Positions 1-64,000 of a stretch of DNA of 64,000 nt are shown piece after piece. The notes under the pieces are model-generated. The model was not told the DNA's origin and did not search any database. It saw only the letters and a list, made by a program, of their open reading frames with translations. Positions within the stretch are counted from its first letter, which is position 1, and each line of letters begins with the position of its first letter. The stretch is from Gemmatimonadota bacterium (lineage in GTDB: Bacteria; Gemmatimonadota; Gemmatimonadetes; Longimicrobiales; Gaopeijiaceae). Location of the stretch: contig JAUIEJ010000009.1 of the NCBI GenBank assembly GCA_030428885.1, forward strand, positions 1 to 64,000, read 5' to 3'. A program made the position numbers and the translations under genes.

Positions 1-827
1 CGGATCTCCAGGTTCACGGCGCCGGTGCGGCCCCGACGGTCGGCCCGCTCCTTCCGCAGACGCTCCAGCGCCCGGACCCGTCCCTCGTTCCGCGTGCGGC
101 GCGCCTTGATGCCCTGGCGGATCCAGGCCTCTTCCTGGGCGAGCTTCCGATCCTGGCGTTCCCACTCCTTCTCCTCCGCGGCCAGGAGTTCGTCCTTGCG
201 CCGGAGGTAGGTGTCGTAGTCGCAGTCCCACGACGTGAGAGCCCCGCGATCCAGCTCCACGATGCGGGTGGAGAGGGCCTGGAGGAACGCGCGGTCGTGG
301 GTGACGAAGAGCACGCTGCCGGTCCAGCGCCGGACGAACCCCTCGAGCCACTCGATGCTCTCGATGTCCAGGTGGTTCGTGGGCTCGTCCAGGAGCAGCA
401 CGTCGGGCTCGGCGGCCAGGGCCCGGGCCAGCAGGACCCGCCGCTTCTGCCCCCCCGAGAGGTGGTCGAAGGGTCGGGAGGGGTCGACCTCCAGGAGGGA
501 CGCGAGCCGCTGCACGTGGTGGTCCGCCTCCCCTCCGTGGGTGAGGCGGGTGTGGAGGCCGCTCCGGATCACGGCGTCGGCGGTGCCGCCGAGTTCGGTG
601 GGAACGGCCTGATCCAGGGCGGCCACCCGCACACCCGTCTCGGTCACGATGTCGCCCTGGTCGGGTTCAAGACGCCCGGCGAGGATCTTCAGGAGCGTGG
701 ACTTGCCCTCTCCGTTGCGGCCCACCAGCCCCACGCGCTCGCCCCGTTCGATGTGGAGCGAGGCGCCGTCCAGGAGGGGGCGGCCGCCGAAGGCGATGCG
801 GAGGTCGGTGCAGGAGAGGAGGGCCAT
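1..827 (-). CDS. ABC-F family ATPase (Uup/EttA-like), 3' end outside window
   Basis: This is the N-terminal part (about 275 residues) of a cytoplasmic ABC-F protein; the rest lies beyond base 1. The visible part contains one complete ABC domain: Walker A GRNGEGKST near residue 38, signature LSGGQKRR near 130, Walker B VLLLDEPTNHLD just after it, and the His of VTHDRAFL. A charged, Arg/Lys/Glu-rich helical linker typical of the ABC-F interdomain region follows. There is no membrane segment, as expected for a family that acts on ribosomes or DNA rather than in transport. The start ATG at 827 lies 62 bases from a divergent lipoprotein gene. Whether it is Uup, EttA or another ABC-F type cannot be decided without the second half. 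Confidence 0.93.
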   Translation of the reverse strand, partial: MALLSCTDLRIAFGGRPLLDGASLHIERGERVGLVGRNGEGKSTLLKILAGRLEPDQGDIVTETGVRVAALDQAVPTELGGTADAVIRSGLHTRLTHGGEADHHVQRLASLLEVDPSRPFDHLSGGQKRRVLLARALAAEPDVLLLDEPTNHLDIESIEWLEGFVRRWTGSVLFVTHDRAFLQALSTRIVELDRGALTSWDCDYDTYLRRKDELLAAEEKEWERQDRKLAQEEAWIRQGIKARRTRNEGRVRALERLRKERADRRGRTGAVNLEI

Positions 828-889
828 CCAGCAAAGCTACGAAATGCCTCGCTTGGATGCCCCCCCTCTCCCCACCTATCTTTCCCCTC

Positions 890-2785
890 ATGCTGACTCG
901 GACCCTCCCCCTCGTGGCCGCGGCCCTGGCCGCGGTGTGTTGTTCCGGCTGTGAGTCCACCGCCGACCCGCCGGTCCCGACCGTGGCCGCCGTCACCGTC
1001 AGCCCGGCCGCCGTGGACCTGGAGCCGGGGCAGTCGGTGACCCTGACGGCCCGGGCGACCGACGGCGACGGCGACGTGCTCTCCCGTACCATCGACTGGA
1101 GCAGCGCCGACGCCGCAGTGGCCTCGGTGGACGGCGCCGGTGGCGTCGAGGCCCAGGCTCTGGGCACCACGGCGATCCGGGCCACGGCGGAGGGGGTGAC
1201 CGGAACGGCCACCGTCCGGGTGGTCCCCCCCAACTCCGACCCGGTGGCCTCGGTGGAGGTGGCCCCGGCTACGGCCACCATTCCCGTGGGCGGGACCGTG
1301 GCGTTGGCGGCCACGGGGCGGGACGCCGACGGCGACATCGTGCCCAACCGGCCCGTGGGGTGGACGGCGGCCCCCGGCGGGATCGTCGGGGTGGACGGCG
1401 ACGGCCTGGTCACGGGCCTGGCCGCCGGCACGGCCGACGTCGCGGCCACCATCGACGGCGTCACCGGGAGCGCCACCGTCACGGTGACCCAACCCCAGCC
1501 CACCGACGGGGTGGTGGACGTGGACCCGTCCCGGTCGTTCCAGACCATGCTGGGGTGGGAAGGGGTGGCCCAGATCGGCCAGATCGAATGCGGGCCCGGG
1601 TTCGCGGGATGGCAGGACGAGGTGCTCCAGCGCGCCGTGGACGAACTGGGCATCAACCGGGTACGCATGGAGGTCCGGAGCGGCCACGAGAGCACCGTCA
1701 ACTGGTTCGCCAACTTCCTGGCAGACCCCAGCGATCCCAGCTATCGCGACTTCCGGTACGCGCCGGTGAACGACAACGCCGACCCCCGGGTGGCCGACCT
1801 GTCGGGCTTCCACATGGACGAGATCGACCACCAGATCCAGACGGTGGTGGACCCCCTGCGGCAGATCCTGGCCGCTCGGGGTCGAGAGCTCTACGTGGCC
1901 CTCTGCTTCGTGGACTTCGGCCAGACCTCGTTCCACCGGAGTCAGCCCGAGGAGTACGCCGAGCTGGTGGAGGTGGCCTTCGATCACATGCAGGCCACGT
2001 ACGGGTGGACGCCCGACGCCCTCGAGGTCATGCTCGAACCCGATCACGTGGCCGACTGGGAGCCCGAGCAGGTGGCCGCCGCGGCGGCCGCCGCCGGGCA
2101 GCGCCTGGCGGCGGCGGGGTACACCCCCGATCTGGTGGCGCCTTCGGTGGAGAACATGGCCAACGCCGTGCCGTGGATGACCACCATCGCCCAGAACGCC
2201 ACGGCCATGGAGTACATCACCGACTTCTCGTACCACCGCTACCAGGGCGAGTCGTCCCAGACCGCCGCGGCCATCGGCACCCTGGCCTCCCAACTGGGAC
2301 TCCGGACGGCCATGCTCGAACACATCGGCGCCGATCTGGACGAGTTGTGGGAAGACGTCACCGTGGCCAACAACTCGTCGTGGGAGCAGTTCGCCCTGGC
2401 CTTCTGCTCCACTCCGGACCAGGCCCATCAGTACTTCGACATCGTCGGGGGCGACGTGCGTCTCCACGAAGACAACCGGCCGTTCCTGCAGGTCTTTCCC
2501 TTCGTTCGCCGCGGGGCGGTACGCCACGGCACCACGGTGAGGGACGACGCCCTCCGGGCCATGGCGTTCCTCAACGTCGACGGCTCCTGGGCCGTCATCG
2601 TCGAAACCCCCGGGCCCCGGGAGTTCACCGTGGGGCACCTCCCGGACGGCACGTACGAGGTGACCTACACCGGCGACGACGGCGCCACCGCCGCCTCCCT
2701 GGGCACGGCCACGGTCACGGGCGGGTCGCTCATCACCGTGGACATGCCGGCCGCCGGGGTGGTCACCGTGTTCGGGGGTTCCTAG
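890..2785 (+). CDS. Lipoprotein with two BIG2 Ig-like domains and a glycoside-hydrolase-like C-terminus
   Basis: A 631-residue exported lipoprotein. The ATG at 890 gives a short hydrophobic signal ending in a lipobox (VCCSGC); an in-frame ATG 33 bases upstream would put extra residues before it. Residues about 30-110 and 120-205 are two Ig-like BIG2 repeats (VTVSPAAVDLEPGQSVTL and VEVAPATATIPVGGTVAL). The remaining 420 residues resemble a clan-A (GH30/GH5-like) TIM barrel: an opening FQTMLGWEGVAQ, a GINRVRMEVRSG strand, the acidic MLEPDHVADW, and a C-terminal beta-sandwich around WAVIVETPGPREFTV. Carbohydrate cleavage is an inference; the general acid and nucleophile were not assigned. A TATCTT element lies 8 bases upstream of the ATG, so a very short or absent leader is possible. 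Confidence 0.7.
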   Translation: MLTRTLPLVAAALAAVCCSGCESTADPPVPTVAAVTVSPAAVDLEPGQSVTLTARATDGDGDVLSRTIDWSSADAAVASVDGAGGVEAQALGTTAIRATAEGVTGTATVRVVPPNSDPVASVEVAPATATIPVGGTVALAATGRDADGDIVPNRPVGWTAAPGGIVGVDGDGLVTGLAAGTADVAATIDGVTGSATVTVTQPQPTDGVVDVDPSRSFQTMLGWEGVAQIGQIECGPGFAGWQDEVLQRAVDELGINRVRMEVRSGHESTVNWFANFLADPSDPSYRDFRYAPVNDNADPRVADLSGFHMDEIDHQIQTVVDPLRQILAARGRELYVALCFVDFGQTSFHRSQPEEYAELVEVAFDHMQATYGWTPDALEVMLEPDHVADWEPEQVAAAAAAAGQRLAAAGYTPDLVAPSVENMANAVPWMTTIAQNATAMEYITDFSYHRYQGESSQTAAAIGTLASQLGLRTAMLEHIGADLDELWEDVTVANNSSWEQFALAFCSTPDQAHQYFDIVGGDVRLHEDNRPFLQVFPFVRRGAVRHGTTVRDDALRAMAFLNVDGSWAVIVETPGPREFTVGHLPDGTYEVTYTGDDGATAASLGTATVTGGSLITVDMPAAGVVTVFGGS

Positions 2786-2857
2786 CGCGCTGGCCTGTCC
2801 GGGGCCCGTTCGTCGCCACGAGGTCGACCCACTCTTCGGCCTCGAACCGACGGATCC

Positions 2858-3556
2858 ATGCCTCGACCGACCTCCTCTTTCGTGGGCCCCGCCCTCCTGG
2901 GCCTCGTCGCCGCCGTGTCGCCGGCGACCGCCCAGGGCCCTTCGCCCGCCGTGGCCACCCTGAGCTACGCCCCGTCGGGCGCGGCCTCGCCGGTGGCGGG
3001 GCGGGAGAGCGCCACCTCGGCGACCCTGGTGGCCCAGGGCCCATCGGGGATCCTGGCCATCCGCTCCATGACGTGGGAATCGGACGGCGCCGGCCCCTGC
3101 CGGTGGACCGTGGCCGGGGGCGACGCCCTCCAGGCGTGGGGCACCTGCGCGGGGTCCCGCCCCCTCCGGTCCGTCGAGGTGGAGGAAGGGCATCTGGTGG
3201 GACTCCGCATCTGCACCCGCACGCCGGCCGGTCCGGTGACCGGCGTGCGGGCGGTCTGGGCCGGGCGTCCCGACCGGGGGAGCACCGGCCGAAGGGAGAT
3301 CGCCCGGGAAGCCGCCGAGCCGAACTGCGGCCGGTGGGGCGCCGAGGTGCGGTGCGCCCCGGGGACGGCGGCCCCCCGGCTCCGCCTCCACGCCGACGGC
3401 GGCGCCGGCGACCCGGTGGTGGTGGGCATTCAGCTCCTCTGCCACGCCATGGACCTCCAATGCTGGGAGGTGGGACCGGGGCCCGACGACGTCGTGACCG
3501 CGGTCCCGCCCGCCCGCTGCGGGGGGGCGCCGGCGGGCTCCGCTCGCCGGGAGTGA
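2858..3556 (+). CDS. Secreted cysteine-rich protein, unknown function
   Basis: A 232-residue protein with a Sec signal peptide ending near AQG (residue 27) and no lipobox. I do not recognise a family. The mature part has regularly spaced cysteines in short segments such as CRWTVAGG, GTCAGS, RICTRTP, NCGRWGAEVRCAPG, LLCHAMDLQCWE and PARCGG, suggesting a disulphide-bonded beta-rich exported protein. It follows the BIG2 lipoprotein after 72 bases on the same strand, and a propeller lipoprotein follows it. Codon use is GC-rich like its neighbours and no frameshift is seen. Confidence 0.6.
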   Translation: MPRPTSSFVGPALLGLVAAVSPATAQGPSPAVATLSYAPSGAASPVAGRESATSATLVAQGPSGILAIRSMTWESDGAGPCRWTVAGGDALQAWGTCAGSRPLRSVEVEEGHLVGLRICTRTPAGPVTGVRAVWAGRPDRGSTGRREIAREAAEPNCGRWGAEVRCAPGTAAPRLRLHADGGAGDPVVVGIQLLCHAMDLQCWEVGPGPDDVVTAVPPARCGGAPAGSARRE

Positions 3557-3650
3557 GCGCCTCCCCGCCGCTTGCGTGGGCCCCGACCGGGGGCGTACCG
3601 TCGCGACCGACCGCCGCTTTCCGGCCCTCCACTCCGACCGGACCCGTGCC

Positions 3651-4742
3651 ATGGCCCTCCTGACCGCGCCTCCCCTCGCGCGCCTCGCCCCCACGACCCT
3701 CTGCCTCTGGGCCCTGGCCTGCGGCGGGGCGCCGGAATCCGACGCCGACGCCGTGGCCGATGCCGATCCCATGGCGGCTCCGGCCGCCGTGGATCCCACC
3801 CAGCTCCCCTCCCCCTTCGTGCCGGCCGACTCCACCTGGGGACAGGCATCCGCGGGACGGGACTTCGGGGCGGTGAGCGCCATCTATCCGGCGCCCGACG
3901 GGCGGAGCATCTGGGTGGCGGAGCGCTGCGGCGCCAACGTCTGCGTCGACAGCGACGTGGATCCGGTCATGCAGTTCGATCTCGACGGCACGCTGCTCAC
4001 GAGCTTCGGCGCCGGGATGTTCGCCTGGCCCCACGGCATGTTCGTGGACGACGACGGCGACGTCTGGGTGGCCGATGCCACGGGCTACGCCGCCGTGCCC
4101 GAGGGCTGGGGCCACGTGATCTACAGATTCAGCCCCGAGGGCGAGCTGCTCATGACCCTGGGCGCCCGGGGCGAGGCGGGCAGCGGACCCGACCGCTTCA
4201 CCAAACCCTCCGACATCATCGAGGCGCCCGACGGCCACCTCTTCGTGGCCGACGGACACGACGCCGGGGGCAACAACCGGGTGGTGAAGCTCACGGCCGA
4301 CGGCGAATTCGTGGCCGAGTGGGGCTCCACGGGGGAGGCCGACGGCCAGTTCCGCGACGTCCACGCCCTGGCCATGGACTCCCGGGGCCGCCTCTGGGTG
4401 GGAGACCGGGGCAACAGCCGGATCCAGCTCTTCGATCAGGAGGGCAACCACCTCGAGACCATCACCCACATGGGCCGTCCCAGCGGCATCTACATCACCG
4501 ACGACGACGTGGTCTACGTCACCGACTCGGAGTCCAATACCCAACGCAATCCCGGGGTGCCCCGGGGCATCTTCATCGGCAACGCCCTGACCCTCGAACT
4601 CACCGCCTTCGTCCCCGACCCCGAGCCGAACCCCGACGAGTCGGGCACGAGCGGCGCCGAGGGCGTGGTGGTGGACGCCGAGGGCAACCTCTACGGTGCC
4701 GAGGTAGGGCCCCAGACGGTGCGGAAGTACACGCGGCGTTAG
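3651..4742 (+). CDS. NHL-repeat (6-bladed beta-propeller) lipoprotein
   Basis: A 363-residue lipoprotein. The chosen ATG gives a signal peptide ending in LWALAC, which makes the upstream in-frame ATG at 3576 unlikely. The mature protein contains NHL-type strand repeats of the form DGRSIWVAERCG, FVDDDGDVWVADATG, DGHLFVADGHD, DSRGRLWVGDRGNSRIQLF and DAEGNLYGAEVG, matching the propeller of peptidyl-alpha-hydroxyglycine alpha-amidating-lyase-like proteins. The substrate is unknown; such propellers can bind ligands or be enzymatic. A close functional relative lies at 6246-7427, on the far side of the convergent HupE-like gene. Confidence 0.8.
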   Translation: MALLTAPPLARLAPTTLCLWALACGGAPESDADAVADADPMAAPAAVDPTQLPSPFVPADSTWGQASAGRDFGAVSAIYPAPDGRSIWVAERCGANVCVDSDVDPVMQFDLDGTLLTSFGAGMFAWPHGMFVDDDGDVWVADATGYAAVPEGWGHVIYRFSPEGELLMTLGARGEAGSGPDRFTKPSDIIEAPDGHLFVADGHDAGGNNRVVKLTADGEFVAEWGSTGEADGQFRDVHALAMDSRGRLWVGDRGNSRIQLFDQEGNHLETITHMGRPSGIYITDDDVVYVTDSESNTQRNPGVPRGIFIGNALTLELTAFVPDPEPNPDESGTSGAEGVVVDAEGNLYGAEVGPQTVRKYTRR

Positions 4743-4749
4743 AGCCGGG

Positions 4750-6186
4750 TCAGGGGTCCGTGGCCGGGGGAGACGCGGCGCGCCGCGCCCGGTCGAACAG
4801 GTTCGACAGGAGCCAGGCGGCGCCGAGAGCCAGCAGGGCCAGGGCCGCCCATCGCATGGCGTCGGCGAGGAAGGCGGCGTCGAAGGCGGGAAGGCCGACG
4901 TCGTAGGCGGCGAACCCGGCCCCCCGCTCGGTCATCCAGTGCCAGGCGGTGTGGCCCACCAGGAGCGACACCACGATCTCGCCCGCACGCACGTCGGGGA
5001 GCCGGGCGAAGACCCATCGCAGAGCGGGCACGAAGACGGCCAGCGCCACGAGCTGTCCGAGCTCCACGCCGACGTTGAAGGCCAGCAGCGACGACAGCAG
5101 GTGGCCGCCGGCGAACTGGAGGGACTCGCTGAGCAGGAACGAGAACCCGAACCCGTGGATCAGGCCGCAGCCGAAGGCCACCGTCCACCGGCGATCCCGC
5201 CCGATGCCCAGGACGTTCTCCAGGGCCATCCAGACGATGGAGGCGGCGATCAGGGCTTCCACCAGGGGCGGGAACCAGAGGGCTCCGGGAGCCATCCCCA
5301 TGGCGGCCGCGATCAGGGTGATGGAGTGGGCCACGGTGAACGCCGTCACCACCGGCACCAACCCGCGCACGCTCCGAAAGGGAATCACCAGGCAGAGGAC
5401 GAACAGCAGGTGGTCCCACCCCTCGAGAATGTGATGGAATCCCAGGGCCACGAAGCGGAGCACGGCCTGGTGCCAGCGGGGATCGAGTTGCACGGGCCCG
5501 GGATCGCCCACGTACCGGAAGACCCGCTCGCCTCCGTCGGGCAGCACCAGATGGATCACGCTGACGGTCTCCACGCCCAGGTGCGCCAACGCGGGATCGA
5601 TGGTGAAGCGCGCCGCGTCGTCGGTGATGGGCACCTCGAGACGGACGTCCAGGAGGGCCACCTCGGGCCGCATCCGGACCGCCGGCGCCAGGGGTGGGGC
5701 GTCCATGGAGGTCGACGCCGCCGCGAACGACGCGAACGACCGGTCGGTGGGTACGGCCAGACGCGCGGCGGTGATGGTCTCGTCGGGAAGGGGCCGCCCG
5801 TCTTCCTCGAAGGCGAGGTAGCCCGCGATCCAGATCCGAGCGGCCTCCCGGAGCAGAGCGGGCACCTGGGGGTCGGCGAGGTCGAGGGACCCGTCGGGGA
5901 GGCGCGGCCACTCCATGTCCCGCATGCTCTCCAGGGGCACCCGCACCAGCACGGTGAGGGTCGAGCCCGCCGGCCGCAGGTAGGCCTGTACCGTCACGTC
6001 GGCCGGGACCTCGTGGCGCGGAGACGTGCTCCCTCCCACGGGCCGGGGCACGAGCCCCAGGACCGTCACGGCCAGGGCGGCCGCCACGAGACCCCAGGGG
6101 CGGAGGAACCGGCGGGAGGGGGTGGCCAGAAGCGACACGGCTGGACGGGACGCGGGGCGAGAACGTACGATGGCTCCCATCTTCAT
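4750..6186 (-). CDS. HupE/UreJ-like integral membrane protein with N-terminal periplasmic domain
   Basis: A 478-residue inner-membrane protein. Residues about 20-45 form a signal anchor, residues 50-240 a periplasmic beta-rich domain, and the last 240 residues carry about seven membrane helices with the family motifs HHILEGWDHLLFVLCL, FTVAHSITLI, ENVLG and GLIHGFGFSFLL. The conserved His/Asp residues in these helices are those thought to bind Ni or Co in HupE/UreJ permeases. The ATG at 6186 is favoured by GGGAAGG about seven bases upstream; ATG 6180 is an alternative. No urease or hydrogenase gene is nearby, so the transported ion, if any, is open. The gene is convergent with the propeller gene that ends at 4742. 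Confidence 0.8.
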   Translation of the reverse strand: MKMGAIVRSRPASRPAVSLLATPSRRFLRPWGLVAAALAVTVLGLVPRPVGGSTSPRHEVPADVTVQAYLRPAGSTLTVLVRVPLESMRDMEWPRLPDGSLDLADPQVPALLREAARIWIAGYLAFEEDGRPLPDETITAARLAVPTDRSFASFAAASTSMDAPPLAPAVRMRPEVALLDVRLEVPITDDAARFTIDPALAHLGVETVSVIHLVLPDGGERVFRYVGDPGPVQLDPRWHQAVLRFVALGFHHILEGWDHLLFVLCLVIPFRSVRGLVPVVTAFTVAHSITLIAAAMGMAPGALWFPPLVEALIAASIVWMALENVLGIGRDRRWTVAFGCGLIHGFGFSFLLSESLQFAGGHLLSSLLAFNVGVELGQLVALAVFVPALRWVFARLPDVRAGEIVVSLLVGHTAWHWMTERGAGFAAYDVGLPAFDAAFLADAMRWAALALLALGAAWLLSNLFDRARRAASPPATDP

Positions 6187-6245
6187 ACGGCCTTCCCGCC
6201 GCCGAAAGCCCCTACCGCCGTTTCCCGGAACCGGAGCCTCCCTCC

Positions 6246-7427
6246 ATGCCGTCGTCCCGCACCCTGATCCTGGGCACGCTCCTCGTCGCCGCCATCGCCG
6301 CCCTCGGTTTCGGGGCCGCCGCCGTCGACGAGTCCGCGCCGGCCCAGGAGGCGACGATTCCATTGTTCGAGGTGGACCCGTTCTGGCCGAAGCCCCTTCC
6401 GGACCACTGGCTGCTTGGGTCGGTCATCGGGGTGGGGGTGGATTCCCGGGACCACGTCTTCATCGTGCACCGGCCCGCGTCGCTCAACGCCCGCACCGAG
6501 GTGGGCCTGGACGCCGCCCCCCCCACCGGTGAGTGCTGCGCCGCCGCGCCTCCGGTACTGGAGTTCGACCCCGAAGGCACCCTCGTGAACGCCTGGGGCG
6601 GGCCGTCGGACGAGTACGACTGGCCCTCGTCCAACCACGGCCTCTCCATCGACCACATGGACAACATCTGGATCGGCGGAAACGGGCAGGGCGACTCCCA
6701 CATCCTGAAGTTCACCCGGGACGGGGAGTTCATCATGCAGGTGGGGGAGCCCGGGCGGGATCCCGACTCCCACGCCGCGGACCACTTCGGGCGGGTGGCC
6801 AAGATCTCGTTCGACACCGAGGCCAACGAGGCCTACGTGGCCGACGGATACGGCAACAAGCGGGTCGCCGTCATCGACATGGACACCGGCGAACTGAAGC
6901 GGTACTGGGGAGCCTACGGCAACGAGCCGTCGGACGAGAACCTGGGACCCTACGACCCCACCGCCGCCCCGGCCCAGCAGTTCCGGAATCCGGTGCACTG
7001 CGCCGATCCCGCCGCCGACGGGCTGGTCTACGTCTGCGACCGGCCCAACGACCGCATCCAGGTCTTCCAGAGGGACGGCACCTTCGTGGACGAGGTCTTC
7101 CTGGCTCCCGAGACCCTGGGCGACGGGTCCACCTGGGACGTGGCCTTCTCCCGGGACGCCGGCCAGCAGTTCATGTACGTGGCCGACGGCAAGAACATGC
7201 GGATCTACATCCTGGACCGGGCCGATCTCGAGGTCCTGGCCTGGTTCGGCGACGGCGGGCGGCAGCCCGGGCAGTTCTTCGCCGTCCACTCCATCGCCAC
7301 CGATTCCCGTGGGAATCTCTACACGACGGAGACCTACGAGGGGAAGCGCCTCCAGAAGTTCGTCATGACGGGCATGGGCGAGGGGTCGGGCGACCTGGGA
7401 GTGCCCTGGCCCGGCGGAGGCGACTGA
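6246..7427 (+). CDS. Secreted NHL-repeat beta-propeller protein
   Basis: A 393-residue secreted protein whose signal peptide ends near AVDESAPAQ. The mature part has repeated NHL strands: GVGVDSRDHVFIVHRP, NIWIGGNGQGDSHILKF, EAYVADGYGNKRVAVID, LVYVCDRPNDRIQVFQ, FMYVADGKNMRIYILD and DSRGNLYTTETYEGKRLQKF, enough for a six-bladed propeller. It resembles peptidyl-alpha-hydroxyglycine lyase-like proteins often found in environmental bacteria. It is divergent from the HupE-like gene with 59 bases between starts. Enzyme activity is not demonstrated by the sequence; the fold assignment is firm. Confidence 0.82.
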   Translation: MPSSRTLILGTLLVAAIAALGFGAAAVDESAPAQEATIPLFEVDPFWPKPLPDHWLLGSVIGVGVDSRDHVFIVHRPASLNARTEVGLDAAPPTGECCAAAPPVLEFDPEGTLVNAWGGPSDEYDWPSSNHGLSIDHMDNIWIGGNGQGDSHILKFTRDGEFIMQVGEPGRDPDSHAADHFGRVAKISFDTEANEAYVADGYGNKRVAVIDMDTGELKRYWGAYGNEPSDENLGPYDPTAAPAQQFRNPVHCADPAADGLVYVCDRPNDRIQVFQRDGTFVDEVFLAPETLGDGSTWDVAFSRDAGQQFMYVADGKNMRIYILDRADLEVLAWFGDGGRQPGQFFAVHSIATDSRGNLYTTETYEGKRLQKFVMTGMGEGSGDLGVPWPGGGD

Positions 7428-7485
7428 CCGAAGGCCTCGAGGCGGGGCGGATGGGCGGGAGGAAAGGGCGGCCCGACTGATCCGT

Positions 7486-7491
7486 AGGAGG
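7486..7491 (+). promoter_or_regulatory. Strong Shine-Dalgarno site for the serine hydrolase gene
   Basis: AGGAGG sits four bases before a GTG codon at 7496. This is one of the few textbook ribosome-binding sites in the window and decides that the downstream gene starts at GTG rather than at a later codon. Confidence 0.75.
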
Positions 7492-7495
7492 AAGC

Positions 7496-8650
7496 GTGAC
7501 CTCCCGCGCCCCCCACGACCCCGTCCCCGCCCGCACCGGTGGCCCCTGTCTGCGCAGAGGCCGCAGGGCTCGGGGGGCCCTCGTCCTGGCGCTTCTCCTC
7601 GCCGCCTGCGGCGACGACCCCGTGGGCCCGCCGGGTGTCCTGGGCAACGGCGAGGCCGGACGGTGGAATACGGCGTCCCCCGAGTCCCAGGGACTCGACG
7701 TGGACGTCCTGCTGGAGCTCACCGCCGAGATCGACGGGGGCCTTCGCGGCGACATCTCCAGCCTGCTCGTGCTCCGACACGGTCGCCTGGTCTTCGAGCG
7801 CTACTGGAACGGCCTCGGGCCCGGCGACGTCCACGTGGTGAACTCGGTCACCAAGTCCATCACATCGCTCCTGGTGGGCATCGCGCGGCACGACGGCAGC
7901 CTCCCGTCCCTCGACACGCCCATCCTGGACCTCCTGCCCCCCTGGGACGACCTCGCCGAACCCGAGGGGAAGGACCGCATCACACTGGAGCACGTCCTGG
8001 CCATGCGCACGGGCCTGGAGTGGGACGAGCTGTCGACCAACTACGCTGAGGCGGCGAATCCGGTGGCCGCGCTCGCGGGCAGCCCCGACTGGCCCCGGTT
8101 CACCATGGGACTCCCTCTCGCCCACGAACCGGGCACGCGGTTCGCCTACAACAGCGGCGTCTCCGTGCTCATGTCGGCGGCCCTGGAGCGGGCGCTGGGC
8201 CGCACGGCCGAGTCCTTCGCCGCCGACCGCCTCTTCGGGCCCCTCGGGATCGAGGCGTGGGGGTGGACCCGGACCGCGGGAGGGCTCAGCAACGCCGGCT
8301 GGGGACTCTCCCTGACGCCCCGGGACATGGCCGCCGTGGGCCAACTGCTTCTTCAGCGGGGGGCGTGGGACGGCGCCCAGCTCGTGCCCGGCTCCTGGAT
8401 CGAGGCCAGCGCCACCCCGTCCACGTCGTTCGTGGGCGGGACCGGCTACGGCTATCAGTGGTGGCTCGGCCGGGACGAGCCCGGCGGCCGACCCGTGGCC
8501 GCCTGGGGCTACGGCGGCCAGTTCATCGTCGCCGTGCCCAGCCTGGACATGGTGGTGGTCACCACCGCCGAGAACTTCCTGGGAGGGGGCTTCGATCCGT
8601 GGATCCTGGCCGACTGGGCGTACCGGGCCGCCGGCGCGCGTGCTCCCTGA
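7496..8650 (+). CDS. Beta-lactamase-family (S12) serine hydrolase lipoprotein
   Basis: A 384-residue lipoprotein of the serine beta-lactamase/DD-peptidase-like superfamily (PF00144). The GTG start follows AGGAGG. The n-region is Arg-rich and the lipobox is LLLAAC (Cys38). The nucleophile motif SVTK places Ser117 and Lys120; the second motif is FAYNSG around Tyr218, and the third is in the WGYGGQ segment near the C-terminus. Family members are esterases, D-aminopeptidases or beta-lactamases, so the natural substrate cannot be read from sequence. It faces the AttH-like gene ending at 8660. No regulator of beta-lactam response is adjacent; the BlaI gene at 52876 is 44 kb away. Confidence 0.87.
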   Translation: MTSRAPHDPVPARTGGPCLRRGRRARGALVLALLLAACGDDPVGPPGVLGNGEAGRWNTASPESQGLDVDVLLELTAEIDGGLRGDISSLLVLRHGRLVFERYWNGLGPGDVHVVNSVTKSITSLLVGIARHDGSLPSLDTPILDLLPPWDDLAEPEGKDRITLEHVLAMRTGLEWDELSTNYAEAANPVAALAGSPDWPRFTMGLPLAHEPGTRFAYNSGVSVLMSAALERALGRTAESFAADRLFGPLGIEAWGWTRTAGGLSNAGWGLSLTPRDMAAVGQLLLQRGAWDGAQLVPGSWIEASATPSTSFVGGTGYGYQWWLGRDEPGGRPVAAWGYGGQFIVAVPSLDMVVVTTAENFLGGGFDPWILADWAYRAAGARAP

Positions 8651-8673
8651 CGGGCGGGGCTACCCCCCGGAGC
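8642..8673. terminator. Possible shared hairpin between convergent genes
   Basis: GCTCC at 8642-8646 pairs with GGAGC at 8669-8673, and an inner GGGG/CCCC pair closes a three-base loop. Both stop codons lie in it. There is no T-tract, so intrinsic termination is uncertain. Confidence 0.35.
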
Positions 8674-9853
8674 GGCCGGCAGCGGCACCGGCGTATCCCG
8701 TGAGCTCGACGTACCCCCGACCCGACACGGGGCGTCCGTCGGCAGTGCCCTCCACGTCCACGGCCCCCTCCCAGTAGCGGAAGCTCACGTCGAGCTCCTG
8801 ATCGGCCAGCACCGGGGTGACGCGAAGATCCAGGGCCGCGCTCGGAACGCGCACCCGCCATCCCGACGGATACACAGCCCCGTCCAGGGGGCTCGCCCAC
8901 TCGCCGGTGGACTCCAGGAGCACGTCGCCCGAAGCGAGAGAGACGGCCTCGCCCGCCGGCCCCACCACCACGCCGGCGCTGAAGGGGTCGGGGGTGCCGT
9001 CGGCCCGGCGGAGCTGGTACACCATGAGCTCCGACCCGTCGGAGAGTTGGAGGGCGAACCAGTCCCACCCCACCTGCCCGTCGGAGAGGGCGCTGGTGCT
9101 CCACTCCCGATCGAGCCACGCCGAGCCGGTCACCGAGACGGGCTCGCCGTCCACCTCCACCGTGCCCGCGGCGCTCAGCCGCGTGTAGGAGTAGTAGTAC
9201 GAGGCGTTCCCCTCTTCGGGCCCCTTCCGACTCAGCCCCCGGTCGCCCTGAAGCACGAGCGGTTTGACGGGCTCCAGACGCAGGGTCACGGCCGCCGTCG
9301 AGTCCCGAGCCCGGAGCGTCGTCGGCCACGGCGTGCCCCCGGTGTCGGGCCCCCGCACCTCCCAGTCGTCGAGCCAGACCCGGAAGGGATCGGCCCGGGC
9401 CCCGGCCAGACCCGCCGAGGCCCGGGTGTAGCGCTCCGCTTCCCGGAACGTCCCCCGTCGGGCGTCGGTGACGGTGAAGTGGCCGAGATAGACCTGGCGG
9501 GTGGCCCATCCGTCGGCGGAATCCGCCTCGGTCCCGTCGGGGAGGGGCGGGGCCAGGGCCCCCCGGAAGAGGGTGAACTGGAAGCCGAAGCGTTCCCCGT
9601 CGGGGCCGTCCAGGTTTCCCGTGTAGTACCACCACTCGCTCCGGAACCCGGGGTGGGGCCCGTGATCGGCCGGGAAGACGAAGGGGCGGGGCTCCACGGC
9701 CCGGGCGTACCCCACGGTGTCGGCGCCGCCCAGGGTCTCCACCAGCGAGAGGGTGGCCCGGGCCTCCGTCGGCTCGTCGCCGCCGCATCCGGCGAGGCCG
9801 CCCAACAGCCCCGCCAGGACCGCCACCGGGGCGCACGCTCTCGACCCCATCAT
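8660..9853 (-). CDS. AttH/CrtC-like lipocalin-fold lipoprotein of an ABC export cassette
   Basis: A 397-residue lipoprotein (lipobox LGGLAGC, Cys about 23). The mature part matches the AttH/carotenoid 1,2-hydratase-like family with two lipocalin-like halves: the hallmark [33 protein letters not shown], the mid-protein [14 protein letters not shown] and [11 protein letters not shown]. It is the last gene of a three-gene unit with an FtsX permease and an ATPase. The start overlaps the permease stop (ATGATG at 9853/9850 over TGA), and GGGAGGA lies immediately upstream, so the second ATG is also possible. In Agrobacterium AttEFGH an AttH homologue accompanies similar ABC genes. I infer a role in extracytoplasmic lipid or hydrophobe handling; carotenoid hydratase activity is unlikely without carotenoid genes nearby. 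Confidence 0.85.
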
Positions 9854-12396
9854 TCCTCCCGAAGGGCCAGGGACGGCGACGTCCGCGCCATTCGCCAGGC
9901 CGGATAGAGACCCGCCAGGAGGGCGCCGGCCAGGGCCAGTCCCACGGCCTGCAGCAGGAGTCCTCCCCCCACCTCCATCTCCAGCGTCCAGCCGAACGAC
10001 CGCCGGTTCACCACCTCGATCATGACCACGGCGAGAAGGAGTCCCGTGGGAACCGCCAGGAGTCCCGCCACCAGCCCCAGCACACCGGTCTGGGTGGTCA
10101 CCAGTCCCCACACCTGGCCGGGCGTGAGGCCGTTGGCCCGCAGGACGCCCAGTTCCCGTCCCCGCTCGAGCTGGAGCGCCATGAGGGCCGACAACACACC
10201 GATGAAGGCCACGACGAAGGCCAGGGCCCGGAGCACCGCCGTAATGGCGAACGTGCGGTCGAACACCTCCAGCGACGCGTCCCGCAGCGCCCGGTTGGAG
10301 CGCACCACCAGCGCCTGGTTCGGGCCGGCGGCCGAGCGCAGCTCCGCCATGACCGAGTCCACGTCGGCGTCGTCCTGGAGGAAGAAGCCCAGGGAGGTGA
10401 CGCGATCGTCGTCGTACACCTGGAGCCAGGTACTGCGGGCCATCATGACCACCCCCCGCTCCGACCCGTAGTCCCGGAACACCCCCGCCACCCCGAAGGC
10501 CGTGGGCCCCCGATCGGTGGACAGGCGGATGGTGTCGCCGACCCCCACCCGGTTCCGATAGGCGTAGGGTTCGGAGACCAGGACCGCGCCGTCGCCTCGA
10601 AAGCGGGCGAAGGCGGTCTCGGCGCGACCGTCCAGAAACCGGAAGGCCCGCTCCCCCCGGGGATCGAGATCCAGGGCCACCACCCGGAGCAGTCCCTGGT
10701 CGGTGAGGAGTTCGGTGCCCCGGTAGGTGCTGAGCCCGGCTACCCCTCCCACCGCCGCCATCCGCTCCACCGCGCCGGGGTCCAGGGCGCCCTCGGCCCG
10801 GGACGAGACGGGCGAGGGAGGCGACACGTAGATGTCGGCCTGGAGGGTGTGGTCCAGCCACTCCACCACCGTGCTTCGGAACGACTGGATCATGACGCCC
10901 AGGCCCACGGTGACCGACACCGCCACCACCAGGGCCGCCACCGCCGGTGCGGTGCGGGAGAGGGCCGCGCTCACCCCCCGGGCGGCCAGCGTGCCCAGAA
11001 TGCCCACGGTGCGCCCGAGCACCGGCGTGACCGCCCGCACGAAGGCCACGGTGGCCAGGGGCGTCACCAGGGCGGCGCCCAGGAGCACCCCGAACAACCC
11101 CACGAAGCTCAGAAGCACGGACCGGGACGGGACGGCCAGGAGGCCGGCGCCCCCGGCCCCCAGCGCCACACCGGCGCCGGCGGCCCGGGGCACCAGACGG
11201 CGCACCCGGTCTTCCACCAGCGACCTGGTGGCGGCGGCCCGAGGCGGCGCCTGCACCGCTTCCCGCACCGCCGGCCAGGCGGCGAGAAGGGTGGCCCCCA
11301 CCCCCAGGAGTCCCCCTTTCACGAGCACCGAGGCGGGTACCGTGAGTCCCTGTACGGTGAGGACGAAGTAGAGGTCGTTGATGGTGCGGGTCACGAGGTG
11401 CACCAGGCCCCGGCCCAGGACGACCCCGGCTCCCAGCCCCAGGGCCGTCCCCGCCAGGGCGGTCCAGAGGGCCTCGCCCCCCACGGTCCGGATCACCTCG
11501 CCCCGAGTCACGCCCAGGGCCCGGAGCGACCCCAGCAGTTCCCGGCGCTGCACCACCGAAAAGGTCATGGCGTTGTAGATCAGGAACATGCCGAAGACCA
11601 GGGCCAGCAGGCTCAGGGCCGTGAGGTTGAGGTCGAAGGCCCGGAGCATGCCCGACAGCGTCTCGGCGCGGGTGCCCACGGGAGACAGGGTGGCGCCCGG
11701 GGGGAGCACCGCCGACACCGCCGCCAGCGCCGCCGCCCCTCGGGGGCCGTCGGGCACGACCAGCTCGATCCGGCTCAGGCGTCCCGGGCGATCCAGGAAC
11801 CCTTGAACCGTGCCCACGTCGGCCACCACCACGTCGGCGAGGCCGCGACGGGCCAACTCGTCGTCGGGCTCCACCGTGCCCACCACCACTGCGGGCCGGG
11901 TCCGTCCCTCCACCACCAGCACCAGCGTGTCGCCCACCTGCACCCCGGCCCGTTCCGCCAGGGGGCCCGGAAGGACCACCCCGTCGGGGGTGGTGAGGAG
12001 CACCGCCACGTCCAGTTCGGGCCCACCGCCGGCCAACCAGGGCCGGAAGGGGCGTTCGGAGAAGGGATCCACCCCCAGGATCCGCAGGGCCGTGCCCTCC
12101 AGGGCCTCCGACGACCCCCACCCTTCCACCACCGGCGCCGACGCCCGCAGTCCCACGTCGGTGCGAATCCGGGTGAACAGCGACTCGGGCAGCCCCGACG
12201 GGCCCCCGTCGATGCGGTGGGTGGCCCGCCCCGCCACGGCCTCGGTGGAGAGCTGGAAGGCGGCGCGGGAGCTCTGGATCGCCAGATCGATGGCCACCAC
12301 CACCGCCACCCCCAGGGCCACCCCCAGCACGGTGAGGGCCACCTGCCCCGGGTGCCGCCACGCCCAGCGACGAGACGCCGCCGCCACCAGGGTCAC
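9850..12396 (-). CDS. FtsX-like ABC transporter permease (two FtsX modules)
   Basis: An 848-residue inner-membrane permease. After a first membrane helix ([20 protein letters not shown], residues about 20-40) comes a periplasmic MacB-PCD-like domain. A first FtsX module follows around residues 255-380 ([17 protein letters not shown]; the [20 protein letters not shown] coupling segment). A second half starts near [17 protein letters not shown] and ends with an FtsX module containing [18 protein letters not shown]. Family members couple cytoplasmic ATP hydrolysis to extraction or release of lipoproteins, lipids or peptides rather than classic transport. It starts with GTG overlapping the ATPase stop by four bases and is overlapped in turn by the AttH-like gene, so the three products are probably made together. 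Confidence 0.9.
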
Positions 12397-13109
12397 GGCA
12401 TGCCCTCCACCAGGCGCCCGCCCTCGATGCGGAGGACCCGGTCGGCGTGGGCCGCCAGCTCCCGCGAGTGGGTCACGGCCAGGAGGGTGCGCCCGGCCTC
12501 CCGCACCAGGGTGTCCAGGAGGTCCAGAACGCGACCGCCGGTGGCGGGGTCGAGATTCCCCGTGGGTTCGTCGGCCAGGATGAGGGCCGGCTCGTGCACC
12601 AGGGCCCGAGCCAGAGCCACCCGCTGCTGCTCCCCCCCGGACAGCCGATCCGGGAAGCTCCCTCCCCGGTCACCCAGCCCCACGGTCTCCAGCAGCTCCC
12701 GGGCCCGGGCCCGGGCCGCCCCGTCGAGGCGCCCCTTGAGCTCCAGGGGAAGAAGGAGGTTCTCCTCCACCGTGAGGGTGGGGAGGAGGTTGAAGAACTG
12801 GAAGACGAAGCCCACGTGGGTGCGGCGGAAGAGGGTGCGCTCCCGTTCGTTCAGGGTCGTGAGCCGCACGCCGTCGATCTCCACCCATCCGCCGTCGGGG
12901 GTGTCGATCCCGCTCACCAGGTTCAGCAGGGTCGACTTTCCGCTTCCGCTGGGGCCCAGGAGCACCACGAATTCGCCCCGGCCGACCTCGGCCGACGCCC
13001 CGTCCAGGACCACCCGGCGACGCTCGCCCTCCATGAAGTGGCGGGTGAGTTCGTGTATGCGGAGAACGGGATCGGGCACGGGGCGGGAGGTGCGGGGAGG
13101 GGTCGGCAC
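12393..13109 (-). CDS. ABC transporter ATP-binding protein (LolD/MacB type)
   Basis: A 238-residue ATPase partner of the FtsX permease. Walker A is GPSGSGKST (52-60), the signature LSGGEQQ (156-162), Walker B ALILADE (175-181) followed by PTGNLD, and the H-loop AVTHSREL is present. The PTGNLD and [17 protein letters not shown] segments are typical of the LolD/MacB subfamily that pairs with FtsX permeases. It is the first gene of the cassette and shares a GTGA overlap with the permease. The upstream 164 bases separate it from the divergent TonB receptor gene. Confidence 0.93.
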
Positions 13110-13273
13110 GGGGTCGGGCAGCTACCCCCGGAGCGCCGGAATTCTCCCTGCCCCGGGAAACGGCGGGAACGGTCCGGGACCGCAACGAATCCGTTACCGA
13201 AATGTGACGCGCCCTCCGTTACACTCACGCGGTTCCGATCCGACCCGCCCAGCCCCCTTCGACGAGCGTCCTC

Positions 13274-15591
13274 ATGCGCCTCCTGCGCTACGCGAAACCG
13301 CGACTTTCCGCCCTCGCCGCCGTCTTGGCGACCCTGGCCTTCGTGGCACCCGTCCACGCCCAGACCGGCCAGGTCACGGGCCGCGCCGTTCAGTCCGAAA
13401 CCGGCTCGCCCCTGACGGGTGCCGAGGTGCGGGTGGCGGGTACGTCCATCCGGACGACCACGGGCAGCAACGGCCGCTACCTCCTGACCGCCGTTCCGGC
13501 GGGCACCCAGACCCTCGAACTCGCATTCCTCGGTCGGGAGTCGGCCACCGAAACGGTCACCGTCACGGCCGGCCAGGTGTCGGTGGTGGACTTCACGGTG
13601 TCGGTGGCGCCGGTGGCCATCGAGGGCATCGACGTGCTCGGCGTGCGCGCCATGACCCAGGCCCGGGCCCTCTCGGAGCAGCAGAACGCCGCCAACATCA
13701 TCAACGTGGTGGCGTCGGATCAGATCGGCCGCTTTCCCGACGCGTCGGCCCCGGAAGCCTGTTCATGGGCTCCTACAGTTTCCGGGACTTCGGCTCCGAC
13801 GACGTGGAACCGTCGGGATGGGATTTCGGGGACCCGGGGCTGGGCGACGACGTCCTGGAGGAGTTCGAGACCCGGTACTACTCCCTCACGCGTCAGCGCA
13901 TCGGGGGCACCGCCTCGCTGGACTACCGTCTGAGCGAGACCTCGTCGATCCAGTTCACCGGGACCTACACTGAACACGTGGACACGGAGCAGCGGCGGCG
14001 CATCGTCCACGTGATCGAAGACGACGAGATGGAGTTCAATCACAAGAACCGCCGTGAAGATCTCTGGATCGCCAACGGACGGCTCACGGGCGAACACCTC
14101 CTGGGCGGCGTCCAGCTCGACTGGGGCGCCTCCATGGGCCGGGCCGGCGAGGACACGCCCTACGACACGGAGATCATCTTCAAGCGCGAAGACGTCACCT
14201 ACTCGCCCGACATCAGCGATCCCACCCGGGTGCTGCCCAACCCATCGGCCGGGGCCTTCTCCCCGTCGGCCTTCGAGTTCGACGCCATCGAGCCCGCCAA
14301 CAGCAACACCACGGACACCGACCTCGGGGCCTTCGTCGACCTGGAGATCCCCTACAGCCTGGGGTCCACGGCCACCGGCGGCCTGAAGTTCGGCTTCAAT
14401 CTCCGGGACAAGTCCAAGGACCAGTCGGTGGAGGAGTTCGCCTACGAACTGGCCGACGGCGAGCTGTTCCTCTCCGACCTGGGCGAGGCCTTCGACTTCG
14501 ACAACTTCGCCCCGGGCCCGGAGTACGGATTCGTGCCCGTGTCCACCACACCCGACCAGGTCCGGGACTTCGTGGATCAGCGGCGCTCCCAGCTCGAGGA
14601 GGAGCGGGACCTCGAGGCCGATTCGGAGGACTTCGAGCTCAGTGAGCGGGTCATCGCGGGATACGTCATGACCGAGCTCAACGTCACGGACCGGTTCATG
14701 CTGCTCCCGGGCGTGCGCTACGAGTACACCGACTACCAGGGCGACGGCTTCGCCTGGGACTCGGAGACCGAGACCCTCACGCCCACCTCGTCGGACAACA
14801 CCTACGGAAACCTCTTCCCGCACCTCCACATGCGGTACCGGGTCACGCCCCGGACCAACCTGCGGGCCGCCTTCTCCACCGCCATCGCCCGGCCCAACTA
14901 CTTCGACCTGATCCCCTACCGGATCCGGGACGACGAAGATCGGGAGCTGGGCAACCCGGAGCTCGACCCCACCACGGCCCGGAGCTTCGACCTGCTCTTC
15001 GAGCACTACGACCAGCGCATCGGCGTGCTGTCGGCCGGCGTGTTCTACAAGCAGCTCACCGACCCCATCTTCACCTTCGTCGAGGAGAACGATCTCGGCG
15101 GGGACGACGAGCAGCCGCGCAACGGCGAGTCGGGCGACATCCGGGGCATCGAGTTCTCCCTCCAGCAGCAACTGAGCTTCCTGCCCGGTGCGCTGGCTGG
15201 TCTCGGTGTGTACGGCAACTACACCTTCACCGATTCCGAGGCCACGTTGGCCGACGGCCGCATGGCCCAGTTCGCCGGCCAGGCCGATCACGCCTTCAAT
15301 GCGGCCCTGAGCTACGAGCGGGGCGGATTCAGCAGCCAGTTCAGCTTCAACCTCCGCGACGCGTACATCGACGGATACGGCGACGAGGAGGCCGAGGACG
15401 AGTTCGTGGGGAGCCGGCACCAGTTCGACCTGTCGGCGAGCTACGACATCAGCCGCCAGGGCACGGTCTACCTGCAACTGCTCAACCTCACCAACCAGCC
15501 GTTCGTGCTCTACCAGGGCTTCGAAGAGCGGGAGCTTCAGCGCGAGTTCTACCGGGCCTGGGGCACCCTCGGGGTGCGCCTGACGCACTGA
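13274..15591 (+). pseudogene. TonB-dependent receptor with internal deletion and frame change
   Basis: Two parts of one receptor gene lie in different frames. Bases 13274 to about 13759 encode a signal peptide ending at HAQ, a carboxypeptidase-regulatory-like beta-sandwich ([19 protein letters not shown]) and the start of the plug ([20 protein letters not shown], then GRFPDAS). From about 13753 the next frame continues without interruption to TAG/TGA at 15591, from [20 protein letters not shown] to a C-terminal barrel ending in GTLGVRLTH. In related receptors (TIGR01782 type) roughly 130-150 residues lie between these points, carrying the IRG and TPDMDADAIGG plug motifs. Both flanks are otherwise intact, so either the deletion is recent or the assembly skipped about 0.4 kb. 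As written the gene cannot make a functional receptor. Confidence 0.85.
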
Positions 15592-15630
15592 CGCGAACGT
15601 CGCGGGGAGCGCCGCCCGTCCCGGCGCCGG

Positions 15631-15666
15631 CGACCCCGGGCTTCCCTTCGCGGAGGTCCGGGGTCG
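15631..15666 (+). terminator. Intrinsic terminator after the TonB receptor gene
   Basis: CGACCCCGG at 15631-15639 pairs perfectly with CCGGGGTCG at 15658-15666, an 18-base loop lies between them, and the T-rich TCTCGTTTT follows. It is 40 bases past the receptor stop codon. Confidence 0.6.
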
Positions 15667-15693
15667 TCTCGTTTTCCGTACCGACGAATTTAT

Positions 15694-15727
15694 TTGTCTT
15701 GACAATTCTATTGGTCGGCTGGATGTT
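15694..15727 (+). promoter_or_regulatory. Promoter with dyad operator for the ArsR-SRPBCC operon
   Basis: An AT-rich island in otherwise GC-rich DNA. TTGTC-TT-GACAA (15694-15705) is a perfect inverted repeat, and its right half overlaps a consensus -35 TTGACA (15699-15704). After 17 bases comes a weak -10 GATGTT (15722-15727). The dyad sits where an ArsR-family repressor encoded just downstream would be expected to bind. Binding is inferred. Confidence 0.5.
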
Positions 15728-15765
15728 GGAGGTGTCCCCCGCCCCGACCCGTCCCGGAGTTCTCG

Positions 15766-16374
15766 GTGTCCCCACTCCCCGCCCTCGCCACCCTCGACGA
15801 CGCCCCCGCGGCCCGGGTGGCCCTGCACCCGCTCCGCCGCGATCTCCTGTCGCGCCTCGTCGAACCCGCCTCGGCCGCCCAGGTGGCCCGGGACCTGGGC
15901 CTGCCCCGGCAGAAGGTGAACTACCATCTGCGACTCCTGGAGGAGGCCGACCTGGTGGAGCTGGTGGAGGAACGCACGGTGGGCAACTGCACCGAGCGCA
16001 TTCTCCGCTCCAGGGCACGGGCGTACGTGGTGTCGCCCGGCGCGTTGGGCGATCTGGCCCCCGACCCGTCCACGATCCGGGACCGCTTCTCGTCGGCCTA
16101 CCTCATGGCGGTCTCAGCCCGGGCCGTGCAGGACGTGGGCGAGCTCGCCGCAGCGGCGGAGGTCGCCGACAAACGTCTCGCCACCCTGACGCTGGAGACG
16201 GAGGTGCGCTTCTCCTCACCCGAGACCCAGCGGGCCTTCGCCGAGGAACTGGCCGCGGCCCTGCGGGACGTGGCGGCCCGATACCACGACGACCACTCCG
16301 ACCACGGTCGGACCTTTCGCTTCTTCGTCGGGGGCTACCCGGCGCGGAGATCCCCCACCGGAGACGAGACATGA
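15766..16374 (+). CDS. ArsR-family helix-turn-helix regulator
   Basis: A 202-residue cytoplasmic regulator. The winged helix lies at residues about 15-75: HPLRRDLLSRLVEPASAAQV, then ARDLGLPRQKVNYHLRLLEE, the typical order of the ArsR recognition helix (KVNYHLRLLEEADLV). No Cys or His metal-site cluster is present, so it is not an obvious metal sensor. The C-terminal half may bind a ligand or mediate dimerisation. The start is GTG at 15766 with CGGAG six bases upstream. It overlaps the downstream SRPBCC gene by four bases (ATGA). ArsR-SRPBCC pairs are common and the regulator usually controls the pair; the dyad at 15694-15705 is the likely operator. Confidence 0.85.
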   Translation: MSPLPALATLDDAPAARVALHPLRRDLLSRLVEPASAAQVARDLGLPRQKVNYHLRLLEEADLVELVEERTVGNCTERILRSRARAYVVSPGALGDLAPDPSTIRDRFSSAYLMAVSARAVQDVGELAAAAEVADKRLATLTLETEVRFSSPETQRAFAEELAAALRDVAARYHDDHSDHGRTFRFFVGGYPARRSPTGDET

Positions 16375-17174
16375 TCACCCGACACGACGACGGCACCCGA
16401 GCCATCGAGGTCACGGTCCGCATCGAGGCCGATTCCCAGGCCGTCTGGAAGGCCATCACCCACCCCGAGGAGATCGAGCGGTGGTTCCCCCTCCGGGCCC
16501 GGGGCGAGGCCCGGGAGGGAGGGCTCATCGAGGTGAGTTGGGGTGACGAGGGCTGGTGGGGCAGCACCCTCACCCTGCCCGAGGAGGGACGCCACGCCCG
16601 CTTCGTGGACGAGTCCTCCGTGGAGCACGGCGGACCGGTTCTCTACATGGACTACCACCTGGAGACCGACGGAGGCGCCACGGTGGTGCGGTTCGTCCAC
16701 TCGGGCTTCGGACCCGAAGACCGGTGGGACGACTACCTGGACGCCCTGGACGCCGGCTGGAGCTACTTCTTCCGCAACCTGAAGGTGTACCTGGAGCACC
16801 ACGCCGGAACCCCCCGGACCATGCTCCACGACCGGCCCGCGACCCGGGGCTCCCGAGGCGAGATCTTCACCACCCTCCTGGAGGCCGTGGGACTCGAAGG
16901 CGGGGAGCTGGACGGGGCCGCCGTGGGCGACTCCGTCGCCCTCACCCTCGCCGGCGAACCCGCCGACGGCGTCCTGGAGGCTCGGGCTCCGAACCGGACG
17001 ATGGGATTCCGCCTCCCGGGCCTGGAGCAGAGCCTTCTGTTTCTGGAGATCGAGAGCGCAGGCGACACCGGAAAGGTGGGCGTGTGGCTCTCCACGTACG
17101 GGGCGAGCCCGTCCACCCGGGATCGACTCGAGCGCACCCGGGACGCGGTCTCGGCCGCGGTGGGGGCACGCTGA
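16371..17174 (+). CDS. SRPBCC (AHSA1/START-like) domain protein
   Basis: A 267-residue cytoplasmic protein. Residues 5-155 form an AHSA1-like hot-dog cavity domain: IEVTVRIEADSQAVWKAITH, the GEAREGGLIEVSW strand, TVVRFVHSGFGPEDRWDDYL and the closing helix GWSYFFRNLKVYLEHH. The last 110 residues form a second, shorter domain of unclear type. The fold binds hydrophobic ligands or assists Hsp90-like chaperones; no catalytic residues are obvious. Translation is coupled to the ArsR regulator by an ATGA overlap. Its stop codon lies in a small hairpin shared with greA. Confidence 0.82.
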   Translation: MITRHDDGTRAIEVTVRIEADSQAVWKAITHPEEIERWFPLRARGEAREGGLIEVSWGDEGWWGSTLTLPEEGRHARFVDESSVEHGGPVLYMDYHLETDGGATVVRFVHSGFGPEDRWDDYLDALDAGWSYFFRNLKVYLEHHAGTPRTMLHDRPATRGSRGEIFTTLLEAVGLEGGELDGAAVGDSVALTLAGEPADGVLEARAPNRTMGFRLPGLEQSLLFLEIESAGDTGKVGVWLSTYGASPSTRDRLERTRDAVSAAVGAR

Positions 17175-17185
17175 CCGACGTCAGC
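17170..17185. terminator. Stop-codon-spanning hairpin between SRPBCC gene and greA
   Basis: GCTGAC (17170-17175) and GTCAGC (17180-17185) pair perfectly around CGAC. Each arm carries the TGA stop of one of the two convergent genes. The stem is only six base pairs and lacks a T-tract. Confidence 0.35.
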
Positions 17186-17678
17186 TCTTGAGCTCCTTGG
17201 GGTCGAGTCCCAACTGCTGAGGGAGGGTGGTCAACTCCAGCACCTTGAACACCCGGTCTCCCACCGGGAGGGCGATGGTCACCTCTTCGCCCTCCCGGGC
17301 CCCCATGAGGCCCCGGCCGATGGGCGAGGCCATGGACACCGAGCCCCCGTCCAGATCCATGAAGTCGCCGGCCACGATGGCGAACTCGGCCTCTTCGTCC
17401 ATGGCCACGTTGAAGACCTTCACCTTGGACCCGAAGCCCACCTGGTCCCAGGGCATGGCCTTCACGTCGATCTTCGACAGCTCCGACATCCGGGCCTGGA
17501 GGTGACCGATGCGGGCCTGTACGAAGCCCTGGCGCTCCAGCGCCGACTTGTACTCGGCGTTCTCCCGCAGATCGCCGTGCTCCACGGCGATGCGGATCCG
17601 CTCGGGAAGCTCCACGTTGAGCTCGTGGGTCAGGCGGCCGATCTCGGCCTCGATCTTGTCACGGATTTCGTCCAGCAT
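17181..17678 (-). CDS. greA: Transcript cleavage factor GreA
   Basis: A 165-residue elongation factor that enters the RNA polymerase secondary channel and stimulates cleavage of backtracked RNA. The N-terminal antiparallel coiled coil (residues 1-75) carries the tip motif HGDLRENAEYKSA, with acidic Asp36 and Glu39 in the positions that coordinate the second catalytic magnesium. The C-terminal FKBP-like domain contains SPIGRGLMGAREGEEV. Length matches the GreA/GreB family. The start has AGGTGG about five bases upstream, and TTGAAC-N17-TATCCT lies about 100 bases upstream. GreA rather than GreB is favoured by overall motifs, but the two are close. Confidence 0.93.
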   Translation of the reverse strand: MLDEIRDKIEAEIGRLTHELNVELPERIRIAVEHGDLRENAEYKSALERQGFVQARIGHLQARMSELSKIDVKAMPWDQVGFGSKVKVFNVAMDEEAEFAIVAGDFMDLDGGSVSMASPIGRGLMGAREGEEVTIALPVGDRVFKVLELTTLPQQLGLDPKELKS

Positions 17679-17755
17679 GATCCACCTCGAAGAGGTCGGG
17701 TCCCGGATGCGCGACGCCGCCCCGGCCAGGGGAAGCCGGGACGGCGAGGTCGTGT

Positions 17756-17784
17756 AGGATATGCGTCGACCGGAACCGGTTCAA
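17756..17784 (-). promoter_or_regulatory. Sigma-70-type promoter for greA
   Basis: Read on the minus strand, TTGAAC (17784-17779) is followed after 17 bases by TATCCT (17761-17756). The predicted start would be near 17749, about 70 bases before the greA ATG. Confidence 0.55.
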
Positions 17785-17814
17785 GCCCGGCCCCGGCCGA
17801 CGGCCATCGACGGG

Positions 17815-18282
17815 TCAGTCGGTGCGCGGCGGCGTCTGCCAGATCACGTTGACGATCTGCCAGCGGTCATCGATGCGGGCGAGGTGGAAGTAGTCCACGC
17901 CCCAGTCGGCCACGAGTTTGGCCGTGGCGGTCTGGTCCAGGACGTCCAGCACGGTGATCTCCTTCGCCGCGTCGGGGCCCACGTGGCCGTCGGCGTTCCA
18001 ACTGGCCGCCAGATCGCGAAGCTGCTCGAAGGTCATGGGCGACGTGCCCCACGAGCCGTCGGCACGCTGCACCCAGCCGATCTTCCGGAGCGAGGGGTGT
18101 ACGCTGCGCTCGATACGCTCGGGCTCCACGTCGTAGACACCCTCCACGTAGTCCAGGACCGCGGCCCGCACCCCCTCCTCGTCGGCGGCGAGGGCCGCGG
18201 CCCCGACCGCTCCCGAATCGCTCCAGACCAGGAGGATCCCCAGCCCCACCATCAGTCCCACGCCACTCAACAGGCCTCTCAT
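17815..18282 (-). CDS. Secreted NTF2-like protein (lumazine-binding-like)
   Basis: A 155-residue exported protein with an N-terminal signal ending around VGAAALA. The mature domain follows the putative lumazine-binding/NTF2-like pattern: EGVRAAVLDYVEGVYDVEPE, ERIERSVHPSLRKIG, an ITVLDVLDQTATAKLVADWG strand pair and the closing DDRWQIVNVIWQTPP. The cone-shaped fold may be catalytic or a small-molecule carrier; no catalytic dyad is evident. It stands alone, 88 bases upstream (in its own reading direction) of nothing co-directional except greA further on. Confidence 0.72.
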   Translation of the reverse strand: MRGLLSGVGLMVGLGILLVWSDSGAVGAAALAADEEGVRAAVLDYVEGVYDVEPERIERSVHPSLRKIGWVQRADGSWGTSPMTFEQLRDLAASWNADGHVGPDAAKEITVLDVLDQTATAKLVADWGVDYFHLARIDDRWQIVNVIWQTPPRTD

Positions 18283-18370
18283 CCCATCCTCCCGTACTCC
18301 GAGTCGGTGATCGTCCGGCCGTCCGGACCTCGGGGTCGAAGTTCGTGACGACGGCGTCGCCGCGCCACCC

Positions 18371-21073
18371 TCATTCGCTCCGGAGCGCCCGCACCGGATC
18401 CACTCCGGCCGCTCGTCGCGCCGGCACCCACGCCGCGGCCAGGGCCACGGCGCCCAGCACCACGGGGATCGCCACGAAGGTCGCCAGGTCGAGGGCCTCG
18501 ACGCCGTAGAGGAACCGCGCCAGAGGTACGGCGGCCGCCCCGGCGAGAAGCAGTCCCACGGCCATTCCGGCCATCACGAGGCGCATGCCGCTGCCCACCA
18601 GGAGCGACACCACCTGCGACGCGCCGGCCCCCAACGACACGCGAATGCCCACCTCCCTGGTGCGGCGCGCCACCGCGTGGCTCACCACACCCCAGATCCC
18701 CACCGCCGCCAGGAGGAGAGCCAGCGCTCCGAACACCGTGAGCAGTCCAGCCGCCATGCGCGGGGGGAAGAGCAGGAGCGCCAGGTGGGCGTCCATGGTC
18801 TTGGTCTCGAGAAACACCAGGTCCGGGTCGATGCCCTCGATGACGCCCAGGGTGCGCGCCAGCAGCTCGTCGCCGGTGCCCTCGCCCCGGACCACGAACT
18901 GCAGCGCCCCCAGGGTGGGTTCGCCGCCCAGTTCGTAGATGTAGGGTCGCGGGGCCTCACCCAGGGTCCGGACCTTCGTGTCGGCGGCGACGCCCACGAT
19001 CCGGGTCGACTCGCCGCCCCCGGTATCCAGACGGCGTCCAACGACGTCCTGCCCGGGGTAGAACCGGTCCACGAAGGCCCGGCTCACCACCGCCAGGGGC
19101 TCGCCGTCCAGATCGTCGTCGGTGAAGGCACGCCCCTGCACCACCTCCACCCCCATGGCCGCGAAGTAGCCCGGGCCCACCCGGGCGTTGTCGATGTCGT
19201 GGAAGCCCGACGGGCGCTCGGAAGGGGGCACGTCGGGCAGGCCGAACGCGCCGGTCTGGACGGCGGCCCCCAGGGGAAGGCGGTCGGCCATGGCCACGGC
19301 ACGGATGCGGGGATCGGCCTCCAGGGCGTCGCGGATGCGCAGGGCCAGGTCGGCCCGTTCCCGGGGGGTCTCATAGCCCGACAACTCGCTCATGGGCCAC
19401 ACCAGGGCCGCGGGGCCGGTGTCGAACCCCGGGTCGATGGCCCGGGCCTTCTGGAGCGACCGCACGAAGAGGCCCGCCCCCACGAGGAGCACGAACGACA
19501 GGGAAATCTGGGCCACCACCAGCCCCCGGCGGAGGTCGAAGCGACGCCCCCGCACCCGGGCGGCATCGCCGAGCTTCAAGGTGGGCGCCACGTCGGGGTT
19601 GGTGGCCCGGAGGGCGGGGGCGAGACCGAAGAGCAGCCCGGCGGCCACGGAGACGACCACCGTGAACGCCAGCACCGTGGAGTCCAGACCCACGTCGATG
19701 GAGATGGGCACGGGAATGGGCGGTTGAAAGGCCATGACCAGCCCCAGAGTCCAGTGGGCCAGGAGCACGCCCGCGGCCCCGCCCACGACCGCCAGGAGGG
19801 TGGTTTCCACCAGGAGCTGGCGCACCAGGGCGCCCCGACCGGCCCCCAGGGCGAGACGCATGGCGATCTCGGTGCGGCGATCCTCGGCCCGGGCCAGGAG
19901 GAAGCTGGCCAGGTTGGCGCAGGCGATGAGGAGCACCAGCCCCACCACGGCCAGGAGGAGTCCCGCCACGGGGGTGAGCATGCCGTCCACCAGGGGGTGG
20001 AGCGCCACGTCGGCCGAGGGGAGGGCCGCCATGGCGTGGCCGGTGTTGGTGTCGGGGTACCGCTCCTCCAGCCCCTGGGCGAAGGTGGCGAGCCAGGCGT
20101 CGGCCTGCTGGGGCGTGGCCCCTTCGCGGAGCCGCCCCTTGAGGAACATGCTCCGGCTGCCCCGGCGGGAAAGCTGGTCGATGCCGCCCTCCATGAAGGC
20201 GTTGGTCATGGCGAGGGGGGCGTAGATCTGGCTCACCACCACCGGGAGCGAGCCGTTCCACCCTTCACCCACCACCCCCACCACCGTGAAGGGGCGCCCA
20301 CTGAGGCGCACCGTGCGCCCCACGACCGACGGGTCGGCGCCGAAGTCGTTCACCCAGGTGCGATACCCCAGCAGAGCCACGGGGTGGGTCCCGGGGGTGA
20401 CGTCCTCTTCGGCCGTGAAGCTCCTCCCCAGGGCCATGGGCACCCCGAGTTCCTGGAACCAGTCCCACGATACCAGCTCGCCCATGACCAGTTCGGGGCC
20501 GGCATCGCCGTCGAGGCGGGCCAGGATGGTGCGGGACCCCACGACGTTGGAGAGGGGCCCGTCGCCGCCCACGGCGGCGGCCCGAATATCGAGATAGTCG
20601 GGATGGGACGACGTGGCGTAGGCGTAGCCGTCGTCTTCTCCGGTGTAGACCTCCACCAGGCTCCCGGAGTCGCGCACCGGGAGATCCCGGAACAGCACGG
20701 CGTTCACCAGGCTGAACATGGCCGTGTTGGCCCCGATCCCCAGCGCCAGGGAGAGCACCGCCACCAGGGTGAATCCGGGACTCCGGATCAGCCGGCGCAC
20801 GGCGTAGGCGAGATCACGTCGCAGAGCATCCATGTCGGTCGTCCACTCCATCGTCGTCGTCGTCACGCGCCGAGCCACGGTCCCGAGCCGGCGCAGAAGG
20901 AGTTCGGCCACCTGGCGGCGGTACCACCACCGCGTTCGCAGGAGGCCCCGGGTCCGGATCCGGATCCGGTAGAGTTCGTCCAGTTCCTCGGGAAAGACGT
21001 CCCGGTCCTCGGGGGGGAGCACCCGGCGCAGGAGGGCCTCAGCGACCCGCGGAGGAGAGCCCGCGTCGCCCAC
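18371..21073 (-). CDS. ADOP-type FtsX/MacB permease, second gene of the pair
   Basis: A 900-residue inner-membrane permease of the acidobacterial duplicated orphan permease type (TIGR03434-like). A short cytoplasmic prefix (LLRRVLPPEDRDVFPEELDE, about 100 residues) precedes the first helix RSPGFTLVAVLSLALGIGAN. A MacB-PCD periplasmic domain follows, then FtsX helices around residues 375-500 (LLLAVVGLVLLIACANLASF with ARAEDRRTEIAMRLALGAGRG), and a second PCD plus FtsX set ending in WVPARRAAGVDPVRALRSE. The start is GTG, one base after the stop of the upstream permease. No dedicated ATPase is adjacent, as is usual for these permeases. The substrate is unknown. Confidence 0.9.
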   Translation of the reverse strand: MGDAGSPPRVAEALLRRVLPPEDRDVFPEELDELYRIRIRTRGLLRTRWWYRRQVAELLLRRLGTVARRVTTTTMEWTTDMDALRRDLAYAVRRLIRSPGFTLVAVLSLALGIGANTAMFSLVNAVLFRDLPVRDSGSLVEVYTGEDDGYAYATSSHPDYLDIRAAAVGGDGPLSNVVGSRTILARLDGDAGPELVMGELVSWDWFQELGVPMALGRSFTAEEDVTPGTHPVALLGYRTWVNDFGADPSVVGRTVRLSGRPFTVVGVVGEGWNGSLPVVVSQIYAPLAMTNAFMEGGIDQLSRRGSRSMFLKGRLREGATPQQADAWLATFAQGLEERYPDTNTGHAMAALPSADVALHPLVDGMLTPVAGLLLAVVGLVLLIACANLASFLLARAEDRRTEIAMRLALGAGRGALVRQLLVETTLLAVVGGAAGVLLAHWTLGLVMAFQPPIPVPISIDVGLDSTVLAFTVVVSVAAGLLFGLAPALRATNPDVAPTLKLGDAARVRGRRFDLRRGLVVAQISLSFVLLVGAGLFVRSLQKARAIDPGFDTGPAALVWPMSELSGYETPRERADLALRIRDALEADPRIRAVAMADRLPLGAAVQTGAFGLPDVPPSERPSGFHDIDNARVGPGYFAAMGVEVVQGRAFTDDDLDGEPLAVVSRAFVDRFYPGQDVVGRRLDTGGGESTRIVGVAADTKVRTLGEAPRPYIYELGGEPTLGALQFVVRGEGTGDELLARTLGVIEGIDPDLVFLETKTMDAHLALLLFPPRMAAGLLTVFGALALLLAAVGIWGVVSHAVARRTREVGIRVSLGAGASQVVSLLVGSGMRLVMAGMAVGLLLAGAAAVPLARFLYGVEALDLATFVAIPVVLGAVALAAAWVPARRAAGVDPVRALRSE

Positions 21074-21074
21074 G

Positions 21075-23771
21075 TCAGTCGGCCTTGAGGGCCCGGACGG
21101 GATCGATGCGGGTCGCGCGCCGCGCCGGCACCCACGACGCCAGGACCGCCACCGCCACGAGCACCGCCAGCGTGCTCCCGAAGGCCAGCGGGTCCAACGC
21201 GCCCACCCCGTAGAGGAAGCGGGAGAGCAGGGCGCCGAATCCCGCCGCCGCCGCCAGGCCCACGAGCCCGCCCACGGCGACGAGGCGCAGGCCCTCCGCC
21301 ATGAGCATGCGGACCACGCGCCCCGCATCGGCCCCCAGCGACATGCGGATGCCCACCTCTCGGGACTTCCGGGCCACCGCGTAGCTCACCACGCCGTAGA
21401 GCCCCAGAGCCGCCAGCGTCAGGGCCAGCAGGGCGAAGGCCGCCCCCATCCAGACCCCCAGTCGGGCGGGCAGCAGAACCACGGCCAGATGCCGCTCCAT
21501 GGTGGTCTGGCTGTAGATGGGCGTGTCGGGATCCACCGATCGAATGGCCGCCGACACGTCGAGGGCCGCTCGCCGGGCGTCGACCCCCGCCGTTCGGGCC
21601 ACCACGTGGACGTAGGTCGAGGGGTCCTGGCGGAGCGACCCGTAGACGAACGGTCGGGGCGCCTCACCCAGGCTCCGGATCCGGGCCGTCTCCACCACCC
21701 CCACCACCGTGTGTTCCACCCCGTCGCTGCCCAGGCGCACCGTGCGACCCACGGCGTCGCCGTCGGGAAAGAACCGGTCCACGAAGGCCTCGTTGACCAC
21801 GAGCACCCGGGCACCGTCGGCGGCGTCCGACGCCCCGAACGTCCGTCCTCGCACGGTCTCCATGGCCATGGCCTGGAAGAATTCGTCGTTCACGTCGGCA
21901 GCGTCGACCGACCACCACTCCCGGTCCGGCGGCGGGGCGACCCCGTCGACCGTGACGTACGCCGTCGACGTGTTCAGGGTGTTCAGGTGCAGATTGCTCG
22001 TCAGTCCCACCGTCGCCACGCCGGGGACGTCGGCCACCCGCGCCTCGACCTCGTCGAGCCAGGCGGCCTCGCCGGTCTCCACGGCCCGGGGGCCCGCCGT
22101 GATCTCCACCAGGGCGGCCGGCGCGCCGCCGAACCCCGGGTCCACGGCCTGACGGGCGATCAGGCTGCGCACGAGGAGGCCCGCGCCCACCAGCAGGACC
22201 AGCGACCCGGCCACCTGCCCCACGACCAGCAGATTGCGCAGCGCGAACCGGCTCCGAGGGCCCCCGGTCGTTTCGTTCTTGATGGTCGAGGCCAGATCCG
22301 GGTTCGTGGCCTGCAGGGCCGGGGCGAGGCCGAAGAGGAGTCCCGCCAGGAGCGAGATCGCGGCGGTGAACGCCAGCACCGACCCGTTCAGCCCCAGGCC
22401 GAGGGAGATGGGGAGGGGCAACGGCAGGTCGGCCGTCTCGAGCCAGCGCACCGCGGCCCACCCCAGGGTCGCTCCCCCCATGCCGCCCAGCAGCCCCAGC
22501 ACCACGGTCTCGGTCAGCAGTTGCCGGATCAGGCTGCCCCGGCTCGCCCCCACGGCCAGGCGCACCGCGATCTCCCGCCGACGATCCCGGGCCCGGGCCA
22601 GGAGGAAGCTGGCCAGGTTGGCACAGGCGATGAGCAGCACGACCCCCACCACCGCCATCAGGACGCCCATGGCCGGAACCAGCACCCGGTCCACCATGGG
22701 GTTCACCACGACGTCGGCCGTGCGTTCCAGAATCACGGATTCGTCGCCGGTCCACGACGTGGGCTCCTCGCTCCGGAGCCGCTCCGTCTCCCGCACCAGG
22801 GCGTCCCGCGCCCGCTCCACCCCCACACCGTCCCGGAGGCGGGCCACCGCGAAGTACGACTGGTTGCCCCGGGACTCGAAGTCCGGTGCCGTGGGGTCGA
22901 GGGCCTCGATCTGCAGCACGGGAATGTACAGGTCCGGTACGATCCCCCGGAGACTGCCGTCGAACTCGGGCTGGACGACCCCCACCACGGTCAGGGTCGC
23001 ACCCGAGATCCGGAGCTCGCGCCCGACCACGCCGGGATCGCCCCCGAACCGACGCTCCCAGTACCCCTCACCCAGCACCACCACCGGGTGGGCTCCCTCG
23101 GCGACGTGATCCTCGGGCAGCAGCGTGCGCCCCACGGCGGCATCCAGGCCCTGGAGGGTGAAGAAGTTGCCCGACACGAGCTGGGCCGGGAGCATCTCCA
23201 CCGATCCGTCGTCGCCGTCGGCGGGAAACATGCCCAAGCGGTAGTAGGCGAGGCCCTCGAACACGTCGGTGGTGCGGTCTTCGAGGTCCTGCAGGTCGAG
23301 GTAGGAGAGGGCGCCGTGGGAAAACCCCTCCTGGCGTGTGAACAGATCGACCAGCCGGTCCCGTCCCTCCACCGGACTCGGCCGGAACAGGACTGCGTCC
23401 ACGAACGAGAAGATGGCCGTGTTGGCGCCGATGCCCAGAGCCAGGGAGAGCACGGCCACCAGGGTGAAGCCGGGACTCCGGACCATGCGCCGGATCGCGT
23501 AGCCCACGTCGCGTCGAATCCCGTCCATTCCTCCCCCTCCCGTCGAGTTCGTGGTGATCCCGCGCAGGGCCTTCGCGGCCCGGCGCAGGCCCAGCTCCAA
23601 CACCTGATTCCGATACCACCGTCGGGCCGGACCCGGGCCCTCCCGCCGAATCCGGCGGCGATACAGCTCCGCCAGCTCCCCTGGAAACGTGTCCCGGTCC
23701 TCGGGAGGCAGGGCACGCGAGAGGAGCGCCGACCAGAAGCGGGGCGGCGCGCGATCCTCGTCGGGGCTCAC
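21075..23771 (-). CDS. ADOP-type FtsX/MacB permease, first gene of the pair
   Basis: An 898-residue permease with the same architecture as its downstream neighbour: prefix domain LLSRALPPEDRDTFPGELAE, first membrane helix in RSPGFTLVAVLSLALGIGAN, MacB-PCD domain, FtsX helices (LMAVVGVVLLIACANLASFL then ARARDRRREIAVRLAVGASRG), a second PCD, and terminal helices ending WVPARRATRIDPVRALKAD. It starts with GTG overlapping the PadR stop by four bases. The two permeases are clearly paralogous and probably arose by tandem duplication, so they may work as a heterodimer. No ABC ATPase is linked. Confidence 0.9.
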   Translation of the reverse strand: MSPDEDRAPPRFWSALLSRALPPEDRDTFPGELAELYRRRIRREGPGPARRWYRNQVLELGLRRAAKALRGITTNSTGGGGMDGIRRDVGYAIRRMVRSPGFTLVAVLSLALGIGANTAIFSFVDAVLFRPSPVEGRDRLVDLFTRQEGFSHGALSYLDLQDLEDRTTDVFEGLAYYRLGMFPADGDDGSVEMLPAQLVSGNFFTLQGLDAAVGRTLLPEDHVAEGAHPVVVLGEGYWERRFGGDPGVVGRELRISGATLTVVGVVQPEFDGSLRGIVPDLYIPVLQIEALDPTAPDFESRGNQSYFAVARLRDGVGVERARDALVRETERLRSEEPTSWTGDESVILERTADVVVNPMVDRVLVPAMGVLMAVVGVVLLIACANLASFLLARARDRRREIAVRLAVGASRGSLIRQLLTETVVLGLLGGMGGATLGWAAVRWLETADLPLPLPISLGLGLNGSVLAFTAAISLLAGLLFGLAPALQATNPDLASTIKNETTGGPRSRFALRNLLVVGQVAGSLVLLVGAGLLVRSLIARQAVDPGFGGAPAALVEITAGPRAVETGEAAWLDEVEARVADVPGVATVGLTSNLHLNTLNTSTAYVTVDGVAPPPDREWWSVDAADVNDEFFQAMAMETVRGRTFGASDAADGARVLVVNEAFVDRFFPDGDAVGRTVRLGSDGVEHTVVGVVETARIRSLGEAPRPFVYGSLRQDPSTYVHVVARTAGVDARRAALDVSAAIRSVDPDTPIYSQTTMERHLAVVLLPARLGVWMGAAFALLALTLAALGLYGVVSYAVARKSREVGIRMSLGADAGRVVRMLMAEGLRLVAVGGLVGLAAAAGFGALLSRFLYGVGALDPLAFGSTLAVLVAVAVLASWVPARRATRIDPVRALKAD

Positions 23772-24097
23772 GGGGATCCCGGCTCCAGCACCGACTCCAC
23801 GCCGTCCCAGAGTGCCACGTAGCGACGGCGGGACTCCCGCATGAGATCGAGGCCGGCCGGCGTCACCTGGAAGTAGCGCCGCTGCCGCCCGCCTTCGGGA
23901 GGAGGCCGGAGGGAGGAGGCCGCGAATCCACCCTCCTCCAGGCGCCGTAGGGCGATGTAGACTGCCGCCGGAGCGACGTCCCGACCCGTGACCCGCTCCA
24001 GCTCGAGGACGATGGTGGTGCTGTACGCCCCGTCCTTCAGACGCAGCGTCGCCAGCAACACCTGGTGTTCGAACTCGCCGAGGACGTCCTTGGGCAT
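23768..24097 (-). CDS. PadR-family transcriptional regulator
   Basis: A 109-residue winged-helix regulator at the head of the PadR-ADOP-ADOP operon. The sequence runs EFEHQVLLATLRLKDGAYST, then VAPAAVYIALRRLEEGGFAA as recognition helix and wing, then GRQRRYFQVTPAGLDLM, the classic PadR order, with a short C-terminal dimerisation helix. PadR proteins repress neighbouring genes and are released by small molecules or envelope stress. The GTGA overlap with the first permease implies coupled translation. A candidate operator lies at 24194-24213. Confidence 0.9.
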   Translation of the reverse strand: MPKDVLGEFEHQVLLATLRLKDGAYSTTIVLELERVTGRDVAPAAVYIALRRLEEGGFAASSLRPPPEGGRQRRYFQVTPAGLDLMRESRRRYVALWDGVESVLEPGSP

Positions 24098-24193
24098 GCG
24101 CCTCGTCTCCCGATCGTGGGTCCGAACGACACCGGCGTCTTCGGACTCCGTCCAGGCCGGTCCGCCCGTCGGACCGGATGCGAAGTCCTACGC

Positions 24194-24213
24194 AACACTA
24201 ACGTAGCTAGTTT
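24194..24213 (-). promoter_or_regulatory. Imperfect AT-rich dyad upstream of padR-ADOP
   Basis: AACACTA and TAGTTT flank seven bases and form an imperfect inverted repeat in an AT-rich patch about 100 bases before the PadR start. It is a candidate autoregulatory operator; spacing to a clear -10/-35 pair could not be settled. Confidence 0.3.
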
Positions 24214-24290
24214 CACGGTCCCGGAAACGCGGCCCGGACGAGGCTCGGCGCCCCCGCCACCGGACCGCGATTCTCACCGCCGGAGGGCGT

Positions 24291-24680
24291 TCAGCGCGTA
24301 GTCACGAGAATGGCGCCGCCCTGGTGGTTGGTGCCGAAGCGGCTCGTTGCGTCGTTGGCCCGCATGTACTCGATGCGGACGATGCTCACCACTCGCACAC
24401 GCCGCAGCTCCCCCAGGCCACCGGCGCGGATGCCGTCGACGTACACCACGGGCTCGGCCCCGTCGGGGTTGGCCGGCGTGGGGGAAGCCCGGGAATTGAG
24501 CCATTGGGGTCGGGCCCGCTCCACCGCCTGGTAGGCGTTGTCGACGTTCAGCTCCTGCAATTCGTCGGCCAGGAGGACGGACGGCGAACGGCCCGATCCT
24601 CCGCTCGATGTCGTAGCGCACGCCCCGGCGGCCAGGAGGGCCAGGGCCAGCACGGGACCGGCGAACCGGCGCTTGATCAT
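24291..24680 (-). CDS. Barrel-less TonB plug-domain lipoprotein next to SusCD
   Basis: A 129-residue lipoprotein. ATG 24680 is chosen because GGAG lies seven bases upstream and the signal peptide then ends in a lipobox (LLAAGAC). The rest resembles the C-terminal part of a TonB-receptor plug: VVYVDGIRAGG, then VVSIVRIEYMRANDATSRFG, then TNHQGGAILVTTR, which parallels the VDGVR...SIEVLKG...GVILITT core of SusC-like plugs. No barrel follows. It lies 99 bases downstream of the SusD gene and is probably the third gene of the SusC-SusD operon. A role as an accessory outer-membrane lipoprotein is inferred. Confidence 0.72.
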   Translation of the reverse strand: MIKRRFAGPVLALALLAAGACATTSSGGSGRSPSVLLADELQELNVDNAYQAVERARPQWLNSRASPTPANPDGAEPVVYVDGIRAGGLGELRRVRVVSIVRIEYMRANDATSRFGTNHQGGAILVTTR

Positions 24681-24779
24681 GTCAGCTCCATGGGAGAAGT
24701 CGCGAAGCGAGACTGCCCCCACCGCGCCGGAACGCGATGGGGGCAGCTCGTGGATCAGGCGAGGCACACCGTCACGGCG

Positions 24780-26075
24780 TCAGCCGCTGTTGGTGCCCGC
24801 CGCCGCTTCACTGCAGGTGAAGTTCGGGTTCACCGAACATTCCCCGTCGGGCACGGGCATGCAGGAATCCCGACGCACTTCCGGCTCCCACACGATCTGC
24901 CCTCCGTCGAGGAACGGGTGGTCCCAACGATCGAGGTCCCAGAGGCGGCGTCCCTCGAGCCACAACGTCAGATGACGCTCCCCGTCCAGGATCGACCAGG
25001 CGTCGTCCCAGGCGTTGGGGAACTCGAGACTGCCGGCGGACGCCGGCTCGGCGATGGGATCGAGTCCGTACAGGGCCCGGACCCGGTTGATCTGGGTGGT
25101 GAACTCGCCGAGGTTGCCGGCCACCAGAGCGGCCTCGGCCTCGATGAGACGGGCTTCCTTGCCCGACAGGATGATGATTTCGTCGTCTTCGTCCAGCACC
25201 TTCTCCTGTCGCCACATGGTGGTGACGCCGTCGGCACCGTTGGTCGTCGAGCACCCGCCCTCCTCACACTTGGTGAAGGGCGCCCGGGGGTCCTGGGGAC
25301 TCATGGACCCGGCCAGGGTGTTGATCGCCGACATCTCCGCCCGATCGTGGGTCTCGTCGTAGAGAATGTTGGCGTTGTCGTTGATGTCGTAGTAGGCGTA
25401 CCACTCGAAATCGTCGGGCACCTGCTGGGCGTTGCTCACGGCCTGGGCCCAGTCGCCCTTGGCGGCGTACGCCGAGGCCAGTCCGGCCCGGGCCGCCGTG
25501 TGGTGCTCCGAGCCGAACGACAACGCCTGGGTGAAGGCCACCACGGCACTGTCGAAGGCTACCCCGCGCGGCTGGAGCGGACCGTACTCCTCGGCGTTGG
25601 AGTAGACCACCTGGCAGTAGGTCTCCCCCAGGGTCCGGTGGGCCACACCCTTGAAGACGTAGGCGCGACTCACCTGATCACTGGCCTGGAACTCGGACGC
25701 CTCCAGGAGTCCCTCAATGCGCCCCACGTGGAGTTCGGTCATCCAGATGGCTTCGTGGGCCTGGTCCCAGTTCCCGTTCACCTCACCCTGTTCGGCCCAC
25801 CCGGTACGGAAGTACCCGGTGTCGGCGTAGCTGCCCGACCCGGCCATTTCGTCGCTCAGGCGAGCGACATCGAAGGCGACGTTGTCCACGAAGTCGGACA
25901 CGTCGGACGACAGCCCCGTGATCAACACGTTGATCAGATCGGGATCGTTCAGGTCGGCATCCAGGATCTCCCCCGGATTCTCGATGTCGAAGATGTCGCC
26001 GCAGCCCGCGGCGAGCACCGCGAGACCCAGGGTCCAGACCCCGCGGCGCAACATGCGTCGTTGATTCATGGTCAT
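24780..26075 (-). CDS. SusD/RagB-family nutrient-binding lipoprotein
   Basis: A 431-residue outer-membrane lipoprotein (lipobox VLAAGC). The mature part opens with DIFDIENPGEILDADLNDPD, the typical SusD N-terminus, and contains helix-pair repeats (VSRAYVFKGVAHRTLGETYC, then AARAGLASAYAAKGDWAQAV) that match the TPR-like SusD core. It is encoded 11 bases after the SusC-like receptor, which it should cap as a ligand-binding lid. ATG 26069 rather than 26075 is possible because GGAG lies at a better distance from it. The ligand, glycan or peptide, is unknown. Confidence 0.9.
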   Translation of the reverse strand: MTMNQRRMLRRGVWTLGLAVLAAGCGDIFDIENPGEILDADLNDPDLINVLITGLSSDVSDFVDNVAFDVARLSDEMAGSGSYADTGYFRTGWAEQGEVNGNWDQAHEAIWMTELHVGRIEGLLEASEFQASDQVSRAYVFKGVAHRTLGETYCQVVYSNAEEYGPLQPRGVAFDSAVVAFTQALSFGSEHHTAARAGLASAYAAKGDWAQAVSNAQQVPDDFEWYAYYDINDNANILYDETHDRAEMSAINTLAGSMSPQDPRAPFTKCEEGGCSTTNGADGVTTMWRQEKVLDEDDEIIILSGKEARLIEAEAALVAGNLGEFTTQINRVRALYGLDPIAEPASAGSLEFPNAWDDAWSILDGERHLTLWLEGRRLWDLDRWDHPFLDGGQIVWEPEVRRDSCMPVPDGECSVNPNFTCSEAAAGTNSG

Positions 26076-26086
26076 GGCTCCGGGCC

Positions 26087-28927
26087 TCAGAAGTTGACGG
26101 TGGCGCTGAACGTGAAGACGCGGGGCGTAGGCAGGTTGTAGTACTCCCGCGTGCTCCAGTACCAGTTGGCGGCCGTTCCGTACGAGTTGCCCTCAGGATC
26201 GATGCCGGGCCAGTCCGTGGTGTGCCAGAGGTTCCGGCCCTGGAGACGGAGGGTCAGCCCCGACGTACCGGCAGGTAGCCACTCCTCGGGCACCCGGTAC
26301 CCCAGCGACACCGAGCGGAGGCGGAAGAAGTCCGCCGCCTGGGTCCACGGGCCGTAGCTCGCGTCCCGGGGACTGCACAGCGCCAACTCCGAGGCGGTGT
26401 AGCCGGAGAAGTCGCCGCCGTTCACCGCGTCGATGACGTCCTGACACGGGGCCCAGTAGCTCCGGCGCACGTTCTGCCGGGCCGTACCCGCCTGGCGCAC
26501 GTGCCCGCCCTGGAACTCACCCATGAGGTCCACGGTGAGGCGCTGGAAGAAGGTGGTGCGCGTGTTCAGCGCCCACGTGGTGGTCGGACGTGCCGGGCCG
26601 AGGTAGCCCTCCTCGAAGTCCGGCCGCTCACCCATGGCATCCGGGTTGGTGACCACGTCGCCGAACTGGGCGTCCACGGGACGATTCTTGAGCCGCTCGT
26701 CGGTGACGGGGCCGAGAGACACGATCTCGTTCTCGCCGTGCCAATAGTTGCCGCCCAGGCTCCACGCGAAGTTTTCGGTGGAGATGGCGTTGAACGTGGC
26801 CTCGAACTCGTACCCGTTGTTGGCCACCTCACCGAGGTTGGTGAGAATCGCCTGCTCCGTCCCGATGGACGAAGGCCGGGGCAGCCGCAGCAGGGCGTCG
26901 AAGGTGCTCTGGTCGTACCAGGTGAAGTCCAGGCTGAAGCGCCCGCTGAACAGCAGCGCCTCGAAGCCGGCCTCGAACTCGCGGGTCCGCTCGGGACCCA
27001 CCTCTTCGTTGCCCAGCTCGGCCAGGATCACCGCAGCCTGCCGGTCGTCGCCGGAGGTCGACGACCACGTGCGCTTCGACGCGAAGGGGCTCGGGGCCCG
27101 GCCCGACTGACCGATGGCGCCCCGGAGCTTCATGGTGTCCCACCACTCGGGCCAGAAATTGTGATCGGAGATGGTGTAGGCCGCGGAGATCTTCGGGTAG
27201 AACGCGATGCCGAAGTTCTCACCGAAGGTGCTGAAGCCGTCCCACCGTCCGCCGAGGGTGACGAACAGACGGTCGTTCCAGCCGATCTGCTCCTGGAGGA
27301 AGAACCCGCCCGAAGCGACTCGCAACCAATCCTCCTCGACGCTCGTCTCCACGGCCGAGTCGATGAGCTTATCCCCCGGGCCCGCGAATTCCTCGCCGAA
27401 GCCGTTCAGGCCCCACGAGAACTCGTCGTAGTACTGGGCGCCCCACGACGTGGTGGTGGCCAGACCGAAGAGATCCTTCTGGTAGGATCCGGCGTAGTCC
27501 ACCGTAATGTTCCGGTCGTTGGCCAGGTCGGACTCTCGCGCCCCATCGGGCACGTAGAAGAAGCCCCAGGGCCGCTCCTCGGTGTATTCGTTGGAGATGT
27601 AGTCCAGACCGAGGTTGAGTCGGTGGGACATCCCCGCCGTGGGGGTCCACGTGATGTTGAGACCGGAGATGAAGTGGTCGATCTGCTGCTTCAGCTCCAT
27701 GTCCAGCGTCAGGGCGTCACGACCGTTGGTGTAGTCGTTGGTGTTGCGGATCACGTTCAGAAGCAGTCCCTCGGCGTTGTTGCCGTCGGGAATGAACGTG
27801 ATGTTGCGCCGGCTGAAGACGTTGCTGGCCCGGATCGACACGTTGTCGATGGGCTCGAAGCGGAAGTTGGCCCGCACCGACGCGCTGTTGGCGCCCTGGG
27901 GCGAGATGTTGCCTTCCTGGTCCGAGAACGACGCGGCGAAGTACCACGGCACGCTCTCACCCCCGCGGACGGACAGGTCGTACTCCTGGAGGTAGCCCCG
28001 CTGGAGCCAGGTGCCGCTGGCGGGACACGTCGCGTCGGCGCTGCAGTCGTTCACCTGGAGGCCCGTGGGATCCTCGTCCGGGCCCACGTGACCCACCTCG
28101 GAGAAGCCCTGGGAGATGGAGGCGGTCCACTGGGGTGCACCGCCGCCGCCGCCCTTGGTGAAGATCTGGATCACGCCGGCGGCCGCCTCGGTGCCGTACA
28201 GCGTCGTGGCCGCGGCCCCCTTGATCACCTCGACCCGCTCGATGCTGTTGGCGTCGATGTCGTCGAAGACGGTGGCCTGGGCCGACGCCTCGTCGGCCTC
28301 CTGGTGGCTCCCGTTCTCGATGCGCACCCCGTCCACGTAGATCAGGGGACGGTTGGAGTTGGGGCCTCCCAGGGTGTTCACGCCCCGGAGCATGATCTCC
28401 GAGCCGTTGCCCACGGCGCCGCCGGTCTGGCGAATCACCAGCCCCGGGGCCTGACCCTGGAGCACGTCGGTGGCCGACGTGACCGCGATGGCGTCCAGGT
28501 CGTCGCTGCTGATCACGCCGATGGAATTCCCGATCTCCTTGCGGCGGGCGCTTCCCGCCGTTCCCGTCACCACCAGCTCGTCCATGGAGATGGCCAGGTC
28601 GCTCATCTCCATGTCGGCCACGACGGTCTCACCGGCGGTCACCGTCACCTCGAGGGTGAACGGCGAGTACCCGAGGCGCGTGGCCTCGAGGGTGATGGTG
28701 CCCACGGGGGCGTTGGTCAGCAGGAACCGGCCCTGCTGGTTCGTGAACGTCTGCAGGGACGAACCCTGCACGGTGACGACGACGCCGTCCAGCGGGGCGC
28801 CGGTCGTCGAGGCGGTGACCCGCCCAGTGACGGTCCCGGTCTGGGCCGCCACGTCTGACGGCACGAGGCTGAGCAGGCAGCCCAGTGCGAGCGCCAGTCC
28901 GGCTCGAACGAGAGATTGGGGTGGCAT
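26087..28927 (-). CDS. SusC/RagA-family TonB-linked outer-membrane receptor
   Basis: A 946-residue TonB-dependent transporter. ATG 28927 is preceded by GGGAAGG and yields a signal peptide ending DVAAQ. Residues 30-110 are a carboxypeptidase-regulatory-like domain (TGTVTGRVTASTTGAPLDGV); the plug follows (GNSIGVISSDDLDAIAVTSA, VLQGQAPGLVIRQTGGAVGN, VEVIKGAAATTLYGTEAAAG). The remaining 700 residues form the beta-barrel, ending in an aromatic VFTFSATVNF strand. The partner SusD gene follows after 11 bases. The complex imports large solutes, powered by TonB-ExbBD from the inner membrane. Confidence 0.93.
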   Translation of the reverse strand: MPPQSLVRAGLALALGCLLSLVPSDVAAQTGTVTGRVTASTTGAPLDGVVVTVQGSSLQTFTNQQGRFLLTNAPVGTITLEATRLGYSPFTLEVTVTAGETVVADMEMSDLAISMDELVVTGTAGSARRKEIGNSIGVISSDDLDAIAVTSATDVLQGQAPGLVIRQTGGAVGNGSEIMLRGVNTLGGPNSNRPLIYVDGVRIENGSHQEADEASAQATVFDDIDANSIERVEVIKGAAATTLYGTEAAAGVIQIFTKGGGGGAPQWTASISQGFSEVGHVGPDEDPTGLQVNDCSADATCPASGTWLQRGYLQEYDLSVRGGESVPWYFAASFSDQEGNISPQGANSASVRANFRFEPIDNVSIRASNVFSRRNITFIPDGNNAEGLLLNVIRNTNDYTNGRDALTLDMELKQQIDHFISGLNITWTPTAGMSHRLNLGLDYISNEYTEERPWGFFYVPDGARESDLANDRNITVDYAGSYQKDLFGLATTTSWGAQYYDEFSWGLNGFGEEFAGPGDKLIDSAVETSVEEDWLRVASGGFFLQEQIGWNDRLFVTLGGRWDGFSTFGENFGIAFYPKISAAYTISDHNFWPEWWDTMKLRGAIGQSGRAPSPFASKRTWSSTSGDDRQAAVILAELGNEEVGPERTREFEAGFEALLFSGRFSLDFTWYDQSTFDALLRLPRPSSIGTEQAILTNLGEVANNGYEFEATFNAISTENFAWSLGGNYWHGENEIVSLGPVTDERLKNRPVDAQFGDVVTNPDAMGERPDFEEGYLGPARPTTTWALNTRTTFFQRLTVDLMGEFQGGHVRQAGTARQNVRRSYWAPCQDVIDAVNGGDFSGYTASELALCSPRDASYGPWTQAADFFRLRSVSLGYRVPEEWLPAGTSGLTLRLQGRNLWHTTDWPGIDPEGNSYGTAANWYWSTREYYNLPTPRVFTFSATVNF

Positions 28928-29006
28928 GAATACCTTCCCTTTTTGAGGGGCTCTTCGAGGTGTCGCCCGTGGTTCCCTGGACCATCGGGATTCCACCTGA
29001 ACGCCC

Positions 29007-29035
29007 ACAGTAGGCGGCGAGAACGGATCGTGCAA
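29007..29035 (-). promoter_or_regulatory. Sigma-70-type promoter for the SusCD operon
   Basis: On the minus strand, TTGCAC (29035-29030) is separated by 17 bases from TACTGT (29012-29007). Transcription would start near 29000, leaving a leader of about 73 bases before the SusC ATG. Confidence 0.55.
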
Positions 29036-29103
29036 CGAAAAGCCTTCGTCAGGTGACCGCGAGCGCACCCGCGTCAATACGTCTCTGTTGCCGTCTTCCC
29101 CTC

Positions 29104-29130
29104 ACCGGTAGCTTACCGGTCGGTCAACCG
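29104..29130. promoter_or_regulatory. Inverted repeats upstream of the lipoprotein gene at 29154
   Basis: ACCGGTA (29104-29110) and TACCGGT (29114-29120) form a perfect seven-base dyad around GCT, and CGGT-CA-ACCG (29121-29130) repeats the half-site. The cluster ends 23 bases before an ATG and lies between divergent genes, so it may be an operator. Confidence 0.4.
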
Positions 29131-29153
29131 AATCCTCAGCCTCGGACACGCCC

Positions 29154-29639
29154 ATGGGACTCCTTCGTGCGACGCTTCTTCTCGTCCTCGCCGCCACGGC
29201 CGGCTGCTACCGATGGGTTCCCCTGGAAGGAGGTCCGGTCCCCGAGGGCACCGAGGTACGGGTCCGGCTGACCGACGCCGGGGCCGACGAACTCCGTCGC
29301 TCCTCGGGGGCGAACGACGGCACCTTCACGGGCCCCCTGGCCTACTGGAACGAGCGGCTGGTGGGCGTCACCACCACGGCGTCGATCCAGCGCGCCGGGT
29401 TCGCGCCCACCCTCCTCACTGACACCATCGACGTCTCCGTGGCCTATCTGGCCGGGGTCGACGTGAAGGTGCTCGACCGGAAGAACACCGCATTGCTCAC
29501 GGTAGGGATCGTGGCCGGGGCGGTGGGCCTCGTCTTCGGGACCCGGGCGTTGGGCGGGGAGACCGACATCGTGGAAGGAGGGGGCCCCCCGTCGGAGGAA
29601 GCCGTCATCGTGCGGATCCCCTTCGGCATCGGTCGCTGA
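29154..29639 (+). CDS. Small lipoprotein with C-terminal membrane segment, unknown function
   Basis: A 161-residue lipoprotein with the short signal MGLLRATLLLVLAATAGC. The mature part starts YRWVPLEGGPVPEGTEVRVR, is beta-rich, and ends with a hydrophobic stretch (ALLTVGIVAGAVGLVFG) and an amphipathic strand. I know no family name. It is divergent from the SusCD operon, with a 226-base shared intergenic region holding a SusC-directed promoter and ACCGGT dyads. Confidence 0.6.
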   Translation: MGLLRATLLLVLAATAGCYRWVPLEGGPVPEGTEVRVRLTDAGADELRRSSGANDGTFTGPLAYWNERLVGVTTTASIQRAGFAPTLLTDTIDVSVAYLAGVDVKVLDRKNTALLTVGIVAGAVGLVFGTRALGGETDIVEGGGPPSEEAVIVRIPFGIGR

Positions 29640-29657
29640 TCGGGTCGGGCGCCGCCG

Positions 29658-30530
29658 TCAGCTTCGGATCAGGACGAACAACGCCACCAGGGATCCGGCG
29701 AACAGCAACTGCTTCTTGATGCTGCGGCGCTGCATGTCGACCTGCCCCCGCCGCGACCACGCCACCACGGCCCCGCACTGGGTGGTGCCGAATTCCCCCG
29801 GCACCACCGAGCCCCGATAAACCTCCACGGCCTCCAGGTCCTGCGGGCGAAGGAAGGAGTCGATGTCGCCGTACCCGGCGCTGACCAGCGTGCCGTCCAG
29901 CCACAGGTCCGGACGACACCCTCGCATGACGATCCGGCTTCCGAACGCCCCCATGGGCACGACGCGCATGCCCGGCACGGTACGCATGAGGTCCGTGAAT
30001 TCCACCACGTTGGCCGCCTCGATATCGTCGCGGGTCAGGAACGTGCCCGACATGGTCTCCCGGCGCAGATCGAATCCCCGGAGTGGGCCCAGGGGCCTCC
30101 GCGGGATCGCCACGACCACGGGCGCCACCTCCAGGGGGGTGGCCGACATCTGGATGAGCATGTCGAGGCGCACCTCGGCCGCCACGTCCAGGGTGTCGCC
30201 CACCGACCGGAATCCGAGCTGCTCCACCGCCAACACGTAGCGGCCCGGCACCACGTCACCGAACTGGAAGCGCCCCCGGGCGTCGGTGACGACGAGGGTG
30301 GCGGCGTCCGCGGCCAGGGAGAACGGTCGGAGCCCCAGGCTCACGTACTGGAGCGGGCGACCGGTCACGGCGTCGACCACCTGCCCCGTCACCGACGAGT
30401 GCCGCTCGTTTTCGTCCTGGGCCGCCCCACTCGCCGGACCCACGGCGCTCGCCGCCAGCACCAATCCCAGCGTGCCGGCGGTCCGCCTCGTCCACCCGCT
30501 CAGTCCCTCGCGTCTTCGCACAGCGGCCAT
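29658..30530 (-). CDS. Carboxypeptidase-regulatory-like plus TonB-plug protein without barrel
   Basis: A 290-residue exported protein. The signal peptide ends at SGAAQ. Residues about 40-120 are a carboxypeptidase-regulatory-like beta-sandwich (HSSVTGQVVDAVTGRPLQYV); residues 145-265 are plug-like (GTFLTRDDIEAANVVEFTDL, RTVPGMRVVPMGAFGSRIVM, then LDGTLVS and DLEAVEVYRGS). Instead of a barrel, the protein ends in a basic stretch and one hydrophobic helix (KKQLLFAGSLVALFVLIRS). The start ATG lies 31 bases inside the 3' end of the upstream RnfD-like gene, so the two are probably co-translated. Two mature Cys residues (RGCRP, TQCGA) could form a disulphide. Function unknown. Confidence 0.7.
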   Translation of the reverse strand: MAAVRRREGLSGWTRRTAGTLGLVLAASAVGPASGAAQDENERHSSVTGQVVDAVTGRPLQYVSLGLRPFSLAADAATLVVTDARGRFQFGDVVPGRYVLAVEQLGFRSVGDTLDVAAEVRLDMLIQMSATPLEVAPVVVAIPRRPLGPLRGFDLRRETMSGTFLTRDDIEAANVVEFTDLMRTVPGMRVVPMGAFGSRIVMRGCRPDLWLDGTLVSAGYGDIDSFLRPQDLEAVEVYRGSVVPGEFGTTQCGAVVAWSRRGQVDMQRRSIKKQLLFAGSLVALFVLIRS

Positions 30531-32068
30531 CCTTGCTCGCAGGCCATGGCCAGGAGCGCCGTGGGATCCCGCTCCCGCACCGGTCCCTTGGAGCCTCTCA
30601 ACACGATGGGCAGGTCGTCCACCCGGGGCTCGGCCCGGGCCCACGCGCCTCGCCTGTCGTCGAAGTCCAGGGCGTTCTCGCAGCCGGGCTCGAAGCCGAG
30701 TTCGCATGCTCGGCGAAACGACCGCCGGGCGTCCACATCGAAATTCCGTTCCCCCAGGTAGGCGCCGTACTCGTTGCACGCCCACCCCGAGCCCCGGTTG
30801 CAGTAGTTGTACGTCATGAACGCCCGAACCTCACAGGCGCGCTCGTTTCCGGTGGCGCAGGCGTCGCGCCAGAAGGGGTAGTACTGCCCGGGATGATGGT
30901 CGCCGAGGAGGGTCGTGGCGCTGAACAGAGCGAACACCCCGACCCACGCCGTGGTGTAGGCCACGTTGCGCCGGAGGGGCGACAGGGACGCCCCGATCCG
31001 GGCCGGATCGAGTGCCTGGAGCCACCCGGTCCGCGCCCAGGCGTCGATGCGGCGCACCGCCAGGTTCATGAGGGGCAGGGGCAGGAGCTTCTCGTAGAAC
31101 GTGGGCAGCCCCGCACCCTCCAGGATGAAGAAGAACGCCGTCACCCCCAGGGCGTAGATCACGCCCCACAGCCACTGGCCGGCCTCGGTGCGGGGCGAGG
31201 TGGACGGGTCGGTGATCAGGAGGTGCATGCCCAGGAAGACGGGTACGGTGATGAACGCGTCGGGGAACATGTACGTCCCCGTCGCCGCGAAGTAGACGGC
31301 GCTGATCCCCACCATGGAGAGCACGGCGGAGAGGGTCATGGTGGCGACCCCGAAGAGCACCTGTCCCGCGATGGACACGGCGAAGATCGCCAGGTACATG
31401 CCCGGCGCCGAACTCTGGGACTGGGCGATGTACGACCCCAGCGTGAGGTCGGTGGCCCCCGTGGCGAGGAGCACCAGCGAGGTGAGCGCCAGGGGGAACG
31501 ACGACGGGTTGAAGATGTGGGCCGAGCGCCCGTCCCGCTGCCAGCGAATGCCGTCCTTGGCCAGGTAGCCCACCACGATCATGACGAACTGCCAGTGGAA
31601 GAACTCGGGCCGGAACAGCAGGAACAGGTTGATGCTGAACACGATGGGCAACGGCCCGAACCCCAGTCGGTGGGTATCGCGCCGGGACCACGCCACCAGG
31701 GCATCGACCCCGTAGGCGAAGAGGATCTGGGCCGCGATGAGGGGGAACAGGGCGAACACCGTTCGCGCGTTCCACGCCCAGTAGGCGAACAGCGCGCTCT
31801 GGGCGCAGGCCTGGACCCAGTGGGGCCGCCGGACCACCCGTTCCAGCACCAGCCGACGCCCCGTGGCCCGGGCCCGCCACGCCACGATGCCGCCCCACGC
31901 CACCAGGAACCCGGCGGCCAGGAGCATGACCGGATACAGTTGTTCGTGGCCCCGGAAGTAAGGCACCTGTGCCAGGGCCACGAGACCCAGGGCCGCGAGG
32001 CCCGGCACCTGCAGCGCCCGGACCGCGGAGGAAGGGGAATCCGTCGGGCGATCGATGGCAGAAGACAT
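30500..32068 (-). CDS. RnfD/NqrB-like membrane protein with C-terminal Sel1-like region
   Basis: A 522-residue polytopic inner-membrane protein. Ten or so hydrophobic helices occupy residues 20-400. Two motifs, HIFNPSSFPL (184-193) and ITDPSTSPRT (285-294), are those of the NQR2/RnfD/RnfE family and of the related UnbU-like proteins; in Rnf/Nqr this region carries a covalently bound flavin. After the last helix, residues about 400-470 contain Cys- and Ala-rich Sel1-like repeats (DACATGNERACEVRAF, RSFRRACELGFEPGCENA), probably periplasmic. No other rnf or nqr gene is present, so it may be a stand-alone flavoprotein or transporter. The start is chosen at ATG 32068; an open frame continues upstream. 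Confidence 0.72.
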   Translation of the reverse strand: MSSAIDRPTDSPSSAVRALQVPGLAALGLVALAQVPYFRGHEQLYPVMLLAAGFLVAWGGIVAWRARATGRRLVLERVVRRPHWVQACAQSALFAYWAWNARTVFALFPLIAAQILFAYGVDALVAWSRRDTHRLGFGPLPIVFSINLFLLFRPEFFHWQFVMIVVGYLAKDGIRWQRDGRSAHIFNPSSFPLALTSLVLLATGATDLTLGSYIAQSQSSAPGMYLAIFAVSIAGQVLFGVATMTLSAVLSMVGISAVYFAATGTYMFPDAFITVPVFLGMHLLITDPSTSPRTEAGQWLWGVIYALGVTAFFFILEGAGLPTFYEKLLPLPLMNLAVRRIDAWARTGWLQALDPARIGASLSPLRRNVAYTTAWVGVFALFSATTLLGDHHPGQYYPFWRDACATGNERACEVRAFMTYNYCNRGSGWACNEYGAYLGERNFDVDARRSFRRACELGFEPGCENALDFDDRRGAWARAEPRVDDLPIVLRGSKGPVRERDPTALLAMACEQGWPLCEDARD

Positions 32069-32112
32069 GGCGTCAGCTTGCCGGACCACCCGGGCCCGGG
32101 TCAAGCTCGGGC

Positions 32113-33369
32113 ATGCGTCTTCGCCCTCCGCCCGCAACCGGGCACCGGATCCTGGGCTTCGCCCTGCCCGTCCTGACCGCCGCCTGCACCGGGCCCGAAC
32201 CGTCCGTCCCCGCCGTGACGGTGCGGGACAGCGCCGGGGTGGAGATCGTGGAATCGACGGAACCGCGCTGGACCGACGGCAGCGGTTGGCGTCTGGACAC
32301 CGAGCCGGAGGTCGTGATCGGGGCCGCCGAGGGCGACGAGCGCTACCTCTTCGACCGCATCACCTCGGTGCGTCGCTTCGACGACGGGCGAATCGCGGTC
32401 GTGGACCTCGGCGCGTCCCGGGTGCGGGTCTACGACGCCCGAGGCCGACACCTCTTCGACGCCGGCGGCCCCGGCGAAGGGCCCGGCGAGTTCCAACGTC
32501 CCTGGTTCCTGACCCGGGTGGCCGACACCATTGTGGTCTATCAGTCGCCTCCTGCCCGCTTCAGTTGGTTCGACGACGCCGGCGCGTTCCTGCGCACCTT
32601 CACGGTCCCGCAGTCGCCGGGCGACCTTCCCGTGTACGGCTATGTCTTCGGCCGATTCGACGACGGGTCGTACGCCCTCTCCGCCGGCAGTCCCGGGGCG
32701 CCGGCCGAGCGCCCGGGACGGGCCCGGGAATCGGCGACGGTGCGGCGTCTCCAACTCGATCCCCCCGCCATCGACGAGCTGTTCACCATCCCCACGGAAG
32801 AGGTCCTCGTGCACCCGTCCGGGGGATGGAACGACGTCACCTTCGGTCGCACCACGTACGTCGCCGCCGACGAAGGGGCCATCTACAGCGTGGAGTCCGG
32901 AGGGTACGCCATCGAGGTGCGGACGCCCCAGGGAGTCCTGCGCCGGATCATCCGCCGACCCTTCGAGGCCCGTCCCGTGACCGATGCGTCCAAGGGCCGC
33001 TACGTCGACCAACTCGTGGCGAGCCAAACCGTGGACGCGGACCGCGCCCCCCTCCTGCTGTCGATCCTGGACGATCCCGACCGCGTGGCCGACATCATGC
33101 CCGCCGTCCGCCTTCTGGCGGTGGACCGGACCGGTCACGTCTGGGCCGAGGACTGGGACGACGTGGGGGTGGCCACCGGGCCGTTCTCGGTCTTCGATCC
33201 CGACGGCGTCTGGCTGGGCCGGGTCCCGGTGCCCGATGGACTGCCCATGCTCCGGGGCCGGGGCACCACGGCGCTGGACATCGGCGACGACTGGTTCCTG
33301 GGCGTCTGGACCGGAGAGTACGGCGTGGAGGAAGTGCGCCTCTACCGCATCCACAAGGACGGAGCGTAA
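32113..33369 (+). CDS. Six-bladed beta-propeller lipoprotein
   Basis: A 418-residue lipoprotein with lipobox LTAAC after a short hydrophobic signal. The mature part opens VTVRDSAGVEIVEST, a recurring start of propeller lipoproteins in this type of genome, followed by blades such as RFDDGRIAVVDLGASRVRVYD, FLTRVADTIVVYQSPPARFSW, and VDRTGHVWAEDWDDVG. It starts 44 bases from the divergent RnfD-like gene, so the promoters must overlap. The function is likely extracellular ligand binding, but no substrate is indicated. Confidence 0.72.
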   Translation: MRLRPPPATGHRILGFALPVLTAACTGPEPSVPAVTVRDSAGVEIVESTEPRWTDGSGWRLDTEPEVVIGAAEGDERYLFDRITSVRRFDDGRIAVVDLGASRVRVYDARGRHLFDAGGPGEGPGEFQRPWFLTRVADTIVVYQSPPARFSWFDDAGAFLRTFTVPQSPGDLPVYGYVFGRFDDGSYALSAGSPGAPAERPGRARESATVRRLQLDPPAIDELFTIPTEEVLVHPSGGWNDVTFGRTTYVAADEGAIYSVESGGYAIEVRTPQGVLRRIIRRPFEARPVTDASKGRYVDQLVASQTVDADRAPLLLSILDDPDRVADIMPAVRLLAVDRTGHVWAEDWDDVGVATGPFSVFDPDGVWLGRVPVPDGLPMLRGRGTTALDIGDDWFLGVWTGEYGVEEVRLYRIHKDGA

Positions 33370-33388
33370 CCCGCGCGGGGGGCGAAGG

Positions 33389-34615
33389 TCAGGGGCGCAG
33401 TCCCTCGTAGGGCATGGTGTAGAACTCCATGCCGGTGTGGGCCCGGCCCCCGGCGTCGAAGAGCGTGGCGTTGTCCCACGACGACCCCGTGCCCCAGAGA
33501 TCCCGCAATCCGGACGAGATCCACGCCGGCTCCCAGTAGATGACGCCCCGGCCGCCCCCCGCGACCACCGCGCGCACCAGAGCCGCCATGTAGTCCCGCT
33601 GCCCCTCGGGGGTCGCGGGAAAGCCGTCGACGATCGCCTCGGCCCCCAGGATGTTGGGGTAGCCGTCAGCGTTGGCCGTCGTCCACGGGTAGGCGGTCTC
33701 GACGATCATGACGTCCTTGCCCCACGCCTCCCGCCATGCCGCCACGTGGTCCGAGATGCTCTCCAGGGGTTGGTCGGACCAGAGTGCGTAGTACGACGCG
33801 CCCACCACGTCGAAATCGGTGACGCCGCCGTCGGTGGTCATGGCGTCGAACCACGGCGCCACGTTCTCGGGCTGGGCCACGTGGAGCACGATCTCGGCAT
33901 CGGGCACGACCTCCCGAACCGCCTGGATCCCGACCCCGATCAGCCGCCCCTGGGCCGCCCAGTGGCCGTCGCAGACGCTGGTCTCGGGAAACCCGTCCGG
34001 CGCCCCGGTGGAGAGCATGCCGCAGTTGATCTCGTTGCCCACCTGGACCATCTCCGGACGCAGGCCCCGGTCGTGGAGCGTCTCGAGGACGCCCCGCGTG
34101 TAGCGGTAGACCGAGTCGGCCAGCACGTCCAGGTCGTCGATGTCGAGCCATGCCGCCGGGACGTTCTGCCGCCCCGGATCGGCCCACAGGTCGGAGTAGT
34201 GGAGGTCGAGGAGCACCTCGAAGCCGTGATCCCGGGCGGATCGCATGGCACGGGCCACGTCGTCGATCCCGCTGTACAGCGGCGCATCCGGGTCGTCGTA
34301 GACCTCGGTGCGCACCCACTCCGGGGAGTGCCAGAGGCGGAGGCGCACCAGGTTGGCGCCGTGGTCGGCGAAGATGGCGAAGGGGTCGCGAACCCCCGCC
34401 GAGTCGGCGTAGCTCCCCCCGTGATCGAGAATCTGGTTCACGTACGAGAGGTCGGCGCCCATGACGAAGGTGTCGGCGTCGTAGGTCACCCGCTCCGTGT
34501 CCGGGCGAGGGCCCATCTCCCCGTCGCCCGCCGGGCCGCACCCGGGAGGGAGAAGGGCGAGGACGGCGGCGGCGATGAGACGGAGCGGGCGGCGAGCATC
34601 GACGAGAGGAGACAT
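33389..34615 (-). CDS. GH53 endo-beta-1,4-galactanase lipoprotein
   Basis: A 408-residue exported glycosidase. The signal peptide ends in a possible lipobox (LLPPGC, Cys26). From residue 50 the catalytic (beta/alpha)8 barrel matches arabinogalactan endo-1,4-beta-galactosidases: FVMGADLSYVNQILDHGGSY, NLVRLRLWHSPEW, FEVLLDLHYSDLWADPGRQ, VQVGNEINCGM (acid/base Glu195), and DVMIVETAYPWT (nucleophile Glu306). It would cut beta-1,4-galactan side chains of pectin outside the cytoplasm. No other galactan genes adjoin; the SusCD pair is 5 kb away. The gene is divergent from the ADOP gene at 34729. Confidence 0.92.
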   Translation of the reverse strand: MSPLVDARRPLRLIAAAVLALLPPGCGPAGDGEMGPRPDTERVTYDADTFVMGADLSYVNQILDHGGSYADSAGVRDPFAIFADHGANLVRLRLWHSPEWVRTEVYDDPDAPLYSGIDDVARAMRSARDHGFEVLLDLHYSDLWADPGRQNVPAAWLDIDDLDVLADSVYRYTRGVLETLHDRGLRPEMVQVGNEINCGMLSTGAPDGFPETSVCDGHWAAQGRLIGVGIQAVREVVPDAEIVLHVAQPENVAPWFDAMTTDGGVTDFDVVGASYYALWSDQPLESISDHVAAWREAWGKDVMIVETAYPWTTANADGYPNILGAEAIVDGFPATPEGQRDYMAALVRAVVAGGGRGVIYWEPAWISSGLRDLWGTGSSWDNATLFDAGGRAHTGMEFYTMPYEGLRP

Positions 34616-34656
34616 GGCGCAACCGTAGAGGCCCGGCCCCGCCCCGGAAAGCCCCT

Positions 34657-34710
34657 TCACCTTGACAGCTTAGGTGAGCGCAGCGACCTTCCCCTGACCT
34701 GCTTGGGTGA
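34657..34710 (+). promoter_or_regulatory. Promoter/operator region of the ADOP-PadR unit
   Basis: TCACCT-N9-AGGTGA (34657-34677) is a perfect inverted repeat that contains a consensus -35 TTGACA (34662-34667). A related copy, TGACCTGCTTGGGTGA, lies at 34695-34710, 32 bases downstream. A repressor bound here would block the promoter. The PadR encoded at the end of this unit is the natural candidate. Confidence 0.5.
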
Positions 34711-34728
34711 AGACGACGAGGAGTCGCG

Positions 34729-37359
34729 ATGACGGGGCCCCACCGATTCGACCGGGAGATCGACGAGGAACTGCGCTTCCACCTGGAAGGGCTGGTGGAC
34801 GAACTCGTGGCCGACGGGTGGGACCGGGAGGCGGCCCAGACCGAGGCGTCCCGACGCTTCGGCGACGTGGATCGCTTCCGGGCCGCCTGCCGGTTGGAGC
34901 GGCGCCGCACCGCACGACGAACGAAGAGGAGGGGGACGATGACGACGTGGTGGGTGGACCTCAGGATCGGCGCGAAGGAGTTGGTGCGGGATCGGGGACT
35001 GGCGGTACTGGTGGTGTCGGTCCTGGGACTCGGGGTCGGGTTCGCCACCGCCCTCTTCAGCGCCGTGGACGGCGCATTGCTGCGGGACCTTCCCTACCCG
35101 GCGCCCCACGGTCTCGCGTACGTGTGGCAGAACGACCGGGCCACGGGCACGGAGCGGGAACCGGCCGGGAGCGCCGACTTCTTCGACTTCCGGGAGCGGT
35201 CGCGGAGTTTCGCCGAACTCACCATGTGGTCGTTCGGCCAGGGCAACCTGATCCGGGAAGGAGCCGACCCCGTCCACGTCCGGCTGGCCCGGGTCCGGGC
35301 CGACGTGGACGACGTCCTGGGCGTCTCCCCCGCCCTGGGCAGATTCGTCTCCATGGACGAGGCCGCCGGCGCCGGATCGCCCGTGACCGTCCTGACCTGG
35401 GACTTCTGGCAGGCGGCCTTCGACGGCGACCCCGGCGTGCTGGGCCGGGTGGTCACCCTGGACGGCGTGGGCACCGAAATCGTGGGGGTCATGCCCGATG
35501 GATGGGCCGCGGCCCTCACCCAACCCGCCGACGCCCTGGTGCCCCTCACGGTTCGGGCCACGGAGGCGAACCGGAGCCCTCACGCCTATCTCGTGGCGGG
35601 ACGCCTGGCCGACGGCGTCTCCCTGGAGGGGGCCCGCGGGGAGTTGACCGACATCGCCGCCCAGCTCGAGGCGGAGGTGCCCGAAAACGCCAACCGGGGC
35701 GCTTTCGTGGAGTCGGTGGACGAGTTTCTGAGGGGCGATTCCCGGGGTGTGCTCCTGGCGCTGCTGGGAGCCGTGGGACTTCTGCTGCTCCTGGCCTGCC
35801 TGAACGTGGCCAACCTCCTCGTGGCCCGGTCCATTCGTCGCACCCGGGAAACGGCGGTCCACACCGCCCTCGGCGCCGACGTGGCCCGTACCGCACGCCG
35901 CAATCTGGCCGGGACGGGCCTGCTCATGGCCGGGGCCGCCGTAGTGGCGGTCGCCGTGGCGTCGGCGGCGTTGCGGGTCATGGAGACGCTGGCCCCCGAT
36001 ACCCTGTACGTGCTGGGCGGTCCCCGCCTCAACCTGCCGGTCCTGGTCTTCGCCCTGGCGGTGTGCGGCCTCCTGGCCCTGGCCTTCGGAGCGGTGCCCA
36101 CCCTGGGAGCGCGGCGCCTCGACGTTCAGCGGGCCCTCGGCCACGGGGCCGACGACGCCGGGTGGCGGGGCGTCGCCCTGCGCCGGGGGCTGGTGGTGGC
36201 CCAGGCGGCCCTGGCGTCGGCCCTCCTGGTGGCGGCCCTCCTCCTCACGAGCACGGTGCGCAATCTGACGGGCGTCGACCTGGGGTTCCGCACCGACCGG
36301 GTGCTTCACATGACGTTCACCCTCCCCACCACCCGGTATCCCGTGGACTTCGCGGTGTACCCGAGGCTCCCGGAGCGGCTGACGTTCGTGGGCGAAGCGC
36401 TCCGCCGCATCGGCGAGGTGCCGGGGGTCGAAGCCGTGGCGCTGACCACCAACCATTCGCTGGATCCCGGCTTCACCAACTCCATCTCCATCGAGGGCCG
36501 CCCGCCCGACCCCCAGCGCGGTGAGCCCACCACCCGCATGATCACCCCGGGCTATTTCGAGGTCGCCGGGCTGCGCCTCCTGGACGGCCGCCTCTTCCGG
36601 GACGACGAGGGCGTCGACGCGCCTGGCGTGGTGTTGCTGAACCGCACGGCCGCCGAGGCCTACTTCCCCGACGGCGACGCCCTGGGGGCCCGCATCGGAT
36701 TCTGGGGTCAGGGCTACCGGGAGATCGTGGGCATCGTGGACGACGAACGGGTGGCGGGAGCCAGGGAGGCGGCGCCGCCGGCCTTCTATACCAGCCTCCT
36801 CCAGACGCCGCCGGCCAACGGCCCCCTGCGGATCATGGTGCGAACGCGGGGCGAACCCCTGAACCTGGCCGACGCCGTGCGCCGGGCCCTCTGGTCCGTC
36901 GACCCCGCCCTGGCCATCCGCGACGTCGCGACCATGGACGCCACCCGGGCCGCCCAGCTTCGCCGGGAGCGCTTCACCGCCCTCGTTCTCCAGGTCTTCG
37001 CGGGCATGGCGGGGATGCTGGCCGCCCTGGGCCTCTACGGCGTGGCGAGCCATGCCGTCGCCCGGCGGGCACGGGAGCTCGGGGTCCGCATCGCCCTGGG
37101 GGCCGATCGCCGCGGTCTGGCCTGGATGGTGGTGCGCCAGGGGCTGGCGCCGGTGGCGTTCGGTCTCGCCATGGGACTGCTGGCCGCCCGCCTTTCGGCC
37201 TCGGCCCTCGAAGGGCTGCTCTTCGGGGTCGACCCCGGGGCTCCCCTGCCCTATCTCGGGGCCGCCGGGCTCCTCCTGGCGGCCTCGGTGGCCGCCACCC
37301 TCCTCCCCGCCCGCCGCGCCGCCTCGGTGGAGCCGGCCGCCTTCCTCCGGGACGAGTGA
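34729..37359 (+). CDS. ADOP-type FtsX/MacB permease
   Basis: An 876-residue inner-membrane permease. GAGGAG lies five bases before the ATG. The cytoplasmic prefix (DREIDEELRFHLEGLVDELV, then EAAQTEASRRFGDVDRFRAA) is the permease-prefix domain common in ADOP proteins. The first helix is LAVLVVSVLGLGVGFATALF, followed by a MacB-PCD domain and FtsX helices (LLLLLACLNVANLLVARSIR, RTRETAVHTALGADVARTAR), then a second PCD/FtsX half ending LLPARRAASVEPAAFLRDE. It differs from the 18-24 kb pair in prefix and lacks a tandem partner. A PadR gene follows after seven bases. Confidence 0.9.
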   Translation: MTGPHRFDREIDEELRFHLEGLVDELVADGWDREAAQTEASRRFGDVDRFRAACRLERRRTARRTKRRGTMTTWWVDLRIGAKELVRDRGLAVLVVSVLGLGVGFATALFSAVDGALLRDLPYPAPHGLAYVWQNDRATGTEREPAGSADFFDFRERSRSFAELTMWSFGQGNLIREGADPVHVRLARVRADVDDVLGVSPALGRFVSMDEAAGAGSPVTVLTWDFWQAAFDGDPGVLGRVVTLDGVGTEIVGVMPDGWAAALTQPADALVPLTVRATEANRSPHAYLVAGRLADGVSLEGARGELTDIAAQLEAEVPENANRGAFVESVDEFLRGDSRGVLLALLGAVGLLLLLACLNVANLLVARSIRRTRETAVHTALGADVARTARRNLAGTGLLMAGAAVVAVAVASAALRVMETLAPDTLYVLGGPRLNLPVLVFALAVCGLLALAFGAVPTLGARRLDVQRALGHGADDAGWRGVALRRGLVVAQAALASALLVAALLLTSTVRNLTGVDLGFRTDRVLHMTFTLPTTRYPVDFAVYPRLPERLTFVGEALRRIGEVPGVEAVALTTNHSLDPGFTNSISIEGRPPDPQRGEPTTRMITPGYFEVAGLRLLDGRLFRDDEGVDAPGVVLLNRTAAEAYFPDGDALGARIGFWGQGYREIVGIVDDERVAGAREAAPPAFYTSLLQTPPANGPLRIMVRTRGEPLNLADAVRRALWSVDPALAIRDVATMDATRAAQLRRERFTALVLQVFAGMAGMLAALGLYGVASHAVARRARELGVRIALGADRRGLAWMVVRQGLAPVAFGLAMGLLAARLSASALEGLLFGVDPGAPLPYLGAAGLLLAASVAATLLPARRAASVEPAAFLRDE

Positions 37360-37366
37360 CCCTGCC

Positions 37367-37702
37367 ATGAGCCCCCGCGTCGACGCCTCCTCCCTCTACG
37401 GCACCCTCAACCTCCTCGTCCTCCGGGCCGTGGCCGACGGCCCCCTCCACGGTCTGGCCATCGCCCGGCGCATCGCCGCCGAGAGCGACGACGTGCTCCA
37501 GGTGGAGGAGGGCGCCCTCTACCCCGCCCTCCACCGGCTGGAGGGCGACGGGCTCCTGAGCGCCGAATGGGGCACGTCGGAAAACAACCGTCGGGCCCGC
37601 TTCTACCGCCTCACCGACGCGGGCACGGCCCGTCTGGAAGCCGAGTCGGCCCGCTGGAGGGCCCACGCCCGGGCGGTGGGGCGCCTGCTCTCGCCGGGGT
37701 AG
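37367..37702 (+). CDS. PadR-family transcriptional regulator
   Basis: A 111-residue PadR winged-helix protein: SSLYGTLNLLVLRAVADGPL, HGLAIARRIAAESDDVLQV, EEGALYPALHRLEGDGLLSA and the wing ENNRRARFYRLTDAGTARL. It begins seven bases after the ADOP permease and is surely co-transcribed with it. The order permease-PadR is the reverse of the PadR-permease-permease order at 18-24 kb. It probably represses its own unit through the dyad at 34657-34677. Confidence 0.9.
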   Translation: MSPRVDASSLYGTLNLLVLRAVADGPLHGLAIARRIAAESDDVLQVEEGALYPALHRLEGDGLLSAEWGTSENNRRARFYRLTDAGTARLEAESARWRAHARAVGRLLSPG

Positions 37703-37703
37703 G

Positions 37704-37718
37704 GGGCGCCCCGCGCCC
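37704..37718. terminator. Short GC hairpin between padR and purK
   Basis: GGGCGC (37704-37709) pairs with GCGCCC (37713-37718) over a CCC loop, just past the padR stop and before the purK stop. There is no T-tract. Confidence 0.3.
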
Positions 37719-37729
37719 GCCCACCACGA

Positions 37730-38836
37730 CTAGACCGGTCCCGCCTCGTCCGGACAGGCGGCCTCCACCCGCGCCGCCGCCGCCAGGACGGCGTCCCGGT
37801 CCGGGCCGCTCACGTTCACGTGCCCGATCTTGCGGCCGGGCCGCGGCGCCTTGTCGTAGAGGTGCAGATGGGCCAACGGCTCCCGCAGCACCGCGGCGGC
37901 CGGCGGGAGGGCTCCCAGCAGGTTGACCATCACGGAGTGGCCCACGGCGGCCGTCGAGCCGAGAGGGAGTCCCATGACCGCCCGGACGTGGTTCTCGAAC
38001 TGGCTGGTCACGGCCCCGTCCTGGGTCCAGTGCCCCGAGTTGTGCACCCGGGGCGCCACCTCGTTGGCCCACAGCTCCTCGCCCACCTGAAACAGCTCGA
38101 GGGCCATGACGCCCACGTAGTCCAGATGGGCCATGATGGCCCCGGCGTAGCGTTCCGCCGTGGCCTGGGCCTCGGGCGGGACGTCCACCGCCGGGGCGTC
38201 GGTGCGCACCAGCACGCCCTTGCGGTGGGTGTTCTCCACCAGGGGGTAGAAGGCCGTGGCCCCGTCCCGTCCGCGCACGCCCACGATGGAGAGCTCTCGA
38301 CGGAAGTCCACGAAGCCCTCGAGGATCGACGGCCTCCCGTCCACCGCCTCCCACGCGGCGTCCAGTTCGCCCGAGGCCCGGAGCACCACCTGCCCCTTGC
38401 CGTCGTACCCGAGCCGCCGGGTCTTGAGGACCGCCGGCAGTCCCACGGCCTCCACGGCCGCCGCGAGATCCTCCCGCGTCTCCACCGCCCGCCAGGGCGC
38501 CGCCGGAATCTCCAGGCGCCCGAACCCCTCCTTCTCGTGCTTGCGGTCCCGGGCGAACTCCAGGGCCGCCGGGGGCGGGTGCACCGGGAGGGCCTCGTCG
38601 AGGTAACGCGCCGAGGCGTCGGGCACGTTCTCGAACTCGTACGTCACCACGTCGACCCCGTCGCGGAAGCGCACCAGGGCCTCGGGATCGTCGTACCGGG
38701 CCCGGACGATCTCGCCCAGCCCGTCCACCGGCGCCGGGGAGCGGTACTCCAGGAACCGGAACCGCGCGCCCAGCGGCATCCCGGCGAGGGCCAGCATGCG
38801 ACCGAGCTGCCCCCCGCCGAGAACGCCGATCCTCAC
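37730..38836 (-). CDS. purK: N5-carboxyaminoimidazole ribonucleotide synthase
   Basis: A 368-residue cytoplasmic ATP-grasp enzyme that carboxylates aminoimidazole ribonucleotide with bicarbonate and ATP in purine synthesis. The N-terminal nucleotide fold is [18 protein letters not shown]; the ATP-grasp part has [41 protein letters not shown] and the metal-binding [24 protein letters not shown]. The start is GTG, overlapping the purE stop by four bases. PurE, encoded just upstream, uses its product. Confidence 0.96.
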
Positions 38837-39348
38837 GAGCGCCCCACCCGGGGATCGGGTACGCGGGGGTCCGGATCGTCCAGGACCGCCCGGGTCCGAG
38901 CACCCCGGTACGCCCGCACCGCCTCCCGGATCTCGGGGTGGCGGGTGCCCAGGATCTGAGCCGCCAGGAGTGCCGCGTTCACCGCCCCCGCCCCCCCGAT
39001 GGCCAGGGTGCCCACCGGCACCCCGCCGGGCATCTGGACGATGGAGAGAAGCGAGTCCATGCCCTTGAGGGCCCGGCTCTGCACCGGCACGCCCAGGACG
39101 GGCAGCACCGTCTTGGCCGCCACCATGCCCGGAAGGTGCGCCGCGCCGCCGGCCCCGGCGATGATCACCTCCAGGCCGCGGCCCTCCGCCCCCTCGGCGT
39201 AGTCGAAGAGCAGGTCCGGCGTGCGATGGGCCGACACCACCCGAACCTCGTGGGGCACGCCCAGGGCTTCCAGGGTTTCCACGGCCCGTTCCATGGTCTC
39301 CCAATCGGAGCGGGACCCCATGATGACACCGACGAGAGGCGAAGCCAT
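38833..39348 (-). CDS. purE: N5-carboxyaminoimidazole ribonucleotide mutase
   Basis: A 171-residue class I PurE that rearranges N5-CAIR to CAIR. The conserved motifs are [21 protein letters not shown], the catalytic-loop [34 protein letters not shown] and [22 protein letters not shown]. The length is normal, with a short charged tail. It is the first gene of a purE-purK unit with a GTGA overlap. Confidence 0.97.
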
Positions 39349-39423
39349 GCGATGGGGGTCCTCGGCTGCGGGTACGGAAGGGCGGACAGGGAGGGCTGAG
39401 GTTGGCCGACGAGGCGGAAGGGG

Positions 39424-39924
39424 TCAAGCCCCGGAACAGCTCTGGAACGCCGGAAGGTGTTTGTCGAGTGATGCGCGTCGGTTGTTGTCGAACACCCGCG
39501 ACACGTCCCACGGCAGTCCCTGGGCGAGGAGGCGATCGTAGAGAGCCACGTTGGCGATCTCGGCCTCCACCCCCACGGCGCAGGCCGTGGCGGGATCGGC
39601 GAACGCCTCGGCGTCGGAGGGATCGAACGGATCCGCAGGCACGCTCCACCCCCGGGCTTCGAAGAGGCCCGCGATGGACGCCGCGTGCCGGGCCTCGGCC
39701 TCGGCGATGTTGACGAAGGGCAGGATGGCGCCGAAGTCGTCGGTCACCCGCAAGTAGGTCGCGCGGGCTCGGTACTCGTCGACGATGGCGTCGGTGAGGA
39801 CGGTACGAAGGGCGTCGTCGTCGAGGGACGGCGCGGTGGGATCGGTGCCGGAGTCGCAGGCGGCGAAGAGCAGGGTCGTGGCCGCGAACAGGGCGGCATG
39901 GGAACGGCGCGTAGTCGGGATCAT
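39424..39924 (-). CDS. DUF2202 ferritin-like lipoprotein
   Basis: A 166-residue lipoprotein (lipobox LLFAAC). The mature four-helix domain shows ferritin-like di-iron ligands: DAIVDEYRARATYLRV, NIAEAEARHAASIAGLFEAR (E-x-x-x-H) and GVEAEIANVALYDRLL, matching the DUF2202 family. Such proteins may bind iron or act in oxidative defence outside the cytoplasm. It is divergent from the acyl-CoA oxidase gene, with 137 bases between the two starts. Confidence 0.8.
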   Translation of the reverse strand: MIPTTRRSHAALFAATTLLFAACDSGTDPTAPSLDDDALRTVLTDAIVDEYRARATYLRVTDDFGAILPFVNIAEAEARHAASIAGLFEARGWSVPADPFDPSDAEAFADPATACAVGVEAEIANVALYDRLLAQGLPWDVSRVFDNNRRASLDKHLPAFQSCSGA

Positions 39925-40061
39925 GGTCGTGTCCGGTGGCAGGGAGGGCCATCCACCCATGCGATGCCCGTGGGGCGCTCCGCGCTAAATCGCCGCCTCG
40001 CCGGAACGCGCTCCGCGTCGACGCCGTATCTTCACGGACACACCCCCCACCGGATTCCGTC

Positions 40062-42392
40062 ATGAGCGACACCGTCCACGTTCCCCGGGACGCCCACTGG
40101 CCCGACGATCGCCCCAGCCTCCTCCCCGTCCTTCCCCTGGTCCACGTGGCGTGGTCCGACGGAATCCTCACGGCGGGAGAACGCCGGGTCTTTCGCGAGC
40201 TGATCCTGGAGAGCCCGGCCCTCGACGCCGCCGACCGGCGCTCCCTCGAGCCCTGGCTCGACCCCGAGTCGCCCCCCTCGCCCACGGCCGTCTGGGGCCT
40301 CCGGGAGCGGATCCGTGATCTGGCCCAACCCGAGGCCGCCGATTCCATGTCCCTCACCGAACTCGGCTATCACATCGCCCGGGCTTCGGGAGGGCACCGG
40401 CCGTGGCGGGATCCCGACGCACGCCACGCCCTGGCGGCGGCGGAAGCGGCCCTGGGCGTGCTGGGGCGCGAAGCGGTGCGGCGGGTCCTGGCCCCGGTGC
40501 CCCCGCCCGCCGTCCCCTCGGTGGGATCGCTCTTCGACGCCGACCGCATGGCCGAATACCTGAGCCATCCCGAACCCGAGGTGCGGGACACCATCATGGG
40601 ACTCCTCCACGACGAGGTCTTCCGCATGGACGTGGAGGTGGACCGGGTCACCCACCGGGCCCGGGTGCTGGAAGCGGTGCGCCGCCTGGCCCGGGAGGGG
40701 CTCGGCGCCCTGGCCTACCCGAAGGAGTACGGCGGCGCGGCCTCGCCGGCGGCCAGCGTGGCGGCCTTCGAGACCCTGGCCTTCGGCGACCTCTCGGTGG
40801 TGGTGAAGTACGGCGTCCAGTTCGGCCTCTTCGGCGGCAGCGTGCTCCAGCTCGGCACCCGGAAGCACCACGACCGGCTGCTGCGGGACATCGGGTCGCT
40901 GGAACTGCCGGGCTGCTACGCCATGACGGAGATCGGCCACGGATCCAACGTGCGGGATCTGGAGACCCGGGCCACGTACGACCCGGACCTCGACGGATTC
41001 CGGATCCACACGCCCCACGACGGGGCCGGAAAGGAGTGGATCGGCAACGCGGCGCTCCACGGACGCATGGCCACCGTCTTCGCCCAACTCGAAGTGGACG
41101 GCGAACCCCATGGAGTCCACGCCTTCCTCGTGCCCATCCGGGGCGACGACGGCGCCGTGCTTCCGGGTGTCCGCATCGAGGACAGCGGTCCGAAGGAGGG
41201 CCTCAACGGCGTGGACAACGGGCGCATCTGGTTCACCGACGTCACCGTGCCCCGGGACGCCCTTCTCGACCGCTTCGCCTCGGTCACCCCCGAGGGGCGG
41301 TACGAGAGCCCCATTCCGTCGGCCGGGCGCCGCTTCTTCACCATGCTGGGCACCCTGGTCGCCGGGAGGATCAGCATCGCCGCCGCGTCGGTGAGCGTGG
41401 CCAAGACGGCCCTCACCATCGGTGTGCGCTACTCGGCCCGGCGCCTCCAGTTCGGCCCCGAGGGCCATCCCGAAGTCCCGATCCTGGACTACACCACCCA
41501 GCGGCGCCTCCTCCTGCCCCGACTGGCCGCCACCTACGCCCATCACTTCGCCGTCCGCGACCTGGTGGAGCGCTACGACCGGATCCTCACGGGTGCGGGC
41601 GACGAAGTGGACACCCGGGAACTCGAGGTTCGGGCCGCCGGGCTGAAGTCGCTGGCGTCGTGGCACACCCTGGACACCCTCCAGGCCGTGCGGGAGTCCA
41701 TGGGAGGGCGGGGGTATCACGCCGAGAACCGCATCGGGCGCATGAAGGCCGACGCCGACATCTTCGCCACCTTCGAGGGCGCCAACGTGGTGCTGCTCCA
41801 GCTCGTGGCCAAGGGTCTCCTGACCCGGTTCCGGGAGGAGATGGGCGATCTGCGGCTCTGGGACGCCGTGAAGTACCTGGCCGACCGGGCCCAGACCCGG
41901 GTGGCGGAGTTGAACCCCGTGATCGTGCGGCGCCACGACGAGGAGCACCTCCGGGATCCCGACTTCCATCTGGCGGCCTTCCGCTACCGGGAAGAGCGCC
42001 TGCTGGGCTCGGCGGCCCGGCGTCTCAAGGCCCGCATCGACGACGGCATGGAGTCGTTCCAGGCCATGAACGAGGTCCAGGACCACCTGGTGACCCTGGC
42101 CCGAGCCCACACCGAGCGCCTGCTCCTGGAGGCGTTCGTCCAGGGGGTGACCCGGGCGCCCACGCCAGGCATCTCCGAGACGCTTCGCACCCTGTCGTCT
42201 CTCTTCGCCCTGGAGCGATTGGAGGCGGATCGGGCGTGGTTCCTGGAAGCCGGATACTTCGAGCCGGCGAAGAGCGAGGCGATCCGGGCCCAGGTCAACG
42301 CACTCTGCGCCGATGTGGCCGAACAGGCCGAACTGCTTGTCGACGCCTTCGCCATTCCCGACGAGGTGCTCCGGGCTCCGGCCGCGCTCTGA
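40062..42392 (+). CDS. Acyl-CoA oxidase/dehydrogenase-family protein with TerB-like N-terminus
   Basis: A 776-residue cytoplasmic flavoenzyme. Residues about 18-90 look like a TerB-type helical domain (LLPVLPLVHVAWSDGILTAG, then ERRVFRELILESPALDAADR). The oxidase fold follows from about residue 150: GLGALAYPKEYGGAASPAAS, ELPGCYAMTEIGHGSNVRDL, KEWIGNAALHGRMATVFAQL, SARRLQFGPEGHPEVPILDY, and the catalytic-base region DIFATFEGANVVLLQLVAKG (Glu572). The C-terminal helical domain is complete, so the length of about 780 fits a two-domain ACOX plus an extra N-terminus. Its role is presumably the first oxidation step of fatty acyl-CoA breakdown. CGTATCTTC lies 36 bases upstream of the ATG. Confidence 0.85.
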   Translation: MSDTVHVPRDAHWPDDRPSLLPVLPLVHVAWSDGILTAGERRVFRELILESPALDAADRRSLEPWLDPESPPSPTAVWGLRERIRDLAQPEAADSMSLTELGYHIARASGGHRPWRDPDARHALAAAEAALGVLGREAVRRVLAPVPPPAVPSVGSLFDADRMAEYLSHPEPEVRDTIMGLLHDEVFRMDVEVDRVTHRARVLEAVRRLAREGLGALAYPKEYGGAASPAASVAAFETLAFGDLSVVVKYGVQFGLFGGSVLQLGTRKHHDRLLRDIGSLELPGCYAMTEIGHGSNVRDLETRATYDPDLDGFRIHTPHDGAGKEWIGNAALHGRMATVFAQLEVDGEPHGVHAFLVPIRGDDGAVLPGVRIEDSGPKEGLNGVDNGRIWFTDVTVPRDALLDRFASVTPEGRYESPIPSAGRRFFTMLGTLVAGRISIAAASVSVAKTALTIGVRYSARRLQFGPEGHPEVPILDYTTQRRLLLPRLAATYAHHFAVRDLVERYDRILTGAGDEVDTRELEVRAAGLKSLASWHTLDTLQAVRESMGGRGYHAENRIGRMKADADIFATFEGANVVLLQLVAKGLLTRFREEMGDLRLWDAVKYLADRAQTRVAELNPVIVRRHDEEHLRDPDFHLAAFRYREERLLGSAARRLKARIDDGMESFQAMNEVQDHLVTLARAHTERLLLEAFVQGVTRAPTPGISETLRTLSSLFALERLEADRAWFLEAGYFEPAKSEAIRAQVNALCADVAEQAELLVDAFAIPDEVLRAPAAL

Positions 42393-42623
42393 CCCTTCCC
42401 CGGGGTGGTCCGGGACGACCCATCGCAGGACTACAAGAACCCGCCCCGGGTGCCGACAATCGTACCCGGAACCAGGTCCGAACTGCTCACTGCGTTCGGA
42501 ACGTTCAAAAACACTTGTTGTGTTCGAACGGGGACCGTCTCCAGATTTGAGTGAGACGGATCCGCGTTCCGCGTCGGGTCCACGATTCCGGGTACCGAGC
42601 CCCACCATTCGGAGGAACAGGGG
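42393..42623 (+). promoter_or_regulatory. Palindrome-rich intergenic leader before an outer-membrane protein gene
   Basis: This 231-base gap is more AT-rich than its surroundings. It contains the palindrome GAACGTTC (42499-42506) and the palindrome GTTCGAAC (42522-42529). Between and around them AACAC/GTGTT and CGTTC/GAACG can pair over 42502-42530. A hairpin CCGTCTC/GAGACGG follows (42535-42541 with 42553-42559). GGAGGAACAGGGG precedes the ATG at 42624. No clear -35/-10 pair was found. Confidence 0.45.
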
Positions 42624-43631
42624 ATGCTTGCACGACGTTTCCAGGTGGCCTGCGCCGCGTTGCTCGCGGCCGCGCCCCTCACGGCCCAGCAGGACTACCA
42701 GTGGTCCGACGACCGGCCCGATGCCGTGGCTCCGGCCAGCCTCGTCGGCACTCGCATGCTTCCCGCCGGTTCGGTGGAGCTGCGCTACATCTTCTCGAGC
42801 TCGAGCTTCGCAGGCGTGCAGCTCGGCAACCAGTTGGTGGATGCCGGCTCGGTGCTGGACTTCTACGACACGACCCCGTTCCAGCGGAAGGACCGGACCC
42901 ATCGGGCCGTCCTCATGTTCGGGGCCAGCGAGTCGTTCACGCTCCTCATCGACGCCCACTGGGCCGATCGGTCCCGGGACATCGCCGACGACGACTTCTT
43001 CATCACCACCGAGGCCACGGGTCTCGGTGACGTGACCGTGGAGGGTCTGTTCTCGGTCTGGGAAGGCGACGCCACCCGGGTTCGGGTATCGGCGGGCGCC
43101 GAGGTTCCCGTGGGCAGCACCGACGAGCGGGGGGATCTCCTCACGCTCCAGGATCAGGTGCTTCCCTACGAGATGCAGCCCGGTTCGGGCTCCATCTCCT
43201 TCGTGCCCGGCGTCTCCGGCGAGATGCAGAACGAGTACGGGACCGTAGGCGCCCAGGTGAAGGCCCGCCTCCGCCTCAACGACAACGACCGGGACTACCG
43301 CCTGGGTGACCAGGTGGAAGCCAACGGCTGGGTGGGCTACAAGCTCAACGACTTCTTCGCCCTGACCAGCGGCGTCCGCGCCCTGAGCTGGGGAAGCATC
43401 CAGGGCGTACCCGACGACGTCGACGTGGGCCGTGACCCCGGCGAGGATCCGGTCTTCACCGGTGGAAAGCGGGTCGACATTCCCCTGGGACTGAACGTCT
43501 TCATGCCCGAGGGGCGCCTGACGGGCCACCGGTTCTCGGTGGAATTCGTCTGGCCGGTGCACCAGGATTACGACAACTTCCGGGTCTCCGGCGACTGGGG
43601 CTTCTCGGTGGGTTGGCAGAAGACCTTCTGA
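42624..43631 (+). CDS. Outer-membrane beta-barrel protein (MetA-pathway transporter-like)
   Basis: A 335-residue exported protein whose signal peptide ends at LTAQQ. The rest alternates polar and hydrophobic residues in long strands (AGSVELRYIFSSSSFAGVQL, DVTVEGLFSVWEGDATRVRV, AQVKARLRLNDNDRDYRL, FSVEFVWPVHQDYDNFRVSG) and ends in an aromatic residue (WGFSVGWQKTF), as outer-membrane barrels do. It resembles the putative phenol-degradation MetA-pathway transporter family (PF13557). Cargo is unknown. It has a good GGAGG site and a palindrome-rich leader and is followed by a strong hairpin. Confidence 0.72.
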   Translation: MLARRFQVACAALLAAAPLTAQQDYQWSDDRPDAVAPASLVGTRMLPAGSVELRYIFSSSSFAGVQLGNQLVDAGSVLDFYDTTPFQRKDRTHRAVLMFGASESFTLLIDAHWADRSRDIADDDFFITTEATGLGDVTVEGLFSVWEGDATRVRVSAGAEVPVGSTDERGDLLTLQDQVLPYEMQPGSGSISFVPGVSGEMQNEYGTVGAQVKARLRLNDNDRDYRLGDQVEANGWVGYKLNDFFALTSGVRALSWGSIQGVPDDVDVGRDPGEDPVFTGGKRVDIPLGLNVFMPEGRLTGHRFSVEFVWPVHQDYDNFRVSGDWGFSVGWQKTF

Positions 43632-43652
43632 CGGTCTCTTCGTGCCCGCCCC

Positions 43653-43689
43653 CCGACGGGGCGCCTCCGACTCGGGGGCGCCCCGTCGG
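43653..43689. terminator. Strong bidirectional hairpin between barrel gene and tyrS
   Basis: CCGACGGGGCGCC (43653-43665) pairs perfectly with GGCGCCCCGTCGG (43677-43689), and the loop itself contains CCGA-C-TCGG. It lies 21 bases past one stop and 6 bases before the other, so it can end both convergent transcripts despite lacking a T-tract. Confidence 0.65.
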
Positions 43690-43694
43690 CGCGT

Positions 43695-44975
43695 TCAGGA
43701 CCCGGCGGCCTCCACCAGGTGGTAGCTCTTCTTGCCCTTCCGGAGCACCAGGTAGCGGCCCTCGATGAAAAGCGACCCACCGACCCGGGCCGCCGTGTCG
43801 GTGGCCCGTTCGCCGTTCAGGTAGATCCCGCCCCCCTCCACCGACCGCCGGGCGTCGCCCTTCGACGAGCAGAGTCCGGTATCGGCCAGGAGGTCCAGGA
43901 GCGCCACCCCCTCGCCCTCCAGATCGGTCCGGGCCACGGTGGACGAGGGCACGTCGGCGAAGATGTCGCCGATCTCGGCGGCATCCAGCCCCTCCAGCGA
44001 CCCTCCGAAGAGGGCTGCGGTGGCCTGTTGGGCCCGGGCCAGCCCCGGGTCGCCGTGCACCCGGCGCGTCACGTCCTCGGCCAGGGCCTTCTGGGCCGCC
44101 CGGCGATGGGGTTCGGCCTCGGTCGCCGCGTCCAGCGCCTCGATCTCGGGCCGGTCCAGGAGGGTGAAGAACCGCAGGTAGTCGCCCACGTCGGCGTCGG
44201 GCACGTTGATCCAGAACTGGTAGAACCGGTAGGGCGAGGTGCGCCGGGGATCGAGCCAGATGGTGCCCTCTTCCGTCTTGCCGAACTTGGTCCCGGACGA
44301 GGTGGTGATGAGGGGCGCCACGGCGCCGAAGGCGTGGCCGCCGGTGACGCGCCGCACCAGGTCGACGCCGGCGGTGATGTTGCCCCACTGATCGCTGCCC
44401 CCCATCTGCACCGAGCAGCCGTCGTCGCGAAAGAGGTGGAGGAAGTCCGCCGCCTGAAGCAGTTGGTAGCTGAATTCGGTGAAGCTGATGCCCTGCTCGT
44501 CGCTCTCCACCCGCCGCCGCACCGACTCCTTCCGGAGCATGGCGTTCACCGAGAAGTGCTTCCCGATGTCCCGGAGGAAGTCCAGCACGTTGGTGCGGCC
44601 CAGCCAGTCCAGGTTGTTCCGCATGCGGGCCGGATTGGGGGCCGCCTCGAAGTCCAGGAAGTGCTCGAGCTGGGCGCGGATCCCCCGGGCGTTGGCCTCC
44701 ATGCCCTCCCGGGTGAGGAGGGGGCGTTCGGCGCTCTTCCCGGACGGATCGCCGATGAGGCCCGTGGCTCCCCCCACCAGGGCGATGGGGTGGTGACCGG
44801 CCCGCTGGAGGTGGACCAGGAGCATGATGGGAAGCAGCGACCCCACGTGAAGCGAGTCGGCCGTGGGATCGAAGCCGATGTAGACGCCTCGGGGCTCCTG
44901 GGCCAGGTGTTCGGCGGCGCCTTCGGTGGCGTCCTGCAGGAGTCCCCGCCAGGCGAGCTCGTCGAGTACGGACAT
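43695..44975 (-). CDS. tyrS: Tyrosyl-tRNA synthetase
   Basis: A 426-residue class I aminoacyl-tRNA synthetase that charges tRNA-Tyr. The HIGH-type motif is HVGS (43-46), the tyrosine pocket includes SYQLLQAADFLHLF and GGSDQWGNITAG, and the KMSKS-type loop is KFGKT (230-234). An S4 RNA-binding domain follows at about 355-420 (GLCSSKGDARRSVEGGGIYL). The length is normal. ATG 44975 begins MSVLDEL; the frame stays open upstream for about 60 codons but has no family similarity. No Shine-Dalgarno site is obvious. The upstream region 45006-45135 has unusual mutually exclusive inverted repeats. Confidence 0.96.
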   Translation of the reverse strand: MSVLDELAWRGLLQDATEGAAEHLAQEPRGVYIGFDPTADSLHVGSLLPIMLLVHLQRAGHHPIALVGGATGLIGDPSGKSAERPLLTREGMEANARGIRAQLEHFLDFEAAPNPARMRNNLDWLGRTNVLDFLRDIGKHFSVNAMLRKESVRRRVESDEQGISFTEFSYQLLQAADFLHLFRDDGCSVQMGGSDQWGNITAGVDLVRRVTGGHAFGAVAPLITTSSGTKFGKTEEGTIWLDPRRTSPYRFYQFWINVPDADVGDYLRFFTLLDRPEIEALDAATEAEPHRRAAQKALAEDVTRRVHGDPGLARAQQATAALFGGSLEGLDAAEIGDIFADVPSSTVARTDLEGEGVALLDLLADTGLCSSKGDARRSVEGGGIYLNGERATDTAARVGGSLFIEGRYLVLRKGKKSYHLVEAAGS

Positions 44976-45005
44976 GGATCGTGGGGCTACGGGAAAGGGC
45001 TCTCC

Positions 45006-45135
45006 GGGGACTCCGGACGGGCTTCCAACCCTACCGTCGGGCGTCCCCGGGTCAAGGGAGCGAACAGGGTTCGTCCCCTGGCGAGGACACGGCGGGGAAC
45101 CTTTCTCCCGGCGCCGCGGGCCGTCCGGAGTCCCC
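45006..45135 (-). promoter_or_regulatory. Alternative-pairing repeats upstream of tyrS (candidate leader)
   Basis: Three related 15-mers lie in the 308-base tyrS/barrel-gene gap (44976-45283). GGGGACTCCGGACGG at 45006-45020 (plus strand) is a perfect inverted match of 45121-45135 and matches the inverse of 45034-45048 at 13 of 15 positions. If tyrS is transcribed from beyond 45135, the copy nearest the ATG can pair with either of the other two but not both, as in attenuators. No T-box consensus was found. The rest of the gap holds the sigma-54-like site at 45188-45202. Confidence 0.4.
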
Positions 45136-45187
45136 AAGTGCCACGGGCACAATCACTTTCGGCAACGCTCACCGCTGGAGGCCGGTC

Positions 45188-45202
45188 TGGCACTTCCCTT
45201 GC
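45188..45202 (+). promoter_or_regulatory. Sigma-54 (-24/-12) promoter candidate
   Basis: TGGCAC (45188-45193), five bases, then TTGC (45199-45202) gives the GG and GC doublets the 10-base spacing required by RpoN. Transcription would start near 45214, about 70 bases before the ATG at 45284. Confidence 0.5.
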
Positions 45203-45283
45203 CCCTTCCTCGTAGTGTGGAACGAGGGGACGACCCTCCCAACGACCGAACACGAGCGCGACGAATACAAAGGACTGGGGACG

Positions 45284-46105
45284 ATGACGCGAGGACGATG
45301 GACCCCCGACTGGGGATCGATGGTGGCAGCGCTGACGCTCCTGGCCGTGGCCGCTCCGGCGGCGGGTCAGTGGCGGGACCGCGACGACCGCCGCAACGAC
45401 CGGAGGGACGAGGACCGGTGGGGCGGCCCCTCGGCCTACGTGGGTATCGGCTTCGTGGCCGCCGACCCCGTGGGAGAGTTCGGCCGCTTCGTGGACGACG
45501 GCTTCGGGCTGAACCTGGAAGGGCGGTTCCCCGTGTCGGGGGCGGGCCCGCTGGCCCTGCGCCTCGACGGCGGCTTCGTGGTCTACGGCCACGAGCGCCA
45601 GGGCATGTGCTTCCCGCCGCCCGTGGGATGCCGCATCGGCGTCGACCTGAACACGTACAACACCATCGCCTTCCTGGGCGTGGGGCCCGAACTCGCCGGT
45701 GACGGCTCGGTGGCCCCCTACGTCAACGGATCGGTGGGCCTCACCTGGTTCTACACCAGTTCGTCGCTCTCCGGGGCGGACGACTGGGACACCAACTTCA
45801 ACACGACCAACTACTCCGACTGGGCCACGTCGCTCCGCGCGGGCGGGGGCGTGCGGTTCCGGGTCGGGGGCAGTTCGTCCCGGCCCGTGCTCCTGGACGT
45901 GGGTGCCCAGTACCACCGGAACGGCCAGGCCGACTATCTGCGGGAAGGCGACATCGTCGACTATCCCGACGGCACCATCGAACTCTACCCGAACCGCACC
46001 GAGACCAACCTGGTGACGTTCAACGTCGGGGTCTCGTTCGGTGTGGGAGGCCGGGGGGATCGCAGCCAGGATGTGGACGATCACCCGGGACACCGGCGGC
46101 GGTAG
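45284..46105 (+). CDS. Outer-membrane beta-barrel protein
   Basis: A 273-residue exported protein. The signal peptide ends at AAGQ, followed by a very charged stretch (WRDRDDRRNDRRDEDRW) and then amphipathic strands: AYVGIGFVAADPVGEFGRFV, LALRLDGGFVVYGHERQ, VAPYVNGSVGLTWFYTSSSL, VLLDVGAQYHRNGQADYLRE and VTFNVGVSFGVGG. This is an eight-to-ten-stranded small barrel of the general OMP_b-brl kind. One disulphide (CFPPPVGC) is likely. AAGGA lies upstream of ATG 45284. A sigma-54-type promoter precedes it and a hairpin terminator follows. Confidence 0.75.
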   Translation: MTRGRWTPDWGSMVAALTLLAVAAPAAGQWRDRDDRRNDRRDEDRWGGPSAYVGIGFVAADPVGEFGRFVDDGFGLNLEGRFPVSGAGPLALRLDGGFVVYGHERQGMCFPPPVGCRIGVDLNTYNTIAFLGVGPELAGDGSVAPYVNGSVGLTWFYTSSSLSGADDWDTNFNTTNYSDWATSLRAGGGVRFRVGGSSSRPVLLDVGAQYHRNGQADYLREGDIVDYPDGTIELYPNRTETNLVTFNVGVSFGVGGRGDRSQDVDDHPGHRRR

Positions 46106-46137
46106 GCGCCCCACGGCGACACCCCGAAACGGATCGG

Positions 46138-46175
46138 GAGGCCGGATTCGCCCCTGCCGGGGCGGGTCCGGCCTC
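46138..46175 (+). terminator. Hairpin terminator after the barrel gene
   Basis: GAGGCCGGA (46138-46146) pairs with TCCGGCCTC (46167-46175), and inside it CGCCCC/GGGGCG closes a four-base loop. GTTCC follows. The stem is strong but the T-tract is poor. Confidence 0.6.
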
Positions 46176-46244
46176 GTTCCGTCATGCCCCGAAGCACATC
46201 CCGATGGAATGCCGTAAGTTGGGGGGCTTCCCCCCCGCGATCCC

Positions 46245-47363
46245 ATGACCGAACCCGACGATCCCCCTCGACCGGCGCCGAAGCCGGCCCGACGCACCTG
46301 GCGCAGCATGGCGAGGCCGTTCCTCCTGGTGGCCACCGTGGTCGTGGTGGCCGTGGTGGTGGCCGAGACGCTGCTTCAGGTGTCGGGGCTCACGCCCACC
46401 CGAGGCGGCGTATTCACGGTCTCGGCCGAAACCTTCGAGCGGATTCCGGGCATCTTCGAGCCGGGGCGGGACATCCAGGTCCGGGACCATCCGGAGCTGC
46501 GGTATGCGGCGACCATCGACAGCCTGGGATTCCGGGGGCCCGACTTCGCCCGGACCCCGGCGGACCACGAGCTCCGGGTCTTCGTGGTGGGCGACGGGTT
46601 CGTGTTCGGAAGCTTCGTGGAAGACGATCGGACCCTGCCCAGCCGCCTGGAGGCCGGGCTCGCGGAGCGCTGCTCGGGCCCCGTGACGGTGGTGAACGCG
46701 GGACTGCCGGGGTCCACCATTCGGGACCAGATCCGACTGGTGGAGCGGGGCCTGGAGCTCGATCCCGATCTGGTGCTCGTGGTCTTCTCCGAAGACGACG
46801 TGCGCGACATGGTGGGGCCCTCCATGTGGCAGGACCTGACCCGGAACCGGGAGGCGAAGTCGGCGCCCCCTCTGGGGCTCGTCTACCCCATGATCCGCAA
46901 CTCGGCCCTCTGGAACCTGGGACTCCGCCTCCGGTCGGCGCTGGTCTCTCGACGCATCGACGACGCTCTGGCCGACGCCGATCCCGACGCCGGCATGGCT
47001 CCGGAAGACCCACCTCCCGAGATGCCCGAGGCCCGGGCCGCGTACCGGGAGGTGCTGACCTCCCTGCGGAATCGCCTCGCCGAGGCGGGCGTACCGCTGG
47101 TCTTCGCCATCTACCCGTCCCACCTCACGGTGTACGGGCATTGGGCTTGGGACCAGCACCGCTGGATCGAGAGCGTCGCGGCGGAGCTTGAGATTCCCAC
47201 CATCTCCCTCCTCACCCCCCTCCAGGCCAACGGCCGCCCCGAGGGGGAACTCTACCTCCTGCCCCACGACGGGGTGGCGAGCGCGGCGGGATACGCGGTG
47301 GCCGCCGACTTCCTGGCCGGCGCGCTGGTGGGACGGGAACTCCTGGCGGGGGGATGCGAGTGA
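46245..47363 (+). CDS. Membrane-anchored SGNH-hydrolase-like protein lacking the catalytic serine
   Basis: A 372-residue protein. A single N-terminal helix (PFLLVATVVVVAVVVAETLL) anchors a periplasmic SGNH/GDSL-type domain. The first block reads VFVVGDGFVFGSFV (residues 112-125), with Gly118 where the GDSL serine should be. The later blocks VVNAGLPGSTIRDQ and LVLVVFSEDDVRD are present, while the C-terminal Asp-x-x-His pattern is replaced by LLPHDGVASAAGYA. The domain is therefore probably non-hydrolytic or very divergent. It overlaps menA by ten bases and leads the menA-menE unit. Confidence 0.7.
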   Translation: MTEPDDPPRPAPKPARRTWRSMARPFLLVATVVVVAVVVAETLLQVSGLTPTRGGVFTVSAETFERIPGIFEPGRDIQVRDHPELRYAATIDSLGFRGPDFARTPADHELRVFVVGDGFVFGSFVEDDRTLPSRLEAGLAERCSGPVTVVNAGLPGSTIRDQIRLVERGLELDPDLVLVVFSEDDVRDMVGPSMWQDLTRNREAKSAPPLGLVYPMIRNSALWNLGLRLRSALVSRRIDDALADADPDAGMAPEDPPPEMPEARAAYREVLTSLRNRLAEAGVPLVFAIYPSHLTVYGHWAWDQHRWIESVAAELEIPTISLLTPLQANGRPEGELYLLPHDGVASAAGYAVAADFLAGALVGRELLAGGCE

Positions 47364-48247
47364 CGGGCTGGCGGCTCTGGCTCCACGCCGCTCGTCCCCG
47401 CACCCTCCCCGCCGCCGCCGCGCCGGTGTTCATCGGGGCGGGGTTGGCCGCGCTCCGCGGCGGGTTCGCCACGCTTCCCGTGCTGGCGGCCCTGGGGGGC
47501 GCCCTCCTGATCCAGATCGCCACCAATCTCGCCAACGACTACTACGACTTCGTACGGGGCGGCGACACCGACGACCGGGTGGGGCCCGTCCGGGTGACCC
47601 AGGCCGGCCTGGTGGAGCCGGCGGCGGTGAAGCGGGCCATGGCCCTGGTCCTGGCGGCGGCCTTCGCCGTGGGCATCTACCTGGTGAGCGTCGGGGGCTG
47701 GCCCGTGGTGTGGATCGGCCTGGCGTCGCTGGTGTGCGCCGTGGCGTACACGGGGGGGCCGTTCCCCCTGGCCTACCACGGCCTGGGCGACGTCTTCGTG
47801 TTCGTGTTCTTCGGCCTGGTGGCGGTGGGCGGGACCGTGTGGGTCCAGACCCTGACCTGGCCGGCGGAAGCCCTCTGGGCCGGCGCGGGCGTGGGGGCCC
47901 TGAGCACGGCGATCCTGGTGGTGAACAACCTCCGGGACATTCCCACCGACCGGGTGGCGGGAAAGCGCACCCTGGCGGTGCGCATCGGGGCCCGGGCGTC
48001 GAAGGCCCAGTACGTGGGCCTCCTCCTTCTGGGGGCCGCCGTGCCCCCGGTGGGCGTGGCCCTCTTCGCCTGGCCCTCCCTGACACTGGCGACCCTGGGC
48101 GTCTTCGTCGGGGCCGTGGGCCCGACACGCCGGGTGCTGGGCTTCGCCGAACCGGCCCAACTGCTTCCGGCCCTGGGCGGCACTGCCCGCGTCGTGGCGC
48201 TCTACGGCGTCGTTCTGGGCGCCGCCCTCGCCGCCGGGGCGCCGTGA
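47354..48247 (+). CDS. menA: 1,4-dihydroxy-2-naphthoate polyprenyltransferase
   Basis: A 297-residue inner-membrane UbiA-family prenyltransferase that joins DHNA to a polyprenyl diphosphate in menaquinone synthesis. The first Asp-rich motif is NDYYDFVRGGDTDDRVGP (61-78), the second is NNLRDIPTDRVAGKRTLAVR, and YTGGPFPLAYHGLGDVFVFV lies between them. About eight helices fit the family. It overlaps the SGNH-like gene by ten bases and menE by four (GTGA). Confidence 0.96.
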   Translation: MRVTGWRLWLHAARPRTLPAAAAPVFIGAGLAALRGGFATLPVLAALGGALLIQIATNLANDYYDFVRGGDTDDRVGPVRVTQAGLVEPAAVKRAMALVLAAAFAVGIYLVSVGGWPVVWIGLASLVCAVAYTGGPFPLAYHGLGDVFVFVFFGLVAVGGTVWVQTLTWPAEALWAGAGVGALSTAILVVNNLRDIPTDRVAGKRTLAVRIGARASKAQYVGLLLLGAAVPPVGVALFAWPSLTLATLGVFVGAVGPTRRVLGFAEPAQLLPALGGTARVVALYGVVLGAALAAGAP

Positions 48248-49611
48248 CCGACTTCCTGGCCCGGGCGGTGGCGGCCCGGCCCGACGCCGTAGCCGTGGAC
48301 GACGGCCGGGAGACGTGGACCTACGCCGACCTGGGAGAGCGGGCCGCCCGCTGGGCCCGGCGATTTCGGGAGGGGGGCGCGGCGCCGGGACGCGTGGTGG
48401 CCCTCCACGCCGAACCCGGCCGCGAACTGGTGGCGGCCCTTCACGGCGCCTTCCGCACCGGGGCGCGGGTGGCGCCCCTCCATCCCGACCTGTCGGCACC
48501 GGAACGGGAGGCGGCCCTCCAGGCCCTGGATCCGGTGATGGTGGTGGACGCCGGCCGGGAGGCGGCAAACCTCCCCGACCCCGAGGCGGGAGGCGACGCC
48601 CCCACCCCGGACGAGGGGCCCGTGGCCGTGCTCTGGACTTCGGGCACGTCGGGCCGGCCCCGGGGCGTGCTTCTGACCGAGGCGGGGCTGCGGGCCAGCG
48701 CCGAAGGGAGCCGGCTGCGGCTGGGTCTCGGTCCCGACGACGTCTGGTACGCCTCCCTCTCACCGGCCCACGTGGGGGGACTCGCCCTTCTGGTCCGGGC
48801 GGCGATCCTGCAGTGCGGCCTCGCCATGGGAGGGCGCTTCTCGGCCCGCGATCTCTCGGACCTGGTGGACCGGGGACGGGTGACCCACGCCTCCCTGGTG
48901 CCCACCATGCTGCTCCGCCTCCTGGAGACCCGGAGCGACGCCCCGCCTCCTCCCACGCTCCGGTGCCTCCTCATCGGAGGGGCTCGGGCGCCTCGGGACC
49001 TGGTGGACCGGGCGTTGGCGGCCGGATTCCCCCTGGCCCTGACCTACGGCCTCACCGAGGCCAGCTCCCAGGTGGCCACGGCAGCGCCGCCGGACGTGCG
49101 CCGGGACCCCACATCGGTGGGTCGGCCGCTGGCGGGGGTGGAGGTCCGCATCGACGACGCCGGCCAGGTGCACGTACGCGGCCCCACGGTGTCGCCGGGG
49201 CTCGTCGACGGCACCCGCCTCACCGACGCCCAGGGGTGGTTCGCCACGGGAGACCTGGGCTCCCTGGACGGCGACGGCCGCCTCCGCATCGTGGGGCGCC
49301 GCGCCGACCGGATCGTCTCCGGGGGAGCCACCGTGGACGCCCACGAGGTGGAAGCCGCCCTCCGGCACCACCCCGCGGTGATGGACGCCTGCGTGGTGGG
49401 CCTGCCCGACGCGACCTGGGGGGAGCTGGTGGGCGCGGCGGTGGTGGTGTCGCCGGAGGGTCCAGACCGGGACGAGCTCGACCGCTGGATCCGGGAGCGT
49501 CTGTCTCCGGCCAAGCGCCCCCGCCGGATCGTGCAGGTGGACGCCCTCCCCCGGAATCCCAACGGAAAAGTCGACCGGGCCGCCGTGCGGCGACTGCTGG
49601 AGGCGGGCTGA
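48244..49611 (+). CDS. menE: o-Succinylbenzoate-CoA ligase
   Basis: A 455-residue ANL-superfamily enzyme that activates o-succinylbenzoate with ATP and CoA. The phosphate loop is LWTSGTSGRPRGVLLT, followed by LPLALTYG-type FPLALTYGLTEASSQVAT, GWFATGDLGSLDGDGRLRIV and the catalytic lysine in RNPNGKVDR near the C-terminus. The length is slightly shorter than average. The GTG start overlaps menA. Assignment as MenE rather than another acyl-CoA ligase rests on the neighbouring menA, menD and menF. Confidence 0.93.
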   Translation: MTDFLARAVAARPDAVAVDDGRETWTYADLGERAARWARRFREGGAAPGRVVALHAEPGRELVAALHGAFRTGARVAPLHPDLSAPEREAALQALDPVMVVDAGREAANLPDPEAGGDAPTPDEGPVAVLWTSGTSGRPRGVLLTEAGLRASAEGSRLRLGLGPDDVWYASLSPAHVGGLALLVRAAILQCGLAMGGRFSARDLSDLVDRGRVTHASLVPTMLLRLLETRSDAPPPPTLRCLLIGGARAPRDLVDRALAAGFPLALTYGLTEASSQVATAAPPDVRRDPTSVGRPLAGVEVRIDDAGQVHVRGPTVSPGLVDGTRLTDAQGWFATGDLGSLDGDGRLRIVGRRADRIVSGGATVDAHEVEAALRHHPAVMDACVVGLPDATWGELVGAAVVVSPEGPDRDELDRWIRERLSPAKRPRRIVQVDALPRNPNGKVDRAAVRRLLEAG

Positions 49612-49635
49612 CCCGGGGCCGGGACGCCGGTCAGC
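49607..49635. terminator. Stop-codon-spanning hairpin between menE and menD
   Basis: GCTGACC (49607-49613) and GGTCAGC (49629-49635) pair perfectly across 15 bases. The TGA of menE lies in the first arm and that of menD in the second. It is the only structure in the 19-base gap. Confidence 0.5.
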
Positions 49636-51406
49636 TCGGCAGGACGGCGCTTCGGGCGGCTCGTGCGGCGCGAGCCGCCGAGGCCTCGTGACCCCGACGA
49701 TTGGCCTCCCGATCGGACCGCACCTCCAGCACCACTGAGGGCCCGGTGCCGGCCACCGCCTCGGCCACCGCGCCCGAGAGCTCGTGGGGCCCCACCCGCC
49801 GGTGGGCCACGCCGTACAGCGCCGACCCATGGGCGAGATCGGCCCCGTGGGGCGTAGCGAAGTAGGGCGTGAACGCGGGCTCCCGCTCCCGGACCGGGAG
49901 CATGTGGAAGATGCCGCCGCCGTCGTTGTTCACCACCACCAGCACGAAGCGCACGTCGGGCTCCCGGGCGGCCAGGAGCCCGTTCACGTCGTGGAGGAAG
50001 GCCAGATCGCCCACGAGCCCCACGACGGTACGCCCGGTGCCGGCGCCGACCCCCAGGGCGGTGGAGACGATGCCGTCGATGCCGCTGGCCCCCCGGTTCC
50101 CCCAGAGGGAGAGAGCCTGGTTCCGGGCCCCGCCGTAGGCGTCCACGTCCCGCACCGGCATGGAGCTGGACACGAAGAAGGGCGTGCCCTCGAGGAGGGC
50201 CTCCACCACGGCCGCCGCCAGGTGCCCCTCGTGGGGCGGGCCCTCCAACGCGGCGGCCCGGGCCCCGGCGTCGGCCTCCACCCAGGTCCGGGCCCACCCG
50301 GCGTCGGCGCACCGGACGCCGCACCGGGCCAGGCGCTCCAGGGTGTCCACCGGGCAGGCCACCACCATCCGGGACGCCCGGGCCTGGTGGTCCTTCCACC
50401 GGCGGCCGGCGTCCACCACCACCTGGGGAGTGTCTCCATGGCGGTCCAGCCAGGCCAGCACGGCGGCCGACGTGGGCGCCGCCCCCACCCGCACCACCAG
50501 ATCGGGGGCCAGGGCGGCGGCCACGTCGGCATCGCGCAGCACCAGGTCGGGAGCCGTGAGCACGGCAGCGCCCTCCGACGGTCCGTGGCGGCCCCCCGAG
50601 AGGGGATCGGCCAGGAGGGGCACGCCCCACGCCGCCGCCAGCCGTCGCAGGGCCGGGCCCAGGTGCCCCCCGTCGGGGTGGGGGCCCGCCACCAGGACCC
50701 CGCGCGCGGCCCCCTCCAACCGCCGGGCCAGCGCCCGCACCTCGTCGTCCGACAGCCGGGGGCGGCCCACGCCCACGGCGGTCCACGGGGCGCCGTCGGG
50801 GCGTCCCCCCAGCCCCGGCTCCGCCGAGTCCGGGTAGCCCTCGGGCAGGTCGCCGTCCCGGGCGACGGGCTCCAGGGGTTTGGCGTAGGGCACGTTCAGG
50901 TGGACCGGACCCGCCGGGAGTCCCAGAGCCGCGCCCACGGCCCGGTCCACGGTGGCCCGGAGGTGACGGAGGGCGTCGTCCTCCACTTCGGGGTCCGGAA
51001 GCTCCAGCGCCAGCACCGGATAGGGGCCGAAGATGCCCCGTTGATCGATGACCTGGTTGGCGTCGGCGCCCCGCAGGCGGGCTGGACGGTCCGCCGTGAG
51101 CAGGAGAAGCGGGGTCTCCGACCACGCGGCCTCCACCACGGCCGGCAGGAGATTGGCCACCGCCGTCCCCGACGTCGTCACCACCACGGCGGGACGCCCT
51201 GTCGCCTTCCCGAGCCCCAGGGCGAAGAAGGCCGCCGATCGCTCGTCCAGGAAGACCCGGAGGCGAAGGACCTCGCCCCCCTCCCGCTCCGCCGCCGCCA
51301 GGACCAGGGGCGTCGACCGGGAGCCCGGGGCGATGCAGAGGTCGGTGACCCCGGCCCGAACCAACTCGTCCACGAGGGTTCGGGCGTGGACCGTGTTGCG
51401 GTTCAC
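49631..51406 (-). CDS. menD: SEPHCHC synthase (2-succinyl-5-enolpyruvyl-6-hydroxy-3-cyclohexene-1-carboxylate synthase)
   Basis: A 591-residue thiamine-diphosphate enzyme that joins isochorismate and 2-oxoglutarate in menaquinone synthesis. The N-terminal domain begins VNRNTVHARTLVDELVRAGV with CIAPGSRSTPLVLAA; the ThDP site is GDLAFLHDVNGLLAA...VVVNNDGGGIFHMLP. The conserved RGASGIDGIVSTALG precedes it. The start is GTG, overlapping the menF stop by four bases. An Ala/Arg-rich C-terminal tail (SAARAARAARSAVLPS) is an extension of uncertain meaning. Confidence 0.95.
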   Translation of the reverse strand: MNRNTVHARTLVDELVRAGVTDLCIAPGSRSTPLVLAAAEREGGEVLRLRVFLDERSAAFFALGLGKATGRPAVVVTTSGTAVANLLPAVVEAAWSETPLLLLTADRPARLRGADANQVIDQRGIFGPYPVLALELPDPEVEDDALRHLRATVDRAVGAALGLPAGPVHLNVPYAKPLEPVARDGDLPEGYPDSAEPGLGGRPDGAPWTAVGVGRPRLSDDEVRALARRLEGAARGVLVAGPHPDGGHLGPALRRLAAAWGVPLLADPLSGGRHGPSEGAAVLTAPDLVLRDADVAAALAPDLVVRVGAAPTSAAVLAWLDRHGDTPQVVVDAGRRWKDHQARASRMVVACPVDTLERLARCGVRCADAGWARTWVEADAGARAAALEGPPHEGHLAAAVVEALLEGTPFFVSSSMPVRDVDAYGGARNQALSLWGNRGASGIDGIVSTALGVGAGTGRTVVGLVGDLAFLHDVNGLLAAREPDVRFVLVVVNNDGGGIFHMLPVREREPAFTPYFATPHGADLAHGSALYGVAHRRVGPHELSGAVAEAVAGTGPSVVLEVRSDREANRRGHEASAARAARAARSAVLPS

Positions 51407-52752
51407 GAACCGCCCACGGAGGTGAGCCGGGCGCCCCGAGCCTCGAGGGCCCGCAGCACGGGCTGGAACTTGATCCCCGTCTCGTCCCATTCGCCCTGGG
51501 CGCTGGAGCCGTCGACGATGCCCGCACCGGCGAAGAGGCGCCAGCGGCTGCCGTCGCCCACGGCGGTCCGGAGGGCCGGCACGAAATGGCCGTCGCCGTC
51601 GGAGCTGAACCATCCCACGGGGCCCGCGTACCACCCCCGGTCGAACGGCTCCTCCCGGCGCAGCAGTTCCAGGGCCGCGTCCCGGGGCACGCCGCACACC
51701 GCCGGCGTGGGATGCAGGGCCGCCACCATGTCCAGCACGTGACGATCGGCGGGCACCCGGGCCCGGATCTCGGTCTCCAGGTGCTGGATCCGGGCCAGGG
51801 TCAGAACGTGGGGTTCGGGAGACACCCGCACATCCGACGCCACGGGGCCCAACCGCTCCACCATGTCGTCGACCACGAGGCGATGTTCGGCCCGATCCTT
51901 GGCGCTGGCCAGGAGGTCCCGGGCGAGGGCCTCCCGGGCGGCCGCTCCCTCTCCCACCCCCACCGACCCCGCCACCGCCGTGGCGTGGAAGATCCCGCCG
52001 CGCACCGTGGCCAGGGCCTCGGGGGCGGCGCCCACCAGTGCCTGCCGCGCTTCGGGCTCGAAGAGGAACACGTGGGTCCCGGGATTCCGCAGGTGGAGGG
52101 TCTCGGCCAGCTCCACCGGCCCCACGGGGAGGTCGAGCTCCACGTCCAGGGTCCGGGCCAGCACCGCCTTCGTGACCCGGCCGGCCTCGATGGCCCCGAG
52201 CACGGCGGTCACGGCCCGCTCCCAGGAATCGCGCCGGGACGCCCCGACCCGTCCGGCCCCGCTTGAGGGGTCGGGGCCCGCACCGGCGTCGGAGAGTTCC
52301 GCCGCCAGACGCCGGGCGTCGGCCTCCAGCCGCCGGGCCGCCTCGTCCTCCGACCCGTCGGCCACCAGGGCCTGGACCCGGAGCCGGCCGTCTCCCGACG
52401 CGTCGCCCGTGAGCTCCATGCGGGGCAGATGGAAGCAGGCCCCGGGAAATGCGGTCCACGCCCCCGACGCCCCGTGATCGTCCCGGAAGGCGAACCCTCC
52501 GTAGGCCCGGAGGCGCACGCCCTCGGGAGCCGGCGGAAGTCCGCCCACGGACTTGCGCATGCGCGCGAACCGATCGGGACCCGATGCCGTCAGGGCGAGG
52601 GCCACTCCCCGGTGGGCCACCCAACGCTCCCCTCGCGCCCAGAAGCCCCGGGCGTCACCCTCGCCCCGCCGCAGGAAGGCCCACGGGGCCAGCCCCCGAA
52701 CGGGAACGGTGGCCGCCACCAGGCGCGCACCGTCCCGGGCGGCGCCGGGCAT
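51403..52752 (-). CDS. menF: Isochorismate synthase
   Basis: A 449-residue chorismate-utilising enzyme that converts chorismate to isochorismate for MenD. The C-terminal catalytic fold carries SAKDRAEHRLVVDDMVERLG, AALHPTPAVCGVPRDAALEL, FDRGWYAGPVGWFSSDGDGH and AGAGIVDGSSAQGEWDETG. The linkage to menD by a GTGA overlap favours menaquinone use over siderophore or salicylate synthesis. TTGGTG-N16-TATATT lies about 85 bases upstream. Confidence 0.94.
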   Translation of the reverse strand: MPGAARDGARLVAATVPVRGLAPWAFLRRGEGDARGFWARGERWVAHRGVALALTASGPDRFARMRKSVGGLPPAPEGVRLRAYGGFAFRDDHGASGAWTAFPGACFHLPRMELTGDASGDGRLRVQALVADGSEDEAARRLEADARRLAAELSDAGAGPDPSSGAGRVGASRRDSWERAVTAVLGAIEAGRVTKAVLARTLDVELDLPVGPVELAETLHLRNPGTHVFLFEPEARQALVGAAPEALATVRGGIFHATAVAGSVGVGEGAAAREALARDLLASAKDRAEHRLVVDDMVERLGPVASDVRVSPEPHVLTLARIQHLETEIRARVPADRHVLDMVAALHPTPAVCGVPRDAALELLRREEPFDRGWYAGPVGWFSSDGDGHFVPALRTAVGDGSRWRLFAGAGIVDGSSAQGEWDETGIKFQPVLRALEARGARLTSVGGS

Positions 52753-52827
52753 GGAGGACAGGGGAGGAGAAGAGGGGCGGATGGCGCGAATCGGTGAGGG
52801 GGGACCGGCCGGGCCGAGGCCCGGAAA

Positions 52828-52862
52828 GCTCCCGAATATAGGGAGCGCGATCCGTACACCAA
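52828..52862 (-). promoter_or_regulatory. Promoter of menF-menD with dyad over the -10
   Basis: On the minus strand TTGGTG (52862-52857), 16 bases, then TATATT (52840-52835). GCTCCC (52828-52833) and GGGAGC (52841-52846) form a perfect inverted repeat that brackets the -10, a plausible operator. Confidence 0.55.
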
Positions 52863-52875
52863 GGCGGGTGGCAGG

Positions 52876-53292
52876 TTACTCCCGGAGGGCTTCGGCCTCG
52901 TCCAGGAGCGCCCGGATCCGATCCAACTCGCCCCCGTCGACCTCGTGGGCCGACACGAGATGCTGCACCAGGGCGGCGGGGTCGCCCCCGAAGAGGGAGC
53001 GGGTGAGGTCGGCCACCATGGACCGGCGCACGTCGCCCCGGGAGACGGCGGCGCGATAGACGTACTGCCGGCCTTCCTTTCGATGCGACACCACGCCCTT
53101 CTTCTCCAGGCGCGACAGCAGGGTCGCCACGGTGGACAGGGCCAGACCGCGGACGGGCTGCATGGCCTCGTACACGTCGGCGGTCGACGCCTCGCCGCGC
53201 TTCCAGAGCACGTCGAGAAGGTCGATCTGCAGTTCGGTGAGAGTCGTGGCGTCGCTCAAAAGGGCCTCCTGTTTCTCCAGGTACGCTGGCAC
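52876..53292 (-). CDS. BlaI/MecI/CopY-family transcriptional repressor
   Basis: A 138-residue winged-helix regulator: LTELQIDLLDVLWKRGEAST, ADVYEAMQPVRGLALSTVATLLSRLEKKGVV, HRKEGRQYVYRAAVSRGDVR and a C-terminal dimerisation helix. The start is GTG at 53292 without a clear Shine-Dalgarno. In most genomes such repressors pair with a BlaR/MecR-type M56 peptidase gene; none is adjacent here, so the signal that inactivates it is unknown. Candidate targets are neighbouring genes or the ATP-independent lipoproteins upstream. Confidence 0.88.
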   Translation of the reverse strand: MPAYLEKQEALLSDATTLTELQIDLLDVLWKRGEASTADVYEAMQPVRGLALSTVATLLSRLEKKGVVSHRKEGRQYVYRAAVSRGDVRRSMVADLTRSLFGGDPAALVQHLVSAHEVDGGELDRIRALLDEAEALRE

Positions 53293-53318
53293 GGAGAGGC
53301 CGATGAGGCAATGCCTTG

Positions 53319-53335
53319 GAGGCTCCCGAAGCCTC
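53319..53335 (-). terminator. Hairpin after the DUF6174 lipoprotein gene
   Basis: GAGGCT (53319-53324) and AGCCTC (53330-53335) form a perfect stem over a five-base loop, starting at the stop codon of the upstream gene. It could be a terminator or, being 27 bases from the BlaI start, an operator. Confidence 0.35.
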
Positions 53336-53795
53336 AGTCTCCCGCCGCCGGCGCCACGAGTTCAGCGCGGTAGCCGAATTCGTCGTCGTCCACACTACGA
53401 CGAGTGTCGATCCAGAGATCCACCGGATACCCCAGCACCGGGTGGTAGGTCACCCGGAGTTCGTCGGCCGACCCGTTCACGGCCTCCGCCACCAGATCGA
53501 AGAGGCCCTCCACGCCCGGGTACCCATCCAACGACGTGGGCTCCAGCGGGAGATCGGTCTCGGTCACCGTGGCGACCCGGGTCCCCTGGCGCACCTGCAC
53601 CCGGACCGTCCCCACCTGGGAGCAGAAGCAGACCCGGTCCACCAGCAGGTCGTAGTCCCGTATCCCGGCGGAGGCCCACAGTTGCCGGGCCCGGGCCAGG
53701 TCCATGGACGCCTCGTCGGAGACCGGGTCGAGGACGTCGCACCCGGCCGTCGCCACCATCGCCAGGGCCAGAGCCCACCCCCACCGCGACCTCAC
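53334..53795 (-). CDS. DUF6174 lipoprotein
   Basis: A 153-residue lipoprotein (signal VRSRWGWALALAMVATAGC, GTG start). The mature part matches the DUF6174 pattern: ARQLWASAGIRDYDLLVDRVCFCSQVG-type strand with paired Cys (CFC), then VRVQVRQGTRVATVTETDL, a FDLVAEAVN helix and ELRVTYHPVLGYPVDLWID. The fold and function are uncharacterised. Its start overlaps the previous lipoprotein stop by four bases, so both are probably made together and kept in the envelope. Confidence 0.75.
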   Translation of the reverse strand: MRSRWGWALALAMVATAGCDVLDPVSDEASMDLARARQLWASAGIRDYDLLVDRVCFCSQVGTVRVQVRQGTRVATVTETDLPLEPTSLDGYPGVEGLFDLVAEAVNGSADELRVTYHPVLGYPVDLWIDTRRSVDDDEFGYRAELVAPAAGD

Positions 53796-54241
53796 GACCC
53801 GGAGTCCCTTCGGAAATGCCAGGTGAATCCGTCGCAGCACCCGTCGAAGAGCACCATGGTGTCGGGGTCGGTGAACTGGTACGCCTGCTCCATGAACCCG
53901 AAGAGGGACTCGCCGTATCGAATCACGGGGGTGCCCTCCAGGGCGCCGTTCGACGACCCGATCCCCACCTCGTAGGTGGTCTCTCCGCCGAAGTCGTCGT
54001 CGAACCAGATCCGCACCGTCCCGCCGGCGGCGAACTCCAGGCTCATGTCGTAGCCCTCCGTGGCGGGGGTCCGGTCGGCCGGAAGCAGACCCCCGGTGGA
54101 ACGGACCCAGCTCCATCGACCCACCACGGTGGTGGTGGCATCGGGCGCGGTGGACGAGACGGTACAGCTCGCCAGGACCACGGCCAGGAGAGTGAGGACC
54201 ATGGACGGGGGGATTCGTCGGCGTCTCGGGGTGCACACCAT
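53792..54241 (-). CDS. Small lipoprotein, lipocalin-like, unknown function
   Basis: A 149-residue lipoprotein. The ATG at 54241 gives an Arg-rich n-region (CTPRRRR) and a lipobox (LASC); the later ATG at 54202 would lose the basic part. The mature protein has lipocalin-like strands: VVGRWSWVRSTGGLL, GYDMSLEFAAGGTVRIWFDD and FTDPDTMVLFDGCCDGFTWHF with adjacent Cys residues. The W-x-W start and turn pattern suggest a small barrel, but no family is certain. It is the first gene of a coupled pair with the DUF6174 gene. Confidence 0.62.
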   Translation of the reverse strand: MVCTPRRRRIPPSMVLTLLAVVLASCTVSSTAPDATTTVVGRWSWVRSTGGLLPADRTPATEGYDMSLEFAAGGTVRIWFDDDFGGETTYEVGIGSSNGALEGTPVIRYGESLFGFMEQAYQFTDPDTMVLFDGCCDGFTWHFRRDSGS

Positions 54242-54386
54242 GGGAAAGGCGTCTCCGGGGGTCCGGGGGGATCCTGCAGGGGGGTCCGTTCGTATCAGGA
54301 ACGATCGACCGCTCCCCTCCGTGACGTGATCCGGGCCGGGGGCGGCCCGACCCCACCCACACCGCACCGCTCCGGAGTCCCCCTCC

Positions 54387-55343
54387 ATGACGCGCACCTT
54401 CGCCCTGTTGGCCTCCTCCAGTCTGATCCTCGCCGCGTGCGGTGGAGGCGACGACTCCTCTCCCGCATCCGACGGCGGCGCTCGACCCGTTCCCGCCGAC
54501 GTCGTCACGGGTGTGCCCGACGGAACCGACGTCTGGCTCGCCGAGATCTTCGAGGTCGTGGGCGGGGGCATCACCATCGACGAGCCCCGGGACCTCACGA
54601 GCCGGCCGGGCTACGACAACCAGCCCTTCTTCGGGCCCGACGGCACGCTCTACTTCGTACAGCAGGAGGGGGTGCGCACCGACATCTGGCGCTGGGACCC
54701 CGGGTCGAACACCAAGCACCGCATGACGTCGACTCCCGACGAGAGCGAATACTCCCCCACGGCCATGCCCCGGGGCCAGGGGATCAGCATGATCAAGGTC
54801 GAGGCCGACTCGACCCAGCGCCTCTGGGCCGTGGATCTGGACGGCACCCGGCCTCGGCTGCTGCTGGAGAACGTGGCGCCCGTGGGGTACCACGCCTGGC
54901 TCGACGACGACCACGTGGCCGTCTTCGTGCTCGGCGATCCGGCGACCCTCCAGATCGCCCAGCTCTCCACCGGCGAGGCCCGGACCGTGGCCGAGGGCAT
55001 CGGGCGCTCGCTCCAGACCGTGCCCGGGCGGCGGGCCGTGAGCTTCTCCCAGTCGGACGGACAGGGTGGATCGGCGCTCCGGATCTACGACCTCGCCACC
55101 GACGCCATCACCGATCTGGCCCCGGCGGTGGAGGGGGGCGAGTACCACGCCTGGACGCCCGGCGGCGTGCTCCTCCAGGGATCGGGCTCGGCCATCTGGG
55201 CCTGGGTCGACGGCGCCTGGACCCAGGTGGGCGACTTCACCGGCGTGGGACAGGTGGTGTCCCGGCTGGCCGTGGGGCCGAGTGGAGACCGCATCGCCGT
55301 GGTGGCCGAGCCCGTGGAGGGTGGCGACGACGACGAGGGCTGA
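54387..55343 (+). CDS. TolB-like beta-propeller lipoprotein
   Basis: A 318-residue lipoprotein (lipobox LILAAC). Blades resemble PD40/TolB-type WD40-like repeats: GYDNQPFFGPDGTLYFVQQE, TDIWRWDPGSNTKHRMTSTP, ESEYSPTAMPRGQG and GYHAWLDDDHVAVFVLG. It is divergent from the lipocalin-like gene. A large LVIVD-repeat protein follows 67 bases downstream and may be co-expressed. Ligand unknown. Confidence 0.72.
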   Translation: MTRTFALLASSSLILAACGGGDDSSPASDGGARPVPADVVTGVPDGTDVWLAEIFEVVGGGITIDEPRDLTSRPGYDNQPFFGPDGTLYFVQQEGVRTDIWRWDPGSNTKHRMTSTPDESEYSPTAMPRGQGISMIKVEADSTQRLWAVDLDGTRPRLLLENVAPVGYHAWLDDDHVAVFVLGDPATLQIAQLSTGEARTVAEGIGRSLQTVPGRRAVSFSQSDGQGGSALRIYDLATDAITDLAPAVEGGEYHAWTPGGVLLQGSGSAIWAWVDGAWTQVGDFTGVGQVVSRLAVGPSGDRIAVVAEPVEGGDDDEG

Positions 55344-55410
55344 TCGCGGGCGACCCTTCGGGCCCGTATCTTCGCTCCGACCCTGCTCGACCCCTCCCCG
55401 GAGCCCTCCC

Positions 55411-57465
55411 ATGCGTGCCTCGATTCTTATCCTCCTCGCGCTCCTCGCTCTGCCCGTGACGGCCGCGTCGGCGTCCGCCCAGGACGCCGGGGCGGCCGTT
55501 CGACTGGAAGCCCGGCCCGAGCGGGTACAGGTGGTGCGGGGGGCCAGCGCGCCCCTCTCGGTGGTGGCCGTGGACGCGGCCGGTCGGGAGATCTCGGGGG
55601 CCGCCGTCCGGATCGTGGCCGCCCGGGGCGCGCTGCGCTGGGAGGACGGCAGGGTGGAGGGTCTCGAGGCGGGGCAACATCAGGTCTTCGCCACCCTGGC
55701 TCGGGACGAAGGCGACCCCCTCACCCTCGAGGTTCCCGTCACCGTGGACTGGCCGGCGGTGACCCGGGTGGAGATCACCGCCGCCGAGGCGGGGCGACTC
55801 TACGCCGGGACGGCCCTTCGCCTCCAGGCCCACGCCTACCACGCCGACGGCTCCCTCCGCCCCGACGCCCCGGTGACGTGGGCCACCGACGCCCCCTCCG
55901 TGGCCTCCGTCGACCCCTGGGGAGTGGTCGCAGCCGGGGCTCCGGGCGCCGTATCGGTCCGGGCCACGGTGGAAGGGGTCACGGGCGAACGCCCCTTCCA
56001 GGTGGCCGCCTTCCCCGCCACGGCACTCCGGCTGGAGGGAGGGCCCGGGGGCGACGAGGCGGTGAGAACGGGCGACGTGGTGCACTGGCGGGCCGTGGCG
56101 GTGGACGCCGCCGGCCGCCCGGTGGACGACGTGCCCGTGACCTGGACCCAGACGCTCCTGGCCGCCGACACGGTCCACACCGGCGGCGCCGCCGGCGGCC
56201 AGGTGCGGGACGGGGCGTTCGTGGCCGATCAGGCCGGGCTCTACGCCGTGGTGGCGTCGGCCGGCCCCCTCACGGCCCGGGCCACCGTGCGGGCCGAACC
56301 CCGGGACGCCGTGCGGGAGCTGGAGGTGGTGGGCCACGGCCTCACCCAGACCTACCGCACCACCGACCTCTGGGTCTTCGAGGGGCTGGACGGCCGGGAC
56401 TACGCCCTCACGGGCTCCAAGGTCGCCGACGGCCACGCCTACCTCTTCGACGTCACCGATCCGGGCCACCCCACCAAGGTCGACTCCATCCAGGTCAACG
56501 GCCGCACGGTCAACGACGTGAAGGTCTCGCCCGACGGACGGTACGCCGCCATCTCCCGGGAGGGCGCGTCGGACCGCCGCAACGGGGTGGTGCTCCTCGA
56601 TCTGGCCGACCTGCCCAACCTCACGGTGGCCAGCATCTACGACGAGGGACTCACGGGGGGCGTGCACAACATGTTCGCCACCGACGACCACCTCTTCGCC
56701 CTCTCCAACGGCGACAAGTACGTCATCCTGGACGTCACCGACATCTACGAGCCCCGGTACGTGAGCGAGTACGACCACCCCGACTCCCGGGTCCACGACG
56801 TGTGGGTCCACGACGGCGTGGCCTACTCGGCCGAATGGGGCACGGGTGTGGTGGTGGTGGACGTGGGCAACGGCCGGTGGGGCGGGTCCATCGACAACCC
56901 GGTCTACGTCACCTCCTTCCCTCTTCCCACCGGCGCCACCCACGCCGTCTTCCCCTACTGGTCGGAATCGGCCGGGAAGATGTACCTCTTCGTGGGCGAC
57001 GAGATCATGAGCCGCCGGGGCCTCGCCTGGGCCGGCTACCCCCGGAGCATGGGGAGCTACTCGAGCCGGTACGATCCCGAGACGGGACTCGGGGGGATTC
57101 CCCTCACCACCACCGGCTACATCCAGGTGGTGGACTTCACCGACCCCGAGTCCCCGGAGATGGTGGCCCGGTACGAGGTGAGCGAGTTCGGGACCCACAA
57201 CTTCTGGGTCGAAGACGACGTGCTCTACGCCGCCTACTACGAGGGGGGTGTGCGCACCGTGGACGTGAGCGGTGAGCTCATGGGCAACCTCTACACCCAG
57301 GGCCGGGAGATGGCCGTCTTCAAGTCGGCTCACCCCGAAGGCTACACGGCCAACGCCACCATGGTCTGGGGCGCCCAGCCCTTCAAAGGCCACGTCTTCT
57401 TCAGCGACACCAACTCGGGCCTCTGGTCCGTGCGCCTCCTGCCGAAGAGCCGGCCCATCAGTTGA
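55411..57465 (+). CDS. Secreted protein with Ig-like domains and LVIVD-repeat propeller
   Basis: A 684-residue secreted protein. The signal ends at SASAQ. Residues 30-300 contain at least two Ig-like (BIG2-type) domains (VTWATDAPSVASVDPWGVVA is typical). Residues 305-680 are LVIVD-type blades: DYALTGSKVADGHAYLFDVT, VTDPGHPTKVDSIQV, VILDVTDIYEPRYVSEYD, IQVVDFTDPESPEMVARYEV. Such propellers occur in cell-surface adhesion-like proteins; cargo is unknown. CGTATCTTC lies about 45 bases before the ATG. Confidence 0.8.
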   Translation: MRASILILLALLALPVTAASASAQDAGAAVRLEARPERVQVVRGASAPLSVVAVDAAGREISGAAVRIVAARGALRWEDGRVEGLEAGQHQVFATLARDEGDPLTLEVPVTVDWPAVTRVEITAAEAGRLYAGTALRLQAHAYHADGSLRPDAPVTWATDAPSVASVDPWGVVAAGAPGAVSVRATVEGVTGERPFQVAAFPATALRLEGGPGGDEAVRTGDVVHWRAVAVDAAGRPVDDVPVTWTQTLLAADTVHTGGAAGGQVRDGAFVADQAGLYAVVASAGPLTARATVRAEPRDAVRELEVVGHGLTQTYRTTDLWVFEGLDGRDYALTGSKVADGHAYLFDVTDPGHPTKVDSIQVNGRTVNDVKVSPDGRYAAISREGASDRRNGVVLLDLADLPNLTVASIYDEGLTGGVHNMFATDDHLFALSNGDKYVILDVTDIYEPRYVSEYDHPDSRVHDVWVHDGVAYSAEWGTGVVVVDVGNGRWGGSIDNPVYVTSFPLPTGATHAVFPYWSESAGKMYLFVGDEIMSRRGLAWAGYPRSMGSYSSRYDPETGLGGIPLTTTGYIQVVDFTDPESPEMVARYEVSEFGTHNFWVEDDVLYAAYYEGGVRTVDVSGELMGNLYTQGREMAVFKSAHPEGYTANATMVWGAQPFKGHVFFSDTNSGLWSVRLLPKSRPIS

Positions 57466-57501
57466 GCCGCCTCGACATCGTCCCCACGGCGGGGTAGCGG
57501 C

Positions 57502-57742
57502 GCGTTCGGCGAGGTTGGTGCGCCCGGGGGCGGCATCGATTCCCCGGCGGCGGCCGTGGGCCGCATCAACCTTCCACAACTCCCGGGTGACGACGCGTTC
57601 GGGAGACTTCGCGCGCCCAGGCCGCATCAACCTTCCACAACTCCCGAAGCCGCCCGCCGTAGTGGTGGGTTGGGGGTGCTGGGACGCCCCCGAATTGACA
57701 CTTGCCGCCCGGTGATCGGAGTTGGGGAAAGTTGGTGCGCCC
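57502..57742. repeat. Cluster of four related repeat units in a 343-base intergenic region
   Basis: The gap 57466-57808 between convergent genes holds two identical 27-base direct repeats at 57559-57585 and 57620-57646 (core GCATCAACCTTCCACAACTC, 61 bases apart). They are flanked by inverted, diverged copies at 57502-57525 (17 of 24 match) and 57716-57742 (21 of 27 match), both containing GTTGGTGCGCCC. No open frame is convincing. The layout resembles REP-like extragenic elements. Confidence 0.7.
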
Positions 57743-57808
57743 CGACGCGGGGCCGTTCAGCGGGCGATGCAGCGGAACTCGTGCTCCAGGCGATGGGCTG
57801 AGGGAGGA

Positions 57809-59317
57809 CTACCGGCGGGCACCGCGGCTCGCCACCGGGATCGACACGGGCTCGGCGCCCAGAGCCTCGAACTCCTCGATCCGGACGTATCGCGGCGTGG
57901 CGGACCTCTCCGAACTCACGGCCGACGGGGGGTCGTTGGCGATCCTGAGTCCCTCCGTGATCGAGGCCCATTGGAGACCCGGCAGGAGGAACAGACCGCC
58001 GGGGGCCGCTCCCCGACTCCCACCGACGAGGCGGATCCACTGCCCGTCCGCATCGATCAGGCTCGTCCTCAGGCTGGATCCGTCCGACAGGGATCCACCG
58101 TCGAGGAGCCGAAGGGCCCGCGACTGCACCATCACCGTCTCCCCGTTGTGTTCCGGCCGAACACCCAGGACCTGCACCTGGGCTCCCCCCCCGACCCACC
58201 GGGTCCCCTCCCGGATCGCGAGCCGAGCCCGTTCCTCCGGCTGCAGGACCCGGACGTACCCGTCGACCCGGAGCCGGAGGTCACCGGCCTGAAGCGCTTC
58301 GAGCTCATCGACGCGCACACTCACCGACCTGATGGAGGGCAGCACGACGGGGTAGCGTCCGTCCGGTGCTCCCACGGGTCGGGCGTCCCGAATCACCACC
58401 CCCCGTCCAAACGATTCGATCCGGCGCTTCGGCGCTCCATCGGGCCGGACCAGCAGGACGACCGGGTTCCGCAGTTCGTAGCGCCGATGGGCGGAGGCGC
58501 CCTCCACTGCGAACCCGACGGTCACCACTCCCCGGGCGTTCCGGTGGTCGAGGCTCATGTTCCGCACCCAGGCGACCACGGCCTCAGGCCGAACCTCGGG
58601 GGGAATCGGCCGTCCGAGGCCCTCGAACGGGGCGGGCGGACCCAGACGACCCAACCCCGCCGCCGCCACGACCCCGACGGCGGCCACGGCGAGCCCCGGT
58701 CCGACCCGCCGACGGCCGTAGACCGCGTACCAGGCTCCGACCCCACCGAGGGCCAGCGGGAGAGCGACGGCGATCGTCGACCGGGAGGTGGGCACGGTGG
58801 AGGTGAGGACCTGCGTTCCCATCCACGCCAGGGCACCGACGATCACGAACGACCGGATGTCCGGGCTCGCCACCATGAGCGCGGCCAGGACTCCGACGAG
58901 TCCGAGTTGGAGGCCGACGCCCCGGGCCACCGTCTCGACCCGGTCGGCCGTCGTCAGGTCGAGGGGGCCCAGGGCGACGAAGGTGAGGAGGGCCGGGACT
59001 ACAACGAGAAGCATCGCGACGAGGATCCCCTTCGCGGTGGCCATGGCCGACCTCGACAGGGGCAACGTCGGCCAGTGCGCGTGGGGGCCCGTGGCCGGCG
59101 ACGACTGGACGATCCACGCGGCCGCCAACGCGCCCAAGGGCAGCCAGAGTGTCGACGCGAACTGCAGCCACGCGCCCACCTGCGCGACTCCCATGAACGC
59201 CTCGCGCCACGCCGCCACCGCAGCCGCCCCGGACACCGCCAGGAATCCCAACAGCAACCACCCGTGCCGCCGCACGTCCCATCGCAGCACGTGGACCACC
59301 TGCTCCAGCCAGGTCAT
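57809..59317 (-). CDS. ABC transporter permease-like protein of the YtrA-type operon
   Basis: A 502-residue membrane protein. The N-terminal 240 residues hold six hydrophobic helices (GWLLLGFLAVSGAAAVAAW, LLVVVPALLTFVALGPL, AVALPLALGGVGAWYAVYG, VAAVGVVAAAGLGRL); the C-terminal 260 residues form a soluble, probably extracytoplasmic, beta-rich domain of unknown family. It overlaps the ATPase gene by four bases (ATGA), as expected for a subunit pair. The architecture, six helices plus a large exterior domain, is unusual for a YtrC/D-type permease. Confidence 0.78.
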   Translation of the reverse strand: MTWLEQVVHVLRWDVRRHGWLLLGFLAVSGAAAVAAWREAFMGVAQVGAWLQFASTLWLPLGALAAAWIVQSSPATGPHAHWPTLPLSRSAMATAKGILVAMLLVVVPALLTFVALGPLDLTTADRVETVARGVGLQLGLVGVLAALMVASPDIRSFVIVGALAWMGTQVLTSTVPTSRSTIAVALPLALGGVGAWYAVYGRRRVGPGLAVAAVGVVAAAGLGRLGPPAPFEGLGRPIPPEVRPEAVVAWVRNMSLDHRNARGVVTVGFAVEGASAHRRYELRNPVVLLVRPDGAPKRRIESFGRGVVIRDARPVGAPDGRYPVVLPSIRSVSVRVDELEALQAGDLRLRVDGYVRVLQPEERARLAIREGTRWVGGGAQVQVLGVRPEHNGETVMVQSRALRLLDGGSLSDGSSLRTSLIDADGQWIRLVGGSRGAAPGGLFLLPGLQWASITEGLRIANDPPSAVSSERSATPRYVRIEEFEALGAEPVSIPVASRGARR

Positions 59318-60294
59318 CGGCCCCCTCCGGATCCGAGCCTCGCCCGGGCCAGTCCCACGAACACGTCCCGGAGCGACGCCCGGCGCACGTCCACCCGCTC
59401 CGCCAACGGAAACGCCTCGGCCACCCGCGCTTCGAGGTCGTCTGTCCCATGGTCCGTCACGAGGACCGAGACCCGCCGGCCCGCCCGTGCCGCCGCGAGC
59501 CAGTGGGGCGGCAGACGCGCCGGATCCACGAACGCGCCGGGGGCCATCAGCACGTCGATCTGACGGAAGCGGGCCCGGAGTACATCCATGGGCTCCGACA
59601 CCACGAGGCGTCCTCGGTCGAGCACACCGACGTGGTCGGCCAGGCGCTCCAACTCCCCGATGTCGTGGGAACACAGAAGGACCGACGTGCCTTCGTCGGA
59701 GACCGACGAGAGGACTCCCTGCACCAGGTCCTCCCGGACGACCGCATCCATGCCCGTGAACGGCTCGTCGAGGATCAGGACCCGGGGTCGGGACGCCAAC
59801 GCGAGGAGGACCGCGACCTTCATTCTCTCCCCTCTGGACATGCGGCGGATCCGGAGCCGCCGAGGGAGTCGGAAGCGGTCCCGGAGTTCGTCGGCCCGCA
59901 CCGGATCCCACGTCGGGTACAGCGGCGAGGTGAACGCCTCCAAGGCATCGAGGGTCATGGACCCGGGGAGTGCGACGCTCTCGGCCACGTACCCGACCCG
60001 GGCCCGATGCTCGGGCGGCAGGGCGTGGGGGGCGTAGCCGAGCACGGAGGCCTCCCCCTCCGTGGGGCGGAGGAGACCCACCAGGATGCGCAGCAGCGTG
60101 GTCTTGCCCGCTCCGTTCGGCCCCAGGAGGGCGTACAGCGACCCCTCGGCCACGGCGAAGTCCACGCCGCGAAGGACGGTCCGGGCCCCGTATCGATGGC
60201 TGACGTTCCGCACGAGCAGAGTCGCCGCTTCCTCCGCCATGCCGACGCCGGCCCCCGCGTCGAAGCCGTCCGCGGCGGTCCAGCGATCCCTCAT
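59314..60294 (-). CDS. ABC transporter ATP-binding protein (BcrA/YtrB type)
   Basis: A 326-residue ATPase. Walker A is GPNGAGKTT (58-66), the signature is MSRGERMK (152-159), a variant typical of BcrA/YtrB-like exporters, and Walker B is RVLILDEP (171-178) followed by FTGMD. The C-terminal 80 residues are an extra small domain. The ATG at 60294 overlaps the GntR stop (ATGA); a later ATG at 60240 would remove a low-complexity stretch. With the GntR gene and the permease it forms a YtrABC-like operon. Confidence 0.92.
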   Translation of the reverse strand: MRDRWTAADGFDAGAGVGMAEEAATLLVRNVSHRYGARTVLRGVDFAVAEGSLYALLGPNGAGKTTLLRILVGLLRPTEGEASVLGYAPHALPPEHRARVGYVAESVALPGSMTLDALEAFTSPLYPTWDPVRADELRDRFRLPRRLRIRRMSRGERMKVAVLLALASRPRVLILDEPFTGMDAVVREDLVQGVLSSVSDEGTSVLLCSHDIGELERLADHVGVLDRGRLVVSEPMDVLRARFRQIDVLMAPGAFVDPARLPPHWLAAARAGRRVSVLVTDHGTDDLEARVAEAFPLAERVDVRRASLRDVFVGLARARLGSGGGR

Positions 60295-60722
60295 CGGTCG
60301 GTTCCGGTCGGTGCGCCGGACGTCACCGACGGTCCACCCGCGCCGTCGAACAGCCGGCCCCACGTATCGGTGACGGCCGTGTGCACGTCCCGCTCCCCCA
60401 GCCCGATCCGCCGGGCCTCCACGAGCAGCCGCTCGAGGTCGTCGTCGAGGAGCGCCCGCCTCTCGGCCGAGGTGGCCGGTCCCCAGTCGGCGACGACGGT
60501 ACCCACCCCGGGCTGGACGACCAGGAGTCCGGATTCCCGGAGCTCCGCCACCACCTTGTGGGCCGTGTTGGGATTGACCTTCAGCGCCTCGCTGAGGGTG
60601 CGGACGCTGGGGAACGGAGCACCGGGAAGGAGCTCGCCCGACACCACGGCGCGGGTGGCCGCGTAGACGATCTCCCGATACGGCGACTCACCGGGACGGA
60701 ATTCGACGTGAAAGGGAAGCAT
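60291..60722 (-). CDS. YtrA-type GntR-family repressor
   Basis: A 143-residue regulator. The GntR winged helix lies at residues about 10-75: GESPYREIVYAATRAVVSGE, FPSVRTLSEALKVNPNTAHK, VVAELRESGLLVVQPGVGTV. The C-terminal domain is short, which is the mark of the YtrA subfamily of GntR proteins that control ABC exporters. Its start codon touches the operator GGTGTA-N13-TACACC with no room for a Shine-Dalgarno site, so the mRNA may be leaderless. It probably represses its own operon until the envelope is stressed. Confidence 0.9.
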   Translation of the reverse strand: MLPFHVEFRPGESPYREIVYAATRAVVSGELLPGAPFPSVRTLSEALKVNPNTAHKVVAELRESGLLVVQPGVGTVVADWGPATSAERRALLDDDLERLLVEARRIGLGERDVHTAVTDTWGRLFDGAGGPSVTSGAPTGTDR

Positions 60723-60757
60723 GGTGTACTGTGCGTACTAGTACACCTGGATGTCAA
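60723..60757 (-). promoter_or_regulatory. YtrA-type operator and -35 element of the GntR-ABC operon
   Basis: GGTGTA (60723-60728), 13 bases, then TACACC (60742-60747) is a perfect inverted repeat with the spacing of the AGTGTA-N13-TACACT site described for Bacillus YtrA. A consensus TTGACA (minus strand, 60757-60752) lies just upstream. The operator ends at the start codon. A good -10 was not found, so the exact start is open. Confidence 0.7.
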
Positions 60758-60766
60758 CCTCTTCCT

Positions 60767-61108
60767 TCAGACCCACCCCTCCCACGCCTCCGGGGCGTGG
60801 CCCACCGAGAGCTCGTTGCCGTACCGCACCAGGGGCGTCCGCAGGATTCCCGGCTCCTCGGCCAGGATCTCGAGCCAGCGGGCGTCGCCGTAGTGGGCCT
60901 GCTGGAGTCCCAGATTCCGGAAGCGCTTCGCGTCGCGGTCGATGAGGGCGTCGGTGCCGAACTTCTGGATGAACCGGCGCAGCTCCCCTTTGGAGGCGGC
61001 CTTCTGCCGGAGGTCCACGAAGTGGATCTTCACGCGCCGTTCCTTGAAGAACCGCTCCGCCTTACGGGTGTCCCGACACCCTTTCGTACCGAAGATCTGG
61101 ACCTGCAC
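60767..61108 (-). CDS. ArsC/Spx-family thioredoxin-fold protein
   Basis: A 113-residue cytoplasmic protein of the arsenate reductase-like (ArsC/Spx/YffB) family. The sequence opens MQVQIFGTKGCRDTRKAERF, with the single nucleophilic Cys11 followed by the positively charged RDTRKAERFF helix, then VKIHFVDLRQKAASKGELRR and the closing GILRTPLVRYGNELSVGHAP. Only one Cys is seen, so this is the YffB/Spx-type rather than the classical thioredoxin-coupled arsenate reductase. No arsenic genes adjoin; it precedes the YajQ gene after nine bases in the minus direction. Activity is not certain. Confidence 0.85.
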   Translation of the reverse strand: MQVQIFGTKGCRDTRKAERFFKERRVKIHFVDLRQKAASKGELRRFIQKFGTDALIDRDAKRFRNLGLQQAHYGDARWLEILAEEPGILRTPLVRYGNELSVGHAPEAWEGWV

Positions 61109-61117
61109 GGCGACCCC

Positions 61118-61618
61118 TCAGCGGTAGTTGCCGAACTGGAGTTCCACCCCCCAGTCCCCCTTCTTCAGGAACTGGATGACCTCCTGGAGCGTGTCCCGCG
61201 ACGGGGCGCTGACCCGCAGTTCCTCGCCCTGGATGGCGACCTGCACCTTCTTGAAGCCCTCGTCCTTCACGGCCTTCACGATCTTCTTTCCCGTCTCCTG
61301 ATCGATGCCCTGCTTCAGGCCCACGGTCTGACGGGCCCGACCCAGGGTACCGGTCTCCACGTCGCCCTCGTCCAGGTTCTTCACCGGGACTCCACGGCGC
61401 ACCAGCTTCTCCCGCAGCACGCCCAGAAGCTGGCCCAGCCGGTACTCGTCGTCGGCCTCGAGCTTGATGGACGCCGACTTCCGATCGAACTCCAGGGTGC
61501 AGTCCGTGCCCTTGAAGTCGTAGCGGGTGGCGATCTCCTTGTGGGACTGGTTCACGGCGTTGTCGACCTCCTGGAGGTCCACGCCGGTGGAAACGTCGAA
61601 GGAATTCGTCTTGGCCAT
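61118..61618 (-). CDS. YajQ-family nucleotide-binding protein
   Basis: A 166-residue cytoplasmic protein of the YajQ/UPF0234 family, some members of which bind cyclic di-GMP and RNA. The duplicated ferredoxin-like fold is evident: NSFDVSTGVDLQEVDNAVNQ, SHKEIATRYDFKGTDCTLEF, LKQGIDQETGKKIVKAVKDE and GFKKVQVAIQGEELRVSAPS, RDTLQEVIQFLKKGD. Length and motifs are normal. It lies between the ArsC/Spx-like gene (nine bases) and the secreted protein gene (17 bases), so the four minus-strand genes 60767-63145 may form one operon. Confidence 0.95.
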   Translation of the reverse strand: MAKTNSFDVSTGVDLQEVDNAVNQSHKEIATRYDFKGTDCTLEFDRKSASIKLEADDEYRLGQLLGVLREKLVRRGVPVKNLDEGDVETGTLGRARQTVGLKQGIDQETGKKIVKAVKDEGFKKVQVAIQGEELRVSAPSRDTLQEVIQFLKKGDWGVELQFGNYR

Positions 61619-61635
61619 GCGTCACTGGATTGAGG

Positions 61636-62277
61636 TCAGGGGATCCCGTTCCCGGGCGCGGCCTGGGAAGGTAGCGTCCACGGGGCGGAGCCTCCACCGC
61701 CCCCGCCCGCCTCGAAGCTTTCCCGCAAGGCCTGGATCGCCGCCGACAGGTCGATGCACCACGCCTCGCCGCAGCGCCTCAGGGCGGTGACGTCGGGCAC
61801 GATCAGGGGATCGCCGTCGGTGGGGATGGCCACGGTGGCCTCCACCACCGCGCCGTCGTCGCTCACCGTGACCTCGTCCACGGTCCACTCGGCGCTGCGG
61901 ATCAGCTCCAGGGCCCCGGGCTGGCCGGCGAAGAGCCACCGCAGGTAGCCCCCCATGACCTCGGTGTCGTCGAGGGTCGGGAGACGGTCGGCCGCACCGA
62001 ACCACTCGGCCACGAGTTCGGGGCCCTCGGGGTGGGAGTCGAGGGACTCCACCAGGGTCCGGAAGGCCCCCAGGTCGTCGGGATGGACGAACGCGGCGGC
62101 ACCGGCCCAGTCCCGGGCGAAGAGAGCGGCCCGGTAGCGCTCCAGCACCGCCACCGGGGCCGCGACTGCGTCTTCGGAGATCCCCGCCGCCGGATCGGCC
62201 TGGCCCGCCACCGGCCCCGGCGCCAGAGCCACGCCCAGGGCGAGGACGACGACCCGCGCCGGGAAACGCCGCGGCAC
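61636..62277 (-). CDS. Secreted protein of NTF2/SnoaL-like appearance
   Basis: A 213-residue exported protein. The GTG at 62277 begins VPRRFPARVVVLALGVALAP, a good signal peptide, seven bases after the upstream stop codon; an alternative GTG at 62313 overlaps the upstream gene. The mature part contains VAVLERYRAALFARDWAGAA, a helix-rich start as in NTF2-like proteins, then strands WTVDEVTVSDDGAVVEATVA and a late Cys pair (RRCGEAWCID). No family is certain. It sits between the DUF6159 and YajQ genes. Confidence 0.62.
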   Translation of the reverse strand: MPRRFPARVVVLALGVALAPGPVAGQADPAAGISEDAVAAPVAVLERYRAALFARDWAGAAAFVHPDDLGAFRTLVESLDSHPEGPELVAEWFGAADRLPTLDDTEVMGGYLRWLFAGQPGALELIRSAEWTVDEVTVSDDGAVVEATVAIPTDGDPLIVPDVTALRRCGEAWCIDLSAAIQALRESFEAGGGGGGSAPWTLPSQAAPGNGIP

Positions 62278-62284
62278 GGGCGGC

Positions 62285-63145
62285 CTACCGGCGCCCGAAG
62301 CCCCGGGGCGCACGAAACGCTCCCGTGAGCATCTGGGCGTCGAAGCCCTCCACGTGGCCGCCGGTGGCGTGGCGGTAGAGGGCCGCCGTGTAGATGCCCT
62401 GGAGCGCCGAGGCCACGAGCCCCAGCACGACGTAGCCCATGACGCCCACGGCCACCACCGGGAGGATCACGGCGGGTCCGCCGCCGAACTGGGCCGCCAC
62501 GACGATCATGGCCACGAAGACCAGGGTCCACGACATGCCCATGAGGAAGAACGCCCACCCGATCCCGAAGCTCGCCACCATCTGCTCACCCCAGGTGCGC
62601 TTGAAGAGGGCGGCGCTCTCCTTCACGGCGTCGATGGGCCCGACGTCCTTGGACACCAGCACCGGCACGGCGAGGTATGTGGCCACGGTCCACCCCATAC
62701 CCACCAGGCCCACGACGAGCTTCCCGACGAAGCCCACCCGCTCCGAGATGGCCCGGAGCACCATGCCGACGGTGGCCGAAATGGCGGCGTAGCCCAGGAT
62801 CGAGCCGATCCGGTCCATGGCGATGCTCATGCCGTCGGACACCGTGGGATCACCCCCTTCGAGGCGGATCATGGCGGCCCCCACCAGGGCGGAGTTGAAG
62901 AAGAAGATCACGGTGTACTGGACCAGGTAGAACAGGAATCCCACCACGTAGCCCAGGTAGCCGCCGCCCTCTTCGGCGAAGATCTCCCACCCCCCCGTGA
63001 GGGCCATGGGCGCGATGAAGCTGACCGCCACGAGCACCGTCGCGATGCCCGACAGCAGGGGAAACACCAGCAGCTCCTTGTCGAGCTTCAGCACGTGGGC
63101 GCTGGCCTTCACGAGGGACCACGAATTGGAGAGGGAGCCGGCCAT
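62285..63145 (-). CDS. DUF6159 integral membrane protein
   Basis: A 286-residue polytopic inner-membrane protein. It opens with SWSLVKASAHVLKLDKELLVFPLLSG, the family hallmark, then about six helices (IATVLVAVSFIAPMALTGGW, YVVGFLFYLVQYTVIFFFNS, LVVGLVGMGWTVATYLAVPV, WAFFLMGMSWTLVFVAMIVV and VVAVGVMGYVVLGLVASAL). ATG 63145 has AAAGGTG nine bases upstream. Function unknown; the family is broadly conserved in bacteria. It leads the minus-strand gene group 60767-63145. Confidence 0.82.
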   Translation of the reverse strand: MAGSLSNSWSLVKASAHVLKLDKELLVFPLLSGIATVLVAVSFIAPMALTGGWEIFAEEGGGYLGYVVGFLFYLVQYTVIFFFNSALVGAAMIRLEGGDPTVSDGMSIAMDRIGSILGYAAISATVGMVLRAISERVGFVGKLVVGLVGMGWTVATYLAVPVLVSKDVGPIDAVKESAALFKRTWGEQMVASFGIGWAFFLMGMSWTLVFVAMIVVAAQFGGGPAVILPVVAVGVMGYVVLGLVASALQGIYTAALYRHATGGHVEGFDAQMLTGAFRAPRGFGRR

Positions 63146-63233
63146 GAACGCGCACCTTTCGGAAGGGGACGGGGACGGGTTCGTCCACTCCACTCTACGA
63201 ACCAACCCCTCGGTTCTTCAATGGGACTCCCCC

Positions 63234-63263
63234 TTGACCAACAATTAATACCCGGGTTTAATT
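63234..63263 (+). promoter_or_regulatory. Sigma-70 promoter with AT-rich dyad for the DUF2239 gene
   Basis: TTGACC (63234-63239), 17 bases, then TTTAAT (63257-63262), the best -10/-35 pair in the window. AATTAA (63243-63248) and TTAATT (63258-63263) form a perfect inverted repeat across the spacer and -10. Transcription would start near 63269. Confidence 0.65.
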
Positions 63264-63300
63264 CCAACCCTGCCGCCGAGCCCCCCTCCCCCACCCCGCC

Positions 63301-63927
63301 ATGCCCTCGTCTTCGCCCGTGCCCGGACCCTTCGTCGCCTTCCACGGCCACCGGCGCATCGCCGAGGGCGACCTGGAGCGCGTGGCCCTGGCCGTCTACG
63401 ACGCCACCCGGGGCGACGCCGCCCGGGTCCTGGCCTTCGACACCACCGACGGGCGTCAGGTGGACGTGGACCTCCGAGGGGATCGGGCGGGCGTGGGCCG
63501 GTGGGCCCGGGCGTGGCTCGCCCGGGAAGGCGCCGAGGGCCCATCGGCGCCCGCCGAGCCCCGCCGCGGCCGGGGGCGGCCCCGCCTGGGGGTGGTGTCC
63601 CGGGAAGTCACGCTCCTGCCCCGCCACTGGGCCTGGCTGGCCGCCCAGGGCGGCAACGTCTCGGCCACCCTCCGCCGCCTGGTGGACCAGGCCCGCCGGG
63701 CCGACGACGACCGGGCCCGGGTGCGGACGGCCCAGGACGCGGCGTTCCGATTCATGTCGGCGGTGGCCGGAGACCTTCCCCACTTCGAAGAGGCGGTCCG
63801 GGCCCTCTACGCCGGCGACGCCGCCGCATTCCGGACCCGCACCGGGGCCTGGCCCCCCGACGTGTCCGAGCTCGCCCGCACCCTGGCCGCTCCGGCCCTG
63901 ACCCCTCCCCCTTCGTCCGGGAGCTGA
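63301..63927 (+). CDS. DUF2239 family protein
   Basis: A 208-residue cytoplasmic protein. It begins PFVAFHGHRRIAEGDLERVA and contains the family core RGRGRPRLGVVSREVTLLPR, HWAWLAAQGGNVSATLRRLV and AAFRFMSAVAGDLPHFEEAV. The middle stretch RGRGRPRLG looks like an AT-hook-type basic linker, and the C-terminal helices recall ribbon-helix-helix or toxin-related modules, but no function is established. It has a strong promoter and is followed after three bases by a MATE-type transporter gene. Confidence 0.82.
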   Translation: MPSSSPVPGPFVAFHGHRRIAEGDLERVALAVYDATRGDAARVLAFDTTDGRQVDVDLRGDRAGVGRWARAWLAREGAEGPSAPAEPRRGRGRPRLGVVSREVTLLPRHWAWLAAQGGNVSATLRRLVDQARRADDDRARVRTAQDAAFRFMSAVAGDLPHFEEAVRALYAGDAAAFRTRTGAWPPDVSELARTLAAPALTPPPSSGS

Positions 63928-63930
63928 CCG

Positions 63931-64000
63931 GTGGAAGACCTCACCGAAGGCCCCATCCCCACCCACATGATCCGCATGGCCGTGCCCATCGCGGTGGGGA
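63931..64000 (+). CDS. MATE-family efflux transporter, 3' end outside window
   Basis: Only the first 23 codons are visible, from GTG 63931: VEDLTEGPIPTHMIRMAVPI then AVG. This is the standard start of MATE/DinF-type multidrug and toxin extrusion proteins (DLTEGPI...RLALPIAVG). It begins three bases after the DUF2239 stop, so the two are co-transcribed. Drug specificity and ion coupling cannot be judged. Confidence 0.72.
   Translation, partial: MEDLTEGPIPTHMIRMAVPIAVG

Follow-up and report, generated by a model that had tools for sequence, protein, structure and literature searches.

The best described relatives of the locus reported here are ABC transporter operons under GntR regulators of the YtrA subfamily. 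In Bacillus subtilis the YtrA site AGTGTA-13bp-TACACT is found in front of two operons (PMC8060467), in agreement with the form AGTGTA-N13-TACACT from which the original prediction had started, and the ytr operon responds to cell-wall antibiotics (PMC8060467, PMC12772383). In Sulfolobus acidocaldarius, YtrASa represses its own operon from a site that includes both the transcription start and the start codon, and its regulon is very small (PMC6746942). A long dyad with GGTG/CACC ends, GGTG-N16-CACC, is quoted in PMC6746942 for a YtrA-like regulator of Xanthomonas citri. Proteins of the subfamily have no more than two helices after the winged helix-turn-helix (PMC6746942, PMC4494728), and most YtrA regulons are single ABC operons (PMC4494728).

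The stretch of DNA analysed (64,000 nucleotides, hereafter the window) contains on its minus strand a gntR gene (60291-60722) for a predicted YtrA-type repressor of 143 residues, an ABC transporter ATPase gene (59314-60294; PF00005, E 5.6e-25) and a gene for a permease of 502 residues (57809-59317). The ATG of the ATPase gene overlaps the gntR stop codon in the sequence ATGA, and the permease ATG overlaps the ATPase stop in the same manner. The arrangement is similar to that of B. subtilis ytrGABCDEF, with a GntR/YtrA repressor and a 25-bp site before its own ABC operon (PMC8060467). However, B. subtilis has two site-bearing operons, separate YtrB-F subunits and a MacB-like exterior domain on YtrF, while in the window the ATPase is single, the permease is fused into one protein and the operator adjoins the first codon of the regulator gene. 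The window does not encode the subunit set YtrB, C, D, E and F, and the transporter may work like the YtrBCDEF complex, but is not one. The position of the site bears similarities with that of YtrASa, which differs in having an archaeal BRE/TATA promoter and a 14-bp core motif with flanking half-sites instead of the long 25-bp bacterial dyad. The spacing quoted for X. citri is one base shorter than the GGTG-N17-CACC of the window. As in most YtrA regulons, the site is present at only one operon of the genome. The kind of operator and the autoregulation are thus already known; within the literature searched, the probably leaderless packing conserved across bacterial phyla and the permease architecture are new. 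The text of PMC4494728 mentions neither Gemmatimonadota nor Verrucomicrobia nor leaderless starts, and a literature search combining leaderless, GntR and autoregulation found no paper.

From 60757 to 60720 the minus strand reads TTGACA-TCCA-GGTGTACTAGTACGCACAGTACACC-ATG, in which the ATG at 60722-60720 is the gntR start codon and the 25-bp dyad (60723-60747) adjoins it directly. This reading confirmed the proposal that GGTGTA-N13-TACACC abuts the ATG with TTGACA upstream; the 6-bp arms given there are exact, but the true exact arms are longer and extend to 8 bp (GGTGTACT-N9-AGTACACC). The putative -35 element TTGACA (60752-60757) occupies -35 to -30 counted from the A of the ATG. The 12-base pattern has one exact match in the whole window, and with up to 2 mismatches 7 matches occur where 0.8 are expected, the six besides the exact one having 2 mismatches each. 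In the 5.39-Mb genome the 16-base form occurs at one place without mismatch and at three with 2, and no further place has 0 or 1. When up to 3 mismatches were allowed in a search for further operator targets, 48 places were found against 37 for a reversed-pattern control, which is only a modest excess.

Domain, profile match and predicted fold all identify the regulator as a YtrA-type GntR protein. It matches PF00392 with E 4.3e-11 and 42.7 bits (cut-off 27), while none of the NCBIfam equivalogs reaches its cut-off. A profile of 16 orthologs matches YtrA-like structures, among them 6sbs (YtrASa, E 4e-10) and 2du9/2ek5 (E 6e-10), the latter pair being the YtrA-like protein of C. glutamicum. The structural model (mean pLDDT 74) predicts a winged helix-turn-helix made up of helices 14-27, 40-47 and 51-63 and two strands, followed by a short C-terminal part with only helices 85-105 and 110-125 (pLDDT about 53-72) and no large effector domain. 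Two further traits of the subfamily are present: the 25-bp long dyad with GT/AC far from its centre and, as judged from sequence only, the single-operon regulon, with one site in the genome and ATPase and permease genes downstream in the window and in the orthologs.

Orthologs were collected in several steps. A search of the order of the window gave six close orthologs (55-73% identity) and many paralogs at about 30-43%, and a pattern-based scan of named genomes gave orthologs in an Acidobacteria MAG, a Bryobacterales MAG and about 18 Opitutae and other Verrucomicrobia MAGs. Whole-protein searches, which are independent of the N-terminal peptides, added 24 genomes from another family of the window's class and gave 15 genomes in the phylum of the acidobacterial match and 23 in that of the verrucomicrobial match, these two matches included. 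The motifs FPSVR and K.NPNTA are nearly invariant across the group, and its distribution is patchy, since it is absent from the sampled members of the window's own genus.

An operator was called when a 25-mer scored at least 12/18 against NGTGTACTAG-N5-CTAGTACACN (locus L042 being counted at its abutting site), a score reached by about 1% of composition-matched shuffles (29/2600). By this measure the dyad was found in 80/85 orthologous loci of three phyla, and in 76/85 a gap of 0-3 bases separates it from an ATG, GTG or TTG downstream: 32/32 in the window's phylum, 13/16 in the acidobacterial set and 31/37 in Verrucomicrobia. In the remaining 9/85 orthologous loci a near-start dyad is absent. 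This retention at the same place shows best that the dyad is beyond chance, and it is the outcome of the check proposed originally, a search for the dyad upstream of related YtrA-type genes. Among 77 distinct sites, G4 and T5 are present in 77/77 and their mates C and A in 77/77 and 76/77. Position 2 alternates between G-C and C-G in both halves together, with 66/80 paired against a mean of 50.3 in within-group shuffles, none of 2000 of which reached as high; kinship among the sequences inflates this test, and the covariation is support rather than proof. We also looked for a specificity rule in the recognition helix, where the change of His55 to Gln and other residues vary with the base (G or C) at position 2, but phylogeny separates these groups as well, and we make no claim from it.

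Symmetry next to a start codon could also be a property of the message, the dyad forming an RNA hairpin GGUGUACU/AGUACACC beside the AUG that gates ribosome access. A 61-nt piece does fold at -13.1 kcal/mol, but its z is only -1.4 against shuffles. Mismatches between the arms are of the G-U type in 34 cases and of the A-C type in 49; G-U is no commoner than A-C, which argues that the symmetry belongs to a DNA site and not to an RNA stem. The half-site of GntR type is invariant, and a hairpin would require a transcript start upstream of the dyad, contrary to the position of the -35 element. The hairpin reading was rejected on account of the weak fold and the lack of G-U bias, and we regard it as very improbable. 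Even less credence is due to the notion that another regulator binds the dyad while the neighbouring GntR protein acts elsewhere: binding by the GntR protein is a prediction, and many YtrA-like paralogs exist in the order, yet across three phyla the dyad tracks the gntR orthologs, the genome has no second copy of it, and the paralogs have different dyads, such as ACTGTTGCA...TGCAACAGT. Assignment of the dyad to the adjoining repressor is thus the reading that we prefer.

Several observations on related sites may be added. The dyad ACTGTTGCA...TGCAACAGT is a long dyad of a separate paralog family in the same order (L019, L020, L024, L025, L027-L031 and L034), where it lies 8-9 bases before the start and is overlapped by TTGAC-N17-TACTGT. 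The verrucomicrobial operators L037-L054 (e.g. L049:3465-3500) have an extra half-site-like box, CCGTCCTA or CTGTCCTA, which sits 9 bases upstream of the left arm and overlaps TTGCC; extra boxes at 7-12 nt have been reported for GntR sites (PMC4494728).

The lack of room between the dyad and the start codon had led to the suggestion of a leaderless message, and the sequence evidence is in line with it. Over the 76 near-start loci the first codon is ATG in 42, GTG in 33 and TTG in 1, followed by LPF or a close variant, and in 66/76 the 20 bases before this codon contain neither GGAG nor GAGG nor AGGA, so that the Shine-Dalgarno core is mostly missing. An in-frame stop lies up to 28 bases upstream in 54/76 loci (21 + 4 + 29), often as the TAG of the operator's own CTAG; an earlier start has no space there, and translation must begin at the named codon. 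In the window this stop is the TAG at 60738-60740, inside the operator at -18, and no start codon lies between it and the ATG. A TTGnnn with at least a 4/6 match to TTGACA is located at -38 to -34 in 29/32 loci of the window's class, a position from which transcription would start at the start codon. The suggestion is thus supported by the missing Shine-Dalgarno sequence, the TAG inside the operator and the TTGACA exactly 35 bases before the ATG, and most likely the gntR message begins at the start codon itself. As a control, more distant paralogous YtrA-like genes of the same order have dyads 8-26 bases upstream, and about half of them have a Shine-Dalgarno core. In the verrucomicrobial ortholog L136 the operator is followed directly by a TTG, a candidate leaderless start; no other start is possible there, and an in-frame TAG lies at -9.

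The operators themselves carry a probable further trace of the promoter. Symmetry asks for C opposite G10, but 29/32 loci of the window's class have A at this place, and this yields the hexamer CATAGT, while the mirror arm is mostly nCTAGT. The symmetry-breaking A is position 2 of the hexamer, corresponding to the -11A of a -10 element. CATAGT, a 4/6 match, is present in 19/32 class loci and T at position 6 in 32/32, mostly with a spacer of 17-19 bp from TTGAC and 5-8 bases to the start codon. A pure binding site does not explain the asymmetry, which suggests that the dyad symmetry is broken because of the promoter -10 element. The probable -10 element of the window is CACAGT (60728-60733) in the right arm of the operator, where the family consensus is CATAGT; it has a spacer of 18 bp to TTGACA, lies 5 bases before the ATG and is a 3/6 match, and a consensus promoter scan of the window site found no promoter. 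CATAGT is absent from most Verrucomicrobia loci, which have ACTAGG or AGTAGA instead.

The weak -10 hexamer of the window could be taken to mean that the dyad is an autorepressor operator while the transcript starts well upstream, gntR being translated from a leadered message independently of a Shine-Dalgarno sequence. Leadered versions do exist in nature, as in the verrucomicrobial orthologs L143 and L153, in which the dyad lies 23-34 bases upstream. This possibility is nevertheless unlikely in view of the TTGAC at -34 to -38 in 29/32 class loci, and since an upstream promoter needs no operator pinned within 3 bases of the codon, as is the case in 76/85 loci. A survey of 464 kb of the genome (264 genes by simple gene calls) found TAnnnT exactly 7 bases before ATG to be 10-fold enriched, with 7 seen against about 0.7 expected, and Shine-Dalgarno cores to be 2-3-fold enriched at 6-8 bases. 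Leaderless genes seem to exist in this genome, but as a minority. A search of the same 464 kb for leaderless promoters by strict rules gave too few matches, the gene in the window being one of only two.

The original prediction held in most respects. Overall, as read from the sequence, the dyad is very probably the operator of the adjoining YtrA-type repressor, in an autorepressed operon with a leaderless first gene and two following genes coupled through ATGA. The operator would then begin just downstream of the -35 hexamer and run through the promoter up to the base adjoining the ATG, with the -10 element in its right arm, and a bound repressor dimer would exclude RNA polymerase and keep its own operon off, i.e. 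gntR, the ABC ATPase and the ABC-2-like permease. Release of the repressor on some signal would let transcription start at the start codon or no more than about 3 bases from it, gntR being translated from the leaderless message and the ATPase and permease by coupling through the ATGA overlaps. It is tempting to speculate that the loci represent a bacterial operon class, present in three phyla or more, whose single 25-bp repressor site serves at once as promoter spacer and -10 element and, by ending at the first codon, fixes the start codon; we hold this extension to be doubtful. If true, leaderless translation, with GTG as a frequent and TTG as a single starting codon, would belong to the conserved control rather than being a side effect, and repressor and transporter could, for example, still be made when Shine-Dalgarno initiation fails. 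The operon as described offers a clean, testable model of leaderless initiation combined with control of transcription in phyla for which promoter data are scarce, and it predicts where the transcripts of more than 70 genes start, to within a few bases.

Across the loci the gene order is gntR, the ATPase gene in nearly all, and then the permease gene, often with the 4-base ATGA overlap. The statement that ABC genes follow the YtrA-type gene thus holds beyond the window, the ATPase gene being next in the loci long enough to show it, except in the partial match L055. Operator and gene order together delimit a transporter family whose permease is recognised here by no Pfam or NCBIfam model, no family being above the cut-off. 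Seven membrane helices are predicted in the model of the window permease (pLDDT 83.7), followed by a C-terminal domain of about 250 residues that is rich in beta structure (residues 246-496; 57830-58582, minus strand). Residues 1-204 resemble the six-helix ABC-2 type permeases NosY and ABCG25 with Z about 11-12, where the caution level for helical proteins is about 13, and Foldseek gives a probability of 1.00 for NosY but an E of only about 0.01. The window permease differs from both in the extra seventh helix (205-225) and the beta-rich domain. The helix at 205-225 would put the beta-rich tail outside, and the GRRR before helix 7 supports a cytoplasmic loop in the modelled topology. Orthologs mostly have 500-585 residues, of which the first 250 contain 5-7 hydrophobic segments and the others form a long soluble tail of poorly conserved sequence (33-row alignment); the exceptions in length, L051, L053 and L109, are shorter or misread calls.

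The large exterior C-terminal domain noted in the original prediction is thus present in the model, and its length and topology recur in orthologs. The remark that it is not usual in Ytr systems is only partly true, because in B. subtilis YtrF, a separate subunit, bears an exterior MacB-like domain (PMC8060467), and the difference is partly one of packaging. As relatives of the exterior domain the best rows were beta sandwiches (transglutaminase, exo-chitosanase) with Z 6-6.6, below the caution level, and none is named. Some verrucomicrobial loci have a second permease-like gene added. Upstream of gntR the minus strand of the window encodes an ArsC/Spx-like protein (60767-61108, PF03960) and a YajQ-type protein (61118-61618, DUF520), and a DUF6159 membrane protein is encoded at 62285-63205 (E 5e-63).
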